DNA from: an uncultured Bacilli bacterium
GTDB lineage: Bacteria > Bacillota_I > Bacilli_A > RF39 > UBA660
Length of the DNA: 60,941 bases
Assembly (NCBI GenBank): GCA_947624565.1
Contig: CANQKX010000006.1
Coordinates: 1 to 60,941 of the forward strand
Direction: 5' to 3'
This document shows, in pieces, positions 1-60,941 of this stretch. Made by a program: the position numbers and the translations under genes. The notes under the pieces were generated by a model. The model was not told the origin of the DNA. It ran no database searches and worked only from the letters and a program-made list of their open reading frames with translations. Position 1 is the first letter of the stretch, and every line of letters starts with the position of its first letter.

Positions 1-457
1 TTATGTCTTGGATCTTTTCTTTTATATTTTCTATTGATAAACCAAATAATGAAGGAAATGTTTTTGTCATCTTGATTGTTTCTTCTTTGCTGTATCCTAT
101 ATCCATTATGTCTTGAATCTTTTGTTTTATATTTTCTATTGAATAACCAAATAACGCAGGTGATGATTTTGTCATCTTGATTGTTTCTTCTTTGCTGTAT
201 CCTATATCTATTATATCTTGAATCTTTTGTTTTATATTTTCTATTGAATAACCAAATAATTGTGGTAATGATTTTGTCATCTTGATTATTTCCTCTTTGC
301 TGTATTCTAATTTAATAAAATATTCATAGTTCCTTTTAATATTATCATAAAGTTTTTCTTCTGTTAATTCACATATTGGATATGAATTTATTATATAATC
401 TATTTCTTCTGATGTATATCCAATATCTAGCATATAATTATATATTTTTTCTTTCAT
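1..457 (-). CDS. Tandem 35-aa repeat protein resembling mTERF repeats (runs off the left edge)
   Basis: Open minus frame from ATG at 457: MKEKIYNYMLDIGYTSEEIDYIINSYPICELTEEKLYDNIKRNYEYFIKLEYSKEEIIKMTKSLPQLFGYSIENIKQKIQDIIDIGYSKEETIKMTKSSPALFGYSIENIKQKIQDIMDIGYSKEETIKMTKTFPSLFGLSIENIKEKIQDI...; 105-bp DNA period; AGGAG upstream; ATGA overlap with the ybeY stop. Missing from the ORF track because it is truncated. Confidence 0.85.
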   Translation of the reverse strand, partial: MKEKIYNYMLDIGYTSEEIDYIINSYPICELTEEKLYDNIKRNYEYFIKLEYSKEEIIKMTKSLPQLFGYSIENIKQKIQDIIDIGYSKEETIKMTKSSPALFGYSIENIKQKIQDIMDIGYSKEETIKMTKTFPSLFGLSIENIKEKIQDI

Positions 458-909
458 TTTCTTCTCCTACTTACTCCATATTTTTCTAATATTTTATCTT
501 GAAGATCAAACATTATTTTTTCTTCTTCTTTTTTCATATAATCATAACCTAATAAATGTAAAAAACCATGAGTAGTTAAAAAACATAATTCCCTTTTTAA
601 ACTATGATTATATTCTTTTGTTTGAGATTTTGCTTTATCAATAGATATATAAATATCACCTAGTACTCTTATATTATCATTAATTATAGTCTTATCATCT
701 TCAAGTGCAAAACTAATTACATCAGTTTCCCTATCGATATTTCTATATTCTTTATTTAATTTATGTATTGTTTCATTATCTACAATAATAACATTATATG
801 TAATATTATCTAAATTAAAATAATCCGCTAAAAAGTAAACTAAATTATTAAGTTCATCTATTTCCTTTAATTTTTCATTTGTTTCATTAAATACTTCTAT
901 TTGATTCAT
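454..909 (-). CDS. ybeY: Endoribonuclease YbeY (rRNA maturation factor)
   Basis: Conserved HGFLHLLGYDY metal-binding motif and DVISFALE; start set at MNQIEVF. Confidence 0.95.
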   Translation of the reverse strand: MNQIEVFNETNEKLKEIDELNNLVYFLADYFNLDNITYNVIIVDNETIHKLNKEYRNIDRETDVISFALEDDKTIINDNIRVLGDIYISIDKAKSQTKEYNHSLKRELCFLTTHGFLHLLGYDYMKKEEEKIMFDLQDKILEKYGVSRRRK

Positions 910-1523
910 CTTAAAATACCCCATAAACTTGAATTTGTATATATTATTGCAAGTATTATACATATTATAATTGTTAATACATTTTTAAAGCCATCACTTG
1001 TAAAAAATGATGGAAGATGACTTTCTAATGTATCTATAACTATAAATATTAAATATCCTAAAAATCCACCTACTATATTTAATATAATATCATCTATATC
1101 AAAAGTTCTACCTATTTTTGCTTGAGTAATTTCTATTACAAAAGATGTTACTAAAGTTATTATCATTATTGGAGATAATTTTCTTGTTTTTAACACATAT
1201 GAAACAAATAATCCATACGGAATAAATAATATTATATTTCCAATTATATTTTTTATAAATAATTTAGAACCAACTTCATATCTAAGTATTTCTTTAAATG
1301 GGATAAAATTATTAGTTCCATAATTTACATCTTGAAATGTTACAACATAAAATAAAAGCATTGCATATATTAAAAATACTAACATAAATAATTCTTTGTA
1401 TAAAACAAATTTATGTTTATGTACAGATAAATATACTAATCTTATTGTTACTATTACAACTGTAAATATAAATATCATTGGGAAATTTTCTGTAAATGCA
1501 TTTTGTAAAGTTTTTTCTATCAT
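906..1523 (-). CDS. VanZ-like membrane protein
   Basis: Multiple TM helices; NFIPFKEI...NIILFIPYGLFVSYV...FVIEITQ...FDIDDIILNIVGGFLGY pattern. Confidence 0.8.
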   Translation of the reverse strand: MIEKTLQNAFTENFPMIFIFTVVIVTIRLVYLSVHKHKFVLYKELFMLVFLIYAMLLFYVVTFQDVNYGTNNFIPFKEILRYEVGSKLFIKNIIGNIILFIPYGLFVSYVLKTRKLSPIMIITLVTSFVIEITQAKIGRTFDIDDIILNIVGGFLGYLIFIVIDTLESHLPSFFTSDGFKNVLTIIICIILAIIYTNSSLWGILR

Positions 1524-1538
1524 ATTACTACTCCTTTA

Positions 1539-2708
1539 TTAATTTTCTTCTTCTTTTTTTATTTTATTGTTTTCTAGAGGTATTAATTTTTCTTCTTTTC
1601 CTATTTGTTCATAACATGATATAAACATATCTAATACTATTTTACTATCTTTTACATTAAAATTCAAAGTTTTTTCTTCTAATATGTATTCATCTTTATC
1701 AAGTGATTGTAAAACTTTTTCTTTTGCTTTTTCAATTGCTTTCATTTTTGCTTGTGAATTTGTGTATTTATCATTAATAATTTTAACTTCTCTTTGAGTT
1801 TCTATACCTATTTCAAAAGGCACTAATTTATTTTTAAATCTATATAAAGGATTTCTTTCAAAACTTTTATACTTATTAAAACTAATATATTTATCAGCAA
1901 GTTTTATATAAAATGATTTCTTTTTATTATTCGTATATTGTTTTTCTGTATAATTAAGTGGAAATTCTATATTAACATTATACCATACTTCAGCATATAC
2001 TTTACCTTTAGCATGTACATACTGTTTTACTGTATCATCTTTAATAATCATACCACTTATTATTACATCACCTTTATTTACATAAGTATTTAAATCTACC
2101 ATTTTAACTCCATTTTCTGCATATATTGTTTTAACTACTCCTGATTTACTAGCAATTACATTGGTATATTCTTCTTTTTCTTTTTTATTACTTAATTTCC
2201 TTTCTACTATCTTTACTTCATATTTAGTACCTATATCAGTTATTTCAATCCATTCTATATAATCTTTATATTTTTCTTTTATATCTTCTTTTATATTTTC
2301 AACTTGTTTATAACTTTTCTTTAAAGAAAATTTTTTTATATCATAATTTTCTAGTTCTTTTTTTATTTTATTATTCAACTCATTATTAGAACTAATTATT
2401 TCTACACTAAAAATTGTATTTGATAAAAATATTAAAAACAATAATCCTAAAATAGACATAAAAATAAGTATTTTATTTTTATTTATTAATTCTTTAAATT
2501 TTCTTAAACCTGTAGATTCAATTATATCTACTTTATAGATAGATTTAATTTTTAATAATTTATTATAATCTTTTTCATTTATCTTTATTAATGTTTCTTT
2601 ATGGGATATTTTACTAATCTTAAGTATATTAACATTATTATCTTTACATCTATGTAAAAATTTAGAAATGTTTTTACCTGTTATTTTTATTATTAAATAG
2701 CTATTCAT
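1539..2708 (-). CDS. yqfD: Sporulation protein YqfD
   Basis: N-terminal basic domain, TM, long extracytoplasmic domain; next to yqfC in the rpsU-yqeY-yqfC-yqfD-ybeY order. Confidence 0.85.
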   Translation of the reverse strand: MNSYLIIKITGKNISKFLHRCKDNNVNILKISKISHKETLIKINEKDYNKLLKIKSIYKVDIIESTGLRKFKELINKNKILIFMSILGLLFLIFLSNTIFSVEIISSNNELNNKIKKELENYDIKKFSLKKSYKQVENIKEDIKEKYKDYIEWIEITDIGTKYEVKIVERKLSNKKEKEEYTNVIASKSGVVKTIYAENGVKMVDLNTYVNKGDVIISGMIIKDDTVKQYVHAKGKVYAEVWYNVNIEFPLNYTEKQYTNNKKKSFYIKLADKYISFNKYKSFERNPLYRFKNKLVPFEIGIETQREVKIINDKYTNSQAKMKAIEKAKEKVLQSLDKDEYILEEKTLNFNVKDSKIVLDMFISCYEQIGKEEKLIPLENNKIKKEEEN

Positions 2709-2946
2709 TTATACCCTCAAAAATTATATTATTATAATTACCCGTTATTAAAACTTCATTGTTTAATAATTTAACTATAGATAAATTTTTACCTTTTATA
2801 ATTATCTTTCTACTATTTTCAATAATAATTATTTCATTATCTGAAATATTACCTAGATTAGTATAATTTTCTATATCAATATTATTTTTTTTTAATATCA
2901 TCTTAAATTCATTTTGTCTAATATAATTACTTATGTATTTTCCCAT
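2701..2946 (-). CDS. yqfC: YqfC/YabP-family sporulation protein
   Basis: ENSRKIIIKGKNLSIVKLLNNEVLITGNYNNIIFE pattern; overlaps yqfD. Confidence 0.7.
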   Translation of the reverse strand: MGKYISNYIRQNEFKMILKKNNIDIENYTNLGNISDNEIIIIENSRKIIIKGKNLSIVKLLNNEVLITGNYNNIIFEGINE

Positions 2947-2968
2947 ATATATCCCTCTAATTAAGTAT

Positions 2969-3000
2969 ATGAAAAAAAAAAGACTTTAAGAAGTCTTTAC
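2969..3000 (-). terminator. Intrinsic terminator
   Basis: AAAGACTT-CTT-AAGTCTTT followed by a T run on the minus strand. Confidence 0.8.
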
Positions 3001-3160
3001 ATATTATTTAAGTTATAAATTAATATATCTTCATTTAATTGTATTTTAAAACTAATAGTCATTTTTAAATTTCTGTCATGTTAATAATATGCTTTTAATA
3101 AATTATATTTGGATTTTCATATATTATCTATCTTCTTGATAAATTTCATTTAAACTATTT

Positions 3161-3850
3161 TTAATATTGAAGAGTTCCTTTTGTTACATTTGAAGATGTT
3201 GATTTTGTTTCAATCATCATATCAACTAAATTTGATGTTTCATTAGTATAATTTACGATAATTTTTGAATTTATATTAGTTGCAGTATCTAAAAATATAT
3301 TATCATATGTTATTATATTTGGATTTGTTATTGAAATTGTAGTTGATAAATTATGAGTATTACTAAACATATTACTAGCATTATTTACATTTGATATATC
3401 CAAATTACTTAAATCTATAGTAGTAACATTTTCTAGATTGCTAAATAAATTAGATGAATTAGGATTAGCAATAACGCCCCCATCTTGTCCTACATATAAT
3501 TCATAAAGAGAATCACTATCACTATCTTTATACCACGCTAATATGCTTTCATTTTTAGATTCTGAAACATCAAAACTATCTATAGCATCCATTGGAACTA
3601 TTTTATTAGATTCAAATGTTATTGATTCTATTTCATTTTTATTTATTGGAGCATCTGAAAATAAATTTTCAATTAAATAATTATTTGTCTCAGCAGTTTG
3701 TATATTCGTTTTTAAATCATCTTTTAATTTATTATTCAAAGTTATAGAATTGTTCATAGTAACAAGAAACATGCCTAAAACTGCAAGAAATAATATAAGT
3801 AAACTAAATAAAATATATGAAATAGCAAAACCTCTATTATTTATTCTCAT
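3161..3850 (-). CDS. Prepilin-like N-terminus fused to BspA-type (DUF285) leucine-rich surface segment
   Basis: MRINNRGFAISYILFSLLILFLAVLGMFLV; YELYVGQDGGVIANPNSSNLFSNLENVTTIDLSNLDISNVNNASNMFS; LVDMMIETKSTSSNVTKG. Confidence 0.65.
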   Translation of the reverse strand: MRINNRGFAISYILFSLLILFLAVLGMFLVTMNNSITLNNKLKDDLKTNIQTAETNNYLIENLFSDAPINKNEIESITFESNKIVPMDAIDSFDVSESKNESILAWYKDSDSDSLYELYVGQDGGVIANPNSSNLFSNLENVTTIDLSNLDISNVNNASNMFSNTHNLSTTISITNPNIITYDNIFLDTATNINSKIIVNYTNETSNLVDMMIETKSTSSNVTKGTLQY

Positions 3851-3895
3851 ATTCTCACCTATTGTAAGTATAACATAATTAATATTAAATTTCAA

Positions 3896-3924
3896 TTAAA
3901 AAGAATGTATCTAATACATTCTAC
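3896..3924 (-). terminator. Intrinsic terminator of yqeY
   Basis: AGAATGTAT-TAG-ATACATTCT hairpin directly after the yqeY stop, then T run. Confidence 0.75.
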
Positions 3925-4379
3925 ATTAATGATTGTAATTTTTCTTTTATTATTTGATTTACCTTTGACATATCTGCTCTTGCCTTTAATTTTGGAGAGA
4001 CTTCTTTCATTATTTTTCCCATATCACTTTGTGATGATGGTTTTATTAAATCAAATGCATCATCTATTATCTTATTAATTTCATCTATTGTTAATTGTTT
4101 TGGTAAATATTCATTTAATATATCTATTTCTTCATTATACGAATTCATTAAATCATCTCTAGATGCTTTTTTAAAATCTTCTATTGCATCTTTTCTTAAT
4201 TTTACTTGTTTAACTATTAAAGTAATTATTTCTTCATCAGTTAAATCTCTTTTTAATTTAATTTCTTCCATTTGAATTGCTGCTTTTACAGATTTTATTG
4301 TATCTGTCTTCTTTTTATTATGTTCTTTCATTGCACAAATCATATCTTTTTGTAATCTTTCTTTCATAATATCCTCCAA
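3921..4379 (-). CDS. yqeY: GatB/YqeY domain protein
   Basis: MKERLQKDMICAMKEHNKKKTDTIKSVKAAIQMEEI, typical YqeY N-terminus; adjacent to rpsU. Confidence 0.92.
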   Translation of the reverse strand: MEDIMKERLQKDMICAMKEHNKKKTDTIKSVKAAIQMEEIKLKRDLTDEEIITLIVKQVKLRKDAIEDFKKASRDDLMNSYNEEIDILNEYLPKQLTIDEINKIIDDAFDLIKPSSQSDMGKIMKEVSPKLKARADMSKVNQIIKEKLQSLM

Positions 4380-4402
4380 AAAAAAGCAGTTATACTGCTT
4401 AA
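4378..4402 (-). terminator. Intrinsic terminator after rpsU
   Basis: AAGCAGT-ATA-ACTGCTT then T run. Confidence 0.75.
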
Positions 4403-4597
4403 TTAATCTCTATCTCTACTTTGTTTTTTTCTACTATTTTTTATACCAGCTTTTTTTGCTTCTCTTCTAACAATACCTGGTTTAGAATAATGTTCTCTTT
4501 TTTTGCATTCAGAAGGGATTCCGCTTTTAGCTACTTGTTGTTTAAATCTCTTTAAAGCATTATCAATGTTTCCATTTTTTACCACTACTTTAGTCAC
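4403..4597 (-). CDS. rpsU: 30S ribosomal protein S21
   Basis: MTKVVVKNGNIDNALKRFKQQVAKSGIPSECKKREHYSKPG. Confidence 0.97.
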   Translation of the reverse strand: MTKVVVKNGNIDNALKRFKQQVAKSGIPSECKKREHYSKPGIVRREAKKAGIKNSRKKQSRDRD

Positions 4598-4699
4598 TTA
4601 TGTCCCTCCCTTCGTGTTTACTAAACAAATTATATCACTCAAAAGACTTAATTTCAACATTTTTTTTATTTTTTTATAAATAAATTCTTAAAAATAAAA

Positions 4700-4720
4700 T
4701 TGAGGAAATTATTCCTCAAT
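4700..4720 (-). terminator. Intrinsic terminator closing the bacteriocin operon
   Basis: ATTGAGGAA-TAA-TTTCCTCAAT hairpin followed by TTTATTTTT on the minus strand. Confidence 0.8.
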
Positions 4721-4727
4721 CATTTTA

Positions 4728-4892
4728 TTAAAAACCACAGAGATTTTTAGAAACAAATCTTCTAATAGAAGAACCTACATATCTACCTAAGTCACTAAAT
4801 GACGTAATTCCTTTCCAAATAGCATTTAATAATGCACCTGATACTCCTCCTGCTTTTATTTGCTTCATCTCGTTTATATTTAACTGTTTCAT
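4728..4892 (-). CDS. Double-glycine-leader bacteriocin precursor 1 (54 aa)
   Basis: MKQLNINEMKQIKAGG|VSGALLNAIWKGITSFSDLGRYVGSSIRRFVSKNLCGF; GGAGGAATAAAG RBS; not in the ORF track. Confidence 0.85.
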   Translation of the reverse strand: MKQLNINEMKQIKAGGVSGALLNAIWKGITSFSDLGRYVGSSIRRFVSKNLCGF

Positions 4893-4903
4893 CTTTATTC
4901 CTC

Positions 4904-5044
4904 CTATCTACATTTGTATGGTCTTGTGTATCCATCTAAAAGACCTGCCAAAAAAGATATACCTGCAGCTATTATTGCCCAACCTACTGCAGTAATACCT
5001 CCTGCTTTTATTTGTTTCATTTCATTTACATTTAATTTCTTCAT
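4904..5044 (-). CDS. Double-glycine-leader bacteriocin precursor 2 (46 aa)
   Basis: MKKLNVNEMKQIKAGG|ITAVGWAIIAAGISFLAGLLDGYTRPYKCR; starts inside the 3' end of the C39 transporter gene; not in the ORF track. Confidence 0.87.
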   Translation of the reverse strand: MKKLNVNEMKQIKAGGITAVGWAIIAAGISFLAGLLDGYTRPYKCR

Positions 5045-7067
5045 TTTTTCCTCCATCAATTTTTATAATTTTATTAAACAAATCTGAATTATTATCTCTA
5101 TGTGAAATTAAAATTAAAGTTAAATCGTATTCAGCGTTTATTTTTTTTATTATTTCTCTTTCACTTTCAACATCTAATTCATTCATTGTTTCATCAAGTA
5201 CTAATATCTTTTTATTTCTAAGAAGCGAACGTGCTAATAATATTCTTTGTCTTTCCCCACCTGATAAATTGTGACCATTTTCCTCTAAAAGAAAGTCTAA
5301 TGTAATATTTCTTTCTTTTAAAATCTTATCAATATTTGTTATTTTTATAACTTTATCTAACTCTTCTTTTCTTGCTTCTTTAAATAATTTAATGTTATTT
5401 AAAAGACTATCCGTAAATATAAATTCATTTTGAGATACATAACATATATTATTATTTATATCTTTCATACTTAACTTATTTATATCTATACCATCTATTT
5501 TTACCATATTATCATCACAGGATAATTGTTTAGTTAGTATTTTAAATATTGTAGATTTACCCGTTCCACTCTTGCCTTTTATAAATATATAATCTCCTTT
5601 ATCAATTTTAAAATTTATGTTAAGGAGTGTTTTTTTATTTGAATACGAATAATGTAATTTTTTAAATTCTATAGAGTCTTTAAACTCTATATTTTTACAA
5701 TCTATATCACTTATTAATTGATGTGATAATGACTTTAATCTTTTATAAGAATTTTTTGATTCAATAATAAGATTATCTAATGTAATAACATTTTTTAATG
5801 AAATAAAAATATATATAATAAGTGTGTTTAATGAGAATAAGTAAGAGATTGATAACATTTTATTATGAGATAGAATAATTCCTACAAAAAGAATAATTAT
5901 ACATGTAAATACACTAATAAAATCTTGTATTGACTCAAAATTTAGTAATGTTTTATTTAAACTGAAATTGCTTTTTAGGAAATTATTATATTTATTTTCA
6001 AAAATGGATTTTATATTTTCTTCAATATTTAAATTTTTTATCGTGTCTATACCTAGTATACTTTCGACTAAATATGTATTAACGCAAGAATTATTTTCTT
6101 TATTTATCATTGAACTATTTCTAATATTATTTCTAATAGATAAATAAATTAAAATATAAATAATAACCATTATTAGTAATATTAAAAATATTAATTTATT
6201 AATAACAAATAATATTATACATATAATCAAAATATAGATTAGATCAATTATAAAAGAAAAACTAACAACATTGATAAATTCTTTAATACTAGATAAATCA
6301 TTTATTCTAGATACAATATCACCAACTGGTCTATTATGGTGATACTTTAGTGGAAGAGATAAAATATTATTATAAGTTTTATTTGTTAGAGAAATATCTA
6401 ATTTTTTATTATATTTTAAAATTATAATATTTCTAATATAATCTATAATTACTTTTGATATACATATTAAAGTAAATATAATAAATATACTAGTAATTTT
6501 AGAATAATTATCATATAAATAACTTAAATAAAATGAATGAAAAACTGATAATATTGATGCCAATATGGATAATGTGACAAAAACATATATATATTTACTA
6601 TTATTTTTTAAGTAATTAAATATTTTTTTAAAATTACTATCTTTTTTTTCATTTATAATATCATCAGTTTTATCAAATGTTATAACTATATTGGACCATT
6701 CTTTTTCAAATGAATCAAAATCATATTTAATATATCCTCTAATAGGATCATATACATATAAAATGTCATCTTTTATTTTATCAATAATAATATAATGTTC
6801 ATATTTACCCTCTACCTTTATATGCGCAATTAAAGGTAGTTTTAAATTACACAAATCATTTATTTCACATTTATATGCATTAGATACTAGTCCAACTTTT
6901 TTAGATACTTCTACTATACTATATACACTAGTTCCACTATCATCAGTATTTAACATTTCTCTTAATGAATCCATACTAATATTACCTTTATAATACCTAA
7001 TAATATTATAAAGGCATGAAACAGCACAATCTTTAATACCTTGTTGCCCTATATATTTTACTTTCAT
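5022..7067 (-). CDS. Peptidase-C39-containing bacteriocin ABC exporter
   Basis: N-terminal C39 domain (GQQGIKDCAVSCL, HYIIIDKI, YDPIRG), TM domain, ABC domain (GKSGTGKST, LSGGERQ, LVLDE). Confidence 0.95.
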   Translation of the reverse strand: MKVKYIGQQGIKDCAVSCLYNIIRYYKGNISMDSLREMLNTDDSGTSVYSIVEVSKKVGLVSNAYKCEINDLCNLKLPLIAHIKVEGKYEHYIIIDKIKDDILYVYDPIRGYIKYDFDSFEKEWSNIVITFDKTDDIINEKKDSNFKKIFNYLKNNSKYIYVFVTLSILASILSVFHSFYLSYLYDNYSKITSIFIIFTLICISKVIIDYIRNIIILKYNKKLDISLTNKTYNNILSLPLKYHHNRPVGDIVSRINDLSSIKEFINVVSFSFIIDLIYILIICIILFVINKLIFLILLIMVIIYILIYLSIRNNIRNSSMINKENNSCVNTYLVESILGIDTIKNLNIEENIKSIFENKYNNFLKSNFSLNKTLLNFESIQDFISVFTCIIILFVGIILSHNKMLSISYLFSLNTLIIYIFISLKNVITLDNLIIESKNSYKRLKSLSHQLISDIDCKNIEFKDSIEFKKLHYSYSNKKTLLNINFKIDKGDYIFIKGKSGTGKSTIFKILTKQLSCDDNMVKIDGIDINKLSMKDINNNICYVSQNEFIFTDSLLNNIKLFKEARKEELDKVIKITNIDKILKERNITLDFLLEENGHNLSGGERQRILLARSLLRNKKILVLDETMNELDVESEREIIKKINAEYDLTLILISHRDNNSDLFNKIIKIDGGKNEEIKCK

Positions 7068-7124
7068 TTTATCCCTCCATAAAATATATAAACCACAACT
7101 TTTGAAATTCCCCTAAAAATTAAA

Positions 7125-7150
7125 AAAAACTAAAAATTAATTTAGTTTTG
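7125..7150 (-). terminator. Intrinsic terminator of the 187-aa gene
   Basis: AAAACTAAA-TTAA-TTTTTAGTTTT then T run, overlapping the stop region. Confidence 0.6.
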
Positions 7151-7700
7151 CACTTTTTAATACATCTATCATCTCACCTATATTTTTTTCATATTCACTT
7201 TCTAATATTAATTCACAAACATAAACAACATAATTTGGATCTGCTTTAAAATCAATAACAGAAAAAATATAAACACAATTTTCTGATTTATCACTTTTAC
7301 CTAAATATTCTATTCTTGTAATTGTTTTATCATCCATCTCAATTTTAGATTCTTTTTTATGTATTTTTGAATTTTTTCTTTGCTGTAAAAAATAACTAAT
7401 TTGTTTATCTAAAATTTCTTTACTACTATTTTCTTCGTATTCACTCAAATTGTATGTAAAAGCCCCAAATATTTGTTTATCATTTTTGTTTGTATATAAA
7501 TCATATTCACCAGATTCTTTTTTTATAAAATCCTCACTAAACGTAAACACTACTCTATTATCCTTTGTTAGATAATTAACTTTTTTCACTTCTTTTGGCT
7601 TACTATTAATAAGATTTGCAACTATTACAAATATTACAATTAAAATTACAGGAACAATCAAAAATAACCATTTTAAATTAAATTTCTTTTTCATTTTCAT
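7137..7700 (-). CDS. Hypothetical membrane-anchored protein
   Basis: Single N-terminal TM, hydrophilic C-terminal domain. Confidence 0.7.
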   Translation of the reverse strand: MKMKKKFNLKWLFLIVPVILIVIFVIVANLINSKPKEVKKVNYLTKDNRVVFTFSEDFIKKESGEYDLYTNKNDKQIFGAFTYNLSEYEENSSKEILDKQISYFLQQRKNSKIHKKESKIEMDDKTITRIEYLGKSDKSENCVYIFSVIDFKADPNYVVYVCELILESEYEKNIGEMIDVLKSAKLN

Positions 7701-7707
7701 CCTCTTT

Positions 7708-8310
7708 CTATTCTATTATATCATTGTTTTCAAATTTTACATCTAAAAATTTTCTACTAGCTAAATAATCACACATATGAACAAACCTTTGATACTTATC
7801 TTTAGGTAATGGTAAAACTACATCACTATAAGAATTTGTATTCCACTGTCCCATATGAGAAGAAATTACTTTTGTAATAAAATTAATTTCTTCATCATTT
7901 AAAGATAATTTTTCTTTATTTTCTTTTATATGATTACATACAATTATAGGATGCTCAAACAAAGTATGTTTACTTTCTTCTTTTCCATGCTTTAATCCAT
8001 CGTGCATTATTATAGACATTATTATTAAATCTTTTTCATCATCTGTAAATTTATGACCAATACTATCATTTTCAAGCAATTCATTCGCTATTTTAACTGC
8101 TACTTTTGTATGTTTAACTAATCCTCCATCACCTAAAGCAAATGAAGGATGATATTTACCAGTTGAAGATGCTGCTACTTTAAAGAAATAATCTGGTAAT
8201 AAACTTACCAATTCTTTAGCACATTTTTTATACCTATCACTTTTAATATACTCATATTCTTTATTAAATACTTCTACATTTTTTGTTTTTATACTTTCCA
8301 TATTTACCAC
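7708..8310 (-). CDS. HD-domain protein (putative phosphohydrolase)
   Basis: GDGGLVKHTKVAVKIANEL...IIMHDGLKHG...HPIIVCNHI...SSHMGQWN. Confidence 0.8.
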   Translation of the reverse strand: MVNMESIKTKNVEVFNKEYEYIKSDRYKKCAKELVSLLPDYFFKVAASSTGKYHPSFALGDGGLVKHTKVAVKIANELLENDSIGHKFTDDEKDLIIMSIIMHDGLKHGKEESKHTLFEHPIIVCNHIKENKEKLSLNDEEINFITKVISSHMGQWNTNSYSDVVLPLPKDKYQRFVHMCDYLASRKFLDVKFENNDIIE

Positions 8311-8465
8311 CTAATTTATCATATTTGAATATATATCTAAAGATAATTTTTCTACATTGTGTCTTACTACATTATCATTAATTGAAACATAATTATTTGT
8401 TATAAGTGTACAATTTATATATTTAATTACTTTTACAAACATAAATAAACTTTCATTGTTATTTA

Positions 8466-8939
8466 TTATAATTTATTTATATCTTTCTTTAATTGTTTTA
8501 TTTTACCATCATAATGATATTTATAACCTTTTTTTATTGATTTATCAAGAAATTCACCTACTAATTTTTCCATCTTTTCTTTATAACTTTCATTATAACT
8601 ATTTATGATGGAAATACCTTCATTTTCATTTATAAATAGTATTCTTTTTGAACTATTAAAATTGCAGTCATGAGAACTTAATAAACCATATAATACAGCA
8701 TTTTGTAAAGCTTCTTCGATATCCAAAAAATTACCTTCTATTTGTTGTTTGACTGCAAAATCTTGAAATAAATCTTTATATTCTGGATTTTGATATAATT
8801 CATATAAATCATATCTTAAATTATCTTTATCAATAAACATACTTCCGTTAACTCTTAAATAAGCTAAAAAAAGTCTCATAAAATCATAATCATTAAATTG
8901 AATACGACTAACTTTTAATCTTCTAACCTTATAGGTCAT
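8466..8939 (-). CDS. Hypothetical protein
   Basis: Intact ORF with its own GCTATAAT promoter and GAGGTGA RBS upstream. Confidence 0.6.
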   Translation of the reverse strand: MTYKVRRLKVSRIQFNDYDFMRLFLAYLRVNGSMFIDKDNLRYDLYELYQNPEYKDLFQDFAVKQQIEGNFLDIEEALQNAVLYGLLSSHDCNFNSSKRILFINENEGISIINSYNESYKEKMEKLVGEFLDKSIKKGYKYHYDGKIKQLKKDINKL

Positions 8940-9001
8940 AAAGTAAACTCACCTCGTCATTAATAATTATAGCATTACCTTTCGTAATTCTAAATTAAAA
9001 G

Positions 9002-9032
9002 TGCACCTAACTCAAACAGTTTGAATTAGGTG
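9002..9032 (-). terminator. Strong hairpin between cassette-like units
   Basis: gcacctaactcaaac-a-gtttgaattaggtgc, 15-bp arms with one wobble pair; occupies the same slot as hairpins in the cassette repeats. Confidence 0.55.
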
Positions 9033-9090
9033 CTACACAAATTATTTGGTAACACTCAACACTGCAATATTGAATGTTCCTTTTTTATTT

Positions 9091-9222
9091 ATGCAAGTTT
9101 CCTTGACATATTCATCATAACATAAAAATGCACTTTTATCAAGTACGTTTACTATTTTTACTCGAATTTCTCGAGTTTACTATAAATATGGTGAACTCAA
9201 TAAAGGAGTACGGCAACTTTAT
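9091..9222 (-). repeat. Cassette-junction repeat, copy F (divergent)
   Basis: tatgcaagtttccttgaca...actcgaatttctcgagt...tatggtgaactcaataaaggagtacggcaactt; same element order as copies A-E. Confidence 0.5.
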
Positions 9223-9246
9223 TTTAATAAAAATATAAACTCTGAT

Positions 9247-10143
9247 TTAATTCTTTTGATTTATAAGTTTTTCTTTTAAACCATCTTCCATGTTTATTTT
9301 TGTTGGAATTATATATTTTGCATTAATTTTATTAGATATCAAATTGGTAATTACTTTCATTGCTCTTGAACCATCAAACCATAATGGATTATCACTTCTC
9401 TCACGTATTTGATTTAAAGAAGTGATAAAGGCATCATGATCATAATTATCACTCATATCTTTTGTTATCATATATTTTTGGTTTTCAGATTTATACAATA
9501 TGTTTTCTAATAACTTATAACCTGCATTATTATACCAATATAAATGATCTCCTCCTGCTAATATTAAAACATCAGCTTCTATATTTATATTTCCAATTAG
9601 TTCGTTAATATAATTATATACTTCATTAAAAGTACAATTAGGAGTATCATCTTTTAAACTAGTAAATTTTTGTGTAACGTCTACAACTCCAAAGTCATAG
9701 TATTTTTTATCAATTACTTTACCATTATTAACAAAGATTAATTCAATGGATCCACCACCACCAATAAATACACAGATATTTCCAGAATGTTTTATTTTGT
9801 TATAACATCCCAATGCTGTATATTTTGCTTCATCTTCTTGAGATACTACTTCTATTTCTACATTAAATTTACTTTTTAATCTCAAATTAATATTGTTTAA
9901 TTCTTCAGTATTGATATTTCTAAATATACTACATCCGTAAACATGAATATCTTTTGTATATTGCAATGCCTTTTCTATTATATTAAATAATTTATTTAAA
10001 TCATCTTCATCTATTTTTTGATTGTGGTTATAATTTTTTTTAAATTCTATTGTTGTATTATCATCATATATCATTTTTTCATTCTCATAGATATGTGTCT
10101 TAGTATTATTACTTCCTATCTCAATAATAGCAAATGCTTTCAC
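9247..10143 (-). CDS. Ppx/GppA-family exopolyphosphatase-like protein (cassette cargo)
   Basis: MKAFAIIEIGSNNTKTHIYE, SQEDEAKYTALG, CVFIGGGGSIELIFV, LILAGGDHLYWY. Confidence 0.85.
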   Translation of the reverse strand: MKAFAIIEIGSNNTKTHIYENEKMIYDDNTTIEFKKNYNHNQKIDEDDLNKLFNIIEKALQYTKDIHVYGCSIFRNINTEELNNINLRLKSKFNVEIEVVSQEDEAKYTALGCYNKIKHSGNICVFIGGGGSIELIFVNNGKVIDKKYYDFGVVDVTQKFTSLKDDTPNCTFNEVYNYINELIGNINIEADVLILAGGDHLYWYNNAGYKLLENILYKSENQKYMITKDMSDNYDHDAFITSLNQIRERSDNPLWFDGSRAMKVITNLISNKINAKYIIPTKINMEDGLKEKLINQKN

Positions 10144-10172
10144 TTTTCTTACCTCCTATATCATATTTGACT

Positions 10173-10321
10173 TGTCAATTTACAAATGTGTTTTCTAAAT
10201 TGACAAATATGTCAATTCCAGCTATAAAAATTATATCATAACTTCAAACATTTTAAAACTCGAACTATTATAGTTTGAGTAACAATCAATCTGGTGTCCT
10301 AAAGAAGAAGTACAACAACTT
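10173..10321 (-). repeat. Cassette-junction repeat, copy E
   Basis: gtcaatttacaaatgtgttttctaaattgacaa...aactcgaactattatagtttgagtaacaatcaatctggtgtcctaaagaagaagtacaacaactt. Confidence 0.85.
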
Positions 10322-10340
10322 ATAAATAAACTTATAATTA

Positions 10341-10967
10341 TTATTTTTTTAACTTTTTTATAGAATTATTCTGTAATAAATCTTGATATTTTCCAGTTTT
10401 AGATACAATATTATATGGATGTGATTGTCTAAAAAGTTTACGTTCTTCTTGAGGCATTTCCAATACCTCATCCGCTATATCCATATGTAATATACCATCT
10501 AAATGATCCATCTCATGTGATAAAACAGTTGATTCAAATCCTTCAAAAATCTCTCTATGTTTTTCCCCATCCATATCAAAATATTCAACTAAAATTTTAT
10601 ATGGTCTTTTTACATGTCCCATAAAGTCCAAACAACTTGCACAAGTTTCCCAATAATCAGTAAGACCATGTCTTTCAATAATCACTGGATTTATTAACAC
10701 TCTTGCTTCATTGTAATTTTCTTCATTTTTAGTAGCTTCGTTTTTCTGCATTTTATTAATAATGTCCAAATTTGTATTTTTGAGATATACAAGTCTTTTT
10801 GGAATTCCAAGTTGTACAGCAGCCATTGCCATTACTCCATTTCCCTTACAAAATTCTGCCAGCACATTAATATCATTCTTCAAATCCTTGTCATTTAAAT
10901 TAACCTTAGTGGAAACTTGTCTCAAATATTTTTCATTATCTTTTATTGTAATTGCTTCTATTTTCAT
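10341..10967 (-). CDS. def: Peptide deformylase-like protein, divergent (cassette cargo)
   Basis: GNGVMAMAAVQLGIP, TCASCLDF in place of EGCLS, LSHEMDHLDGIL. Confidence 0.85.
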   Translation of the reverse strand: MKIEAITIKDNEKYLRQVSTKVNLNDKDLKNDINVLAEFCKGNGVMAMAAVQLGIPKRLVYLKNTNLDIINKMQKNEATKNEENYNEARVLINPVIIERHGLTDYWETCASCLDFMGHVKRPYKILVEYFDMDGEKHREIFEGFESTVLSHEMDHLDGILHMDIADEVLEMPQEERKLFRQSHPYNIVSKTGKYQDLLQNNSIKKLKK

Positions 10968-10999
10968 ATTTAATTTCTCCCTTCAGAATATTGCTCATT

Positions 11000-11143
11000 T
11001 CAATATGCAAGTTTAGTTTCTAAATTGATAATTAAAATCTACCAAAATTATAGCATAAATTTAAACATTTTAAAACTCGAACTACAAAAGTCCGAGTTTT
11101 ATATTATTCTGGTGCGATAGCGGTTGTTATCTACAACTTCTCA
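11000..11143 (-). repeat. Cassette-junction repeat, copy D
   Basis: caatatgcaagtttagtttctaaattgataattaaaatctaccaaaattatagcataaatttaaacattttaaaactcgaactacaaaagtccgag...tctggtgcgatagcggttgttatctacaactt. Confidence 0.85.
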
Positions 11144-11221
11144 CAAAATTTGGTAATCAATACATAACTTGTATCAATTTCTTAATATAATTCTATCAAA
11201 TAATAGAAAGAGTAGCAATGA

Positions 11222-11245
11222 TTTCATGCTACTTTTCTGATTTTA
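11222..11245 (-). terminator. Intrinsic terminator downstream of the 578-aa gene
   Basis: AAGTAGCATGAAATCATTGCTACTC hairpin on the minus strand. Confidence 0.6.
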
Positions 11246-11248
11246 TCA

Positions 11249-12951
11249 TTATCTTCTTATGCCCACAGATTCATTTATAGTTTCTATTTCTTCTGTTTTA
11301 ACTTCTTCTTGTATTATTTCTTCAGGTTTTACAAATCTTTCATTTTTTCTTCTCAATTTAGCTCTTTGTTCTGCTTCAATAACTTCTGCCAAAATAGGTA
11401 TAGATTCCTTTGACATTTCTTCACCTCTGGTAGCGATTGCCTGTTTAAGAAGATCAACTCCACCTAAACATTCAATAGTATTTGGAGAATATATTTGTAG
11501 CCAATCAGGTAAATCATAATTATTTCTTTTAAATGTAAATAATCCACTCATTTGATTAACAACATCTATATTAGATTTTTGTATGCTACCATCACTTTTT
11601 ATATTCGAAATTGAGTTCAATATATTCTTTGAAGTATCTTTTGCCCATTTCATTGCTTCTAAAGCATCTTTGGCACCAATTTCTTCAATTAGTCTGCTAA
11701 GATTTTTATTATAATAATTTTGATAAGAGTTTAGAATAGGCATAATTTGTTGTCTAAATTCATGTGAATAATATTGTGTACTTAATGCCAACCCAATAGT
11801 TTTCATCCAATTATCAGTATTAAATGTTGACCAATGTCCATGAGTTGCTGACATAGTATGTCCATATATAGTACCTTCTTTTTCACTCTGTAATCTGGCA
11901 CTTAAAAGTGCTAATTCATTTGGAATCACGTTATACTCTGTCATTCCAAAAAAATCAGTATATTCTCCTAAACGCCAATTCTTTTGAATACATCCTGCTT
12001 CTTCAATTTTGCTATATGCATGTATTAATCCATTTCTATAATCTAAAGTTATATCCAAACCATTTTCATCATGTGTTCTAGATGATGTTGGTCTATTGTC
12101 AATATCAAATGTTGGGAAATTTTCTCTAGAACATATCATTGACATAGTTGCCCCATAATAACTAATTTTTCTTTTATCAGGATAGGGGTCTTTTTCTGAA
12201 CCAAACATACCATATCCACCAAATGAATATAAACTATGTCTATTTTGTTCTTTAGGAACACTTTCCTCTAATTTTATATTTGCAGTATCCTTAAATAACA
12301 TGTATTCATGTCGGATTTCTGATGAATAATCTTCAGTTATCTCCGTTGCTGTATGATACCCAACTTTAAAGCCTTTTACACCAGTCAAATAATGATAAAG
12401 TAATTTAACTGGCATATCTTCATAAGCTTCAAATTGTCCTGAAAACCATCTACCTTCAACTTTTTTTCCAGCCTCATCTTTAGCTTTCCACCAATTATAT
12501 GCATTAGATAAGGGTTCTTTTCTTACAAAATTTGGTAATTTCTCTAAAGTTTGACCATATAAACTTGAACTTTTACTATATTCTAATTCAGAAATATCAT
12601 GCATAGATACATATCCACTAGAATTTACTATTCTATATAATTGAGGTTGATTATTTTCATCATAATAAACATTTGTTATTTGAAAATCCTTATTATTTCT
12701 TCCCCAACCAATTAATTTATTCACATCAAATTCTGCTTCTAAATATTCATATGGATTTTGTTCAATAGATTTAAAGTTATTTACATCTACTTTTACATTA
12801 CTGCACTCTTGCAATTTATTTATATCTAAATCTACCCATTCGTTTTTAGAGTACATTTCCGATGTTATTTCATCAACTTCAACTATACACATTTTGTAAT
12901 TCTTACTTTCATTTGTAAAACTATCATTAGACAAACCTATCAATACTTTCA
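11249..12951 (-). CDS. Large protein of unknown function (cassette cargo)
   Basis: Start set at MKVLIGLSND (GAGGTAAATATG); no family recognised. Confidence 0.7.
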
Positions 12952-13019
12952 TATTTACCTCACAAATATTTTCTATTTTATACATTATATTATATCATAA
13001 TTTCTACATATTTTATCAT

Positions 13020-13558
13020 TTATCTTTCAAAATCATCACTTTTGTCATTATTTTTATTATTTTGAATAATTTCAATATCATTATTATCAAGTATATCTTC
13101 ATCATATAAATCATTAATGAAGTCATCATATTTATCATTAGGGAAGAATTTATTTTGTAAAAATTCTATAAACTTTTTCCACAACTCTTTAAAGTAATCA
13201 ACTATTTTTTGTAATTCTGATAATTTATCTTCTAGTTCATCAATATTTTCATTGGTATCATTTAAGGCATATTGTAATTCTTCAATTCTATCATTACGAT
13301 TTTTTATTTTCTTTTTCAATTTTATAACTTCATTAGAATGTTCTATTAAATCATCTTCATATTTTTTCAGAATAATATTTATATCATTTGCATTTCGTAA
13401 ATTAGAAGTAGTATCATTAGTTGTTATATTACCTTTTAATTTTATCTATATTTTCATAAGAAATATAGTAATTATTTTTATTAGTGATAGTATGTTTTAG
13501 ATTATCAATAATAATATTAATTTCATTAGATTTATATTGTAATTCATCTATATATTGA
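13020..13558 (-). pseudogene. 5'-truncated, frameshifted coiled-coil gene, possibly a MobV/Pre relaxase C-terminal remnant
   Basis: YIDELQYKSNEINIIIDNLKHTITNKNNYYISYENIDKIKR* then +1 frame NITTNDTTSNLRNANDINIILKKYEDD...KKIKNRNDRIEELQYALNDTNENIDELEDKLSELQKIVDYFKELWKKFIEFLQNKFFPNDKYDDFINDLYDEDILDNNDIEIIQ; begins directly at the repeat edge. Confidence 0.5.
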
Positions 13559-13561
13559 CTT

Positions 13562-13710
13562 TGTCAATAATCAAGTGTGTTCTTAAATTGACGTTATTCA
13601 ATTTAAAATTGATATTTATTATAACACAAATTTAAGCATATTAAAACTCGAACTACAAAGGTCCGAGTAACAATCAATCTGGTACCCTAAAGGAAGAAGT
13701 ACGACAACTT
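13562..13710 (-). repeat. Cassette-junction repeat, copy C
   Basis: tgtcaataatcaagtgtgttcttaaattgac...aactcgaactacaaaggtccgagtaacaatcaatctggtaccctaaaggaagaagtacgacaactt. Confidence 0.85.
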
Positions 13711-13741
13711 TAAGTACTATAACAATAATAACATTTAAAAA

Positions 13742-15040
13742 TTAATTCTTTATTAAAATCTTTCCATTCGCTTCATATTTAGCTAGTTCATTATCTAAAT
13801 ACTTGTTAACAAAATAAGAGTTAAAATCCAGCTGTGATAATTCGTCATTATATTTATCATATATAATCTTAGGAACGATGTGCAGATTCCACCCTTTTTT
13901 CAAATATTCAGAAAATTCTGTTATTCCATTTAATGAACTTGTTGTTATAGTCTTATCAATTATTGATTCAATTTTATGAAAACCACAAAATCTTACAAAC
14001 ACATCTCTAATATCATTAGCGGTTAAATTTTGGAGTTTTTCAATTATTTCCTTTTTATGACTTGATTCATTTATTCTACTAAATGATGAATATAACGAGG
14101 ATTCTGCAGCTAAATGACCAATGATTAATGCGATAAGATTTTTTTGATAACTTCTTTCAGGATGAAGCCAGTTTATTTTAGAAGAATGTATTAGTTTTTC
14201 TATTTCTTCTTTAGACAATTTTAACATATTTTTATAGCATTCTCTATCATGTTCTACTTCAGGAGTGATAACGGTAGGAAGTTTATACATTAAATGTGAA
14301 TAATGTTCAAATTCATTATAAGTAATATAACCTCGTTTTAATATATCAGCAATATGTTGGGAATTATTTATATTAGGAATTTTCTTATTTTGTTTTAAGG
14401 ATTCATATATTACCATGTAAAGCTGATATTTTAAATTCCCTTGTGTATGTCCAAAACCGGTATTATATAAATAACCACTAGGAGTTATATACCAAGCATC
14501 TGGCCAAATAAGCATTTTACTATCACTTTTAGATGGATTTTTGATTGTTGATTTTAAATTTAACGTAACTAAACTCTTTTGTATTTCTTTTTGGGCATTT
14601 AATAAAAAATCTTGATAATCTGGATAAAAACTAGTTAAATAAGGTATATATAAAAGCATCTCATCTAATAATAAATGTAAATCCCAAGATGTTAATTTTA
14701 TATTTTCTTTTAAGTCATACTGTGTTTGACAATAATTTTCATCTCTATTTTGAAAAAAATGTCCACAGTCTAATAAGAATTCATAGGGAAAAAAATTATA
14801 ATTAGGTGTCTTTAAGAGAAGATTCTCATCAAGAGCAATTATCAATTTATCTATTTTATTTAATTTTGGAAATAATATCTCTAATTGTTTTAAAAGATCA
14901 ATAGAAAAAGGTATCTCTCTTATAAAACAATCCTGATTTTTATCAAAAGTTTCTCTAAGTAAATAAGTTTTAAAATTACTTGATTTCTCTAATTGCGAAA
15001 AATACTTGTACATAGAATCACTTCCCATAATTTTTATCAC
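13742..15040 (-). CDS. Protein of unknown function (cassette cargo)
   Basis: Intact 432-aa ORF; no family recognised. Confidence 0.7.
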   Translation of the reverse strand: MIKIMGSDSMYKYFSQLEKSSNFKTYLLRETFDKNQDCFIREIPFSIDLLKQLEILFPKLNKIDKLIIALDENLLLKTPNYNFFPYEFLLDCGHFFQNRDENYCQTQYDLKENIKLTSWDLHLLLDEMLLYIPYLTSFYPDYQDFLLNAQKEIQKSLVTLNLKSTIKNPSKSDSKMLIWPDAWYITPSGYLYNTGFGHTQGNLKYQLYMVIYESLKQNKKIPNINNSQHIADILKRGYITYNEFEHYSHLMYKLPTVITPEVEHDRECYKNMLKLSKEEIEKLIHSSKINWLHPERSYQKNLIALIIGHLAAESSLYSSFSRINESSHKKEIIEKLQNLTANDIRDVFVRFCGFHKIESIIDKTITTSSLNGITEFSEYLKKGWNLHIVPKIIYDKYNDELSQLDFNSYFVNKYLDNELAKYEANGKILIKN

Positions 15041-15100
15041 TTATTATATCACTATTTGATAATAGTTTAAAACAGTTTGGTGTTTTCATGCATATTGTTT

Positions 15101-15251
15101 GTCAATATGCAAGTGTGTTTTTCTAAATTGTCAAATATATCAATTTCAATCTAAACATATTTTAGCATAAATCAAAACATTTTAGAACTCGAACTACAAA
15201 AGTCCGAGTAACAATCAATCTGGTGCCCTAAAGAAAGAAGTACAACAACTT
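15101..15251 (-). repeat. Cassette-junction repeat, copy B
   Basis: gtcaatatgcaagtgtgtttttctaaattgtcaa...aactcgaactacaaaagtccgagtaacaatcaatctggtgccctaaagaaagaagtacaacaactt. Confidence 0.9.
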
Positions 15252-15261
15252 TTTAATAAAG

Positions 15262-16173
15262 CTAGTCATTTAAACCACCTGACATTATTCTATACTTCAT
15301 ATTGTTATTCCAAATTTCTCTTAGTTTAAAAAAGTTAATATCTGGTTCTAACATTAAAGTAGCTAAATCATCTAACTCTTTTAATTCATCTTCGGTTAAA
15401 TTTAAATCTTTATCTAAAATATACTTTGGTAAATGCAGAAAAATTATTTCGTCATTCATAAGAGAATGAAAATCATAAAATAAGCCATGCAAAGCTGCTT
15501 TAATACCTATAGTTTTTGGAGATGATGCATAATATATCTCATTATCTCTATATTTTCCATTTCTTAATCCCAAATAAGCTTCTGCCCCAAATATAAATTT
15601 ATTTCTCGGTATATCTAATAAATTAAAATCAATATGGTATTCTAATAATGTATCATCATCAAAGTACATATCTGCATCTACTAGAACCCATCTTTTTTCT
15701 TTATCATTATAATATTCACATATCCAATGATCGCCAGCTTCTTTATTTGAAATATTGCAGTAAGTTGTAAACCCACTGCGAACACGTGCAGAAAATCCTT
15801 TTGCTTTTAGAATACTTGTAAGTAAAATTGCTTGCTCTCTACAACATACATGAATTTTATCCTCTATTTTCCTATCTTTATAATAATTCTCATTTCTTCT
15901 TAAAAGTTCTGCTATCATAGATTGAGCTGTAGGAAATAAATCATTTTCATAGTTTAAACTAGTTTTGCTAATTTTAGTCATATCGCCATAAAAAGAATTG
16001 GCATCATTTCTCATTTTTTCATCACATAAATCAAAGGGGTGAATAATTTGGTTTCTTTGTAATAAACATAATTCTTTTATATCGTTTGGTAAATTTATAG
16101 CAAAGTTCTTGTATAGTCCTAAATCTGTGTATAAACTTGTTCTTTTATAAAAATTGAGTATTTCTTCTTTCAT
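15262..16173 (-). CDS. Transglutaminase-like domain protein (cassette cargo)
   Basis: Catalytic-triad-like VCCREQAILLTSILKAKGFSARVRSGF, GDHWICEYY, WVLVDADM. Confidence 0.8.
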   Translation of the reverse strand: MKEEILNFYKRTSLYTDLGLYKNFAINLPNDIKELCLLQRNQIIHPFDLCDEKMRNDANSFYGDMTKISKTSLNYENDLFPTAQSMIAELLRRNENYYKDRKIEDKIHVCCREQAILLTSILKAKGFSARVRSGFTTYCNISNKEAGDHWICEYYNDKEKRWVLVDADMYFDDDTLLEYHIDFNLLDIPRNKFIFGAEAYLGLRNGKYRDNEIYYASSPKTIGIKAALHGLFYDFHSLMNDEIIFLHLPKYILDKDLNLTEDELKELDDLATLMLEPDINFFKLREIWNNNMKYRIMSGGLND

Positions 16174-16210
16174 ATCTATTATCTCCTCGTATTACATATA
16201 AATTATCTTT

Positions 16211-16320
16211 GTCAATATGCAAGTATGTTTTCTAAATTGACAATTAAAATCTACAAAAATTATAGCATAAATTTAAACATTTTAAAACTCGAACTACAAA
16301 AGTCCGAGTAACAATCAATC

Positions 16321-16328
<8 letters not shown>
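16211..16328 (-). repeat. Cassette-junction repeat, copy A, contiguous with the tRNA-Arg 3' end
   Basis: gtcaatatgcaagtatgttttctaaattgacaattaaaatctac...aactcgaactacaaaagtccgagtaacaatcaatctggtgcccc. Confidence 0.9.
16280..16312 (-). terminator. Intrinsic terminator downstream of tRNA-Arg
   Basis: ACTCGGAC-TTTTGTA-GTTCGAGT-TTT on the minus strand. Confidence 0.75.
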
Positions 16329-16397
<69 letters not shown>

Positions 16398-16462
16398 ACA
16401 AGCCTTTTCTCAAAGACAAATTGATTATACAATAATTTTTTTATTTTTTCAAGTATATTTAT

Positions 16463-17398
16463 CTAAATTTCTTGATTATTTACGAAGAAATTAATTTTAC
16501 TTACTTCATAACTATCCATTATAGAATATGAAATACTATATATAACTTCTTCTAATACTTTTTTATTTTCTTGATTATCAAATAAATATTCATTAAAATT
16601 TAAATCTAATTGATCTTCATTAAAACTATAATCTAATAATTTAGTATTATAGTTTAAATAACTCATTAAATTACTTTCATAAGATATTTTACTAGTTAAT
16701 TCATCTATAATTATCTTTATTTTATCTTCATTACTATTCATATACTTTGTAACAGGTATATAGTACGATTTATCATCATTTGTTTTTCCTGAATAATAAA
16801 TTGTTACTTTAGTAACATTTTTTATATCTGTAATATCATATGTTTTGTTTATACCAAAATCTCTTGTTAAATTATTATTAAGTATCTTTCCTGACTTAGG
16901 TAGTTTATTTAAATCATTTCCTTCTACTTTTATTTTTACACTATTTATATCATTTAATGATGTCATTGTATATATAATAGATTCTATTATTTTTTCTTCC
17001 ATTTCTTCTTTTGTTTCGAGTAATTCTTTACTAAAATTTAAAGTTAATGTATTATCATTTATTTCTTTATTTAATAATTTTGTATCAGTTGGTATAACAG
17101 GAGTAAAACCATTTGGTATTTTATCTTGGTATTTACCATCTATAGTTAATATTTCAATTAATTCATCTATCATTTTATTAGTTTTATTGCTAGATACTTG
17201 TACATTTGTTTTCGATATATATCCGTTTTTATCCATTAAATATATATCATAATAATTAGATTTCATTTTCTTACTAACACTTTGATCTAGTGAATAACTT
17301 TCTTTTTCTGGGAATAAATAAAATAAAAAGACTATTAATAAAAGTATTGTATATTTACTTATTTGTTTTATTGAAATCTTTTTTATCATATTCTTCAC
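16463..17398 (-). CDS. gerM: GerMN-domain spore germination protein
   Basis: Signal/TM then two GerMN-like repeats; next to gerE as in Bacillus. Confidence 0.75.
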   Translation of the reverse strand: MKNMIKKISIKQISKYTILLLIVFLFYLFPEKESYSLDQSVSKKMKSNYYDIYLMDKNGYISKTNVQVSSNKTNKMIDELIEILTIDGKYQDKIPNGFTPVIPTDTKLLNKEINDNTLTLNFSKELLETKEEMEEKIIESIIYTMTSLNDINSVKIKVEGNDLNKLPKSGKILNNNLTRDFGINKTYDITDIKNVTKVTIYYSGKTNDDKSYYIPVTKYMNSNEDKIKIIIDELTSKISYESNLMSYLNYNTKLLDYSFNEDQLDLNFNEYLFDNQENKKVLEEVIYSISYSIMDSYEVSKINFFVNNQEI

Positions 17399-17427
17399 CT
17401 ATAAAAGTATATGATTATATATTAAAA

Positions 17428-17458
17428 AAATGAGTTTTCTTATAAAGAAATCTCATTT
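17428..17458 (-). terminator. Intrinsic terminator overlapping the gerE stop codon
   Basis: aaatgagttttctt / aagaaatctcattt with stop in the loop. Confidence 0.8.
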
Positions 17459-17646
17459 AATTTTAGTAGTTCTACTACTGCTCCACTTCTTCCTTTAACA
17501 CCAAGTTTTTGCATAACATTAGATATATGATTTCTAACAGTTTTTTCACTAATATTAAGTTTATCTGCTATATCCTTAGTAGAATTATTTTTTATTAATA
17601 GTTCAAATACTTCTCTTTCTCGTTTTGTTAGTATTCCTTTACTCAT
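17440..17646 (-). CDS. gerE: LuxR/GerE-type HTH regulator, GerE-like
   Basis: LTKREREVFELLIKNNSTKDIADKLNISEKTVRNHISNVMQKLGVKGRSGAVVELLKLNEISL, closely like B. subtilis GerE. Confidence 0.9.
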   Translation of the reverse strand: MSKGILTKREREVFELLIKNNSTKDIADKLNISEKTVRNHISNVMQKLGVKGRSGAVVELLKLNEISL

Positions 17647-17756
17647 TTTAATCCTCACTTTCTTTCATAAGAGGTGTATATATAATTACTCATATTATCT
17701 TATGTAAAAAAAGTAATTGTGTTATTACTGATTGATTAAAAATGTAAAAAAATAAC

Positions 17757-17782
17757 AGTTAAGTTATTTTTGAAACTTAACT
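17757..17782 (-). terminator. Intrinsic terminator overlapping the spoIIIAH stop codon
   Basis: agttaagtt / aacttaact; stop complement at 17764-17766. Confidence 0.8.
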
Positions 17783-18258
17783 GATATATACATTTTAGTA
17801 TCAAAACTTTCCTGAACTAAATTCATTATTTCATTAGCAAGTTTTGTATCATGTTTATCTTTTATTATTACTACTCTAATTTGATCATTATTTATTTTTA
17901 CAAAATTTTCTACATTATATTGTTCTGTTATTTTAGCACTTATTTCCTCTTCTTTTCCTTTAAGTATATTTAGAGTTTTTAATTCTTCATAAGCATTATT
18001 TTTCTCTTCACTTGTAGAAGTTTCTGAAGTAAGAATAGTTTGAAGTTCAGTAATCTTTTCTTCCCTTTCTTCTTCATTTTCTACTTTTAAAGTAGATATT
18101 ACCTCACTTTGTTTAACTTTTACAGTCTCTTCATCTTTTTTGCTTACTTCATTTGTTGTATTTGCTAAAAATTCTGATGGCATAGTAATATAATATACAC
18201 TTAATACTAATATTAAACTAAATAATGTTAAAAGCCAAATACTTTGTTTATTAATCAT
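17764..18258 (-). CDS. spoIIIAH: SpoIIIAH-like sporulation protein
   Basis: N-terminal KQSIWLLTLFSLILVLSVYYI, charged linker, QYNVENFVKINNDQIRVVI C-terminal domain. Confidence 0.85.
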   Translation of the reverse strand: MINKQSIWLLTLFSLILVLSVYYITMPSEFLANTTNEVSKKDEETVKVKQSEVISTLKVENEEEREEKITELQTILTSETSTSEEKNNAYEELKTLNILKGKEEEISAKITEQYNVENFVKINNDQIRVVIIKDKHDTKLANEIMNLVQESFDTKMYISVKFQK

Positions 18259-18342
18259 TTTATTCCCTCCACATATCTACTAATAAAATATATGAAAATT
18301 AAAAATATATATTACATTTTTAGCAAGAAAAAAAGAAAGTAT

Positions 18343-18903
18343 TTACTTTCTTGATACATATTTACCATCTTTTGTTGATACAATAATCACATCATTTTCA
18401 TTTATAAATAATGGTACTTTTACTTCTAAACCATTTTCCAATGTTGCATCTTTTTGAGCACCTGTTGAAGTATTTCCTTTAACTGCATCTGTTGTATATG
18501 TAACAACATAATCTATTTTTTCTGGTAAATTTAAACCTATTAATTCTGATTCATAATATACAAGTTCTACATCTAAATTTTCTTTCAAGTATTTTTTTTC
18601 ATCTTCTATTTGGTTTTCATTTAATTCAACTTGTTCATAAGTATTCATATCCATAAAATAGTATGTATCTGCAGCATTATATAAATATTGCATTGACTTT
18701 TTACTTATATTTGCTTTTTGAATTTTTATATTTGTATTAAATGTTTTTTCTAAAGTAGCACCAGTTCTTAAGTTTTTTAATTTAGTTTTCATAAATGCAG
18801 CACCTTTACCAGGTTTTACGTGTAAAAATTCAACTATTTGATATAGATTTCCTTCTATGATAACTGTCATACCATTTTTTATTTCATTTATATCTATCAT
18901 CAT
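18343..18903 (-). CDS. efp: Elongation factor P
   Basis: IKNGMTVIIEGNLYQIVEFLHVKPGKGAAFMKTKLKNLRTG. Confidence 0.97.
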   Translation of the reverse strand: MMIDINEIKNGMTVIIEGNLYQIVEFLHVKPGKGAAFMKTKLKNLRTGATLEKTFNTNIKIQKANISKKSMQYLYNAADTYYFMDMNTYEQVELNENQIEDEKKYLKENLDVELVYYESELIGLNLPEKIDYVVTYTTDAVKGNTSTGAQKDATLENGLEVKVPLFINENDVIIVSTKDGKYVSRK

Positions 18904-18907
18904 ATAC

Positions 18908-19810
18908 TTATTCCTCCAAATTCTTAATAATTTGTTTTAATATATTTTTTGATTTTTCAAGTTTATTTCTTTCTTCTTCATTTAATTTTAATTTTATTAC
19001 GCCTTTAATACCATCTTTATTTATAACTGATGGCATACCTAAATATACTCCATCAAAATAAGTAGATACTGTTAAAATGGTATTTTCATTATTTAATATT
19101 GCATTTGTTATTCTTGTTAAACAAACTCCAACACCATAACTTGTTTCACCTTTTAAATCAATTATTTTATATGCTAAATTTCTTACTTTCTGTTCTATTT
19201 GATTTAATTCTGGTTTTAAAATAATATCAGTAATATTTATTGGACCTACTTTAGTATTAGACCAACATACAAAACTACTATCTCCATGTTCACCTAATAC
19301 ATAAGTATTTACATCTTTATAATTAATATTTAATCTTTCTGATAAAGTAAATGATAGTCTTGCAGTATCTAATATAGTACCACTACCTATAATTTTATTA
19401 CTATCAAAATTTGAATATTTTTTAGTCATATAACACATTATATCAACAGGATTAATTGCTAATAAGAATATACCATTAAAACCTGAAGATACTGTCTTTT
19501 TTATTATTTCTTTTAATATTTTGTTATTTCTATTTACAAGTTCTAATCTTGATTCATTAGATTTTTGATTTGCACCTGCGCTAATTAATACTATTTTTGC
19601 ATCTTTACAATCTGCGTAACTACCCGCTTTTATTTTTATATTAGATTTAGAATATAAAAGTGCATGACTTAAATCCATCGCATGACCTAATGCTTTTTTA
19701 TTATCAATATCAATTAAAATTAATTCATCTACATTAGTATTTTGATTTAGTAAAGCATATGAATATGCCATACCTACATTTCCACAACCAACCACTACTA
19801 CTTTATTCAT
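18908..19810 (-). CDS. ldh: L-lactate/malate dehydrogenase family
   Basis: VVVGCGNVGMAYSYALL, LILIDID, NPVDIM, GEHGDSSF. Confidence 0.9.
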   Translation of the reverse strand: MNKVVVVGCGNVGMAYSYALLNQNTNVDELILIDIDNKKALGHAMDLSHALLYSKSNIKIKAGSYADCKDAKIVLISAGANQKSNESRLELVNRNNKILKEIIKKTVSSGFNGIFLLAINPVDIMCYMTKKYSNFDSNKIIGSGTILDTARLSFTLSERLNINYKDVNTYVLGEHGDSSFVCWSNTKVGPINITDIILKPELNQIEQKVRNLAYKIIDLKGETSYGVGVCLTRITNAILNNENTILTVSTYFDGVYLGMPSVINKDGIKGVIKLKLNEEERNKLEKSKNILKQIIKNLEE

Positions 19811-19827
19811 TAATTTCCTCCAAAATA

Positions 19828-20019
19828 CTATTTCTTTTCTTTATGAATAGTATGTTTTTTGCATGTTGGACAATATTTATTAATTTCAAGACGATCTGGT
19901 GTATTTGTCTTATTCTTTTCAACAAAATAATTTTCTTTTGAAACACCACGTTCAGATTTACATACAGTGCATTCTAAAGCAACATAACTTCTTGCATCTT
20001 TTTTCTTTGAATTTGCCAT
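19828..20019 (-). CDS. rpmG: 50S ribosomal protein L33
   Basis: [55 protein letters not shown]. Confidence 0.95.
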
Positions 20020-20064
20020 AATAAAAACCTCCTCTTTCTTTTAAAGCATATTAATTATAACATA

Positions 20065-22107
20065 TTATTGCAAAAATTCAAATACTTTATTTGATACTCT
20101 TGAACTTATTTTTGAATTTACAGGTGATGTATATGTTGAATTTTGTGAATATCTTACATTTGGAGATAATACAACAATAGAAAATTTAGGATCATAACTT
20201 GGTGCATATCCAATAAATCCTTTTGATATTGTTTCTACATCTATCTTACCATCATTATCAGAATCATAAAAACTTTCTGCTGTTCCTGTTTTACCTGCTG
20301 GAGATGTAACTTGTCCCATCTGTCCATAACCAAGTGTTTTCATAACAGATTCAAATCCTAATTTAATTCTATCTTTATATTTTTGTTCTAAATTAACTGT
20401 TCCTAATAATTTAGGTTCTACTTTTTCTTCTAATTTTCCTAAATCTTCTTCATTTGTTTTTTCATGTACTTCTTTAAGTAAATGTAATTGATACTTATTT
20501 CCATTAGATGCAAGTGTATTTATATAACTTGCTATTTGGATTGGTGTATATGTATCATATTGCCCTATTGCAATATCAAGTAAATGTCCAGGTTCAAAAC
20601 TAACTCCCTTAAATCCATATGATTCAACAGGTAAATCAATATTTGTTTTTTCTCCTAATCCATATTCTAAAAATGTACTTCTATATTTTTCAAATGAACT
20701 TTTATCTACAACTAATGGTCCATTATAATAATAATTGACATTTGCAACTCTCATTGCTACCTTATATTGATATGCATTTGATGAATATGCTAGTGCACTT
20801 ACATCATTAACATATCCAAGTCCGCTTGTCCAAGAACATTTCGCTGGTGTGTTTCTTATTTTTATACACTCATCTAAAAATGTTGTACCTATGTCAATTG
20901 CGCCTGTTTGATACCCAACAGTCATAGATGCACCCTTTACTATAGAACCTGGTGTAACTGGATTTGTTAAAAGTGCTGGTGTATTATCATAAATTTTATA
21001 TTCTCCATTTTTTGTTGTCACTTGTCTTGATGCCATAGCAAGTATTTCTCCTGTATTTGGCTGTATAATTATTACATGTGATCCATTATAAAATGTTGTA
21101 TTACTATTATTCTTTTTTGCATTTATTATTTCTTCATCCATTATTTGTTCTATTTCTTTTTGTAAATTTATATCTATAGTTAATACTATATCATGACCTC
21201 TTGATCCTTCATCAATTATAGTGTAAGAATTATCATTATTTAATTTATATTTAACTTTATCACCTTTTAGTAAAGATTCATATTGATATTCTAAATATGT
21301 AACTCCTACTCTATCATTTAATGAATATCCTTCTGATAAATATTTATCTTTTAATTCAAATGGTATACCTGATGAACTAGTTGAAATATTACCTAAAATT
21401 GTTCTAAATGTATCACCATATAAATATTTTCTTTCCCATTCTAGTTTAACATTAAATCCATTAAGTTCATTTATATGCTCTGAAACATATGCATATTCTT
21501 TATCAGATGCATATGTTTTAATTATTTTCTCATCATAATAATATCCCTTATTCATTAAGTAATATATATATGCAGCCTTTTTATCTATATCTGTATATTT
21601 ATTTAATTCTTCATCAGTAATTCTTTCTAGTTTCAATTTATTTATATCTGTAATTGTTAATTTTCTTTGTTTTAATTTATCTTTTTCTTCTTTTGTTATT
21701 TTTTTATCACACAACTCTTTATTATTTACTAAATAAAATTCTTTTAAATTAGTTTTATCTAATTTTGAAAAATCTATATCAATATTATTTGATAATTTAT
21801 ATGCAAGTTTTATTTGATCACTAGTAGTTGTACCACTTTGTCTTTTATAATAAATAGTTTTCACACCTACATTATCAACAAGTAAATTATAGTTTCTATC
21901 ATATATTCTTCCTCTTGGTGTAGAAGTACTGTAAACTTCATCTACTGTATTTTCATCTAACAATTTAATATATTTATCTTTATTTAATATTTGAATATTT
22001 GTAAGTTTTAATAATATTATTACAAAAAAAATAAATAATATTATTGATATAACAATTAATCTATTATGTGAAACTATATTATTTCTATTCATACAAACTT
22101 CCTCCAT
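20065..22107 (-). CDS. Penicillin-binding protein (PBP2-type transpeptidase)
   Basis: PBP dimerisation domain (STPRGRIYDRNYNLL), SxxK in TPGSIVKG, KTGTAE. Confidence 0.93.
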   Translation of the reverse strand: MEEVCMNRNNIVSHNRLIVISIILFIFFVIILLKLTNIQILNKDKYIKLLDENTVDEVYSTSTPRGRIYDRNYNLLVDNVGVKTIYYKRQSGTTTSDQIKLAYKLSNNIDIDFSKLDKTNLKEFYLVNNKELCDKKITKEEKDKLKQRKLTITDINKLKLERITDEELNKYTDIDKKAAYIYYLMNKGYYYDEKIIKTYASDKEYAYVSEHINELNGFNVKLEWERKYLYGDTFRTILGNISTSSSGIPFELKDKYLSEGYSLNDRVGVTYLEYQYESLLKGDKVKYKLNNDNSYTIIDEGSRGHDIVLTIDINLQKEIEQIMDEEIINAKKNNSNTTFYNGSHVIIIQPNTGEILAMASRQVTTKNGEYKIYDNTPALLTNPVTPGSIVKGASMTVGYQTGAIDIGTTFLDECIKIRNTPAKCSWTSGLGYVNDVSALAYSSNAYQYKVAMRVANVNYYYNGPLVVDKSSFEKYRSTFLEYGLGEKTNIDLPVESYGFKGVSFEPGHLLDIAIGQYDTYTPIQIASYINTLASNGNKYQLHLLKEVHEKTNEEDLGKLEEKVEPKLLGTVNLEQKYKDRIKLGFESVMKTLGYGQMGQVTSPAGKTGTAESFYDSDNDGKIDVETISKGFIGYAPSYDPKFSIVVLSPNVRYSQNSTYTSPVNSKISSRVSNKVFEFLQ

Positions 22108-22167
22108 ATATATTTTGCTTCATATATTAAATTAATATTACATATATTTTTTTAGAGGTGAAATTAT

Positions 22168-22425
22168 TTGAACGATTTATTATTAGAAAAATATGTAAAT
22201 AAATTAACAAAAGATCATATTATAAATTATGCTAAAAATAATGAAATTATTGTTAGTAATAATGAAGTGGATATAATATATGACTATATAAAAAAATATT
22301 GGAGAAAATTTTATTATGAAAATCCTAAAGATTTATTTGATGAACTAAAAAGTAAATTATCACCAAATACTTATAATAAACTAATACAAATTTATACTGA
22401 AGCAAAAGAAAAAATTAAGAAATAA
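22168..22425 (+). CDS. Small protein, possibly DUF2624-like (TTG start)
   Basis: AGAGGTG RBS then TTG; LTKDHIINYAKNNEIIVSNNEVDIIYDYIKKYW. Confidence 0.6.
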   Translation: MNDLLLEKYVNKLTKDHIINYAKNNEIIVSNNEVDIIYDYIKKYWRKFYYENPKDLFDELKSKLSPNTYNKLIQIYTEAKEKIKK

Positions 22426-22436
22426 ATCTTAATTTT
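22411..22436 (+). terminator. Intrinsic terminator enclosing the stop codon of the 85-aa gene
   Basis: AAAATTAAGA-AATAAA-TCTTAATTTT + T run. Confidence 0.8.
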
Positions 22437-22437
22437 T

Positions 22438-22722
22438 TTATATATTCATATATTGTATTATTAATCCAATTAGTTCTTCAATATTTTGCATGTAAACCAT
22501 CATTGCCTCTAAATAATCTTCATCTGTTGGAGGTTGTTTTTCTAAATCATTAATTTCTCTACTTTTTAGAGGAGTAAATTGTATATTATTATTTTGTGCA
22601 TATATTGTTAAATATGCAAGAATAGATTTTAGTTTTTCTACTAATTCATTTTGTTTTTGATTGATATTTAATTTTAAAAACTCTTCCATAAATTCATCAA
22701 ATATTTTTTGCTTTTCATCCAT
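22438..22722 (-). CDS. Hypothetical protein, third gene of the poly-G promoter operon
   Basis: Intact ORF next to the 507-aa gene. Confidence 0.6.
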   Translation of the reverse strand: MDEKQKIFDEFMEEFLKLNINQKQNELVEKLKSILAYLTIYAQNNNIQFTPLKSREINDLEKQPPTDEDYLEAMMVYMQNIEELIGLIIQYMNI

Positions 22723-24245
22723 TATAGTTTCATTCCTCCATTGTAGGTATTAACAAATATTCCTTTTTTTAAATTGCTTTGGGAATTTAGTTTATCCTTC
22801 ATATTTTTATATCTTTCATCTACTTCAATTTTTTCATTTTTTACTTTTTCTTCAGTTTCCTTATTAGATTTTATTTGTTGCCTTTTTTGCTGAATTTTTT
22901 CATCTATTTCACTTATTTCTTTAGAATGGTCTCTTTTTTTAAAATGTTCTCTTACATCTCCACCAATAACTTCATAACCCGCTGAATATACTTCCCCTTG
23001 TGATTGAGCATATTTATATCTTTCGGAACTTAAATTGGAAATTTCGCTTTGTATTTGATTATTTCGTATATTCATATCACTAGATATATTTTGTTGGTGT
23101 ATAACTTTATCTATTGTTGATTTATAATTTATTAGTGCTTTTTTCGATTCACTAACTATCCTATCGTTTTCCATTTTGTCTATAGATACATCCAATTTGC
23201 TTTTTTCTTCTTCTGTTAAACTTCTCTCTATTAATTTTTTTACATTTTCTAGAGTTTTATGGATAGATTTTCCTGTTGATGATTTATGATAAAAAAATAT
23301 ATACTTCGAATCTTCTTTAAACATTTGTAAATCCGATATTAATTTATCTGACGTTCTCATTTTTTCTATATATTTTTTAGATATTGACATAATTTTTGGT
23401 TTTACAACTCTTCTTATTGTAGTTATTTCCTCATTTATATCTTTTTTTACTTTTTTATCTTCTATTTTATTTAAATTGTAAGCAACTTTATTAATATCAT
23501 TGAATAATTCTTTTAAATTTTTTTCACTATATTCTCTTCTTGTATCATAGTCTTTATCTATTTTTTTATTACTATTATAAAGTTCTTTTCTTAAATCCTT
23601 TATTCTAATTTTATTATGGATTTCTGGTACCTTTGTATATGATACACGTTTAAAAAATTCAACTCTAAACTTATTCTGATCATGTGAAAGTTTATAAATA
23701 GTAGGCATCTGATTTCCATATGTTGAAACAAATTTTGATTTATTAGCATCTGATAATTTTTTTAATGTGTGTTTTTCTATTTTTTTTCTTAATGATGAAA
23801 TTTCTTTTTTTAATTTTTGCATTTCATTTATCAACTTACTTAAATTCTTATTTTTATTATTGAGTTTATCTAAATCTGAATAACTGGTACATATATAACT
23901 AATTTCATCTAATTCACTGATTTGTTTTAAACTATTTTCTACTTCATTAAGAGATTTTATAAATGATGATCTCATTTTGCAAAATTTTTTTAATTTAGTT
24001 TTTCTAAAATTTTCCAACTGTTGTTGTGCTTCTTTTCCATATACTCTATTTTTTTTTAAATCTTCATTAAATTTATTCTCATAGCCATATGAGGTTAACT
24101 TTCCATTAAAACTACCTATAAGTGTTGTTACCGCATCAAGCAGATTATATTTTTTACCAGAAAAATTACTAAAAAATTCCCCCATTCCCCATCTTAAAGC
24201 ATATTTTTCTATATCATATTTATTAATATCATAACTATTTATCAT
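22722..24245 (-). CDS. Long coiled-coil protein of unknown function
   Basis: Charged heptad-rich 507-aa ORF, no TM segment. Confidence 0.65.
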   Translation of the reverse strand: MINSYDINKYDIEKYALRWGMGEFFSNFSGKKYNLLDAVTTLIGSFNGKLTSYGYENKFNEDLKKNRVYGKEAQQQLENFRKTKLKKFCKMRSSFIKSLNEVENSLKQISELDEISYICTSYSDLDKLNNKNKNLSKLINEMQKLKKEISSLRKKIEKHTLKKLSDANKSKFVSTYGNQMPTIYKLSHDQNKFRVEFFKRVSYTKVPEIHNKIRIKDLRKELYNSNKKIDKDYDTRREYSEKNLKELFNDINKVAYNLNKIEDKKVKKDINEEITTIRRVVKPKIMSISKKYIEKMRTSDKLISDLQMFKEDSKYIFFYHKSSTGKSIHKTLENVKKLIERSLTEEEKSKLDVSIDKMENDRIVSESKKALINYKSTIDKVIHQQNISSDMNIRNNQIQSEISNLSSERYKYAQSQGEVYSAGYEVIGGDVREHFKKRDHSKEISEIDEKIQQKRQQIKSNKETEEKVKNEKIEVDERYKNMKDKLNSQSNLKKGIFVNTYNGGMKL

Positions 24246-24550
24246 TCTAATCTCTCCTTTAACTCTTCAATAACTTTTACTAGTTCTTCGTCATCAACTT
24301 CATCAAATATAGTTTCTCCGTTTTCTTCAATTATTGAATTTACATATATCAAAATTTGTCCATTATTTAATTGTTTATTATCTGTATATACTACAAAATC
24401 ACCATCTTCTATTGTTATATATGATAAAACTTCGTATTCTTTTTTTTCTCCATTCTCATCTGTTATATATATTTTTCTATCTTCTTCTGTAAGTTCAATA
24501 TCATCTATATTTTTATCACTTTCTTCTAAAAAACCCAAATCTTTATCCAT
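24242..24550 (-). CDS. DUF1292-like acidic protein
   Basis: EYEVLSYITIEDGDFVVYTDN...ILIYVNSIIEENGETIFDEVDDEELVKVIEEL; start set at MDKDLGF after AGGAGATATTA. Confidence 0.75.
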   Translation of the reverse strand: MDKDLGFLEESDKNIDDIELTEEDRKIYITDENGEKKEYEVLSYITIEDGDFVVYTDNKQLNNGQILIYVNSIIEENGETIFDEVDDEELVKVIEELKERLE

Positions 24551-24575
24551 ATTAATATCTCCTATTCTAATTTCT

Positions 24576-24606
24576 AGTATACCCCCCCCCCAAGCATTTT
24601 TGTCAA
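24576..24606 (-). promoter_or_regulatory. Promoter with G10 tract in the -35/-10 spacer (candidate phase-variable promoter)
   Basis: TTGACA-AAAATGCTTGGGGGGGGGG-TATACT; spacer 19 bp. Confidence 0.75.
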
Positions 24607-24632
24607 CATATAGTTTACAATATATGTAAACT

Positions 24633-24661
24633 AAAAAAGTAGGATTATTTCCTACTTTTTT
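24633..24661 (-). terminator. Intrinsic terminator enclosing the gmk stop codon
   Basis: AAAAAAGTAGGA-AATAA-TCCTACTTTTTT. Confidence 0.85.
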
Positions 24662-25211
24662 CATTATCAATTATTAATTTAAATTTATCTACTGCTCTAT
24701 CTATATTTTGATTTACAATTATATAATCATACTTACTAGATTTTTCTATTTCTTCAACAGCAAGTTTAAGTCTACTATCAATAGTTTCTTTACTATCTAA
24801 ATTTCTTGTTTTTAATCTTTCTTCTAATTCTTCTAATGTTGGTGGAAGTATAAATATTAATATACTATCTTTTATAATATTTTTTATTTGAAAAGCACCT
24901 TGAACTTCTATTATTAAAAATACATTAATACCCTTATTTAAATATTCTTCAACTTTAGATTTTGGTGTACCATAATAATTATTGTTATATTCAGCGTATT
25001 CTAAAAAATTATCTTCTTTAATTTGTTTTTTAAACTCTTTTTTGCTTAAAAAATAATAATTTACACCATCTTGTTCATTTTCTCTTGGTTTTCTTGTAGT
25101 TGCTGATACTGACAAATGTCCTTCATTATTTTCTAAATACTTACTTACAATTGTATCTTTTCCTACTCCACTTGGACCTGATACTACAAACAATTTCCCT
25201 TTTTTACTCAT
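24645..25211 (-). CDS. gmk: Guanylate kinase
   Basis: KLFVVSGPSGVGKDTIVSKYL...SVSATTRKPRENEQDGVNYYFLSKKEF. Confidence 0.97.
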   Translation of the reverse strand: MSKKGKLFVVSGPSGVGKDTIVSKYLENNEGHLSVSATTRKPRENEQDGVNYYFLSKKEFKKQIKEDNFLEYAEYNNNYYGTPKSKVEEYLNKGINVFLIIEVQGAFQIKNIIKDSILIFILPPTLEELEERLKTRNLDSKETIDSRLKLAVEEIEKSSKYDYIIVNQNIDRAVDKFKLIIDNEKSRK

Positions 25212-25359
25212 ATTGCCTCCATAATGTAAGTACATTTTATCAAATTTATATTATTAATTCAATAAAAAAACAATAATTAATATTATTTTAATATATATTT
25301 TAAACTATAATAACAAATTTTTAATAAATTATTTTTTATTATATATAATAAAAAAGCAA

Positions 25360-25548
25360 CTATTTTGTTGCTTCTTCTTTTTCTACTACATTTTTTCCTT
25401 TGTAGAATCCACATTCTGGACAAACTCTATGTGATCTAATATCTGCTCCACAATTTGAACATTTTACTGTACCATTTGCTTCAATTTTATAATGTGTTCT
25501 TCTCATTCTACCTCTTGTTTTAGAAATTTTTCTAAAAGGTACTGCCAT
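25360..25548 (-). CDS. rpmF: 50S ribosomal protein L32
   Basis: [21 protein letters not shown]...[23 protein letters not shown]. Confidence 0.97.
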
Positions 25549-25566
25549 AAATTACACTCCTTCCCA

Positions 25567-26064
25567 TTATTCATTTAAGAATTCTTTTAATTTTTCTAAT
25601 CTAGGATCAATATCCTTTTTAACAACCTTTTCATCAGTTATAAATCTCCAACCATCACCATTTATATTTTCAACTTTTACATCATCGCTTATAACTTTCA
25701 AAGGTACTTCCAATATAATATTTTGCCATATAATTGGAATTAAATCAATAGTATTATTAATAATTTTATTATTTTCTTCAATATCTATTGATTCATTGTT
25801 ATCTGAAATTACTTCATTGATATCAATATTAATATCATATTTTACATCTTTAAGTGATATGCTACAAACTAATGTTAATGTACATTTAATATTTAAATTT
25901 AAGTTATATTCTCCTTCAAATTCCTTTATATTACCCTTTATTTTAACTTTACTTATGTCTTTTATGTCTGTATTTTTTAAATATTCTTTATCTATATACA
26001 CTTCATCATCAATAAGTATTTCATCAGTTAATTTTGTTATTAATTTTGTTAAATTAATAATCAT
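25567..26064 (-). CDS. yceD: YceD/DUF177 family protein
   Basis: Directly upstream of rpmF; DUF177-like CTLTLVCSISLKDVKYDINIDINEVIS. Confidence 0.8.
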   Translation of the reverse strand: MIINLTKLITKLTDEILIDDEVYIDKEYLKNTDIKDISKVKIKGNIKEFEGEYNLNLNIKCTLTLVCSISLKDVKYDINIDINEVISDNNESIDIEENNKIINNTIDLIPIIWQNIILEVPLKVISDDVKVENINGDGWRFITDEKVVKKDIDPRLEKLKEFLNE

Positions 26065-26174
26065 TATATCACCTCAAGTTCAGTTAAATTATATATTAAA
26101 ATCTTTAATAAATCAATATACAATATTTTACATTTAACACATTACATGTTAAAATTACCTATGAGGTGTTTACT

Positions 26175-27284
26175 ATGGTAACAATTGGTATAATTGCTGA
26201 ATATAATCCATTTCATAATGGTCATTTATATCATATAAATAAAATAAAGCAAATGTTTAAAGATTCTACTATAGTTTTAGTTATGAGTGGTAATTTTACT
26301 CAAAGAGGAGATGCATCAATTATTAATAAATGGGATAAAACTGAAATTGCACTTAATAATAATATTGATTTAGTTGTTGAACTTCCATTTGAATATACTT
26401 GTGAATCTGCTGATACATTTGCTTTAGGTGCTTGCACTATATTAAATTATTTAAAGGTCGATTATTTAGTATTTGGTAGTGAATCAAATGATATAGAACT
26501 AATTAAAAATATTGCAAATACGCAGTTAGATAAAAAATATGATTTAAAGGTTAAAGAATATATTAATAAAGGAATTAATTATGCGACTGCATTATCTAAG
26601 GCTTTAGAAGATTTTGGATTTAGTAACATTAAAAATCCAAATGATATACTTGGTGTTAGTTATGTTAGAGAATTAATTAGATTAAAAAGTAATATAATTC
26701 CTATTACTATAAAAAGAACTAATGATCATAATAGTAAAATCTTAACTAAGTATATAACAAGTGCAAGTAGCATAAGGGAAAATATTAAACATAAAAATGT
26801 AAAAAAATATGTACCAAAAATAACATATAAATATTTAAAGAAAAAATTATATTTTACAGAAGATTATTTTAGTCTTCTAAAATATAAAATATTAAGTGAA
26901 ATTGACAATTTAAATATATATCATTTAGTTGATGAAGGTATTGAAAATAAGATTAAGAAAGTTATTTACAAATCAAATAGTTATGATGAACTTATATTAA
27001 ATATTAAATCTAAAAGATATACCTATAGCAAAATCAAAAGAATGCTTTTATGTATATTAGTTGGTTTTACTAAAGAAGATGCAAAAAAAAGAAATATTAA
27101 TTATATAAGAGTTTTAGGATTTAATAAGAAAGGACGAAATTATTTAAATAAAATAAAAAAAGAAATTAATATTCCAATATATACCAATTATAATAATAAT
27201 CTTAATTTACAACTAAAAGTAACTTCAATATATGATTGTAATTTAATAAAAAAAGAGATTAATAATCTAATAAAGATTGATTAA
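26175..27284 (+). CDS. tmcAL: tRNA(Met) cytidine acetate ligase (TmcAL/YlbM)
   Basis: IGIIAEYNPFHNGHLYHINKIKQ...VMSGNFTQRGDASIINKWDKTEIAL. Confidence 0.95.
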   Translation: MVTIGIIAEYNPFHNGHLYHINKIKQMFKDSTIVLVMSGNFTQRGDASIINKWDKTEIALNNNIDLVVELPFEYTCESADTFALGACTILNYLKVDYLVFGSESNDIELIKNIANTQLDKKYDLKVKEYINKGINYATALSKALEDFGFSNIKNPNDILGVSYVRELIRLKSNIIPITIKRTNDHNSKILTKYITSASSIRENIKHKNVKKYVPKITYKYLKKKLYFTEDYFSLLKYKILSEIDNLNIYHLVDEGIENKIKKVIYKSNSYDELILNIKSKRYTYSKIKRMLLCILVGFTKEDAKKRNINYIRVLGFNKKGRNYLNKIKKEINIPIYTNYNNNLNLQLKVTSIYDCNLIKKEINNLIKID

Positions 27285-27289
27285 TCTTT

Positions 27290-28288
27290 TTATATGTTTA
27301 GTAAAAATAGTTCTAATCCAAAATTTTTATCTATATTACCTGATTTAATATCATAATCTAATTTATATAATTTTTTTATATTATCTATTAATTTTTGTTC
27401 ATCATAATTACTAGATAATGCAAGTTTTACTCTATATGGATGTTCACCTATTATTGATGGCATTTCTATTTCTTTATATCCATTTTTTTTCATTAATTTA
27501 ACTTGTAATATTAATCTAAATTGATTAGCAATCATAACTATTAATTTAATTGGTTCTTCACCCATTAAAAGTAAATCTTTATATATTTTTATTGATTTTT
27601 CTACATTTTTTTCCATAATTGAATTAGTTAATGAAAAAATATTATCTTCTATATTATCTCTAATAACTAAATCTATATCTTCTTTTGTTATATTTTTATC
27701 TAAATCTTTATAAATCATTAATTTATTACATTCATTAATGATATTTGATAAATCATACTTTACTTTATCAACTATCATTCTTACTAAAGGCATATCTATA
27801 TTATAAGAATTATCTTTAAAATAATTATATATATAATTATTTAAACTATGACTTTCTAATTTTTTACATTCAATTACTTTAGATAACCTTTTTAATTCTT
27901 TAACTATCTTTTTTCTATCATCTAATTTAGAATTTTTTACTATAAATATTAAATATACATCATCAAAAGGATTGTTAATATATTTTAATAATGACTCTAA
28001 ATCGTTATTTATATCTTTTTTACTATCAGTTGTTAAAAATGAACATTCTTCACAAATTATTAATTTTTTACTATCAAACATACTAATTGTACATGCTTCA
28101 TCTAAAACATCTGATATGTTAGTTTCATCTAAATTGTATCTAATAATATTATCTTTTAATACATTAGAATCTGAAATAATTTTATTTAATTCATCATTTA
28201 TTAAATAATTTTCATCACCATATATTAAATATAAATTATTCATACTACCACCATAATAATTATAACATATTAATAAAAAAACATACAT
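27290..28288 (-). CDS. holA: DNA polymerase III subunit delta
   Basis: LYLIYGDENYLINDELNKI...domain order of HolA. Confidence 0.88.
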   Translation of the reverse strand: MYVFLLICYNYYGGSMNNLYLIYGDENYLINDELNKIISDSNVLKDNIIRYNLDETNISDVLDEACTISMFDSKKLIICEECSFLTTDSKKDINNDLESLLKYINNPFDDVYLIFIVKNSKLDDRKKIVKELKRLSKVIECKKLESHSLNNYIYNYFKDNSYNIDMPLVRMIVDKVKYDLSNIINECNKLMIYKDLDKNITKEDIDLVIRDNIEDNIFSLTNSIMEKNVEKSIKIYKDLLLMGEEPIKLIVMIANQFRLILQVKLMKKNGYKEIEMPSIIGEHPYRVKLALSSNYDEQKLIDNIKKLYKLDYDIKSGNIDKNFGLELFLLNI

Positions 28289-28296
28289 ATTGTATG

Positions 28297-29457
28297 TTAA
28301 TTACTTTTTTTGTTTAACTCTAAATCATTAATAGTTAATTCTCTTTGTAAAATTTTCTTAAATTTAGGATTTTCTCCTTCTAATTTACTATTTGCTCTTT
28401 CTTTTACTCTTACTAAGGTCGTTACCAACAATTTTCTTAAGTTCTCTTGTTTTAGTTTTTCTTCTTGCTTTTCTGTATCAATCTGAATTTTTAAAATTTT
28501 TAGTCTTTGATTAAATAATAAAGCATAGTATGAATCTTTTTTAGATAATATATCATACCAAATTGGCAATTTTGGATCTTCGCCTTGTAATTTATAATAA
28601 TTTGCTGCTATATGAACAAGAATATTAATTTTTTCTAAAGTTAAATTAAAATTTGATAAAGAAATAAAAGATATTACATTATTATAATTTAAATTAGATA
28701 GTATTTCAATATCATTATTGTTTCTTATATCATTGCTTAAATTCATATAGGTTTTATTTTCATATAAATCTTTTATAAGTTTTATTTTTACCTTTTTTGT
28801 ACCTAAAAGACCTACTAATGATACTTTCTTACCATTTAAATTAAAACAATAATCTTCATTATTCGCATCAAAATATTCAGTTAAGGAAACTGCTTCTTCA
28901 TATTTTTGTTTATTAATTAAATTACACAATAAATTATACATAGTATATCCATTGTATTGTTCACTTTTATTTATTTTAAATAACTCAGCTACTAACTTAT
29001 GTGGAAGTCTTCTTATAAATTTTTCAAAAGTTCTATAATCATATTTTTCTAAAACATCATTAATAATATTTAATTTTTCTTCATAAGAAACATTTGATAA
29101 TATTATATCCTTTATTACATCTAAAGGAAACATATTTACAATATTAAATTTTTCTTTATATATACTAGATATTTTATCATTATTTAAAATTATTGAATAT
29201 AATTTATTTACATCTGTATATTCTACAGAGTCAGATATATCACTAATACATGATAATTCTCTTTTTAATATATCAATAAGACTTAAATCATCTTTGTTTT
29301 TTATGGTTACATTACTATCTTCTAAATCATTAATTACAGAATTTTTAATAATTTCATAGCTAAGTTCTTGATGTTGATTATTTAATGTTAATTCATATAA
29401 TGCGATTATATCGTATATTGTTTTTATATTTTTTAAATGAAACTTTATTTTTTGCAT
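28297..29457 (-). CDS. Hypothetical protein
   Basis: Intact 386-aa ORF; no family recognised. Confidence 0.6.
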   Translation of the reverse strand: MQKIKFHLKNIKTIYDIIALYELTLNNQHQELSYEIIKNSVINDLEDSNVTIKNKDDLSLIDILKRELSCISDISDSVEYTDVNKLYSIILNNDKISSIYKEKFNIVNMFPLDVIKDIILSNVSYEEKLNIINDVLEKYDYRTFEKFIRRLPHKLVAELFKINKSEQYNGYTMYNLLCNLINKQKYEEAVSLTEYFDANNEDYCFNLNGKKVSLVGLLGTKKVKIKLIKDLYENKTYMNLSNDIRNNNDIEILSNLNYNNVISFISLSNFNLTLEKINILVHIAANYYKLQGEDPKLPIWYDILSKKDSYYALLFNQRLKILKIQIDTEKQEEKLKQENLRKLLVTTLVRVKERANSKLEGENPKFKKILQRELTINDLELNKKSN

Positions 29458-29522
29458 ACTACTTAAACTCCCCTACTATTATTATTTTATAACAAATAAT
29501 AATTTATAGCAAGAAAAAAAGC

Positions 29523-30059
29523 TTATTTTAAAGCTTCTATTAACTCTGCTTTCTTCATAGTACTTGCACCAGTAATATTTTTTTCTTTTGCAAGTGCTTT
29601 AAGTTCTGCAACTGTCATTTTAGATAAATCTACATTCTCATTTTTGTTTTCTACTTTTTTTGCTTGTTTTTCTTCTTTTACTTCAGTTTTAGTATTAACT
29701 TTACCATTTAATGCATCTTTTGCTACTTTTACAAGTTCACTAAATGCTTTTTCATCATTAATAGCAACTTCTGAAAGCATTTTTCTATTTATTGTAATAC
29801 CTGCTTTATTAAGCCCATCAATAAACTTTGAATAACTTATATCATTTTGACGACATGCTGCATTAATACGAGTTATCCATAACTTTCTAAAGTTTCTTTT
29901 ATTTTGTCTTCTATCTCTATAAGCATATTTACCAGAATGCATTAATTGTTCTTTTGCAGTTTTGAATAATCTATGTTTACTTCCAAAATATCCCTTTGCT
30001 TGTTTTAATATTTTTTTATGTTTAGCTTTTGTTACTTTACCATCTTTTACTCTTGCCAT
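29523..30059 (-). CDS. rplT: 50S ribosomal protein L20 with C-terminal SAP/Rho_N-like extension
   Basis: [40 protein letters not shown]-terminal [31 protein letters not shown]. Confidence 0.95.
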
Positions 30060-30075
30060 TTAAAATCACCTCTTA

Positions 30076-30282
30076 TTAGTTCATTCTATCTAAAAGCTTT
30101 TTAATTCTTTTTGTATCGGCTTTAGATAATTGTGAACCCTTTCTTAATTTTCTCATTCTAGCTGCACTATAACCTACAGTTTTATGATTAGCTCCTGGTC
30201 TTTTGAATTTAGCTGAACCACTATTTCTAAGTGATATAGATTTTTTTGTACCTTTATGTGTTTTTTGTTTTATTTTTCCCAT
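30076..30282 (-). CDS. rpmI: 50S ribosomal protein L35
   Basis: MGKIKQKTHKGTKKSISLRNSGSAKFKRPGANH. Confidence 0.96.
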   Translation of the reverse strand: MGKIKQKTHKGTKKSISLRNSGSAKFKRPGANHKTVGYSAARMRKLRKGSQLSKADTKRIKKLLDRMN

Positions 30283-30283
30283 T

Positions 30284-30799
30284 TTATTTACCTTCTTTCT
30301 TTATTGGTGCAATCATCATAAACATACTTTTCATCTCCATAGTAGGAGTTTTTTCAATTACACCATATTCTTTTACAGCATCTGCAAATCTCATTAATAC
30401 ATCTTTACCAAGTTCTGTATGAGCAAGTTCTCTACCTCTAAATCTTATTGTTACTTTTATTCTATGTCCTTTTTCTAAGTATTTAACTACTTGATTAACT
30501 CTTGTATTAAAATCATGAACATCAATATTTACTGATAATCTAAATTCTTTTAATTCAGTATTATTTTCTCTTTGTCTTTTAGATGCTTCCTTTTGTTTTT
30601 TTTGTCTTTCATATTTATATTTGTTATAATCCATAAGTTTGCATACAGGTTTTTCAGAATTAGCATTCATCAATACTAAATCAAATCCAGCAACACTAGC
30701 AAGTGTTAATGCATCTTCAATACTTTTTAAACCTAATTGTTCTCCTTTTGGACCTATTACAAGAACTTCTTTAGCTCTTATTTGCTCATTTATAAGCAT
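30284..30799 (-). CDS. infC: Translation initiation factor IF-3
   Basis: LINEQIRAKEVLVIGPKGEQLGLKSIEDALTLA...PVCKLMDYNKYKYE. Confidence 0.97.
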   Translation of the reverse strand: MLINEQIRAKEVLVIGPKGEQLGLKSIEDALTLASVAGFDLVLMNANSEKPVCKLMDYNKYKYERQKKQKEASKRQRENNTELKEFRLSVNIDVHDFNTRVNQVVKYLEKGHRIKVTIRFRGRELAHTELGKDVLMRFADAVKEYGVIEKTPTMEMKSMFMMIAPIKKEGK

Positions 30800-30825
30800 T
30801 TCCTTTTCTTTTGCTATAGCAAAAC

Positions 30826-30935
30826 ACCTCCATAAAAAAATGAATACAATGTATTCACCCTATATATCAAAGACAATAAATTATTTATTATTTAATGGCC
30901 TTTGACCTACTTGCTATATACAAGTCAGGTGAGAT
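30826..30935 (-). promoter_or_regulatory. infC-rpmI-rplT leader with attenuator hairpin (L20-leader-like)
   Basis: Minus strand: structured leader ending in TGAATACA-TTGTATTCA-TTTTTTT just upstream of infC. Confidence 0.6.
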
Positions 30936-31042
30936 ATACATCTTCTTTCCTTTTTTTCAAAACTACATTAAGATTATATATTATATTAATAATTTTGTAA
31001 AGTACTTTTTTTAATAAATGAAAAAAAGTTCATAAGAACTTT

Positions 31043-32965
31043 TTATTTTGCTAAATATAATCCATATACATTGCCAGTTTTAGAATTCTTCTTAACAATC
31101 ATAAATACATTATTATTTTTGTTATTTTGGTATATACGACTTAATTCAACTTTTTTTATTGTTTTTATATTATTTCCTTTTGAGTTAATTACTTTTACAT
31201 ACATATCAGAACTATTATTTACAAATAATGCTCCTCTATATGGAGGAATAATATCTCCTAATCCGTCATTTAGTTTTTCGTTTTCTTTCAATTTATACTT
31301 TCTAGTACTACCATTTTTTACATTATAAATTTTAACTAGTTTATCATTTAAATATACAATTGAATCATTACTATAATTCAAATATTCACTTGAATCAACT
31401 TTTAATACTTCTTTACCTTTAGTATTTAATATTACTATTTTATTTTCAGAGTCAGTATACTTATATAATTTTTCATCTGACACAGTTATTACATTTGCAG
31501 GTTTAGATTCACTATTTAAAACTTTATTTTCTTTTTCAGAGTATAAAGTTAAATAATCATCAGATATATCTCCTATTAATATTTCTTTACCAATAACTAC
31601 TATTTTATTTGATGATTTAAGTAATTCTTTATTATCTTTATCATATAATACATATTTACCTTTATATTCAGAATTTTTTGATGTTGATGAATATTTTATA
31701 ACTTTATAATCATCCTCATATTGAATATAACTTTGGGCAACTAAATCTAAATTCTCAGAACTATATAAAACTTTTTTATCATCTAAATTATATATTAACA
31801 AACTTGCTTTATCACAATTATTTGAATTACATGTAATTTGAAAATATGTTTTTTCATCATTTGATTTTAATTTTGTTACTGATGAATACAAATTAGATAC
31901 ATCAGATTTATATGAATATATTTCTTTAAACTTATTGTTTTTTAAATCTAATACACCAAATTTCTTATCTTTTTTATTATCTACTAAAACATTATTTTGA
32001 TCCTTATTAGATACGCTAATTGTATACAAATAATAATCACTTGAAGATATTTTTTCTTTTATAAAATTAACCATTTCTACTTGTGTATAATTATCTTCAA
32101 TCTTTGTTTGTTTACCCTTTTTATCTAATAAATATTTTACTTCTTTACCATTTTCTTTTTTTGTTATTATTAATTCATCATTGTTTTGAGAATTTGTATA
32201 ATTTTGGAAACTATCTCCCTTTATACTTAATTTTTTAACATCATAATATCTATAGATATCATCTTTAACATCTTTAATAATCAAATATAAAGTATTACCT
32301 TTTTCATCTGTTACTTCTTTACTTACTTTATAATTATCTAATAATTTTTCTCCATTATTATCTAATAATAAATGTTCATTTTCTATATTAAGATATACTA
32401 TATTACCATTATCATATGTATCTACATCATTAATATTTGAGTAAAGTTCTTTACCTTTTTTACTAAGTAATACTGTTTTTCTATCATCATCAGTCATTAA
32501 AACAAATTCATCATTTAATATTGTTAAATTATTTTCTGTTGAATAAAGATCTTTACCATTTTTATCGCAAATAGAATAACCTACAACTTCTTTTGTTTTA
32601 ATATTAGTTTTTTTCATAAGAAAATAATTATTACTAATTTGATAAGGTTTCTTCTCAACTTGTGCTTTACTATCATATGTGTATTTATATTGTGCAACTT
32701 TTTTACCTTCATTATTTAATAAAACTACAGTAGTATCTTTAAGTTTTTCTCCTTTTTCTGCAACTATACCATTACAATATGAATCAATGCATTCTATATT
32801 ATAATATTTAGTTTTTAATACTCTATTGACTTTTTTAATATCATCATTTTTTACATATTTAACAATTACTATTATTATACATACAATTGATACAAGTAAA
32901 ATTGCTAATCCAATCCACTTTTTATTATTTTTTAAAAAATTTTTTTTATTTACTTCTTCTCCCAC
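31043..32965 (-). CDS. Membrane-anchored beta-rich (propeller-like) protein
   Basis: N-terminal TM; repeated L.n..G+.l..n and LL.kKGKe.ysn motifs. Confidence 0.55.
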   Translation of the reverse strand: MGEEVNKKNFLKNNKKWIGLAILLVSIVCIIIVIVKYVKNDDIKKVNRVLKTKYYNIECIDSYCNGIVAEKGEKLKDTTVVLLNNEGKKVAQYKYTYDSKAQVEKKPYQISNNYFLMKKTNIKTKEVVGYSICDKNGKDLYSTENNLTILNDEFVLMTDDDRKTVLLSKKGKELYSNINDVDTYDNGNIVYLNIENEHLLLDNNGEKLLDNYKVSKEVTDEKGNTLYLIIKDVKDDIYRYYDVKKLSIKGDSFQNYTNSQNNDELIITKKENGKEVKYLLDKKGKQTKIEDNYTQVEMVNFIKEKISSSDYYLYTISVSNKDQNNVLVDNKKDKKFGVLDLKNNKFKEIYSYKSDVSNLYSSVTKLKSNDEKTYFQITCNSNNCDKASLLIYNLDDKKVLYSSENLDLVAQSYIQYEDDYKVIKYSSTSKNSEYKGKYVLYDKDNKELLKSSNKIVVIGKEILIGDISDDYLTLYSEKENKVLNSESKPANVITVSDEKLYKYTDSENKIVILNTKGKEVLKVDSSEYLNYSNDSIVYLNDKLVKIYNVKNGSTRKYKLKENEKLNDGLGDIIPPYRGALFVNNSSDMYVKVINSKGNNIKTIKKVELSRIYQNNKNNNVFMIVKKNSKTGNVYGLYLAK

Positions 32966-33110
32966 TCTTTATTCCTCCAACTTTCTAAATTTTTATTTGA
33001 AAATTTCTATCCCTAGACCATATAGAATTTTCAGCTTTCTATCTTCTATGTACTTTTATAACATAATTATATTATAAAAAGACTATTTTAGCAATAGATA
33101 TATATTAAAT

Positions 33111-33728
33111 TTATCTTAAATCATCAATAGACTTTTGATAGTTATTAGAGTTTGTAATATAACTACCTGATACTACTATATTAACGTAATTTTTTACATA
33201 ATTTATGCTTTCTTTATTTATTCCACCATCTACTTCAATTAAGCAATTATTATTTAGTTCTTTTAGTTTTTTTAATTTAGGTATAACTTCTTTTGTAAAA
33301 CTTTGTCCTCCTGCGCCTGGGTTTACGCTCATAACTAAAATTAAATCTATTTTATCAATATAATTGTAAAGTATATCAATATTAGTCTGAGGATTCAAAG
33401 CTAAACCTACTTTAATATTATTTTCTTTTATTTTTTTTATATATATTTTTTTATTTTCTATCTCACTATGTATAGTTATAAATTCTGGATTTAATTTTAT
33501 AAGATTATCTATTAATATATCCAGATTTTTACTCATCACATGAATATCTAATTTTTTATTAGATGTATTACTTATATCAATAATTTCATCCATTGTAAAT
33601 GATTTACTAGATGTAAAACTTCCATCCATAACATCTAAATGTAAATAATCAGCATTAGTTTTATTTATTTTATATAAAGCTTCTTTATAGTTATTTTTTT
33701 CACTTAATATTGAAACTGATACTTTCAT
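33111..33728 (-). CDS. rpe: Ribulose-phosphate 3-epimerase
   Basis: ADYLHLDVMDGSFTSSKSF...VMSVNPGAGGQSF...IEVDGGIN. Confidence 0.95.
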   Translation of the reverse strand: MKVSVSILSEKNNYKEALYKINKTNADYLHLDVMDGSFTSSKSFTMDEIIDISNTSNKKLDIHVMSKNLDILIDNLIKLNPEFITIHSEIENKKIYIKKIKENNIKVGLALNPQTNIDILYNYIDKIDLILVMSVNPGAGGQSFTKEVIPKLKKLKELNNNCLIEVDGGINKESINYVKNYVNIVVSGSYITNSNNYQKSIDDLR

Positions 33729-33734
33729 AACAAT

Positions 33735-34571
33735 TTACCTTCCTTTATCATTTACATATTTTACATAATTTTCATATCTACTTTTTAATATAGTATTATC
33801 TTGTACTTTTCGTTTTACTTCACATTCAATTTCATTTATATGATTACAATCTTTATATTTACATTTATCTTTATACAAATTAAATTCAATAAAATTATCT
33901 CTAATATCTTCAATTGACATATTTATAAAATTAAGTGAAGAAAATCCTGGTGTATCTGCGATTAATCCTTCACATAAATCGTATAATTCTACATGTCTTG
34001 TTGTGTGTTTACCTCTACCTAGTGCTTTTGATATTTGATTAGTTTTTAAATTCATAGAAGTCTCTAATTTATTTATAAGAGTTGATTTACCTACACCTGT
34101 TTGTCCAGTTAATATAACAATTTTATTTTTTATTACACTTTTTATATCATCTATTTGATTATTTATAAATACTTTATAACCTATTTTTATGTAATAGTTA
34201 ATAATTTTATCTATTTCTTTAGTATCATTTAATAAATCATATTTTGATATTATTATTACTGGTATTATATTGTTATATTCTATTATATTTATCATCTTAT
34301 CAAGTAAATTAGATGAAAATTCAGGCTCTTTAGCACTTACAACTATTAAGGCTATATCTATATTTGCTACAGGAGGTCTTATAAGTTCATTTAATCTTGG
34401 ATGTATTTCTTCTATTATTTTTTTATCTATATTAACTTCAACATTATCACCAACTAAAGGAATAATATTTTTATTTCTAAATACTCCCCTTGCCTTACAT
34501 ATTATTTTTTCATCATTATCTAATTTTACTGTATAATCATTACTTAAAATTTTTACTATTTTTCCTTTCAT
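33735..34571 (-). CDS. rsgA: Ribosome small-subunit GTPase RsgA
   Basis: LTGQTGVGKSTLINKL, GRGKHTTRHVELY, DTPGFSS, Zn motif CKYKDCNHINEIECEVK. Confidence 0.96.
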   Translation of the reverse strand: MKGKIVKILSNDYTVKLDNDEKIICKARGVFRNKNIIPLVGDNVEVNIDKKIIEEIHPRLNELIRPPVANIDIALIVVSAKEPEFSSNLLDKMINIIEYNNIIPVIIISKYDLLNDTKEIDKIINYYIKIGYKVFINNQIDDIKSVIKNKIVILTGQTGVGKSTLINKLETSMNLKTNQISKALGRGKHTTRHVELYDLCEGLIADTPGFSSLNFINMSIEDIRDNFIEFNLYKDKCKYKDCNHINEIECEVKRKVQDNTILKSRYENYVKYVNDKGR

Positions 34572-36346
34572 TGATTATCCTCATTTTCATAAGGAACCAT
34601 ACCATTACTATCTGGCGTTGTTGTATTTTCTTTAGATGATTTTTTTGTTACTTTTATTTTCAAAGTTACTCTTTCTGCTATTTCACTACCTGCTTGTCTA
34701 CTTTGATAAATAATAGTTCCTTCTTCTTTAGTATCATCTTCTACTTCTTCTACTTCTAAAGTAATATCATACTCATTACAAAAACTTTGAACTTCTGATA
34801 CTGAATATTCTTCTTTTACAAAATCTGGGTATTCTTTAATAACTTTAGGTAAATATAAAGTAATTGAATCTCCTTGTAATAAATTAGTTCCTTTTTCTAC
34901 AGATTGTGAAATAATTAAATTTTCTTTACCTTTATATTTTGCTTTGTCATCAACAACTTTATATTCAATTATTACAACTAATCCTTTAACCTCTAAACTT
35001 GCCTGAATTTTATTATAATCTTTACCTGTATAATCTTCTATAGTGATTTTATCACTACCAAGTGATTTATATATTGTTATAACAGCACCTTTTTTAACTA
35101 CTTGTCTTGCTTGTGGCTCTGTTTTTGAAACTTTTCCTTTTTCTATTTCATCTGTATAGTCTTCTTTTACTTTAGTTGCAACTTCTAGACCTAATTTTTC
35201 TAATTCTTTAGTAGCCTCTCTAATAGATAATCCAGAAACATCAGGTACTTTAACATCCGGTGTTTTGAAAATAGTAGGTATTACTATAAATACAAGTAGA
35301 AATCCAGCTGCTATTATGGAACATAATATTATTAATATTTTTGTTGTTTTACTTCTTTTTTTATCTTTATATTCATCATCAGAAATACTTTTAACTTCAG
35401 GTTCTTTTTCAACTATTTTATTATCTTTTATTTTTAATTCATCTTTTAAAGTATCTAATACTTTAGTCTCATCTAATTCATCTTCTGAATATTTGAATAC
35501 TATCCTTTTTTCTTTTTCTCTATCTATACTTAGAGCACTTTGTAAATCATCATGTAATTCCCTTACATTATTGTATCTGTTTTTTGGATTTTTTGCTGTA
35601 CATTTTAATATTATATTTTCAACAGATTGCGGAATTTTTGGATTTATTTTTCTTATACTAGGTATTGGATCTTTTATATGTTTTAAAGCAATTTCAACTG
35701 CAGTTTCACCTCTAAATGGCATAGTACCCACTAGCATTTCATAAAATAATATACCTAATGAGTAAATATCACTTTTTATTGTTGAACCTTTTCCTGCGGC
35801 TTGTTCTGGAGGTAAGTAATGAACAGATCCCATAACTGAATTAGTTTGAGTTAAATCTGATGCATTTATTGCCATTGCAATTCCGAAATCAGTTATTTTT
35901 ACCATTCCATCTTCTAATATCATAATATTTTGAGGTTTAATATCTCTATGAATAATATATGAATCATGAGCAGTTGCTAATCCATCAGTTAACTGAAGCA
36001 TTATATCAATTGCTTCTGTTACTGTTAAATAACCTCTTTTTTTAATTAATTGTTTCAAAGTTTTTCCATCAATATATTCCATTACAATATAAAAATTACC
36101 ATTATCTTCACCAACATCATACATTTCAACTATATTAGGATGAGATAATGAAGAAGCACTTAAAGCTTCTCTTTGAAATCTTCTTACAAATTTTTCATCA
36201 CCTGCAAGATCTCCTCTTAAAACTTTAATAGCAACATTTCTTTCTAAAATAGTGTCATAGGCTAAATAAACATTAGCCATACCACCTTCTCCTATACATT
36301 TAATTATTTCATATCTATCATTTATTTTATCACCTTTTGTAAACAC
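34568..36346 (-). CDS. prkC: PASTA-domain Ser/Thr kinase
   Basis: Kinase motifs (VAIKVL, HRDIKPQNIM, DFGIA), TM, PASTA repeats. Confidence 0.96.
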   Translation of the reverse strand: MFTKGDKINDRYEIIKCIGEGGMANVYLAYDTILERNVAIKVLRGDLAGDEKFVRRFQREALSASSLSHPNIVEMYDVGEDNGNFYIVMEYIDGKTLKQLIKKRGYLTVTEAIDIMLQLTDGLATAHDSYIIHRDIKPQNIMILEDGMVKITDFGIAMAINASDLTQTNSVMGSVHYLPPEQAAGKGSTIKSDIYSLGILFYEMLVGTMPFRGETAVEIALKHIKDPIPSIRKINPKIPQSVENIILKCTAKNPKNRYNNVRELHDDLQSALSIDREKEKRIVFKYSEDELDETKVLDTLKDELKIKDNKIVEKEPEVKSISDDEYKDKKRSKTTKILIILCSIIAAGFLLVFIVIPTIFKTPDVKVPDVSGLSIREATKELEKLGLEVATKVKEDYTDEIEKGKVSKTEPQARQVVKKGAVITIYKSLGSDKITIEDYTGKDYNKIQASLEVKGLVVIIEYKVVDDKAKYKGKENLIISQSVEKGTNLLQGDSITLYLPKVIKEYPDFVKEEYSVSEVQSFCNEYDITLEVEEVEDDTKEEGTIIYQSRQAGSEIAERVTLKIKVTKKSSKENTTTPDSNGMVPYENEDNQ

Positions 36347-37089
36347 TAGATACCACCCTCTTCATTCTTTTGTAAGCAGGCTATTGATATATTATCTGTT
36401 CCACCTCTAATATTACTTTTTCTTATTAATTTTGTAACTTTTTCTTCTAGTGTTCCAGGTCCTACTAATACTTTTTCTATTTGAGTATTATTAAGCATAG
36501 TTGTAAGCCCATCACTACATAACATAATTCCATCTATATCACAATCAACATCAAATATATCTACTTCTGCAGGATTATTCGCACCAAGTGCCCTCATTAA
36601 TATATTTTTTCTTGGATGATGTTCGGCTTCTTCTTCTGTTAATTCACCAGATTGTACAAGTAAATTAACAAGTGTATGAGGTTTTGTTACTCTATATAAT
36701 TTTTCACCTTTAATTACAAATCCTGAACTATCACCTACATTTGCAAAAAGAAGATATTCACTTGTCAATAATGCTACTACCAAAGTAGTTCCCATACCTT
36801 TACTTTCTTCATGCTCTGCAGTATATTCAAAAATAGATTTATTTATTTGGGCAACTTCGTTTCTAATCCAATTTACTGCATTTGATTTTTCTCCTAATCT
36901 TTCAAGTGAATTAAATTTATCAGTTATATGATTTATGGCCATAGCAGACGCTACCTCACCTGCTTTATGTCCACCCATTCCATCTGCTACTGCTAGTAAA
37001 TATTCATTATATGAATTTTTAATTATAATTACACTATCTTCATTATGATCCCTTACTTTTCCTGTATCAGTTAAGAAAAATGTTTTCAT
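36346..37089 (-). CDS. prpC: PP2C-family protein phosphatase
   Basis: TDTGKVRDHNEDS, VADGMGGHKAGEVAS, LCSDGLTTML, GGTDNISI. Confidence 0.96.
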   Translation of the reverse strand: MKTFFLTDTGKVRDHNEDSVIIIKNSYNEYLLAVADGMGGHKAGEVASAMAINHITDKFNSLERLGEKSNAVNWIRNEVAQINKSIFEYTAEHEESKGMGTTLVVALLTSEYLLFANVGDSSGFVIKGEKLYRVTKPHTLVNLLVQSGELTEEEAEHHPRKNILMRALGANNPAEVDIFDVDCDIDGIMLCSDGLTTMLNNTQIEKVLVGPGTLEEKVTKLIRKSNIRGGTDNISIACLQKNEEGGI

Positions 37090-37100
37090 AAATTATCCTC

Positions 37101-38114
37101 CTAATTTTCAGATCTTAATTGCCCACATGCTGCAGATACATTAGATCCAAATTCTCTTCTTATTGTTACATTTATTTTTTCTTCTTTTAGTATACCACAA
37201 AATCTACTTATTTGAGAAGTATTTGATCTTTTAAATCCTATATTATTTGTTTCATTATATGGAATAATATTTACATAACAATTAATACCTTTTAATAATT
37301 TAGCAAGCATATATGCACATTCATCTGTATCATTTATATCTTTTAACATTATATACTCAAAAGTTACTCTTCTATTTGTAATCTTGATATATTGTTTTAC
37401 AGATTCAATAAGTTCCTCAATGTTATAAACTTTGTTTATCTTCATTATTTTATTTCTTATTTCATTATTTGGTGCATGTAAACTTATTGCAAGATTAACA
37501 GCTGGACAATCTTGTGCAAATAGTTTTATTTTTGGAACTATTCCAGATGTTGATACTGTTATATGTCTTATACCAATTGCTAATGCATAAGGATCATTTA
37601 CAATATTTATAAAATCAATAATATTTTCATAGTTATCAAAAGGTTCTCCTATACCCATTATTACTATATGACTTATTCTTTGCTTTATATCTTCTTGTAT
37701 TGTTAATATTTGTAATATCATCTCATCTACGGTTAAATTTCTTACTTTTTTTAATCTACCACTTTCACAAAATGTGCATCCCATATTACAACCTATTTGT
37801 GATGATATACATACACTTATACCATAATCATGATACATTACTACTGATTCTATTTTATTTTTATCAGATAGTTCAAACAAATATTTTTTTACATCTATAT
37901 CTTCTTGTTTTTTTATTATTTTAATTTTATTAAAATAAAAATCTTCTTTTATATTAGTTATTGAATCTTTATTAATATTTGTCATATCATCAAATGAATT
38001 AATATTTTTTCTATATATCCAATCAAATATTTGAGTTGCTCTAAATTTTTTATCATTTTTATTTATAAAATAATCTTCTAACTTTTTTCTAGTTATTGAA
38101 TAAATACTCCTCAT
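37101..38114 (-). CDS. rlmN: 23S rRNA (adenine2503-C2)-methyltransferase
   Basis: CISSQIGCNMGCTFCESG, MGIGEPFDNYEN, SLHAPNNE. Confidence 0.95.
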   Translation of the reverse strand: MRSIYSITRKKLEDYFINKNDKKFRATQIFDWIYRKNINSFDDMTNINKDSITNIKEDFYFNKIKIIKKQEDIDVKKYLFELSDKNKIESVVMYHDYGISVCISSQIGCNMGCTFCESGRLKKVRNLTVDEMILQILTIQEDIKQRISHIVIMGIGEPFDNYENIIDFINIVNDPYALAIGIRHITVSTSGIVPKIKLFAQDCPAVNLAISLHAPNNEIRNKIMKINKVYNIEELIESVKQYIKITNRRVTFEYIMLKDINDTDECAYMLAKLLKGINCYVNIIPYNETNNIGFKRSNTSQISRFCGILKEEKINVTIRREFGSNVSAACGQLRSEN

Positions 38115-38218
38115 AAAACACTTCCTATCTATAAATTATAACATATTTGACATATATAAAAAGAAAAACATACATTTTTAAGTTTGTTTTTCTTTTTTAC
38201 TTTACATTATATTACAAA

Positions 38219-39284
38219 TTATAAATTTCTTCTATTTCTTAAAAATTCTGGGATATCATATATATCATCATCTGAATCATCAGAATTATCATCATCTATC
38301 ATATCAATTACTTGTGTACTCATTTTTGGTGTATCAGTAAGTGGTTCTCCTATTTTATCAAAACCTGTAGCAATTACTGTTACTACTATATTATCTTCAA
38401 ATGTCTCATTTATAACGGCTCCAAATATTGTATTAATATCTGTACCTGCAGCCTCTCTAACAACTTGAACTGCATCTTCTACTTCGAATAGACTTAAATC
38501 CTTACCACCAGTAATATTAATTATTGCATCTGTTGCACCTTTTATATCTTTCTCTAATAAAGGACTGCTTACAGATTGTTTTGCTGCTTCAATAGCTCTA
38601 TTTTGACCAGTTGCCACACCTATACCAATAAGAGCATCACCCTTATTTTCCATAACTGCTTTAACATCTGCAAAATCTAAGTTTACAAGACCTGTTACTG
38701 CGATTAAATCTGATACAGATTGAACACCTAATCTTAAAACATTATCAACTTCTCTAAATGCATCAAGCATTGGAGTAGTTTTATCTATAATATCTCTTAA
38801 TTTATCATTAGGTATTACAATTAATGTATCTACATGTTCTTTTAATTCTGCTAATCCTTTTTCTGCATGTTCGCTTCTAATTCTTCCTTCAAACGAGAAT
38901 GGTTTAGTAACAATTCCTACTGTAAGTGCACCTAAATCTTGTGCTATTTCTGCAATTACTGGTGCAGCACCTGTACCAGTACCTCCACCCATACCACAAG
39001 TTACAAATACCATATCTGCACCTTTTAGTACTTCTACAATTGCATCTTTAGATTCTAATGCAGCTTCTTTACCTACTTCTGGATCTGCTCCTGCTCCTAA
39101 ACCTGTATTACCAAGTTGTATTTTAATTTTAGCTTTAGAACTATTTAATACCTGTAAATCAGTATTTGCAACTATAAATTCTACTCCTTGTAAACCTTGC
39201 TCTATCATTCTATTAACGGCATTATTACCTCCGCCACCTACACCTACTACTTTTATTTTTGCTAATTGATCAATTTCAAACATG
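38219..39284 (-). CDS. ftsZ: Cell division protein FtsZ
   Basis: [32 protein letters not shown]-terminal [12 protein letters not shown]. Confidence 0.98.
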
Positions 39285-40544
39285 TTAATCCTCCTTATTA
39301 TCAAACAAGTAATTGAATAACTTTCCAAATACTGAATTATTATTACTGTTTATATTATTTCTTCTATTTTCTATTAATTCAAGTTGTTTATCTTCATCAA
39401 ACATTGTATAATCTTTTCCTCTTATACTAAGTTTATCAATAAAATACTTGATCATACCAAGTGATTGAGAATAACTATTATCTCTCACACCAATAGTTTT
39501 AATTGGACTCAATATAACTTTTTCTCCAAAAACTTCTTTACATAATATATCAAAGCCCGGCATATTAACTATTCCACCTGAAACTATTATATAACTTATT
39601 TCTTTTTTTGTTAAGTCATTTATGCCTTTTTTTGAAATTTCTAACATTTCTTTTATTTTTGACATAACAACTTCACTTATTTCATATTGATTTATTTTAG
39701 TCTTTATTCCAGATTTATCGGTTATTTCATAAGTATCAGATGTACTTGCAAAATCTTTATGAGCAAGTACAAACATCTCTTTTATTTTTTTTGCTTGTTT
39801 ATTAGTTAAATTATAAATGTAGGCTATATCATTATCTATAAAATTAGAACCATTTTTTATAATATTAGAATTATATATTATACCTTTCTTAAATGTAGCA
39901 AGTTCTATTTTATCAAAGCCAATATTAATCACACCACATACACTTTTTTGTATTTGTGGATTTCTAAATTCATAATAATCACCTATTATACCAAACAATA
40001 TATCAACAACTTCTATTTGAAGACTCTGAAGTATTGATATAATTGTATATATATCTTTCTTTGGTATAGTTGTACTCATTGATGTTACCGATAATTTATT
40101 TGCTCTAAGACCTCTTGGTACAATTATATCTTTATTTATGTCATCTATATTGTATTTTATAGGTTGTATTGTAACAAGTTCTCTAGATTTTGGTATTTTA
40201 TTATAAATAGAGGTTTGAAGTGCATTTACCATATCGGTTCCTGTAATTATATTATCTTGATTAGTAATAGTTATTGAAGCGTCATTTATCATAAATTCAG
40301 GATAATACATAGGAACATTTATTATTGCTTTATCAATTTTTATGCCTAGAGATTTATTAATTTCATCAACGGCATTACTTATTGATTCTTTTGCTAATTT
40401 TTCATCTATGACTATACCACCCTTTATGCCATATGAAGGTGTCTTATTAGATGCTAATACATTCAAATTGTTTGAAAATAATTCGCAAACAACTATCTTA
40501 ATATAACATGAACCAATATCTATTGATGTAAATATTTTCTTCAT
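39285..40544 (-). CDS. ftsA: Cell division protein FtsA
   Basis: [17 protein letters not shown]; shares boundary with ftsZ. Confidence 0.93.
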
Positions 40545-40611
40545 ATAAATATCCACTTCCTGTCTACTACTCCTCTATTTTTATTAATTATACTATAAAT
40601 TTGAAAAAAAA

Positions 40612-40630
40612 AAAAGAGAAATTACTCTTT
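40612..40630 (-). terminator. Intrinsic terminator enclosing the ftsQ stop codon
   Basis: AAAGAG-TAATTT-CTCTTT then T run. Confidence 0.7.
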
Positions 40631-41299
40631 TGGTACAAAATAATTTCCATAATCCAAATAAAGTATCCCATTTTTGTTTCCAAGCGTATGTGAAATTTCT
40701 AAATAATTATTTATATTAACAAACTTACTTAATGTAAGATATACATAGTTACCATCATTCATTGAAAGTAAAAATCTTTCATTATCAATATCATTTGGAT
40801 CATATTTTATTTCAGAAATATTCATCAAAACTTCATCATTTACTTTTTTTATTTTTGATAAAAAATTATTATATATTTTTTTATCAATTTTATTTAAAAG
40901 TTGTGGTGAATAATCATATTTATAATCTATTTTCTCTCCATTTTCTAAAATAGATTTGTTTTCCGTTTTGTCATAATATAATATTCTATTTTCTTTTACT
41001 ATTACTTTAAATCTACCTGTTAAAGTCTTTTTAATTTTTATATTATCAATCAATTTATCTTTTCTTATCTTTGTATTTATACTAAAAGATGTTGTTAATA
41101 AAAATGATGGATATTTATCAAGAGATGTTTTTTCAAGGATTTCTTTATCAGTATAATATTTATTACCAATTATATAATATCCTTTTACCTTCATTTTTGA
41201 TAGAAGCGTAATAGCAAAAATTACTAAAATAAGAAAAATTAATACAATAAAAACTCTAAAAACTTTTATTTTTTTCTTCTTTTTAGTTTTTTTTCCCAT
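40622..41299 (-). CDS. ftsQ: FtsQ/DivIB cell division protein
   Basis: N-terminal TM and POTRA-like MKVKGYYIIGNKYYTDKEIL; between murG and ftsA. Confidence 0.82.
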   Translation of the reverse strand: MGKKTKKKKKIKVFRVFIVLIFLILVIFAITLLSKMKVKGYYIIGNKYYTDKEILEKTSLDKYPSFLLTTSFSINTKIRKDKLIDNIKIKKTLTGRFKVIVKENRILYYDKTENKSILENGEKIDYKYDYSPQLLNKIDKKIYNNFLSKIKKVNDEVLMNISEIKYDPNDIDNERFLLSMNDGNYVYLTLSKFVNINNYLEISHTLGNKNGILYLDYGNYFVPKE

Positions 41300-41308
41300 T
41301 TTTACCTC

Positions 41309-42394
41309 CTATTTTTTATTTACTAATTTTAATATTTCATTATATATTAGTGTTGTACTATTTTTCTTACATAATTTATCTAAATTATCTTTTATATCAA
41401 GTATTTTATTTGAATCATTTATTAAATTGTCAATTTCATTTATTAATCTTTCATTAGACAAGTCTTTTTCTTCTAGTAAAACTGCTGCATTTTTATTAAC
41501 TAAATCCATTGCATTTTTATATTGATGATTTTCAGTAACATATGGACTTGGAATAAGTATTGATGGTGTTTTAGTCGCCATAATTTCAGATAATGTAGAT
41601 GCCCCTGCGCGTGATACGAATACATCAGTTACTTTCATTAATCTTGGTAAATCATCTATATATGGAAATATAAATACATTTTTACTTTTTTCTAGTTTTT
41701 TAAAATCTTCATAATAATTCTTACCTGTAACAATAGCAACTTCATAAGATTTATTTTCAAATTTCATTAGTGATTTTTTTAAAACTTCATTTACTGTTGA
41801 TGATCCTAAAGAACCCATTACAATTAATACTAATTTTTTTGATTTGCTTAAATTAAATGAAGATTTATCATATGCTTTCTTTTCCCTTGCACTTTCACTT
41901 GTAGGATTTCCTGTATATACATAATGAACATTATTTATTTTCATACTTTCAAAAGAAGTACAAAGAGTATCTGTATATTTTAATAGTATTTTATTTGACA
42001 ATCCAAGTATACTATTTTGTTCATGTACTAAAGTTTTATATCCACATTTTTTAGCAGCATATATAACAGGAGCAGTTACATATCCTCCTGTTCCTATTAC
42101 TATATCAGGATTAAATTTTTTTATTTCTTTTTTACATTTATTAATACCTTTTATATACTTAATTATTGCATTTACATTTTTTAAACTTAAACTTCTTTTT
42201 AAGCCCTGCATTTCTATGGACACATAAGGTATATTCTTACTTGGAATTATATCTTTTTCCATTCTATCTGATGTACCAATGTATAAAAATTCACTTGATT
42301 TATCTTCTTTTTTTATTTTATCAATAATTGCTAACGCTGGATTAATATGTCCACCTGTTCCTCCAGCACTTATTACAACTCTCATTTTCATCAC
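41309..42394 (-). CDS. murG: UDP-GlcNAc transferase MurG
   Basis: VVISAGGTGGHINPALAI, VSRAGASTLSEI, PYVTENHQYKNA. Confidence 0.97.
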   Translation of the reverse strand: MMKMRVVISAGGTGGHINPALAIIDKIKKEDKSSEFLYIGTSDRMEKDIIPSKNIPYVSIEMQGLKRSLSLKNVNAIIKYIKGINKCKKEIKKFNPDIVIGTGGYVTAPVIYAAKKCGYKTLVHEQNSILGLSNKILLKYTDTLCTSFESMKINNVHYVYTGNPTSESAREKKAYDKSSFNLSKSKKLVLIVMGSLGSSTVNEVLKKSLMKFENKSYEVAIVTGKNYYEDFKKLEKSKNVFIFPYIDDLPRLMKVTDVFVSRAGASTLSEIMATKTPSILIPSPYVTENHQYKNAMDLVNKNAAVLLEEKDLSNERLINEIDNLINDSNKILDIKDNLDKLCKKNSTTLIYNEILKLVNKK

Positions 42395-42463
42395 CTATTA
42401 TAATTATATCATAATATATTTTATTTTAATACTAAGTATAAAAAAAGTAGACATAATATCTAC

Positions 42464-42805
42464 TTATTTCCATATTGATTTTGTCAAATCTGATATTACT
42501 GGTATTTCATATTTTTCATTTTTAAAGGCTTTTACAATTGATATTATTACAAATACAAATATTATTATTGATATTATTTGTACTATTGAACTTATTAATC
42601 CTTTCAAGATAAATGATGTTGCGACTGATATTACTGAAAGTGCAATGTTTATAATACATATTGTACCTGATTGATTATAATAAAATTTTACATTTTCTGA
42701 TACATTCTTTTCTTTCATAAAAGAAAATATTAATCCAAGTAATGGTAATAAATATACTAGTAATGCCTCATATTTTTCTTCTAAACCAGTTATTGTCTTT
42801 TTCAT
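42464..42805 (-). CDS. DUF4870/Tic20-like membrane protein
   Basis: YLLPLLGLIFSFMKEKNVSENVKFYYNQSG plus TM helices. Confidence 0.6.
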   Translation of the reverse strand: MKKTITGLEEKYEALLVYLLPLLGLIFSFMKEKNVSENVKFYYNQSGTICIINIALSVISVATSFILKGLISSIVQIISIIIFVFVIISIVKAFKNEKYEIPVISDLTKSIWK

Positions 42806-42815
42806 AAATTACCTC

Positions 42816-43217
42816 CTAATTTACCATTTTCGATACTATTTTTTCAATATCAAATGCACTAAACGGTTTAATTAGTACATCTACTATATTATATGTAAAT
42901 ACCTTTGAAATAGTTGCTTTTGAACTATCACCAGTAATTATAGATACAGGTATTTTTGAGAATAAATTCTTTTCTTTAAAATAATCAAGAACTGCAAACC
43001 CATCTAAATCTGGCATATTCAAATCTAAGAGAATTGCAACTATTGTCCCTTCTGGCATAGTATCAACTATATCAATTGCTTCTCTACCATTAGATGCCAT
43101 TAATACTTTATATTGATCTTTATATACTTTCTCTATTAAATTTCTTGTTATATTAGAATCATCTACAACTAATATTGTATTTTCTGTTATATTTGGTGTT
43201 AATACTAATTTATCCAT
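42816..43217 (-). CDS. Stand-alone response-regulator receiver
   Basis: ILVVDDSNITRNLI, ILLDLNMPDLDGF, ITGDSSK, IKPF. Confidence 0.92.
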   Translation of the reverse strand: MDKLVLTPNITENTILVVDDSNITRNLIEKVYKDQYKVLMASNGREAIDIVDTMPEGTIVAILLDLNMPDLDGFAVLDYFKEKNLFSKIPVSIITGDSSKATISKVFTYNIVDVLIKPFSAFDIEKIVSKMVN

Positions 43218-43227
43218 ATTTTCCTCC

Positions 43228-43587
43228 TTATTCTTTTCCTAAATATTCTTTTATTATATTTATTATTCTATTTATTTCATCTTGTAACAAATTAAAATTT
43301 GAATTTACATAACTAGTATCATTTTCTTTACTTTTAAGTTCATGATCATATGCAATTTGGGCTAAATCAGTAAATCCTAAATATTTTGAATCACTTTTTA
43401 TTGAATGAACTAAAATTGAATAATTTTCCATATCATTTAAATTTTTATATTCTATTAATTTTGGATATTTATCATTTATTTCAGATAAAAAATCTTCCAT
43501 AGTTTCATTATACATATCCATATCACCTAAAAGTTCTAATCCTTTTTCTACATCAATTCCATTACTTTCTAAATATTCTTTGTTCAT
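43228..43587 (-). CDS. Histidine phosphotransfer (HPt) protein
   Basis: YSILVHSIKSDSKYLGFTDLAQIAYDHE. Confidence 0.9.
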   Translation of the reverse strand: MNKEYLESNGIDVEKGLELLGDMDMYNETMEDFLSEINDKYPKLIEYKNLNDMENYSILVHSIKSDSKYLGFTDLAQIAYDHELKSKENDTSYVNSNFNLLQDEINRIINIIKEYLGKE

Positions 43588-43627
43588 ATGTACTTCCTTC
43601 CTACTATTAATTATAACATATTTATCA

Positions 43628-45439
43628 TTAATTTAAATATTTTTTTAATACTCTATTTAGTTCACTTTTTTCAATAGGTTTTGCTAAATAATCATTAAAT
43701 CCTGATTCCATATATTTTTCTTTCATACCAGTAAGTGCATTAGCAGTAAGTGCAATTACAGGTCCATCAAATATATTATCTTCTTTTATTTTATTTAAAG
43801 TTTCTGTCCCACTCATTTTTGGCATCATATCATCCATTAATATTAAATCATATTTATTTCCTTCAAGTAATTTGTTTATACATTCTTCTCCACTCATTGC
43901 ACTATCTATAGTTAATTTATATGCTTCAAGTAATCTTGTTGCAACTTTTATATTTAATTTATTATCATCTACTACTAAAACTTTTTTATTAGATAAATCT
44001 AAATCTTCTTTTATAGAATTATCATTTTCATCAAGTGATATTGTAATATTTTCAACTATTTTTTGATCTATTGTAATAGTAAATTTAGAACCTTCACCAT
44101 ATTTACTTTGAACTACAATTTTTCCATTCATAAGATCTAATAATTTTTTAGTAATTGCAAGTCCAAGTCCAGTACCTTCAATAGTTGTATTTCTATCTTC
44201 ATCTAATCTTTCAAATTTATTAAATAATTTATTTATACTTTCTTCTTTTATTCCTCTTCCTGTATCTTCAACAGATATAATCATTCTTGTAATTCCATCT
44301 TTAATTATAGAATTACATGAAAATATTATTTTTCCTTTATCTGTATATTTAACAGCATTTGTCAATATATTTAATATTACTTGTTTAATTCTTGTTTGAT
44401 CACCATATAATACTCTAGGCAAACTTTCATCCATTTGAATTATAAACTCAATAGGTTTTTCTCCAATTCTTACTTTTGTTAATTTTATTAATTCATCAAA
44501 CATTTTTTTTGTATCATATTGTTTGTTAATTATTTCCAACTTATTTGCTTCTATTTTTGATATATCTAAAATACCATTTACTATTTCAAGTAAGTTATCA
44601 GATGCACTTAATATATCTTTTACATCACTTTTTAAATTTTCTGGTAAAGAAGGATTTTCACTAAGTGATGTAGAAAAACCTACAATAGCATTAAGAGGAG
44701 TTCTTATTTCATGACTCATACTTGATAAAAAGTCTGTTTTGGCTCTATTTGCTTTTTCTGCTTGATTTTTAGCTATATTTAATTGCTCTATTAATTTCAT
44801 ATCAGGATTTTCTATCGTATGAAACATAACGAACATAACAAATGTTTCCATAGAACTAGTTAATGTTAAATATGGATTTAATTTTTGTATTATACAAATT
44901 ATAAATGTTCCAATTATATAAACTAATATTGAAATACACTTTTTCTTTTCGAGTTTTTTAATATTTACAGTAATTAATAATATGCAAAGTGCAACATAAA
45001 TTGAAGAAATAATATATACTACATTAACACTTAATCCATACGAATACATATTATTATTTTTGTAATATAGATTAATAGGCAAAGTTATTATAAATATAAT
45101 AGATATAATATATGATAATGTATTAAAATTAATTATGTATTTATTCTTATTTTTATTATATACAACATTAAATACATATAAATTAAATAGAAAAGCAAAA
45201 GTTAAAAAGTATATTAAAAAGATTTTATTTATAAATTTTGATATTAATGACTCTGGACCTAGAAAATATATTGAAAATATACATGTAAATTCTAAAATAA
45301 TTCCTATTAAATTTGTTACTAATAATTTTGAAAATATATTAGTTTCATATGTTTTTATATGTTCTTTATTAAAATATATAATATTTAAGAAAACAATATA
45401 AATAAGACTTATACATAAAAATGATAAACTTACTGCCAT
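43628..45439 (-). CDS. Hybrid sensor histidine kinase with C-terminal receiver
   Basis: TM N-terminus, FLSSMSHEIRTPLNAI, GTGLGLAI, receiver VLVVDDN...LILMDDMMPKMSG. Confidence 0.95.
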   Translation of the reverse strand: MAVSLSFLCISLIYIVFLNIIYFNKEHIKTYETNIFSKLLVTNLIGIILEFTCIFSIYFLGPESLISKFINKIFLIYFLTFAFLFNLYVFNVVYNKNKNKYIINFNTLSYIISIIFIITLPINLYYKNNNMYSYGLSVNVVYIISSIYVALCILLITVNIKKLEKKKCISILVYIIGTFIICIIQKLNPYLTLTSSMETFVMFVMFHTIENPDMKLIEQLNIAKNQAEKANRAKTDFLSSMSHEIRTPLNAIVGFSTSLSENPSLPENLKSDVKDILSASDNLLEIVNGILDISKIEANKLEIINKQYDTKKMFDELIKLTKVRIGEKPIEFIIQMDESLPRVLYGDQTRIKQVILNILTNAVKYTDKGKIIFSCNSIIKDGITRMIISVEDTGRGIKEESINKLFNKFERLDEDRNTTIEGTGLGLAITKKLLDLMNGKIVVQSKYGEGSKFTITIDQKIVENITISLDENDNSIKEDLDLSNKKVLVVDDNKLNIKVATRLLEAYKLTIDSAMSGEECINKLLEGNKYDLILMDDMMPKMSGTETLNKIKEDNIFDGPVIALTANALTGMKEKYMESGFNDYLAKPIEKSELNRVLKKYLN

Positions 45440-45506
45440 TTTAAATCCTCCACTATAATTAATTACTATATTAATTATAACATAATATATGAGTTTTTAA
45501 AATAAA

Positions 45507-45533
45507 AACTTGCTTATTTACAATAAGTAAGTT
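45507..45533 (-). terminator. Intrinsic terminator enclosing the stop codon of the AMP-ligase gene
   Basis: AACTTACTTATT-GTA-AATAAGCAAGTT then T-rich tract. Confidence 0.75.
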
Positions 45534-47397
45534 TCTTATTTTTTTGCTGTAATTTTTCTAAATATTGTTTACCATCCATTAAATAAGATTCAGGATTTTT
45601 ATGTGTTCTAATAGGTCTAATACAATTATCACTTATTCCCTCTTGTATTAATGGTTTTGTAACTCTTTTACCACATCCTGATAACGGATATGATTCTTCA
45701 TTTGATCTGATTCTAAATACAATTTTATCAGTTACTTCTTTATCAAATTTTTTCTTACATCTATTTAATGCAGACATTAAGCAAGTTGATTCTAGATGTT
45801 TTTTATCTGGCTGTAATTCTATATGTGCAACATAAATTTTTCCATAATTATCATCATCTATTTCTACTGTTTCACATGATAATATATTTTTAGTATCTTT
45901 TAATATTTCATCTGATATTGCATATGTTGGAACTTTTGAAAATTTATCCATTCTTCCTTTTACATGTATATAATCTTTTTGTCCAATATACCCATATACA
46001 CTACAATCTCCATATTTAATTCCATCTTTTTCAATAAAATATTTATCAGTTGCTTCCTTGTTATTTCTATATCCTTTCATATTGGATTCAGAACTTGCAT
46101 AAAGTCTACCTACTTTACCTTTTTCAAGAATATTACCATTTTCATCTACTACAATTACATCTACTGTACTATATGTTCTTAAAATATCATATTCTTCTTT
46201 TGATATTCTTTTTAGTTTTGTTGTTAACCCTCTAAACATTACAAAGAATATTCCTCCATGTTCACAATCTCCACCAGCAATACTCATGCATATTACACAA
46301 ACTGGTGTATGAGTAAATCCTGTACCAGATTTTGTCATTTTAAGCATCTTATTACATAATTTTTCTTCACCCATTGATAATGGTTCCCCAACAGACATAG
46401 GTGCAAGTAAAAAAGGAAATTTAACATGAACATTTTGTTCTTTTAACTTCATAATTTTCTTTGATAAATGTACCCAAAAACTTCTAGTTGCGCATGGAAA
46501 ATTAGGTTTGTTAATCATTAAACTATACATAAAAAAGTTTTTATCATATATTGGTTCTAAACATACTGTAGATCCTTGTATAAGTGAATCTGTTATACAT
46601 GATTGAATATTTGTATTTGAATGTGATGGAATTTGCGCTAAAACTTTTAAATTCTTCATAGAAGGTGTATCTGAAACCTCTGGATTATGTGAATAACCCA
46701 TTGCAATATAACTTTTATTTACATGTTCAATTCCCTTTGGTCTAACAGAATTAGTTGATCCACTTGAATATGTAGTTGAAAATACATCATCAAGCTTAGT
46801 ATCTTTATATTTGTATTTTCCATTATAATCTTTTACCATAAATTCATTAATAGACATAATATTTGGATTATCAGATTTATATTTATCTAATTTATTTTCA
46901 AATTTATAAAAATGTTTATCTATTTTATCAAATGGATCTACACCGTTTTTTAATGAACTAGTTAAAGATGTCATTACTATTTTATTAGTTTTAGAATTAT
47001 TTATTGAATCTTTAAGTTTTTCATACTTATCATCACTAATAAATACATATGGTGATTTACAATCATCTATTATCTGTGTTATATAATCTTTATCAAATTC
47101 TTCTCCAAAAATGTTAACTTTAGCACCTATTATACTAGCAGCTAATATTAAATATATAAGTTCAGGTGTATTTGCCATACATATAGGTATTTCATCTGCT
47201 TTTTTTACTCCATGTGCAACAAGTGATTTTGCATATTCATTTGCTTTTTCAAACATTTCACCATAAGTAATATTTACTCCCCTGTAAAATATTGCAACTC
47301 TATCTAAACCATCTTTATTTCTATAATATATTTCATCATATAATGACCAATTATGGAATATTTTTATATTATTTAATACTTCTTCCTTACTTTGCAT
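45514..47397 (-). CDS. AMP-binding (acyl-CoA synthetase-like) enzyme
   Basis: FSTTYSSGSTNSVRPKGIEHVNK, RLYASSESNMKGYRNNKEATDKYF, KGRMDKFSK. Confidence 0.85.
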   Translation of the reverse strand: MQSKEEVLNNIKIFHNWSLYDEIYYRNKDGLDRVAIFYRGVNITYGEMFEKANEYAKSLVAHGVKKADEIPICMANTPELIYLILAASIIGAKVNIFGEEFDKDYITQIIDDCKSPYVFISDDKYEKLKDSINNSKTNKIVMTSLTSSLKNGVDPFDKIDKHFYKFENKLDKYKSDNPNIMSINEFMVKDYNGKYKYKDTKLDDVFSTTYSSGSTNSVRPKGIEHVNKSYIAMGYSHNPEVSDTPSMKNLKVLAQIPSHSNTNIQSCITDSLIQGSTVCLEPIYDKNFFMYSLMINKPNFPCATRSFWVHLSKKIMKLKEQNVHVKFPFLLAPMSVGEPLSMGEEKLCNKMLKMTKSGTGFTHTPVCVICMSIAGGDCEHGGIFFVMFRGLTTKLKRISKEEYDILRTYSTVDVIVVDENGNILEKGKVGRLYASSESNMKGYRNNKEATDKYFIEKDGIKYGDCSVYGYIGQKDYIHVKGRMDKFSKVPTYAISDEILKDTKNILSCETVEIDDDNYGKIYVAHIELQPDKKHLESTCLMSALNRCKKKFDKEVTDKIVFRIRSNEESYPLSGCGKRVTKPLIQEGISDNCIRPIRTHKNPESYLMDGKQYLEKLQQKNKKLTYCK

Positions 47398-47486
47398 ACA
47401 AACCTCCTAAATATATTTTTATATTACTACATATATATTTATTAGTCAAAACTTTTTACAGTTTATTTACAAAAAAAACAAGTGAA

Positions 47487-49061
47487 TTACTCACTTATTA
47501 TTTTTTCAAAACACCTAATTCCATCCATAGCAGATGTTGTAATTCCACCTGCATATCCTGCACCTTCTCCAATCGGATATATTCCTTTTATATTACACAT
47601 ATAATTTTCATCTCTAATAATTCTAATTGGTGAAGATGTTCTTGATTCTACTGCTGATATAATAGAATCATCCATATCAAAACCTTTTATTTTTGTACCA
47701 AAATATTTAATTGCCTCTTTTAAATCATCACATATAAACTTAGGTAAAATATCATTTATATTAGAAAATGAATACTGTCCTTTAAAAATAGGTTGAACAC
47801 TACCTAAATTATTAGTTGTTTTATTTGAGATAAAATCTTTTAATAATTGTATAGGAATCTTACCATTTCCATAAAAATATGCTTTTTTTTCTAATTCTCT
47901 TTGAAAATTTATACCATCAAATAAATTTTCACCATAATCTTCTTTATCAATAGTTACTACAATAGCGCTATTAGCATTTAAACTATCTCGATTATAATTA
48001 CTCATTCCGTTAATTGCTAAACATTTTTCTTCACTAGAAGAATTAACTACATATCCACCTGGACACATACAAAAAGAATACACACCTTTTTTATCTTTTG
48101 CAGTATATGTTAATTTATAGCTTGATACTGGTAAATAACTACTATATTTACCATATTGAAATTTATCTATCATATCTTGTGGATGCTGAATTCTTATTCC
48201 AACTGCAAATGGTTTTGATATCATATTAATATTATTTTTATAAAGTATTTCATATGTATCTCTTGAACTATGACCAATTGCTAATACTAAATCTGTACAA
48301 GGTATTAACTCATTATTATTTACTTGTATTTCTTTTATTTTATTATCTTCTATAATTAAGTCAGTTAAAGTAGTATTATATCTAAATTCTCCCCCTAAAC
48401 TAATTATTTTATTTCTCATATTAATTATTACATTTCTTAAAATATCAGTCCCTATATGAGGTTTATTTTCATATAATATATCTTTAGGCGCACCACATTC
48501 AACAAATATTTCAAATACTTTCTTCATTATAAAATTCTTATCTTTTACTAAAGTATTTAACTTACCATCTGAAAAAGTACCTGCACCACCTTCTCCAAAT
48601 TGTACATTCGAATTTATATTTAATTTCCCACTATTCCAAAATTCTTGTACACTTTTTACCCTATCTTCTATTTTTTCTCCTCTTTCAATTATTAATGGAT
48701 TATACCCATAGTATGCAAGCATATAACAACAAAATAATCCAGATGGTCCTGTTCCAATTATAATTGGTCTATTTGCTAACTTTCTTTTATTTTTTATATT
48801 TAATTTGTATTCTTCATTTAACTCTTTATATATATCAATAGATTTAAATTTATCTAATATATATTTTTCATTATTTGCTTGTATTCTAACTTCATATATA
48901 TAATTTATATTATTTTTATCTCTAGCATCTATAGATTTTTTTACTATATCTATTTTTTTGATATCTTCTGTTTTTATTTTTAGTTTTTTTGCTGTTTTAT
49001 TTAATATTTCATCTATTGTATTATTTTCAACACTTACTTTTATTTGTCTTACTCTTATCAT
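47487..49061 (-). CDS. FAD-dependent dehydrogenase (COG2509-like)
   Basis: PIIIGTGPSGLFCCYMLAYYGYNPLIIERG, FGEGGAGTFSDGKLNT, YPIGEGAGYAGGITTSAMDG. Confidence 0.9.
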   Translation of the reverse strand: MIRVRQIKVSVENNTIDEILNKTAKKLKIKTEDIKKIDIVKKSIDARDKNNINYIYEVRIQANNEKYILDKFKSIDIYKELNEEYKLNIKNKRKLANRPIIIGTGPSGLFCCYMLAYYGYNPLIIERGEKIEDRVKSVQEFWNSGKLNINSNVQFGEGGAGTFSDGKLNTLVKDKNFIMKKVFEIFVECGAPKDILYENKPHIGTDILRNVIINMRNKIISLGGEFRYNTTLTDLIIEDNKIKEIQVNNNELIPCTDLVLAIGHSSRDTYEILYKNNINMISKPFAVGIRIQHPQDMIDKFQYGKYSSYLPVSSYKLTYTAKDKKGVYSFCMCPGGYVVNSSSEEKCLAINGMSNYNRDSLNANSAIVVTIDKEDYGENLFDGINFQRELEKKAYFYGNGKIPIQLLKDFISNKTTNNLGSVQPIFKGQYSFSNINDILPKFICDDLKEAIKYFGTKIKGFDMDDSIISAVESRTSSPIRIIRDENYMCNIKGIYPIGEGAGYAGGITTSAMDGIRCFEKIISE

Positions 49062-50284
49062 CTTATATCACTTCCTGATAAATATCCTGTAATAAATGCA
49101 AATGTTAAATTATATCCTCCACATTGTCCATCACAATCAAGTATTTCCCCTGTTATATATAAATTATCTACTAATTTTGACATCATATTATTATAATTTA
49201 TTTCATTTAAATCTAATCCACCAGAACATACTTGACATTTATCAAATGAATTAGTACCTGTTACGTTTATTTTAAAATTGATTATATTATTTGAAAGTAT
49301 ATCTATTCTTTCTTTAGATAAATCATCTAATTTTTCACTATTTTTTATATTTGATAATTTAAGTATTACATTTACTATTTTTTTATTTAAAATTCCACAT
49401 AATAATTCTTTAATAGTTCTAGATTTTACTATTTTATTTCTATTATATATATACTCAATTAACTTATTTTTAGTTTTAATAAATGGTATGAAATTAATTA
49501 ATATATACTGATTTTCTTTTATTAAATAACTAATATTAAATGTACATATACCACTTACATAACCATCTAATAATTGAAGTTCTCCTATATCTTCTTTTAA
49601 CAAACTATCATTTTCATATAATGAGACTTTAGCATCACATCTAACACCTGATAAATCTTTTAAATATTTATTATCAGACTTTATTTGTACTAGTGCTGGT
49701 TTTATTTGTGTAATATGATGATTAAAATCTTTTAAAAATTTATATCCCATTCCATCAGAGCCTGTTTTTGGATATGCTTTAGATCCAGTTGAAATAACTA
49801 ACTTATCACAAGTTATATCATTGTTTATAATAAATTTATTATCTTCTTTTTTAATACTACTAACTAAATAATTACATACTATATTAACATTTAAATATTT
49901 TAACTCACTTTCAAGTGCATCTTTAACAGATACTGCCTGATTAGAATATGGATAATAATATCCATTTTTTATTTTTGGAATTATTCCTATTTGATCATAA
50001 AATTTTAATAATTCATTAATATTTTCTTTTGTAATTATTTTACTTAAAATATCAATATTATTTGAATGATAATTATTTATATCTTGATTTTCATTAAAGT
50101 AATTACATCTACCATTACCTGTTACTAATAATTTTTTTAATATATCATTATTTCTTTCTAAAATAGTTACATCATTACCATTTTTCTTAGCATATATAGC
50201 ACATATTACACCAGATACTCCTGCACCTACTATTACTACTTTACTCATTTTTTCACTTCCTAAAAAAATTATAACATTTATCAA
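49058..50284 (-). CDS. HI0933-like/BaiN-family flavoprotein
   Basis: VVIVGAGVSGVICAIYAKKNG, LLVTGNGRCNYFN, CSGGLDLNEI, GEILDCDGQCGGYNLTFAFITGYLSG. Confidence 0.9.
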   Translation of the reverse strand: MINVIIFLGSEKMSKVVIVGAGVSGVICAIYAKKNGNDVTILERNNDILKKLLVTGNGRCNYFNENQDINNYHSNNIDILSKIITKENINELLKFYDQIGIIPKIKNGYYYPYSNQAVSVKDALESELKYLNVNIVCNYLVSSIKKEDNKFIINNDITCDKLVISTGSKAYPKTGSDGMGYKFLKDFNHHITQIKPALVQIKSDNKYLKDLSGVRCDAKVSLYENDSLLKEDIGELQLLDGYVSGICTFNISYLIKENQYILINFIPFIKTKNKLIEYIYNRNKIVKSRTIKELLCGILNKKIVNVILKLSNIKNSEKLDDLSKERIDILSNNIINFKINVTGTNSFDKCQVCSGGLDLNEINYNNMMSKLVDNLYITGEILDCDGQCGGYNLTFAFITGYLSGSDIR

Positions 50285-50287
50285 AAT

Positions 50288-50313
50288 AAAATAGTATAAA
50301 TTTATACTATTTT
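50288..50313 (-). terminator. Palindromic terminator enclosing the stop codon of the AbiEii-like gene
   Basis: AAAATAGTATAAATTTATACTATTTT. Confidence 0.7.
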
Positions 50314-51186
50314 ATCATTTGATAATGTATACACTTTATTTTTGCCTTGTTTTATTCTTTGAAGTTGTTCACTTAAAACACCTCTTGTATAATATACTGC
50401 TCCCTCTAAATCTATTTCATCATCCAAAAATTCATATTTTCTTTTATTGTTTTCCCATTCTTGTTCTCTTGTTCTTACAAAATCTTTTGATAAAAAATCA
50501 GTAGAAACATCATCTATATTTATAGATGTACTATTTCTAAGCATTTTTTCAAAGCAATAAGAAAATATATCAGAGTCATATTCACCACCATGTAGTTGAT
50601 ATACATCATAAAAATCTTTCATTCTCGTATTAAAACCATAAATTATATTTTTTTTAACAATAACATATAATTTTTCAGCGAGAGTTTCTTCTATAGAAGG
50701 AACTACTACCTCATATTCTTCATCATTTTCAAATATTTTAGGAGCAAGTTTTACTTGCTTTTTGTATATAATTGGATAATTTTCTCTGTAATCAATACCT
50801 ATTGGATGATTTATTTTTCCTATTTGTGCACAAATAGGTATTTTATATATTCCAGTTCCTGTTTGTTTAGGTTTATTTCTAAGATTATATATTATGTTTT
50901 GATTTTTATTACACATTACGTTTATTAATATAAGAAGAGGGTCATGATGTGCTTTTGTGCTTGCTATATCTATATCAGTAATAGGTCTTACCATTTTATT
51001 TAAATGTACTAATTGTGCAAAACTTCCTTTTACTAATATATTTTTTTCTTTATCCTTTTTGCTTAATTCATATAATAGTAATCTAGAAAAAAACGTGTTA
51101 TATGCATTTTGGACACTTATATTTAGTCTTTGTGCTTCTTTCTTTATAAAATTTTTTAATTGTTCATCATTATTTATTTGAATCAT
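50302..51186 (-). CDS. AbiEii/AbiGii-type nucleotidyltransferase
   Basis: ILVKGSFAQLVHLNKMVRPITDIDIAS, TLAEKLYVIVKK, RMKDFYDVYQL. Confidence 0.85.
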   Translation of the reverse strand: MIQINNDEQLKNFIKKEAQRLNISVQNAYNTFFSRLLLYELSKKDKEKNILVKGSFAQLVHLNKMVRPITDIDIASTKAHHDPLLILINVMCNKNQNIIYNLRNKPKQTGTGIYKIPICAQIGKINHPIGIDYRENYPIIYKKQVKLAPKIFENDEEYEVVVPSIEETLAEKLYVIVKKNIIYGFNTRMKDFYDVYQLHGGEYDSDIFSYCFEKMLRNSTSINIDDVSTDFLSKDFVRTREQEWENNKRKYEFLDDEIDLEGAVYYTRGVLSEQLQRIKQGKNKVYTLSNDKIV

Positions 51187-51420
51187 AATATCACACCCTT
51201 TTTAAATGCTAGTTTGATATTATAAAACATATTTTAAAATTTTACAAATATTTTTTTACTTAAAGGGTTTATTATTTTTCTTATATATTATTTTGAGATA
51301 GTTACATATATGCTTGTATCGTCTAAATTTGATAGATTATATATACAACCTATTTTAGTATAACTATAACTTATATCAAATGATTTATAAAATATATATA
51401 AACAGTCTTACCATAAAACA

Positions 51421-51999
51421 TTATTTTTTTTGAATCAAAATTGATGATTCTTCTTGATTAAAAAAATCTTTATCTACATAACCATTTTCTAAAAGAAAAT
51501 CTTCATAACTTATTCCTTTTTCATCTAAACTTTTAATAACTTCATTCATATATTGCTTTTTATTTTCATAATATTCATCATATATTTGATCACCATCTTC
51601 AAGCACTACTAAAATTCCTACCTGTGTATAACAAAATGAATCATATCCATTATTTTCCATATTTGAAATAAATATTTCATAGTCTTTATTATTTCCAAAT
51701 TGTTCTTTTACTTCAGATAGATTTAATCTTTTACCAAAATAAAAATATTCAGAAAAATTATATTTTTTTAAAGCATGTCTGCTTTTTCCATTTATTAAAA
51801 ATTCTTGATTAAAAAATCTGAAACCAATCATTTCGCCATCATTTTTTATTAACTCGGGAAGTCTATATTTAACTTCCTCTATACTTGATTTACCATTTAT
51901 ATAAAACTTTTCTACATAACTTTTATTATCTTTGTATACTTTATAATTTATATTATTATTTTCTTTTTCAATTTTATCTTTCATAAAAAACTCCTTCAT
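51421..51999 (-). CDS. Hypothetical protein
   Basis: Intact ORF. Confidence 0.55.
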   Translation of the reverse strand: MKEFFMKDKIEKENNNINYKVYKDNKSYVEKFYINGKSSIEEVKYRLPELIKNDGEMIGFRFFNQEFLINGKSRHALKKYNFSEYFYFGKRLNLSEVKEQFGNNKDYEIFISNMENNGYDSFCYTQVGILVVLEDGDQIYDEYYENKKQYMNEVIKSLDEKGISYEDFLLENGYVDKDFFNQEESSILIQKK

Positions 52000-52204
52000 T
52001 TATTTTTAAAATTATATAAAATTAGCAATTACTTAAATAAATTTTACTATTAAACATATAATTCATGTAAACTTTTTTTAAATTCAACTTAATTTAAAAT
52101 CATCTTTTTATTATCACAATAAAACTATTGTTAATAATTAAAGGTTAAGTTTAGAAAATCATAACTATTTTAAGACTACCATCTTTGCAAACTAAACTAT
52201 ATCA

Positions 52205-52645
52205 TTATTTTAAAGAAAAATTTTTATCTTTGTTAATTGAAAGATCTGTGATTTGTTGCATACTTTCAAATTGTTTTAAAATATTACTATTAAAATCTAA
52301 TTTATTATCATCATATACAAAATGATTAATATCTATATCTTGCATATCTATAAAATGATATGATGCAAATAAATTAGTACCTGTAACTTGAGTAAATAAA
52401 TCTATTATTTTTTTCTTTTTATTTTCATTTATATCTTTTTTTATGATTAATGTAAAACTACCATTCTGTTTTTGAAATGATATAGAAAAATCATTATCAT
52501 CGAAACCTTCAATATTTGATTTTTCTATTATTAACTCTATATTATCATAATTAATTTGATTTACTTTAAATTTTATTTTATCTTTTAATTTGTCTATTAT
52601 AGAATATATAGTAAAAATATATAATTCTTCTTCCTGTTTTGTCAT
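52205..52645 (-). CDS. Hypothetical protein
   Basis: Intact ORF with RBS. Confidence 0.55.
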   Translation of the reverse strand: MTKQEEELYIFTIYSIIDKLKDKIKFKVNQINYDNIELIIEKSNIEGFDDNDFSISFQKQNGSFTLIIKKDINENKKKKIIDLFTQVTGTNLFASYHFIDMQDIDINHFVYDDNKLDFNSNILKQFESMQQITDLSINKDKNFSLK

Positions 52646-52752
52646 AATATTCCTCCTTTTATATTATATGCTATATATTTATAAATATAATATGACATAA
52701 ATATTTCTAATAATATTTAAAAATTTATAATTTTTCATCATATTGAATTATT

Positions 52753-53727
52753 CTAATTTTGCATTAATATATGTTGACCTTTTACTAGATCATAGTTAAT
52801 TAATTTTTCACTATCTAAATTTTCTTTATACATATCAACTGCAGTAATTTGACTATTTTCATAAGTTGTATAGTAATATATACCTTTATCCATATTACAA
52901 CAAGAACTATATATAGTTATTTCATATTTATCTTCTCCCATATGAACACAGCCTCTTTGTTGATCTACAGAACCTAAAATATGAAAAAATTGACTAATAC
53001 TTTCTGATTCTGTATTTCCAGATAAAGAATTCATTTTTGTAAATGTTGCCTTTACAAATCTTGATGCAGATGATAAATCACCTGGCAAACCTAAAGCACC
53101 CATACCACGGCTATAAATATCGAAATCTAATTTTTTAGAAAAGTTATTTACTGGTGTCTCAATAGATAAACTCATATAATTATTTAAATTAAACATATGA
53201 ATATCAAAAGTTGGATTATTAGTTAAAACTCCAACAGGATTATCATATATTTTTAGACCTTCTTTTACAGATTCAACTGTAATTGAATTTTCTTTATCTG
53301 AAATAATCCAGTGTAATGCAGATGCTGGTAATTTACTACTAAAATCAATATTAACTATATTTATTTTATTTAATAATTCCTTTACTTCTTTTATATTACT
53401 ACATTGTGATAAAATCCAAGGAATAAATTCAAATGATGCGATATTATCTTTACCAATTTGTTCTTCTTTATAATTTGCATTTTTAGGAAAATTTAAACCT
53501 GCCATTCCTAATCCTTTTTCATTAATTGCATCATAATATAATGGATAATTATCTGATACATATGCCATTCCTATAATTGCATAATGTTTATTAATATCAT
53601 CTACTTTTCTAAATTTAAAAGGATAATTTCTTGGTGTTATTGTTATAGTTTCATTATAAGAATATTCTAAATCAAGGTTCCTTCCAAAATAATGATCTTT
53701 TGTATTATAAGTTATTGCAGTACACAT
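52753..53727 (-). CDS. Choloylglycine/bile salt hydrolase family (Ntn hydrolase)
   Basis: MCTAITYNTKDHYFGRNLDLEYSYNETITITPRNY, GLGMAGLNFP, GVLTNNPTFDIH, GDLSSASRFV, GIYYYTTYENSQITAVDM. Confidence 0.92.
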   Translation of the reverse strand: MCTAITYNTKDHYFGRNLDLEYSYNETITITPRNYPFKFRKVDDINKHYAIIGMAYVSDNYPLYYDAINEKGLGMAGLNFPKNANYKEEQIGKDNIASFEFIPWILSQCSNIKEVKELLNKINIVNIDFSSKLPASALHWIISDKENSITVESVKEGLKIYDNPVGVLTNNPTFDIHMFNLNNYMSLSIETPVNNFSKKLDFDIYSRGMGALGLPGDLSSASRFVKATFTKMNSLSGNTESESISQFFHILGSVDQQRGCVHMGEDKYEITIYSSCCNMDKGIYYYTTYENSQITAVDMYKENLDSEKLINYDLVKGQHILMQN

Positions 53728-53931
53728 AAATATTACCTTCCTTTCGTACTATTATTTCACAAAATATTATATCATAAAAAAAGCAAACTTTATATATTGT
53801 TTGCTTATACAAATTATAATTTAAATTTTAACCTAGTGTCTTTCTTAAAAATTTTTATTTTTGTACTAAATACCTCACTATTCTTTATAACATATATAAC
53901 AGATTATACTTACTTTTCATAATATTTTCTT

Positions 53932-54564
53932 TTAAAATTCTTTTTTACTAAATATTTTTTCTGATACTTTATATGATATATAAACCATAGCAATCATTAT
54001 TATAACTAATATTATTACTATGTAATTTTCTAAAAATGATAATGTTTTTGCAATAAAAGATAAATCTATATATTGAGAAAGAAAACCAAATACAATAACT
54101 ATACCAAATACAAGTAAAAAGATACCAATTCTTGCTTTTTCAACACCAAATTTATAAATAATTGGGTACATAATAGTTAAAACTAATAACGTTCCAAATA
54201 ACGTTCCAAACATTGTTACTAATATTTGTTCATAGTTAATAGTTTTAGTATTAACATAAGAAATAATAAAAGATAAAATAATTGTGATTAGACAAACCAT
54301 AAGAGTCATTAAAATTGTTGTTATATACTTAGATTTTACACTATTTTTTCTTCCATTAGGTAATGAAATACAATAAGCATCCCATTTATTATAATTGTCA
54401 TAACTAAATGATGAAATCATTATCATTACACACATAAATGGTAAGATAAACGATATATCCATTTTTCCCATTAAACCCATTATTGCATATACAAAAATTA
54501 ATACACCCAGTAATTTAAAATTACTTTTAATCATTGCTAAATCTTTTTTAATAAATCCTATCAT
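53932..54564 (-). CDS. ABC-2 type permease
   Basis: Multi-TM protein overlapping the ATPase gene. Confidence 0.75.
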   Translation of the reverse strand: MIGFIKKDLAMIKSNFKLLGVLIFVYAIMGLMGKMDISFILPFMCVMIMISSFSYDNYNKWDAYCISLPNGRKNSVKSKYITTILMTLMVCLITIILSFIISYVNTKTINYEQILVTMFGTLFGTLLVLTIMYPIIYKFGVEKARIGIFLLVFGIVIVFGFLSQYIDLSFIAKTLSFLENYIVIILVIIMIAMVYISYKVSEKIFSKKEF

Positions 54565-55424
54565 TATTCTTCCCCCTTAATCATCAAAACCATAAGGTCA
54601 TCTAATGTTATTTTATCTATTACAGCAATATTATATTTTGATTTAAAGTCCTTTTTGTTTTCAACTAATACTTCATATTCATATTTTGTTTTTTTATATT
54701 TAATATAATCTTTTTTATCAATTTCTTTAAACTCTTTTTCTGTACATTTTACTATACCGTATTTATCTAATAATTCATTTGTTGTTTTAGATAAAACAAT
54801 CTCACCATTATTTATAAAAGTTATATAATCGGCTATATGTTCTAAATCAGTAGTAATATGACTAGAAAGTAAAATAGAACACTCATCTTTTTCTAGTATA
54901 CTTTGAAATATTTGAATTACTTCTGCTCTAGCAACAGGATCAAGACCTGATGTTGGCTCATCTAATATTAAAAGTTTAGGATGATGTGATAATGCAGTTG
55001 CTATTTCTAGTTTTTTTCTCATTCCTTTGGAAAAGGTTTTAATTTGTTTATTAGATAATAACGAAAATTTTTTTAAGTAATCACTAAACATATTTGAATC
55101 CCAATTTTTATAAATACCTTTCATGGTATTATTTATATCATCTGGTGTAAGAATCTCTGGAAAAAACATATCATCTAAAACAACTCCAATATCCTCTTTT
55201 ATTTTTTCATCATATTTACGATTATCTAATCCAAAAATTTTAATTTCTCCAGTATATGATTTAATAATATCTAATATAGCTTTTATTGTTGTAGTCTTAC
55301 CTGCACCATTTTCACCTATAAAACCCATAATCATACCTTTTGGTAAAGTAAACGATATATTTTTAAGTTCAAAATTATCATATTTTTTACAAAGATTTTT
55401 AATTTCTAAAATATTTCCCATTTT
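54564..55424 (-). CDS. ABC transporter ATP-binding protein
   Basis: GFIGENGAGKTTTIKAIL, FSKGMRKKLEIATAL, LLILDEPTSGLDP; start set at MGNILEI. Confidence 0.93.
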   Translation of the reverse strand, partial: KMGNILEIKNLCKKYDNFELKNISFTLPKGMIMGFIGENGAGKTTTIKAILDIIKSYTGEIKIFGLDNRKYDEKIKEDIGVVLDDMFFPEILTPDDINNTMKGIYKNWDSNMFSDYLKKFSLLSNKQIKTFSKGMRKKLEIATALSHHPKLLILDEPTSGLDPVARAEVIQIFQSILEKDECSILLSSHITTDLEHIADYITFINNGEIVLSKTTNELLDKYGIVKCTEKEFKEIDKKDYIKYKKTKYEYEVLVENKKDFKSKYNIAVIDKITLDDLMVLMIKGEE

Positions 55425-55800
55425 ATTTATCCTCCTCATACAATATATTTAACATTTCATTTAGCGTTTTCTTGTTTATATTATTCATTTTAGCAATAGT
55501 AACTGCCTTATCCATATGTTCTTCTATCTTATTTAATTGTTCTTCTAAAGCAACATCTTTATTTATTTTAGCAACATAGAAACCTTTGGATGGAACATTT
55601 TTTACATAACCCTCTTTTACTAATTCCTCATAAGCATTTTTTGTTGTTATAACACTACAACGAAGATCTTTAGCTAAAGTTCTTATGGATGGTAATAATT
55701 CATTTTCTTTTAGTTCATTAGAAACTATTTTAACTTTTATTTGTTCTTTAATTTGTTCATAAATAGGAACACCATTTGAATTACTTATTATAATTTCCAT
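55423..55800 (-). CDS. GntR-family regulator (YtrA-type)
   Basis: GVPIYEQIKEQIKVKIVSNELKENELLPSIRTLAKDLRCSVITTKNAYEELVKEGYV. Confidence 0.92.
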   Translation of the reverse strand: MEIIISNSNGVPIYEQIKEQIKVKIVSNELKENELLPSIRTLAKDLRCSVITTKNAYEELVKEGYVKNVPSKGFYVAKINKDVALEEQLNKIEEHMDKAVTIAKMNNINKKTLNEMLNILYEEDK

Positions 55801-55860
55801 AGTTCACCTCTTTGTATATATACATTATATACAGACTATACACAGTTGTCAATGCATATA
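55785..55860 (-). repeat. Promoter/RBS/start-codon block, copy 1 (GntR gene)
   Basis: TTGACAACTGTGTATAGTCTGTATATAAT...AAAGAGGTGAACTATGGAAATTATAATAA. Confidence 0.85.
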
Positions 55861-55940
55861 ATTAAAAAATATAAAAAAGCAAATCATTCAAGATCTGCTC
55901 GATAAACTGTAATATGTATTATTTTATTTTTTATATAAAT

Positions 55941-56762
55941 TTAATTATTTCCTTCCCATATTTCAAAATGTAAATTGTCAGCACTAGGTAGGCAAACAGC
56001 ATACTTATCCTCATCTATTCTCCAATAGTCTCTAACAAGACCTGATCCAACTGTTCCACTTGGTTCCCCTATCTCTAATATAAGATCTTCGTACGTTATA
56101 TTACTATCAAGAGTTAAAAAATATTCTTCTGGAATTTCATTTATCAAATCAGACTTTATATTATATGCAATTAAACCTCCAACTTTTGTTGTTCTTGAAT
56201 TTGCTTTATGCTTCCCAAATTTATTTTTTTTGTCAATAAAATCTAAATATGAATAATGTTCTTTTACTTTTTCTTTTAATTTTGTATCATCCATACCAAA
56301 TGATATTACTTTATTTTCAATATTATCTGGAAACATATTTTTTATTGAAGAAGTATAATAACTTCCATCCTCAGGAGTTTCATAATCTATAACTTCATTA
56401 TTTTCAAAAATAAATTTATATGCCATAGAAGAACCTTCACTAATTTGTAATTCATTATTTTCTACATAATATGATTCTTCTAATATCCACATATAGGCAA
56501 TTTTTTTATTATCTTTTTCTTCAATTCCAAATCCTTCATAATCTGTAAAAACTTGATAATCTTGTTTGTCCTTATCACGACTTTCTATTTTACTTTGTTT
56601 TACAATATAATTAATTGCTTTATCATATAAAAATTCATAATCTGTTATAAAAATAGCATTCTCTTTTTTAGTTAATATGAAAGTTCCTATAATAATTCCT
56701 ATAACAATTATTATTAAAGAAAAAACCAAAAAACATATTTTTTTATTCATAATATACCTCAT
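55941..56762 (-). CDS. Hypothetical membrane-anchored protein
   Basis: N-terminal TM. Confidence 0.6.
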   Translation of the reverse strand: MRYIMNKKICFLVFSLIIIVIGIIIGTFILTKKENAIFITDYEFLYDKAINYIVKQSKIESRDKDKQDYQVFTDYEGFGIEEKDNKKIAYMWILEESYYVENNELQISEGSSMAYKFIFENNEVIDYETPEDGSYYTSSIKNMFPDNIENKVISFGMDDTKLKEKVKEHYSYLDFIDKKNKFGKHKANSRTTKVGGLIAYNIKSDLINEIPEEYFLTLDSNITYEDLILEIGEPSGTVGSGLVRDYWRIDEDKYAVCLPSADNLHFEIWEGNN

Positions 56763-56793
56763 TTCTACAAATTACTCATCTAATACTATTTTT

Positions 56794-57417
56794 TTATTTT
56801 AAATCTATCTTTTCAATATTCATTTCTGTAAAATTACTATTAAATTTTTCTACCCATTCTTCTGTATTATAAAACAATATACAATTTTGCCAGCCATCAC
56901 TAGAAACATATAAAAACTTTTTAGAATTGTTTTCTTGTAAAATTTTATTTATATAACCTATCATTTCCATATCAAACCAATCATTTTGCACTTTTGCTAT
57001 ATATTTATATTCTTTACCATTCAATTTAAAACTAACTATTTTCTCTCCAGTTCCTTTTTCATAATCAATATTATTATTATCTTCTAATATATCAGTAATC
57101 TTTAATTCATCATTTGAAAGTTTATTTACAAAATTTAAAAATATTGTATACATCATATCTATGTCAATTACTTCAGTATCAAAAGAGTAAACATTATTTG
57201 AAAATAATTTGTATTCCTTATTTTCAACATTATATTCTGCTCTGCCTATATTATCTAGAATTAAACCTAATATTTGACTATTTTCCATATCATTAAGCAT
57301 ATCACTTGGCATTTGTGATATATTATTTATAGTACCATGTTTTTCTTGTTCAGTAACTGTTATATCAAGTAAACTCAATTTTTCCAAACTATTTTCTATA
57401 TAATTTTGTATTTTCAT
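56794..57417 (-). CDS. Hypothetical protein
   Basis: Intact ORF. Confidence 0.55.
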   Translation of the reverse strand: MKIQNYIENSLEKLSLLDITVTEQEKHGTINNISQMPSDMLNDMENSQILGLILDNIGRAEYNVENKEYKLFSNNVYSFDTEVIDIDMMYTIFLNFVNKLSNDELKITDILEDNNNIDYEKGTGEKIVSFKLNGKEYKYIAKVQNDWFDMEMIGYINKILQENNSKKFLYVSSDGWQNCILFYNTEEWVEKFNSNFTEMNIEKIDLK

Positions 57418-57432
57418 ATTTTCTCCAACCTT

Positions 57433-57873
57433 TTAATCTATATATTCTATTCTAATATCATCAGGTAATAGTCTATCTTTTTTTTGATTTGTGCCACCAT
57501 ATTTTCCTTCAAAAATAACATCAATATTTACACTTTCATTTGCTTTCAATTCAAAAACTTTTTCTTTTCCATTTTCTTTTATTATTAAATTTTCATCACT
57601 TAATAAAGTACCAACATCTTCAGATGATTTCGCTTTAATATAGAAACTTTTATCTTCATCATAAACATTGTAAATATATAGTTTGCATTTAATATTTACA
57701 ACATCATTTTCTACATTAAAATCTTGAAAAGAAGATTTTTGATAATTTATTCTTACTGGATTAGTTTCCCTATTTTTTCTTGATATTCCTGTTGCTATTC
57801 CGCAAAATAATCCCACAATAAATAAAACAATTCCTAATATTATTAGTGCAATTTTTATTTCTTTTTTCATACT
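57433..57873 (-). CDS. Hypothetical membrane-anchored protein
   Basis: Start set at MKKEIKIALIILG; N-terminal TM. Confidence 0.55.
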   Translation of the reverse strand, partial: SMKKEIKIALIILGIVLFIVGLFCGIATGISRKNRETNPVRINYQKSSFQDFNVENDVVNIKCKLYIYNVYDEDKSFYIKAKSSEDVGTLLSDENLIIKENGKEKVFELKANESVNIDVIFEGKYGGTNQKKDRLLPDDIRIEYID

Positions 57874-57895
57874 ATACCTCCAAAGCAAATTACTA

Positions 57896-58447
57896 TTATA
57901 TGTTAAATACTAATAAATATTTTTTATTATATTTTTCTATAGCCTCAATTATTTGTTCTTTGTAATCTCTGGATAAATTTATTACATTCTTCCTTTTATT
58001 TTTCTCTAATTCAGGCATAAAAAATATGCAATATTTTGTAACTAATATTTGTTTTATTTCCTTCCATTCAATAGAAGAAATTGTGTTAAAAGTTTTATTA
58101 TTAAGTTCAATTTTATCTTCATCTATTTTTAAAATTGAATTTGTTTCAGTTTTTGAATATATATTTAAATATTTATACCAAGCTATCGTTTTGCTTAAAG
58201 AAATTAAAAATGCAAATATTGCTATACCTAAGCCCAAAATAAATATAGATTCTTGGTATATTATTGAAAAACAAAGTACAAAAACTAAATAAATCAATAC
58301 AAATCCCAATATTAACTTCAATCTACTACTTCTTTTTATAATTTTTGAATGTGGATTTTTCATTAATTTTTTGTATAAGCACATAACACCATAAGATTCA
58401 TCTATAGTTTCTTTCTTATAATTGCATTTATTTATTATAATTTCCAT
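57896..58447 (-). CDS. YcxB-like membrane protein
   Basis: Two TM helices then LKIDEDKIELNNKTFNTISSIEWKEIKQILVTKYCIFFMPE. Confidence 0.55.
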   Translation of the reverse strand: MEIIINKCNYKKETIDESYGVMCLYKKLMKNPHSKIIKRSSRLKLILGFVLIYLVFVLCFSIIYQESIFILGLGIAIFAFLISLSKTIAWYKYLNIYSKTETNSILKIDEDKIELNNKTFNTISSIEWKEIKQILVTKYCIFFMPELEKNKRKNVINLSRDYKEQIIEAIEKYNKKYLLVFNI

Positions 58448-58507
58448 AGTTCACCTCTTTGTATGTATCAATTATATATAGGTTATACACAGTTGTCAAT
58501 ACGTATA
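58432..58507 (-). repeat. Promoter/RBS/start-codon block, copy 2 (YcxB-like gene)
   Basis: TTGACAACTGTGTATAACCTATATATAAT...AAAGAGGTGAACTATGGAAATTATAATAA; about 52/60 identical upstream of the start by manual alignment. Confidence 0.85.
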
Positions 58508-58603
58508 AAAAGATTATCAATTTTACTTGATAATCTTACTTACACAAATTATAATTTGTTTAATTAATATTATATTATGAAAAGATTCAATTGTAATCTC
58601 TAC

Positions 58604-59001
58604 TTATTTATTGTTTTTTTCTTTAACTTTCTTTAAATCATATATAAAATCAACAGTATCACATACATTTTGAGAATGAGTTACAATGATGACACATTTA
58701 TTTTCTTCATGGGCTAATTTTTTAAATATATCTAAAATTTCAGTTTCTGTTTGCTTATCAAGGTTTCCTGTTGGTTCATCAGCAATTATCATTTTAGGGT
58801 TATAAGATAAACTTCTTGCAATAGCAACTCTTTGTTGTTCTCCACCAGATAATCTTAATACTTTACGATCTGCATAAGTTTCTTTTAATCCAACTTTTTC
58901 CATAAGTTCAATTGCTTTTTCCTTTTTGTTTTTAATTTTTAAACCATTAGCATCCATAGAAAGAATTATATTTTCACTTGCTGTCATAAAAGGAAGCAAA
59001 T
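58604..59001 (-). pseudogene. N-terminally truncated ABC ATPase (no Walker A)
   Basis: Begins at LLPFMTASENI, keeps LSGGEQQRVAIARSL and MIIADEPTGNLD. Confidence 0.8.
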
Positions 59002-59026
59002 AGCAAATCTCATATAGAGTTTGCTA
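59002..59026. repeat. 25-bp direct repeat, copy 1 (terminator-derived)
   Basis: agcaaatctcatatagagtttgcta, identical to 59940-59964. Confidence 0.9.
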
Positions 59027-59057
59027 ATATAAATTGACTTGTAACTTGTTAAACTAT

Positions 59058-59795
59058 TTAATTATAGAATTCTTTATATAACATATTTCCTTTTTCAATT
59101 ATCTCTTTGATTTTGGATTCTTCTATTTGTAATTCTTCACTTAATTTTTTCATATTACTAAAATCTTCATTTTTGAAACTAGAAGTAGATCCTATTGTCT
59201 CTTTATTATTTTTAGAATAAGTTGCTGCACTAAATTTGTTTTCACCACTCCAAGTTATTTCTGTATAATTGTTTTCATCTTCTATATCACAATATAAATT
59301 AGTATTATGAAAATGTAATGAAAAATCAAAGAAACTAGGCATTTGTTGATTTGGAACTCCAAAAGTTATATATTGATCATATTTCATAGAATAATAACCA
59401 TCCCTATTTTTATAAAAATGGTATTCTTCTAATGTTTCTTTAAAACTATTTTCTAATTTGTCTTTTGTATTAAAATATTTTATTCCATATATACCAAATG
59501 CACTTGCAATTAATAAAAGAATAAAGGCAATTATAACTAAAATCATTTTATATCTTTTAGTGTTTTTTACATTTTTATCAATTTCTTTTACCATAACCAT
59601 ATTCTCTTTTAATAAGATGTCTAGGGATATGTTAAATTTATCACTTATTTTTATAAGTGTTTCTATATCTGGATAATTTTTTCTATTTTCCCAATTTGAA
59701 ATAGTTTGTCTTGTAACATTTAAAATTTCTGCTAAGTCATCTTGAGACATCTTATTGTCCTTTCTTATTTTTTTTATTTTTTCATCCAGATTCAT
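59058..59795 (-). CDS. XRE-family HTH regulator with C-terminal TM/extracytoplasmic domain
   Basis: IKKIRKDNKMSQDDLAEILNVTRQTISNWENRKNYPDIETLIKISDKFNISLDILL. Confidence 0.92.
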   Translation of the reverse strand: MNLDEKIKKIRKDNKMSQDDLAEILNVTRQTISNWENRKNYPDIETLIKISDKFNISLDILLKENMVMVKEIDKNVKNTKRYKMILVIIAFILLLIASAFGIYGIKYFNTKDKLENSFKETLEEYHFYKNRDGYYSMKYDQYITFGVPNQQMPSFFDFSLHFHNTNLYCDIEDENNYTEITWSGENKFSAATYSKNNKETIGSTSSFKNEDFSNMKKLSEELQIEESKIKEIIEKGNMLYKEFYN

Positions 59796-59939
59796 AAATT
59801 TTCCTCCTCTCCAACATCATAATATCAATTACAATAAATATTGTATATCAAATGTATTTTACATTTTAGCAAGAATTTCTTACTTTTATATTACTAATAC
59901 AAATTACTATTTGCTTCACAAATATTATATCAGAAAAAA

Positions 59940-59964
59940 AGCAAATCTCATATAGAGTTTGCTA
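59940..59964. repeat. 25-bp direct repeat, copy 2 (terminator)
   Basis: agcaaatctcatatagagtttgcta; minus strand is followed by a T run. Confidence 0.9.
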
Positions 59965-59969
59965 TTTCT

Positions 59970-60851
59970 TTAATTGTTTACTTCTATATCTCCACAATCA
60001 TTTTCTATTTTTAAAGTTACATCTGATTTATTATAATTATTTTTAATTTTTACTTTTCCTAAATCTGTTTTAGCATCAATAAATATTTCATTTGTAGTTT
60101 CTATCTTAATATCTCCAAAGTCATCTTTAATATAAGAATCTTTTTTTAAATTAATATTATTAAGTTCTATATCTCCACAATCATTTTCAAGATTAAGATA
60201 ATTATCAACTGATTTAATTTTTATATCTCCATAACTATTTTTTACTATTGCATCAAATACACTTGAAATTACAACATCCCCACAATCTTCATTTATGGTA
60301 GATATATTAGCTTTTTGTATTTCTACATCTCCATAATTATTATCTACTTCAATAATATTACCACCAAGTATTTTAACATCTCCACAATCTTCTTTAATAT
60401 CAATATTAGCATTTAAAAATTCATCAATAAAAATATCACCATAATTATTTTCTATATTAATATTTCCATTAAAATTTTCTGGTAAATATATTTCTATTTT
60501 TGCAGATTTTTGGTTAAAACAAAATCCTATACAATTTTTTTCATTTGTTTTAACAGTTAAAGTATCAAGATTAGTTTCTACTTTAGTATAATCTTTTTCA
60601 CCATAAATTATGGCTTTAATATTATTTATGTCAGACTTCTTTATATAAATTTCACTTGTAGTTGAATCTACTATAATTTTATTAAATTGTTCTTCGTAAG
60701 TTTTATCTAGTATTAGCTCATTACTGCTTTGTAATCCGATTTTATAATTTTTAAATCCATTTTGTAAAAGATCAATAAAAAATATAGAAAGTATCACCAT
60801 AATAATTGATAATATAATAATTAATGTTATAATCCATTTTTTATTTTTCAT
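59970..60851 (-). CDS. DUF4097-like beta-solenoid protein with alternating NYGD/DCGD rungs
   Basis: N-terminal TM; NYGDIFI, DCGDVKI, NYGDVEI, DCGDVVI, SYGDIKI, DCGDIEL, DFGDIKI, DLGKVKI, DCGDIEV. Confidence 0.8.
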   Translation of the reverse strand: MKNKKWIITLIIILSIIMVILSIFFIDLLQNGFKNYKIGLQSSNELILDKTYEEQFNKIIVDSTTSEIYIKKSDINNIKAIIYGEKDYTKVETNLDTLTVKTNEKNCIGFCFNQKSAKIEIYLPENFNGNINIENNYGDIFIDEFLNANIDIKEDCGDVKILGGNIIEVDNNYGDVEIQKANISTINEDCGDVVISSVFDAIVKNSYGDIKIKSVDNYLNLENDCGDIELNNINLKKDSYIKDDFGDIKIETTNEIFIDAKTDLGKVKIKNNYNKSDVTLKIENDCGDIEVNN

Positions 60852-60869
60852 TTTTAGAACTCCTCGTAT

Positions 60870-60919
60870 AATAGTTTTTGTAAGAGATAAATTATATATT
60901 TTTTCTTACAAAAACTATT
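60870..60919. promoter_or_regulatory. 16-bp perfect inverted repeat flanking a putative -10 upstream of the DUF4097-like gene
   Basis: aatagtttttgtaaga-N18-tcttacaaaaactatt. Confidence 0.6.
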
Positions 60920-60941
60920 TTCTTTTTAATTCTATTTTTAA

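Follow-up and report, generated by a model that had tools for sequence, protein, structure and literature searches.

Promoters with a homopolymer of G between the -35 and -10 elements are known from Neisseria meningitidis porA, where the number of G residues sets the spacing, and from Treponema pallidum tp0126; in both cases transcription is best at a spacer of 17 nt (PMC7864442). Documented cases of switching by a poly-G spacer have so far come from a small number of pathogens among the proteobacteria and spirochaetes. In Mycoplasma hyorhinis (vlp, poly-A tract) and M. mycoides (vmm, repeat in the spacer), surface-gene families are found in which each gene carries its own length-variable promoter tract (PMC10502178). 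For the Gram-positive Cutibacterium (Propionibacterium) acnes, 54 length-polymorphic tracts are described, nearly all of G/C and some in promoter spacers (PMC4746626). A search of the PMC literature, with subscription papers lying outside its scope, returned no description of poly-G or other homopolymer phase variation in Bacilli-labelled bacteria of the kind analyzed here.

We analyzed a stretch of 60,941 nt (the window; contig CANQKX010000006.1 of assembly GCA_947624565.1) from an uncultured bacterium labelled as Bacilli. The minus strand from 24606 to 24576 reads TTGACA-AAAATGCTT-G10-TATACT, with the G run abutting the -10 element. This is a G/C homopolymer of at least 8 nt between recognizable -35 and -10 elements (TTGACA-N9-G10-TATACT). 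The original prediction of a minus-strand promoter with perfect -35, near-consensus -10 and 19-nt spacer was exact. Its description of the spacer as filled by ten G was right as to the run, but the run covers 10 of the 19 spacer positions. The G10 tract sets the distance between the two elements, and it lies upstream of the gene start, outside the coding frame. A Shine-Dalgarno sequence follows TATACT at normal spacing from the ATG of the DUF1292 gene. As had also been proposed, the promoter occupies the short gap after gmk ahead of the DUF1292 gene; it stands directly 3' of a strong gmk terminator. The coordinates are listed in the table.

Table. Sequence features at and around the G10 promoter, and a second G-rich promoter of the same genome
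Feature	Position	Strand	Remarks
gmk, upstream flank of inserted cassette	24645..25235	-	Pfam Guanylate_kin E=2.4e-47
gmk intrinsic terminator, hairpin and U run	24633..24661	-	starts in last gmk codons
Inverted repeat TAGTTTACA-N5-TGTAAACTA	24611..24633	.	just upstream of -35, after gmk terminator
-35 element TTGACA	24601..24606	-	6/6 consensus
Nine nt AAAATGCTT between -35 and G run	24592..24600	-	
G10 homopolymer in 19-nt spacer, proposed slippage site	24582..24591	-	
-10 element TATACT	24576..24581	-	5/6 consensus
Shine-Dalgarno AGGAGA, ahead of ATG 24550	24558..24563	-	
DUF1292 protein, 102 aa from ATG 24550	24242..24550	-	Pfam PF06949 E=3.4e-6
507-aa orphan, predicted all-helical/coiled-coil	22722..24245	-	
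94-aa helical protein	22438..22722	-	sub-threshold MazG-like match
85-aa convergent gene, downstream flank	22168..22425	+	adjoins gmk in five congeners
Second G-rich promoter	G000:C25:3333-3356 (L432)	-	ahead of 149-aa gene

The run was said to be very unlikely by chance, and both a Markov model and shuffling gave expectations far below one. A first-order Markov model of the window predicted 0.0005 C10+ runs on the given strand, and 0.04 G8 matches were expected from shuffles. G10 is the sole G/C run longer than 5 nt in the window, and a pattern search of the 1.06-Mb assembly of the same genome found no G8+ run elsewhere.

Upstream, the gmk terminator insulates the genes behind the promoter from gmk (fold of the whole 66-nt stretch, -20.6 kcal/mol; z -5.7). 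Promoter and insulation are both direct sequence evidence, and with the terminator in place the G10 promoter is left as the main route of cassette transcription. Of 102 G-run promoters in the family, 66 have a T5+ run no more than 45 nt ahead of the -35 element, compared with 20% in the background. Between terminator and -35 lies a perfect inverted repeat of 9 bp, whose core GTTTACA-N5-TGTAAAC occurs nowhere else in the genome; this is a possible operator, perhaps for a dedicated regulator.

G9+ runs occurred in 80 of 145 family genomes, with dozens in some. The pattern TTGACA-N5-13-G8-T gave 192 matches in 33 of the 145 genomes, the window locus among them, versus 4 matches for the mirrored control, all four in one genome. 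When G9+ tracts were taken irrespective of any -35 element, 14 of 28 stood in a -35/-10 frame, versus 1 and 0 in two controls. The class comes in two geometries, with the run either abutting the -10 element, as at the window locus, or placed just behind the -35. Contigs of many relatives end near such promoters, as expected where sequence is repeated or variable.

Within a genome, sibling promoters have the -35, the spacer and the -10 in common, whereas the number of G residues varies, over a total range of 8 to 15. In genome G019, the sequence TTGACAAATATGC carries 9, 10, 11, 13 or 14 G in different copies; in G102, TTGACAAAACCTT carries G8 to G13, and in G138, TTGACAATACCACCCT carries G9 to G11. 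Among similar within-genome pairs, which represent sibling loci and not cells at one locus, G number was unequal in 74 of 153, while the flanks diverged by 0.097 substitutions per site. The siblings of G125 were invariant (G9 in 8/8 sequenced promoters). The sole same-locus pair found from different samples, on viral contigs, had G10 in both, and another viral promoter sought for this comparison was present in one contig only. These sequence comparisons strongly support the view that the window locus belongs to a genuine class of promoters whose G runs vary in length. Loss of mismatch repair was considered as a source of tract instability and rejected: a MutS_I domain is present in the window's own genome and scored over the cut-off in 137 of the 145 sampled genomes. 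With MutS present, mononucleotide slippage may therefore be restrained.

For ordinary TTGACA/TATAAT pairs in family DNA, the spacer mode was 17 nt. The G-run promoters had a mode of 19, followed by 18 and 20, with the G8+ sampling pattern biasing modestly against short spacers; the median spacer was 19 in 11 of 31 genomes. The suggestion that loss of two G would give an optimal 17-nt spacer thus fits the ordinary-promoter mode and the published systems (PMC7864442), but not the modal length of the G-run class. Given the class mode of 19 against the ordinary 17, the promoter as assembled, with G10, is probably weakly active or silent. If 17 nt is indeed best, most assembled copies, including the one in the window, would be weak or off. 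Alternatively, the modal length could mark 19 nt as the working state. Compensation between G number and the remainder of the spacer, such that total length is kept, was weak (correlation -0.27, with the choice of -10 unreliable in some genomes without a spacer preference).

The genes behind the class promoters mostly encode predicted exported or membrane proteins. Within their N-terminal 60 residues, the products of 91 of 98 non-redundant first genes contain a strongly hydrophobic segment, a figure inflated by paralogue families; among window ORFs this holds for 18 of 62. Pfam families among the targets include camelysin-like (Peptidase_M73), Gp10_C-type, LRR, lectin-like, Ig-like, SpaA and pilin-type proteins, as well as surface-modifying enzymes. 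The window cassette departs from this pattern, and so do a handful of other targets, among them a sigma-70-type protein (G142) and helical proteins (G076).

The cassette consists of three genes. The DUF1292 match of the first passes the gathering cut-off (28.2 bits versus 24). The 507-aa protein has no significant hydrophobic start and no known domain. It had no clear homologue among 386 family genomes, and nothing matched in phages or viral contigs. Against 385 genomes of the order, only weak matches were obtained (at most 23.4 bits, 22-26% identity), looking like coiled-coil background. An AF2 model built without an alignment was helical only (mean pLDDT 47.5) and too poor for a fold search. 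For the 94-aa protein, membership in the MazG-like family PF12643 was rejected (17.4 bits versus a cut-off of 27; E=0.0055). The cassette proteins were not assigned a defence or phage identity, since searches against PADLOC, PHROGs and NCBIfam gave sub-threshold matches only. The proteins are predicted to be cytosolic orphans, an atypical cargo for this promoter class. In the five congeners with sequence at this position the cassette is missing, and gmk directly adjoins the convergent 85-aa gene and PBP2. Because of this absence, and because the 507-aa protein is without clear homologues, we regard the cassette as a lineage-specific insert that carries a promoter of its own.

How does this compare with the described systems? 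porA is a single Gram-negative outer-membrane porin, whereas here the setting is a low-GC Bacilli-labelled family, a 19-nt spacer and predicted cytosolic orphan cargo. tp0126 encodes an OmpW homologue of a spirochaete; in contrast, many of the present genomes have tens of such promoters before paralogous genes. Among low-GC cell types, vlp and vmm come closest to the class-wide pattern, although they use an A tract or a dinucleotide repeat instead of G and belong to wall-less pathogens. C. acnes differs in being a high-GC actinobacterium with slow tract change along clades, and no repeated promoter families are described in the portion of the source used (PMC4746626). Devices of this kind are already known; by the literature searched, the novelty lies in the scale of use in uncultured Bacilli-labelled bacteria and in the orphan intracellular cargo. 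The comparative data indicate large-scale use in an uncultured, genome-reduced Bacilli-labelled group, mostly for exported proteins, and surface variation in this group would become directly measurable from metagenome reads.

Taken together, the promoter, its insulation and its membership in a class with differing sibling G counts make a phase-variable switch the best reading, and we consider it likely that the sigma-A-type promoter of the cassette is switched by slipped-strand changes of its G10 run, as at a contingency locus. Replication slippage would add or remove G residues in the run, and the altered -35/-10 spacing would change promoter strength for the three genes, which form a lineage-specific insert between gmk and the 85-aa/PBP2 genes. 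G10 (19 nt) would probably be weak or off, and G8-G9 (17-18 nt) on. The window locus would then be one case of a promoter class that appears widespread in the family, chiefly for exported surface proteins. We infer slippage at the G10 run, its effect on expression, the on-length and the function of the cassette.

Instead of switching, the G run might serve as an invariable structural part of the promoter, as the modal and median spacers of 19 nt could suggest. In this lineage, spacers of about 19 nt with a G run would then be read efficiently, through an A-like DNA geometry or by a dedicated sigma factor, and changes in length would be incidental. The invariant G9 copies of G125 are in line with this, as is a second G-rich promoter of the window's own genome, TTGACA-AAAGGCTT-GGGGAGGGGGG-TATACT, in which the run is broken by an A (G4AG6) and the spacer is again 19 nt. 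We nevertheless hold a fixed element to be unlikely: G number spans 8 to 15 among siblings within a genome, the run stands beside either the -35 or the -10, unlike a positional motif, and the surface-gene targets suit contingency loci. The sampling pattern, moreover, disfavours short spacers. The A-broken promoter is possibly a locked sibling of the G10 promoter, and the 149-aa gene behind it probably encodes an acetyltransferase. A more far-reaching proposal, which we put forward with considerable doubt, is that the family runs up to tens of poly-G switches per genome over paralogous surface proteins, that its RNA polymerase prefers G-run spacers of about 19 nt to those of 17 nt, with G9-G10 as the working lengths, and that the window holds a rare intracellular-orphan case.

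Returning to slippage within the promoter as the preferred reading, a frame open through G10 from TTG 24670 would allow the tract to be part of a 142-aa coding region, with slippage acting as a translational frameshift switch. This TTG lies inside gmk, however, and the frame crosses the terminator, the -35 and the -10. ATG 24550, in contrast, has a good ribosome-binding site, the DUF1292 match lies entirely downstream of the run, and class runs are mostly upstream of the start codon. The listed 142-aa ORF probably has the wrong start, and frameshift switching at this locus is very improbable. We assign an equally slight chance to a run length that results from faulty assembly or sequencing, or to a neutral chance run. 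Homopolymers in draft short-read assemblies do call for caution (PMC4577077), but chance expectations are far below one, an equal architecture is present in 32 other sampled family genomes, and miscounting by one or two G would leave the tract in place.

Several further observations were made. DUF1292 genes repeatedly precede, or are fused to, unrelated orphan sequences, both in the window's own genome (L418, L420, L421; window 22438-24550), which has five DUF1292-like matches, and in relatives (L422-L424); DUF1292 may partner fast-evolving proteins. In G142, a G10 promoter stands ahead of a 722-aa ORF with sigma-70 regions 1.2, 2, 3 and 4 (G142:C68, L343). A phase-variable sigma factor, if true, would switch many genes together. 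At three G080 loci (L359, L364, L368), runs of G10-G11 are flanked as in taaccta-G-cacgaaagactag and lie close to or within the starts of pilin-like genes; judging from this placement, switching there looks translational (frameshift) rather than promoter-based. TTGACA-N-G8+-TATA promoters were also present, among the matches listed, in records of Saccharibacteria, Clostridia, Streptobacillus, Spirochaetes and Helicobacter (L093-L172). Finally, in the window's own genome, a promoter TTGACA-TATACCCCTAGGGGGTAG-TATAAT precedes genes for a 96-aa CsoR-like and a heavy-metal ATPase-like protein (G000:C8:42864-42884, L431), and its spacer looks like it holds a metal-sensor operator.
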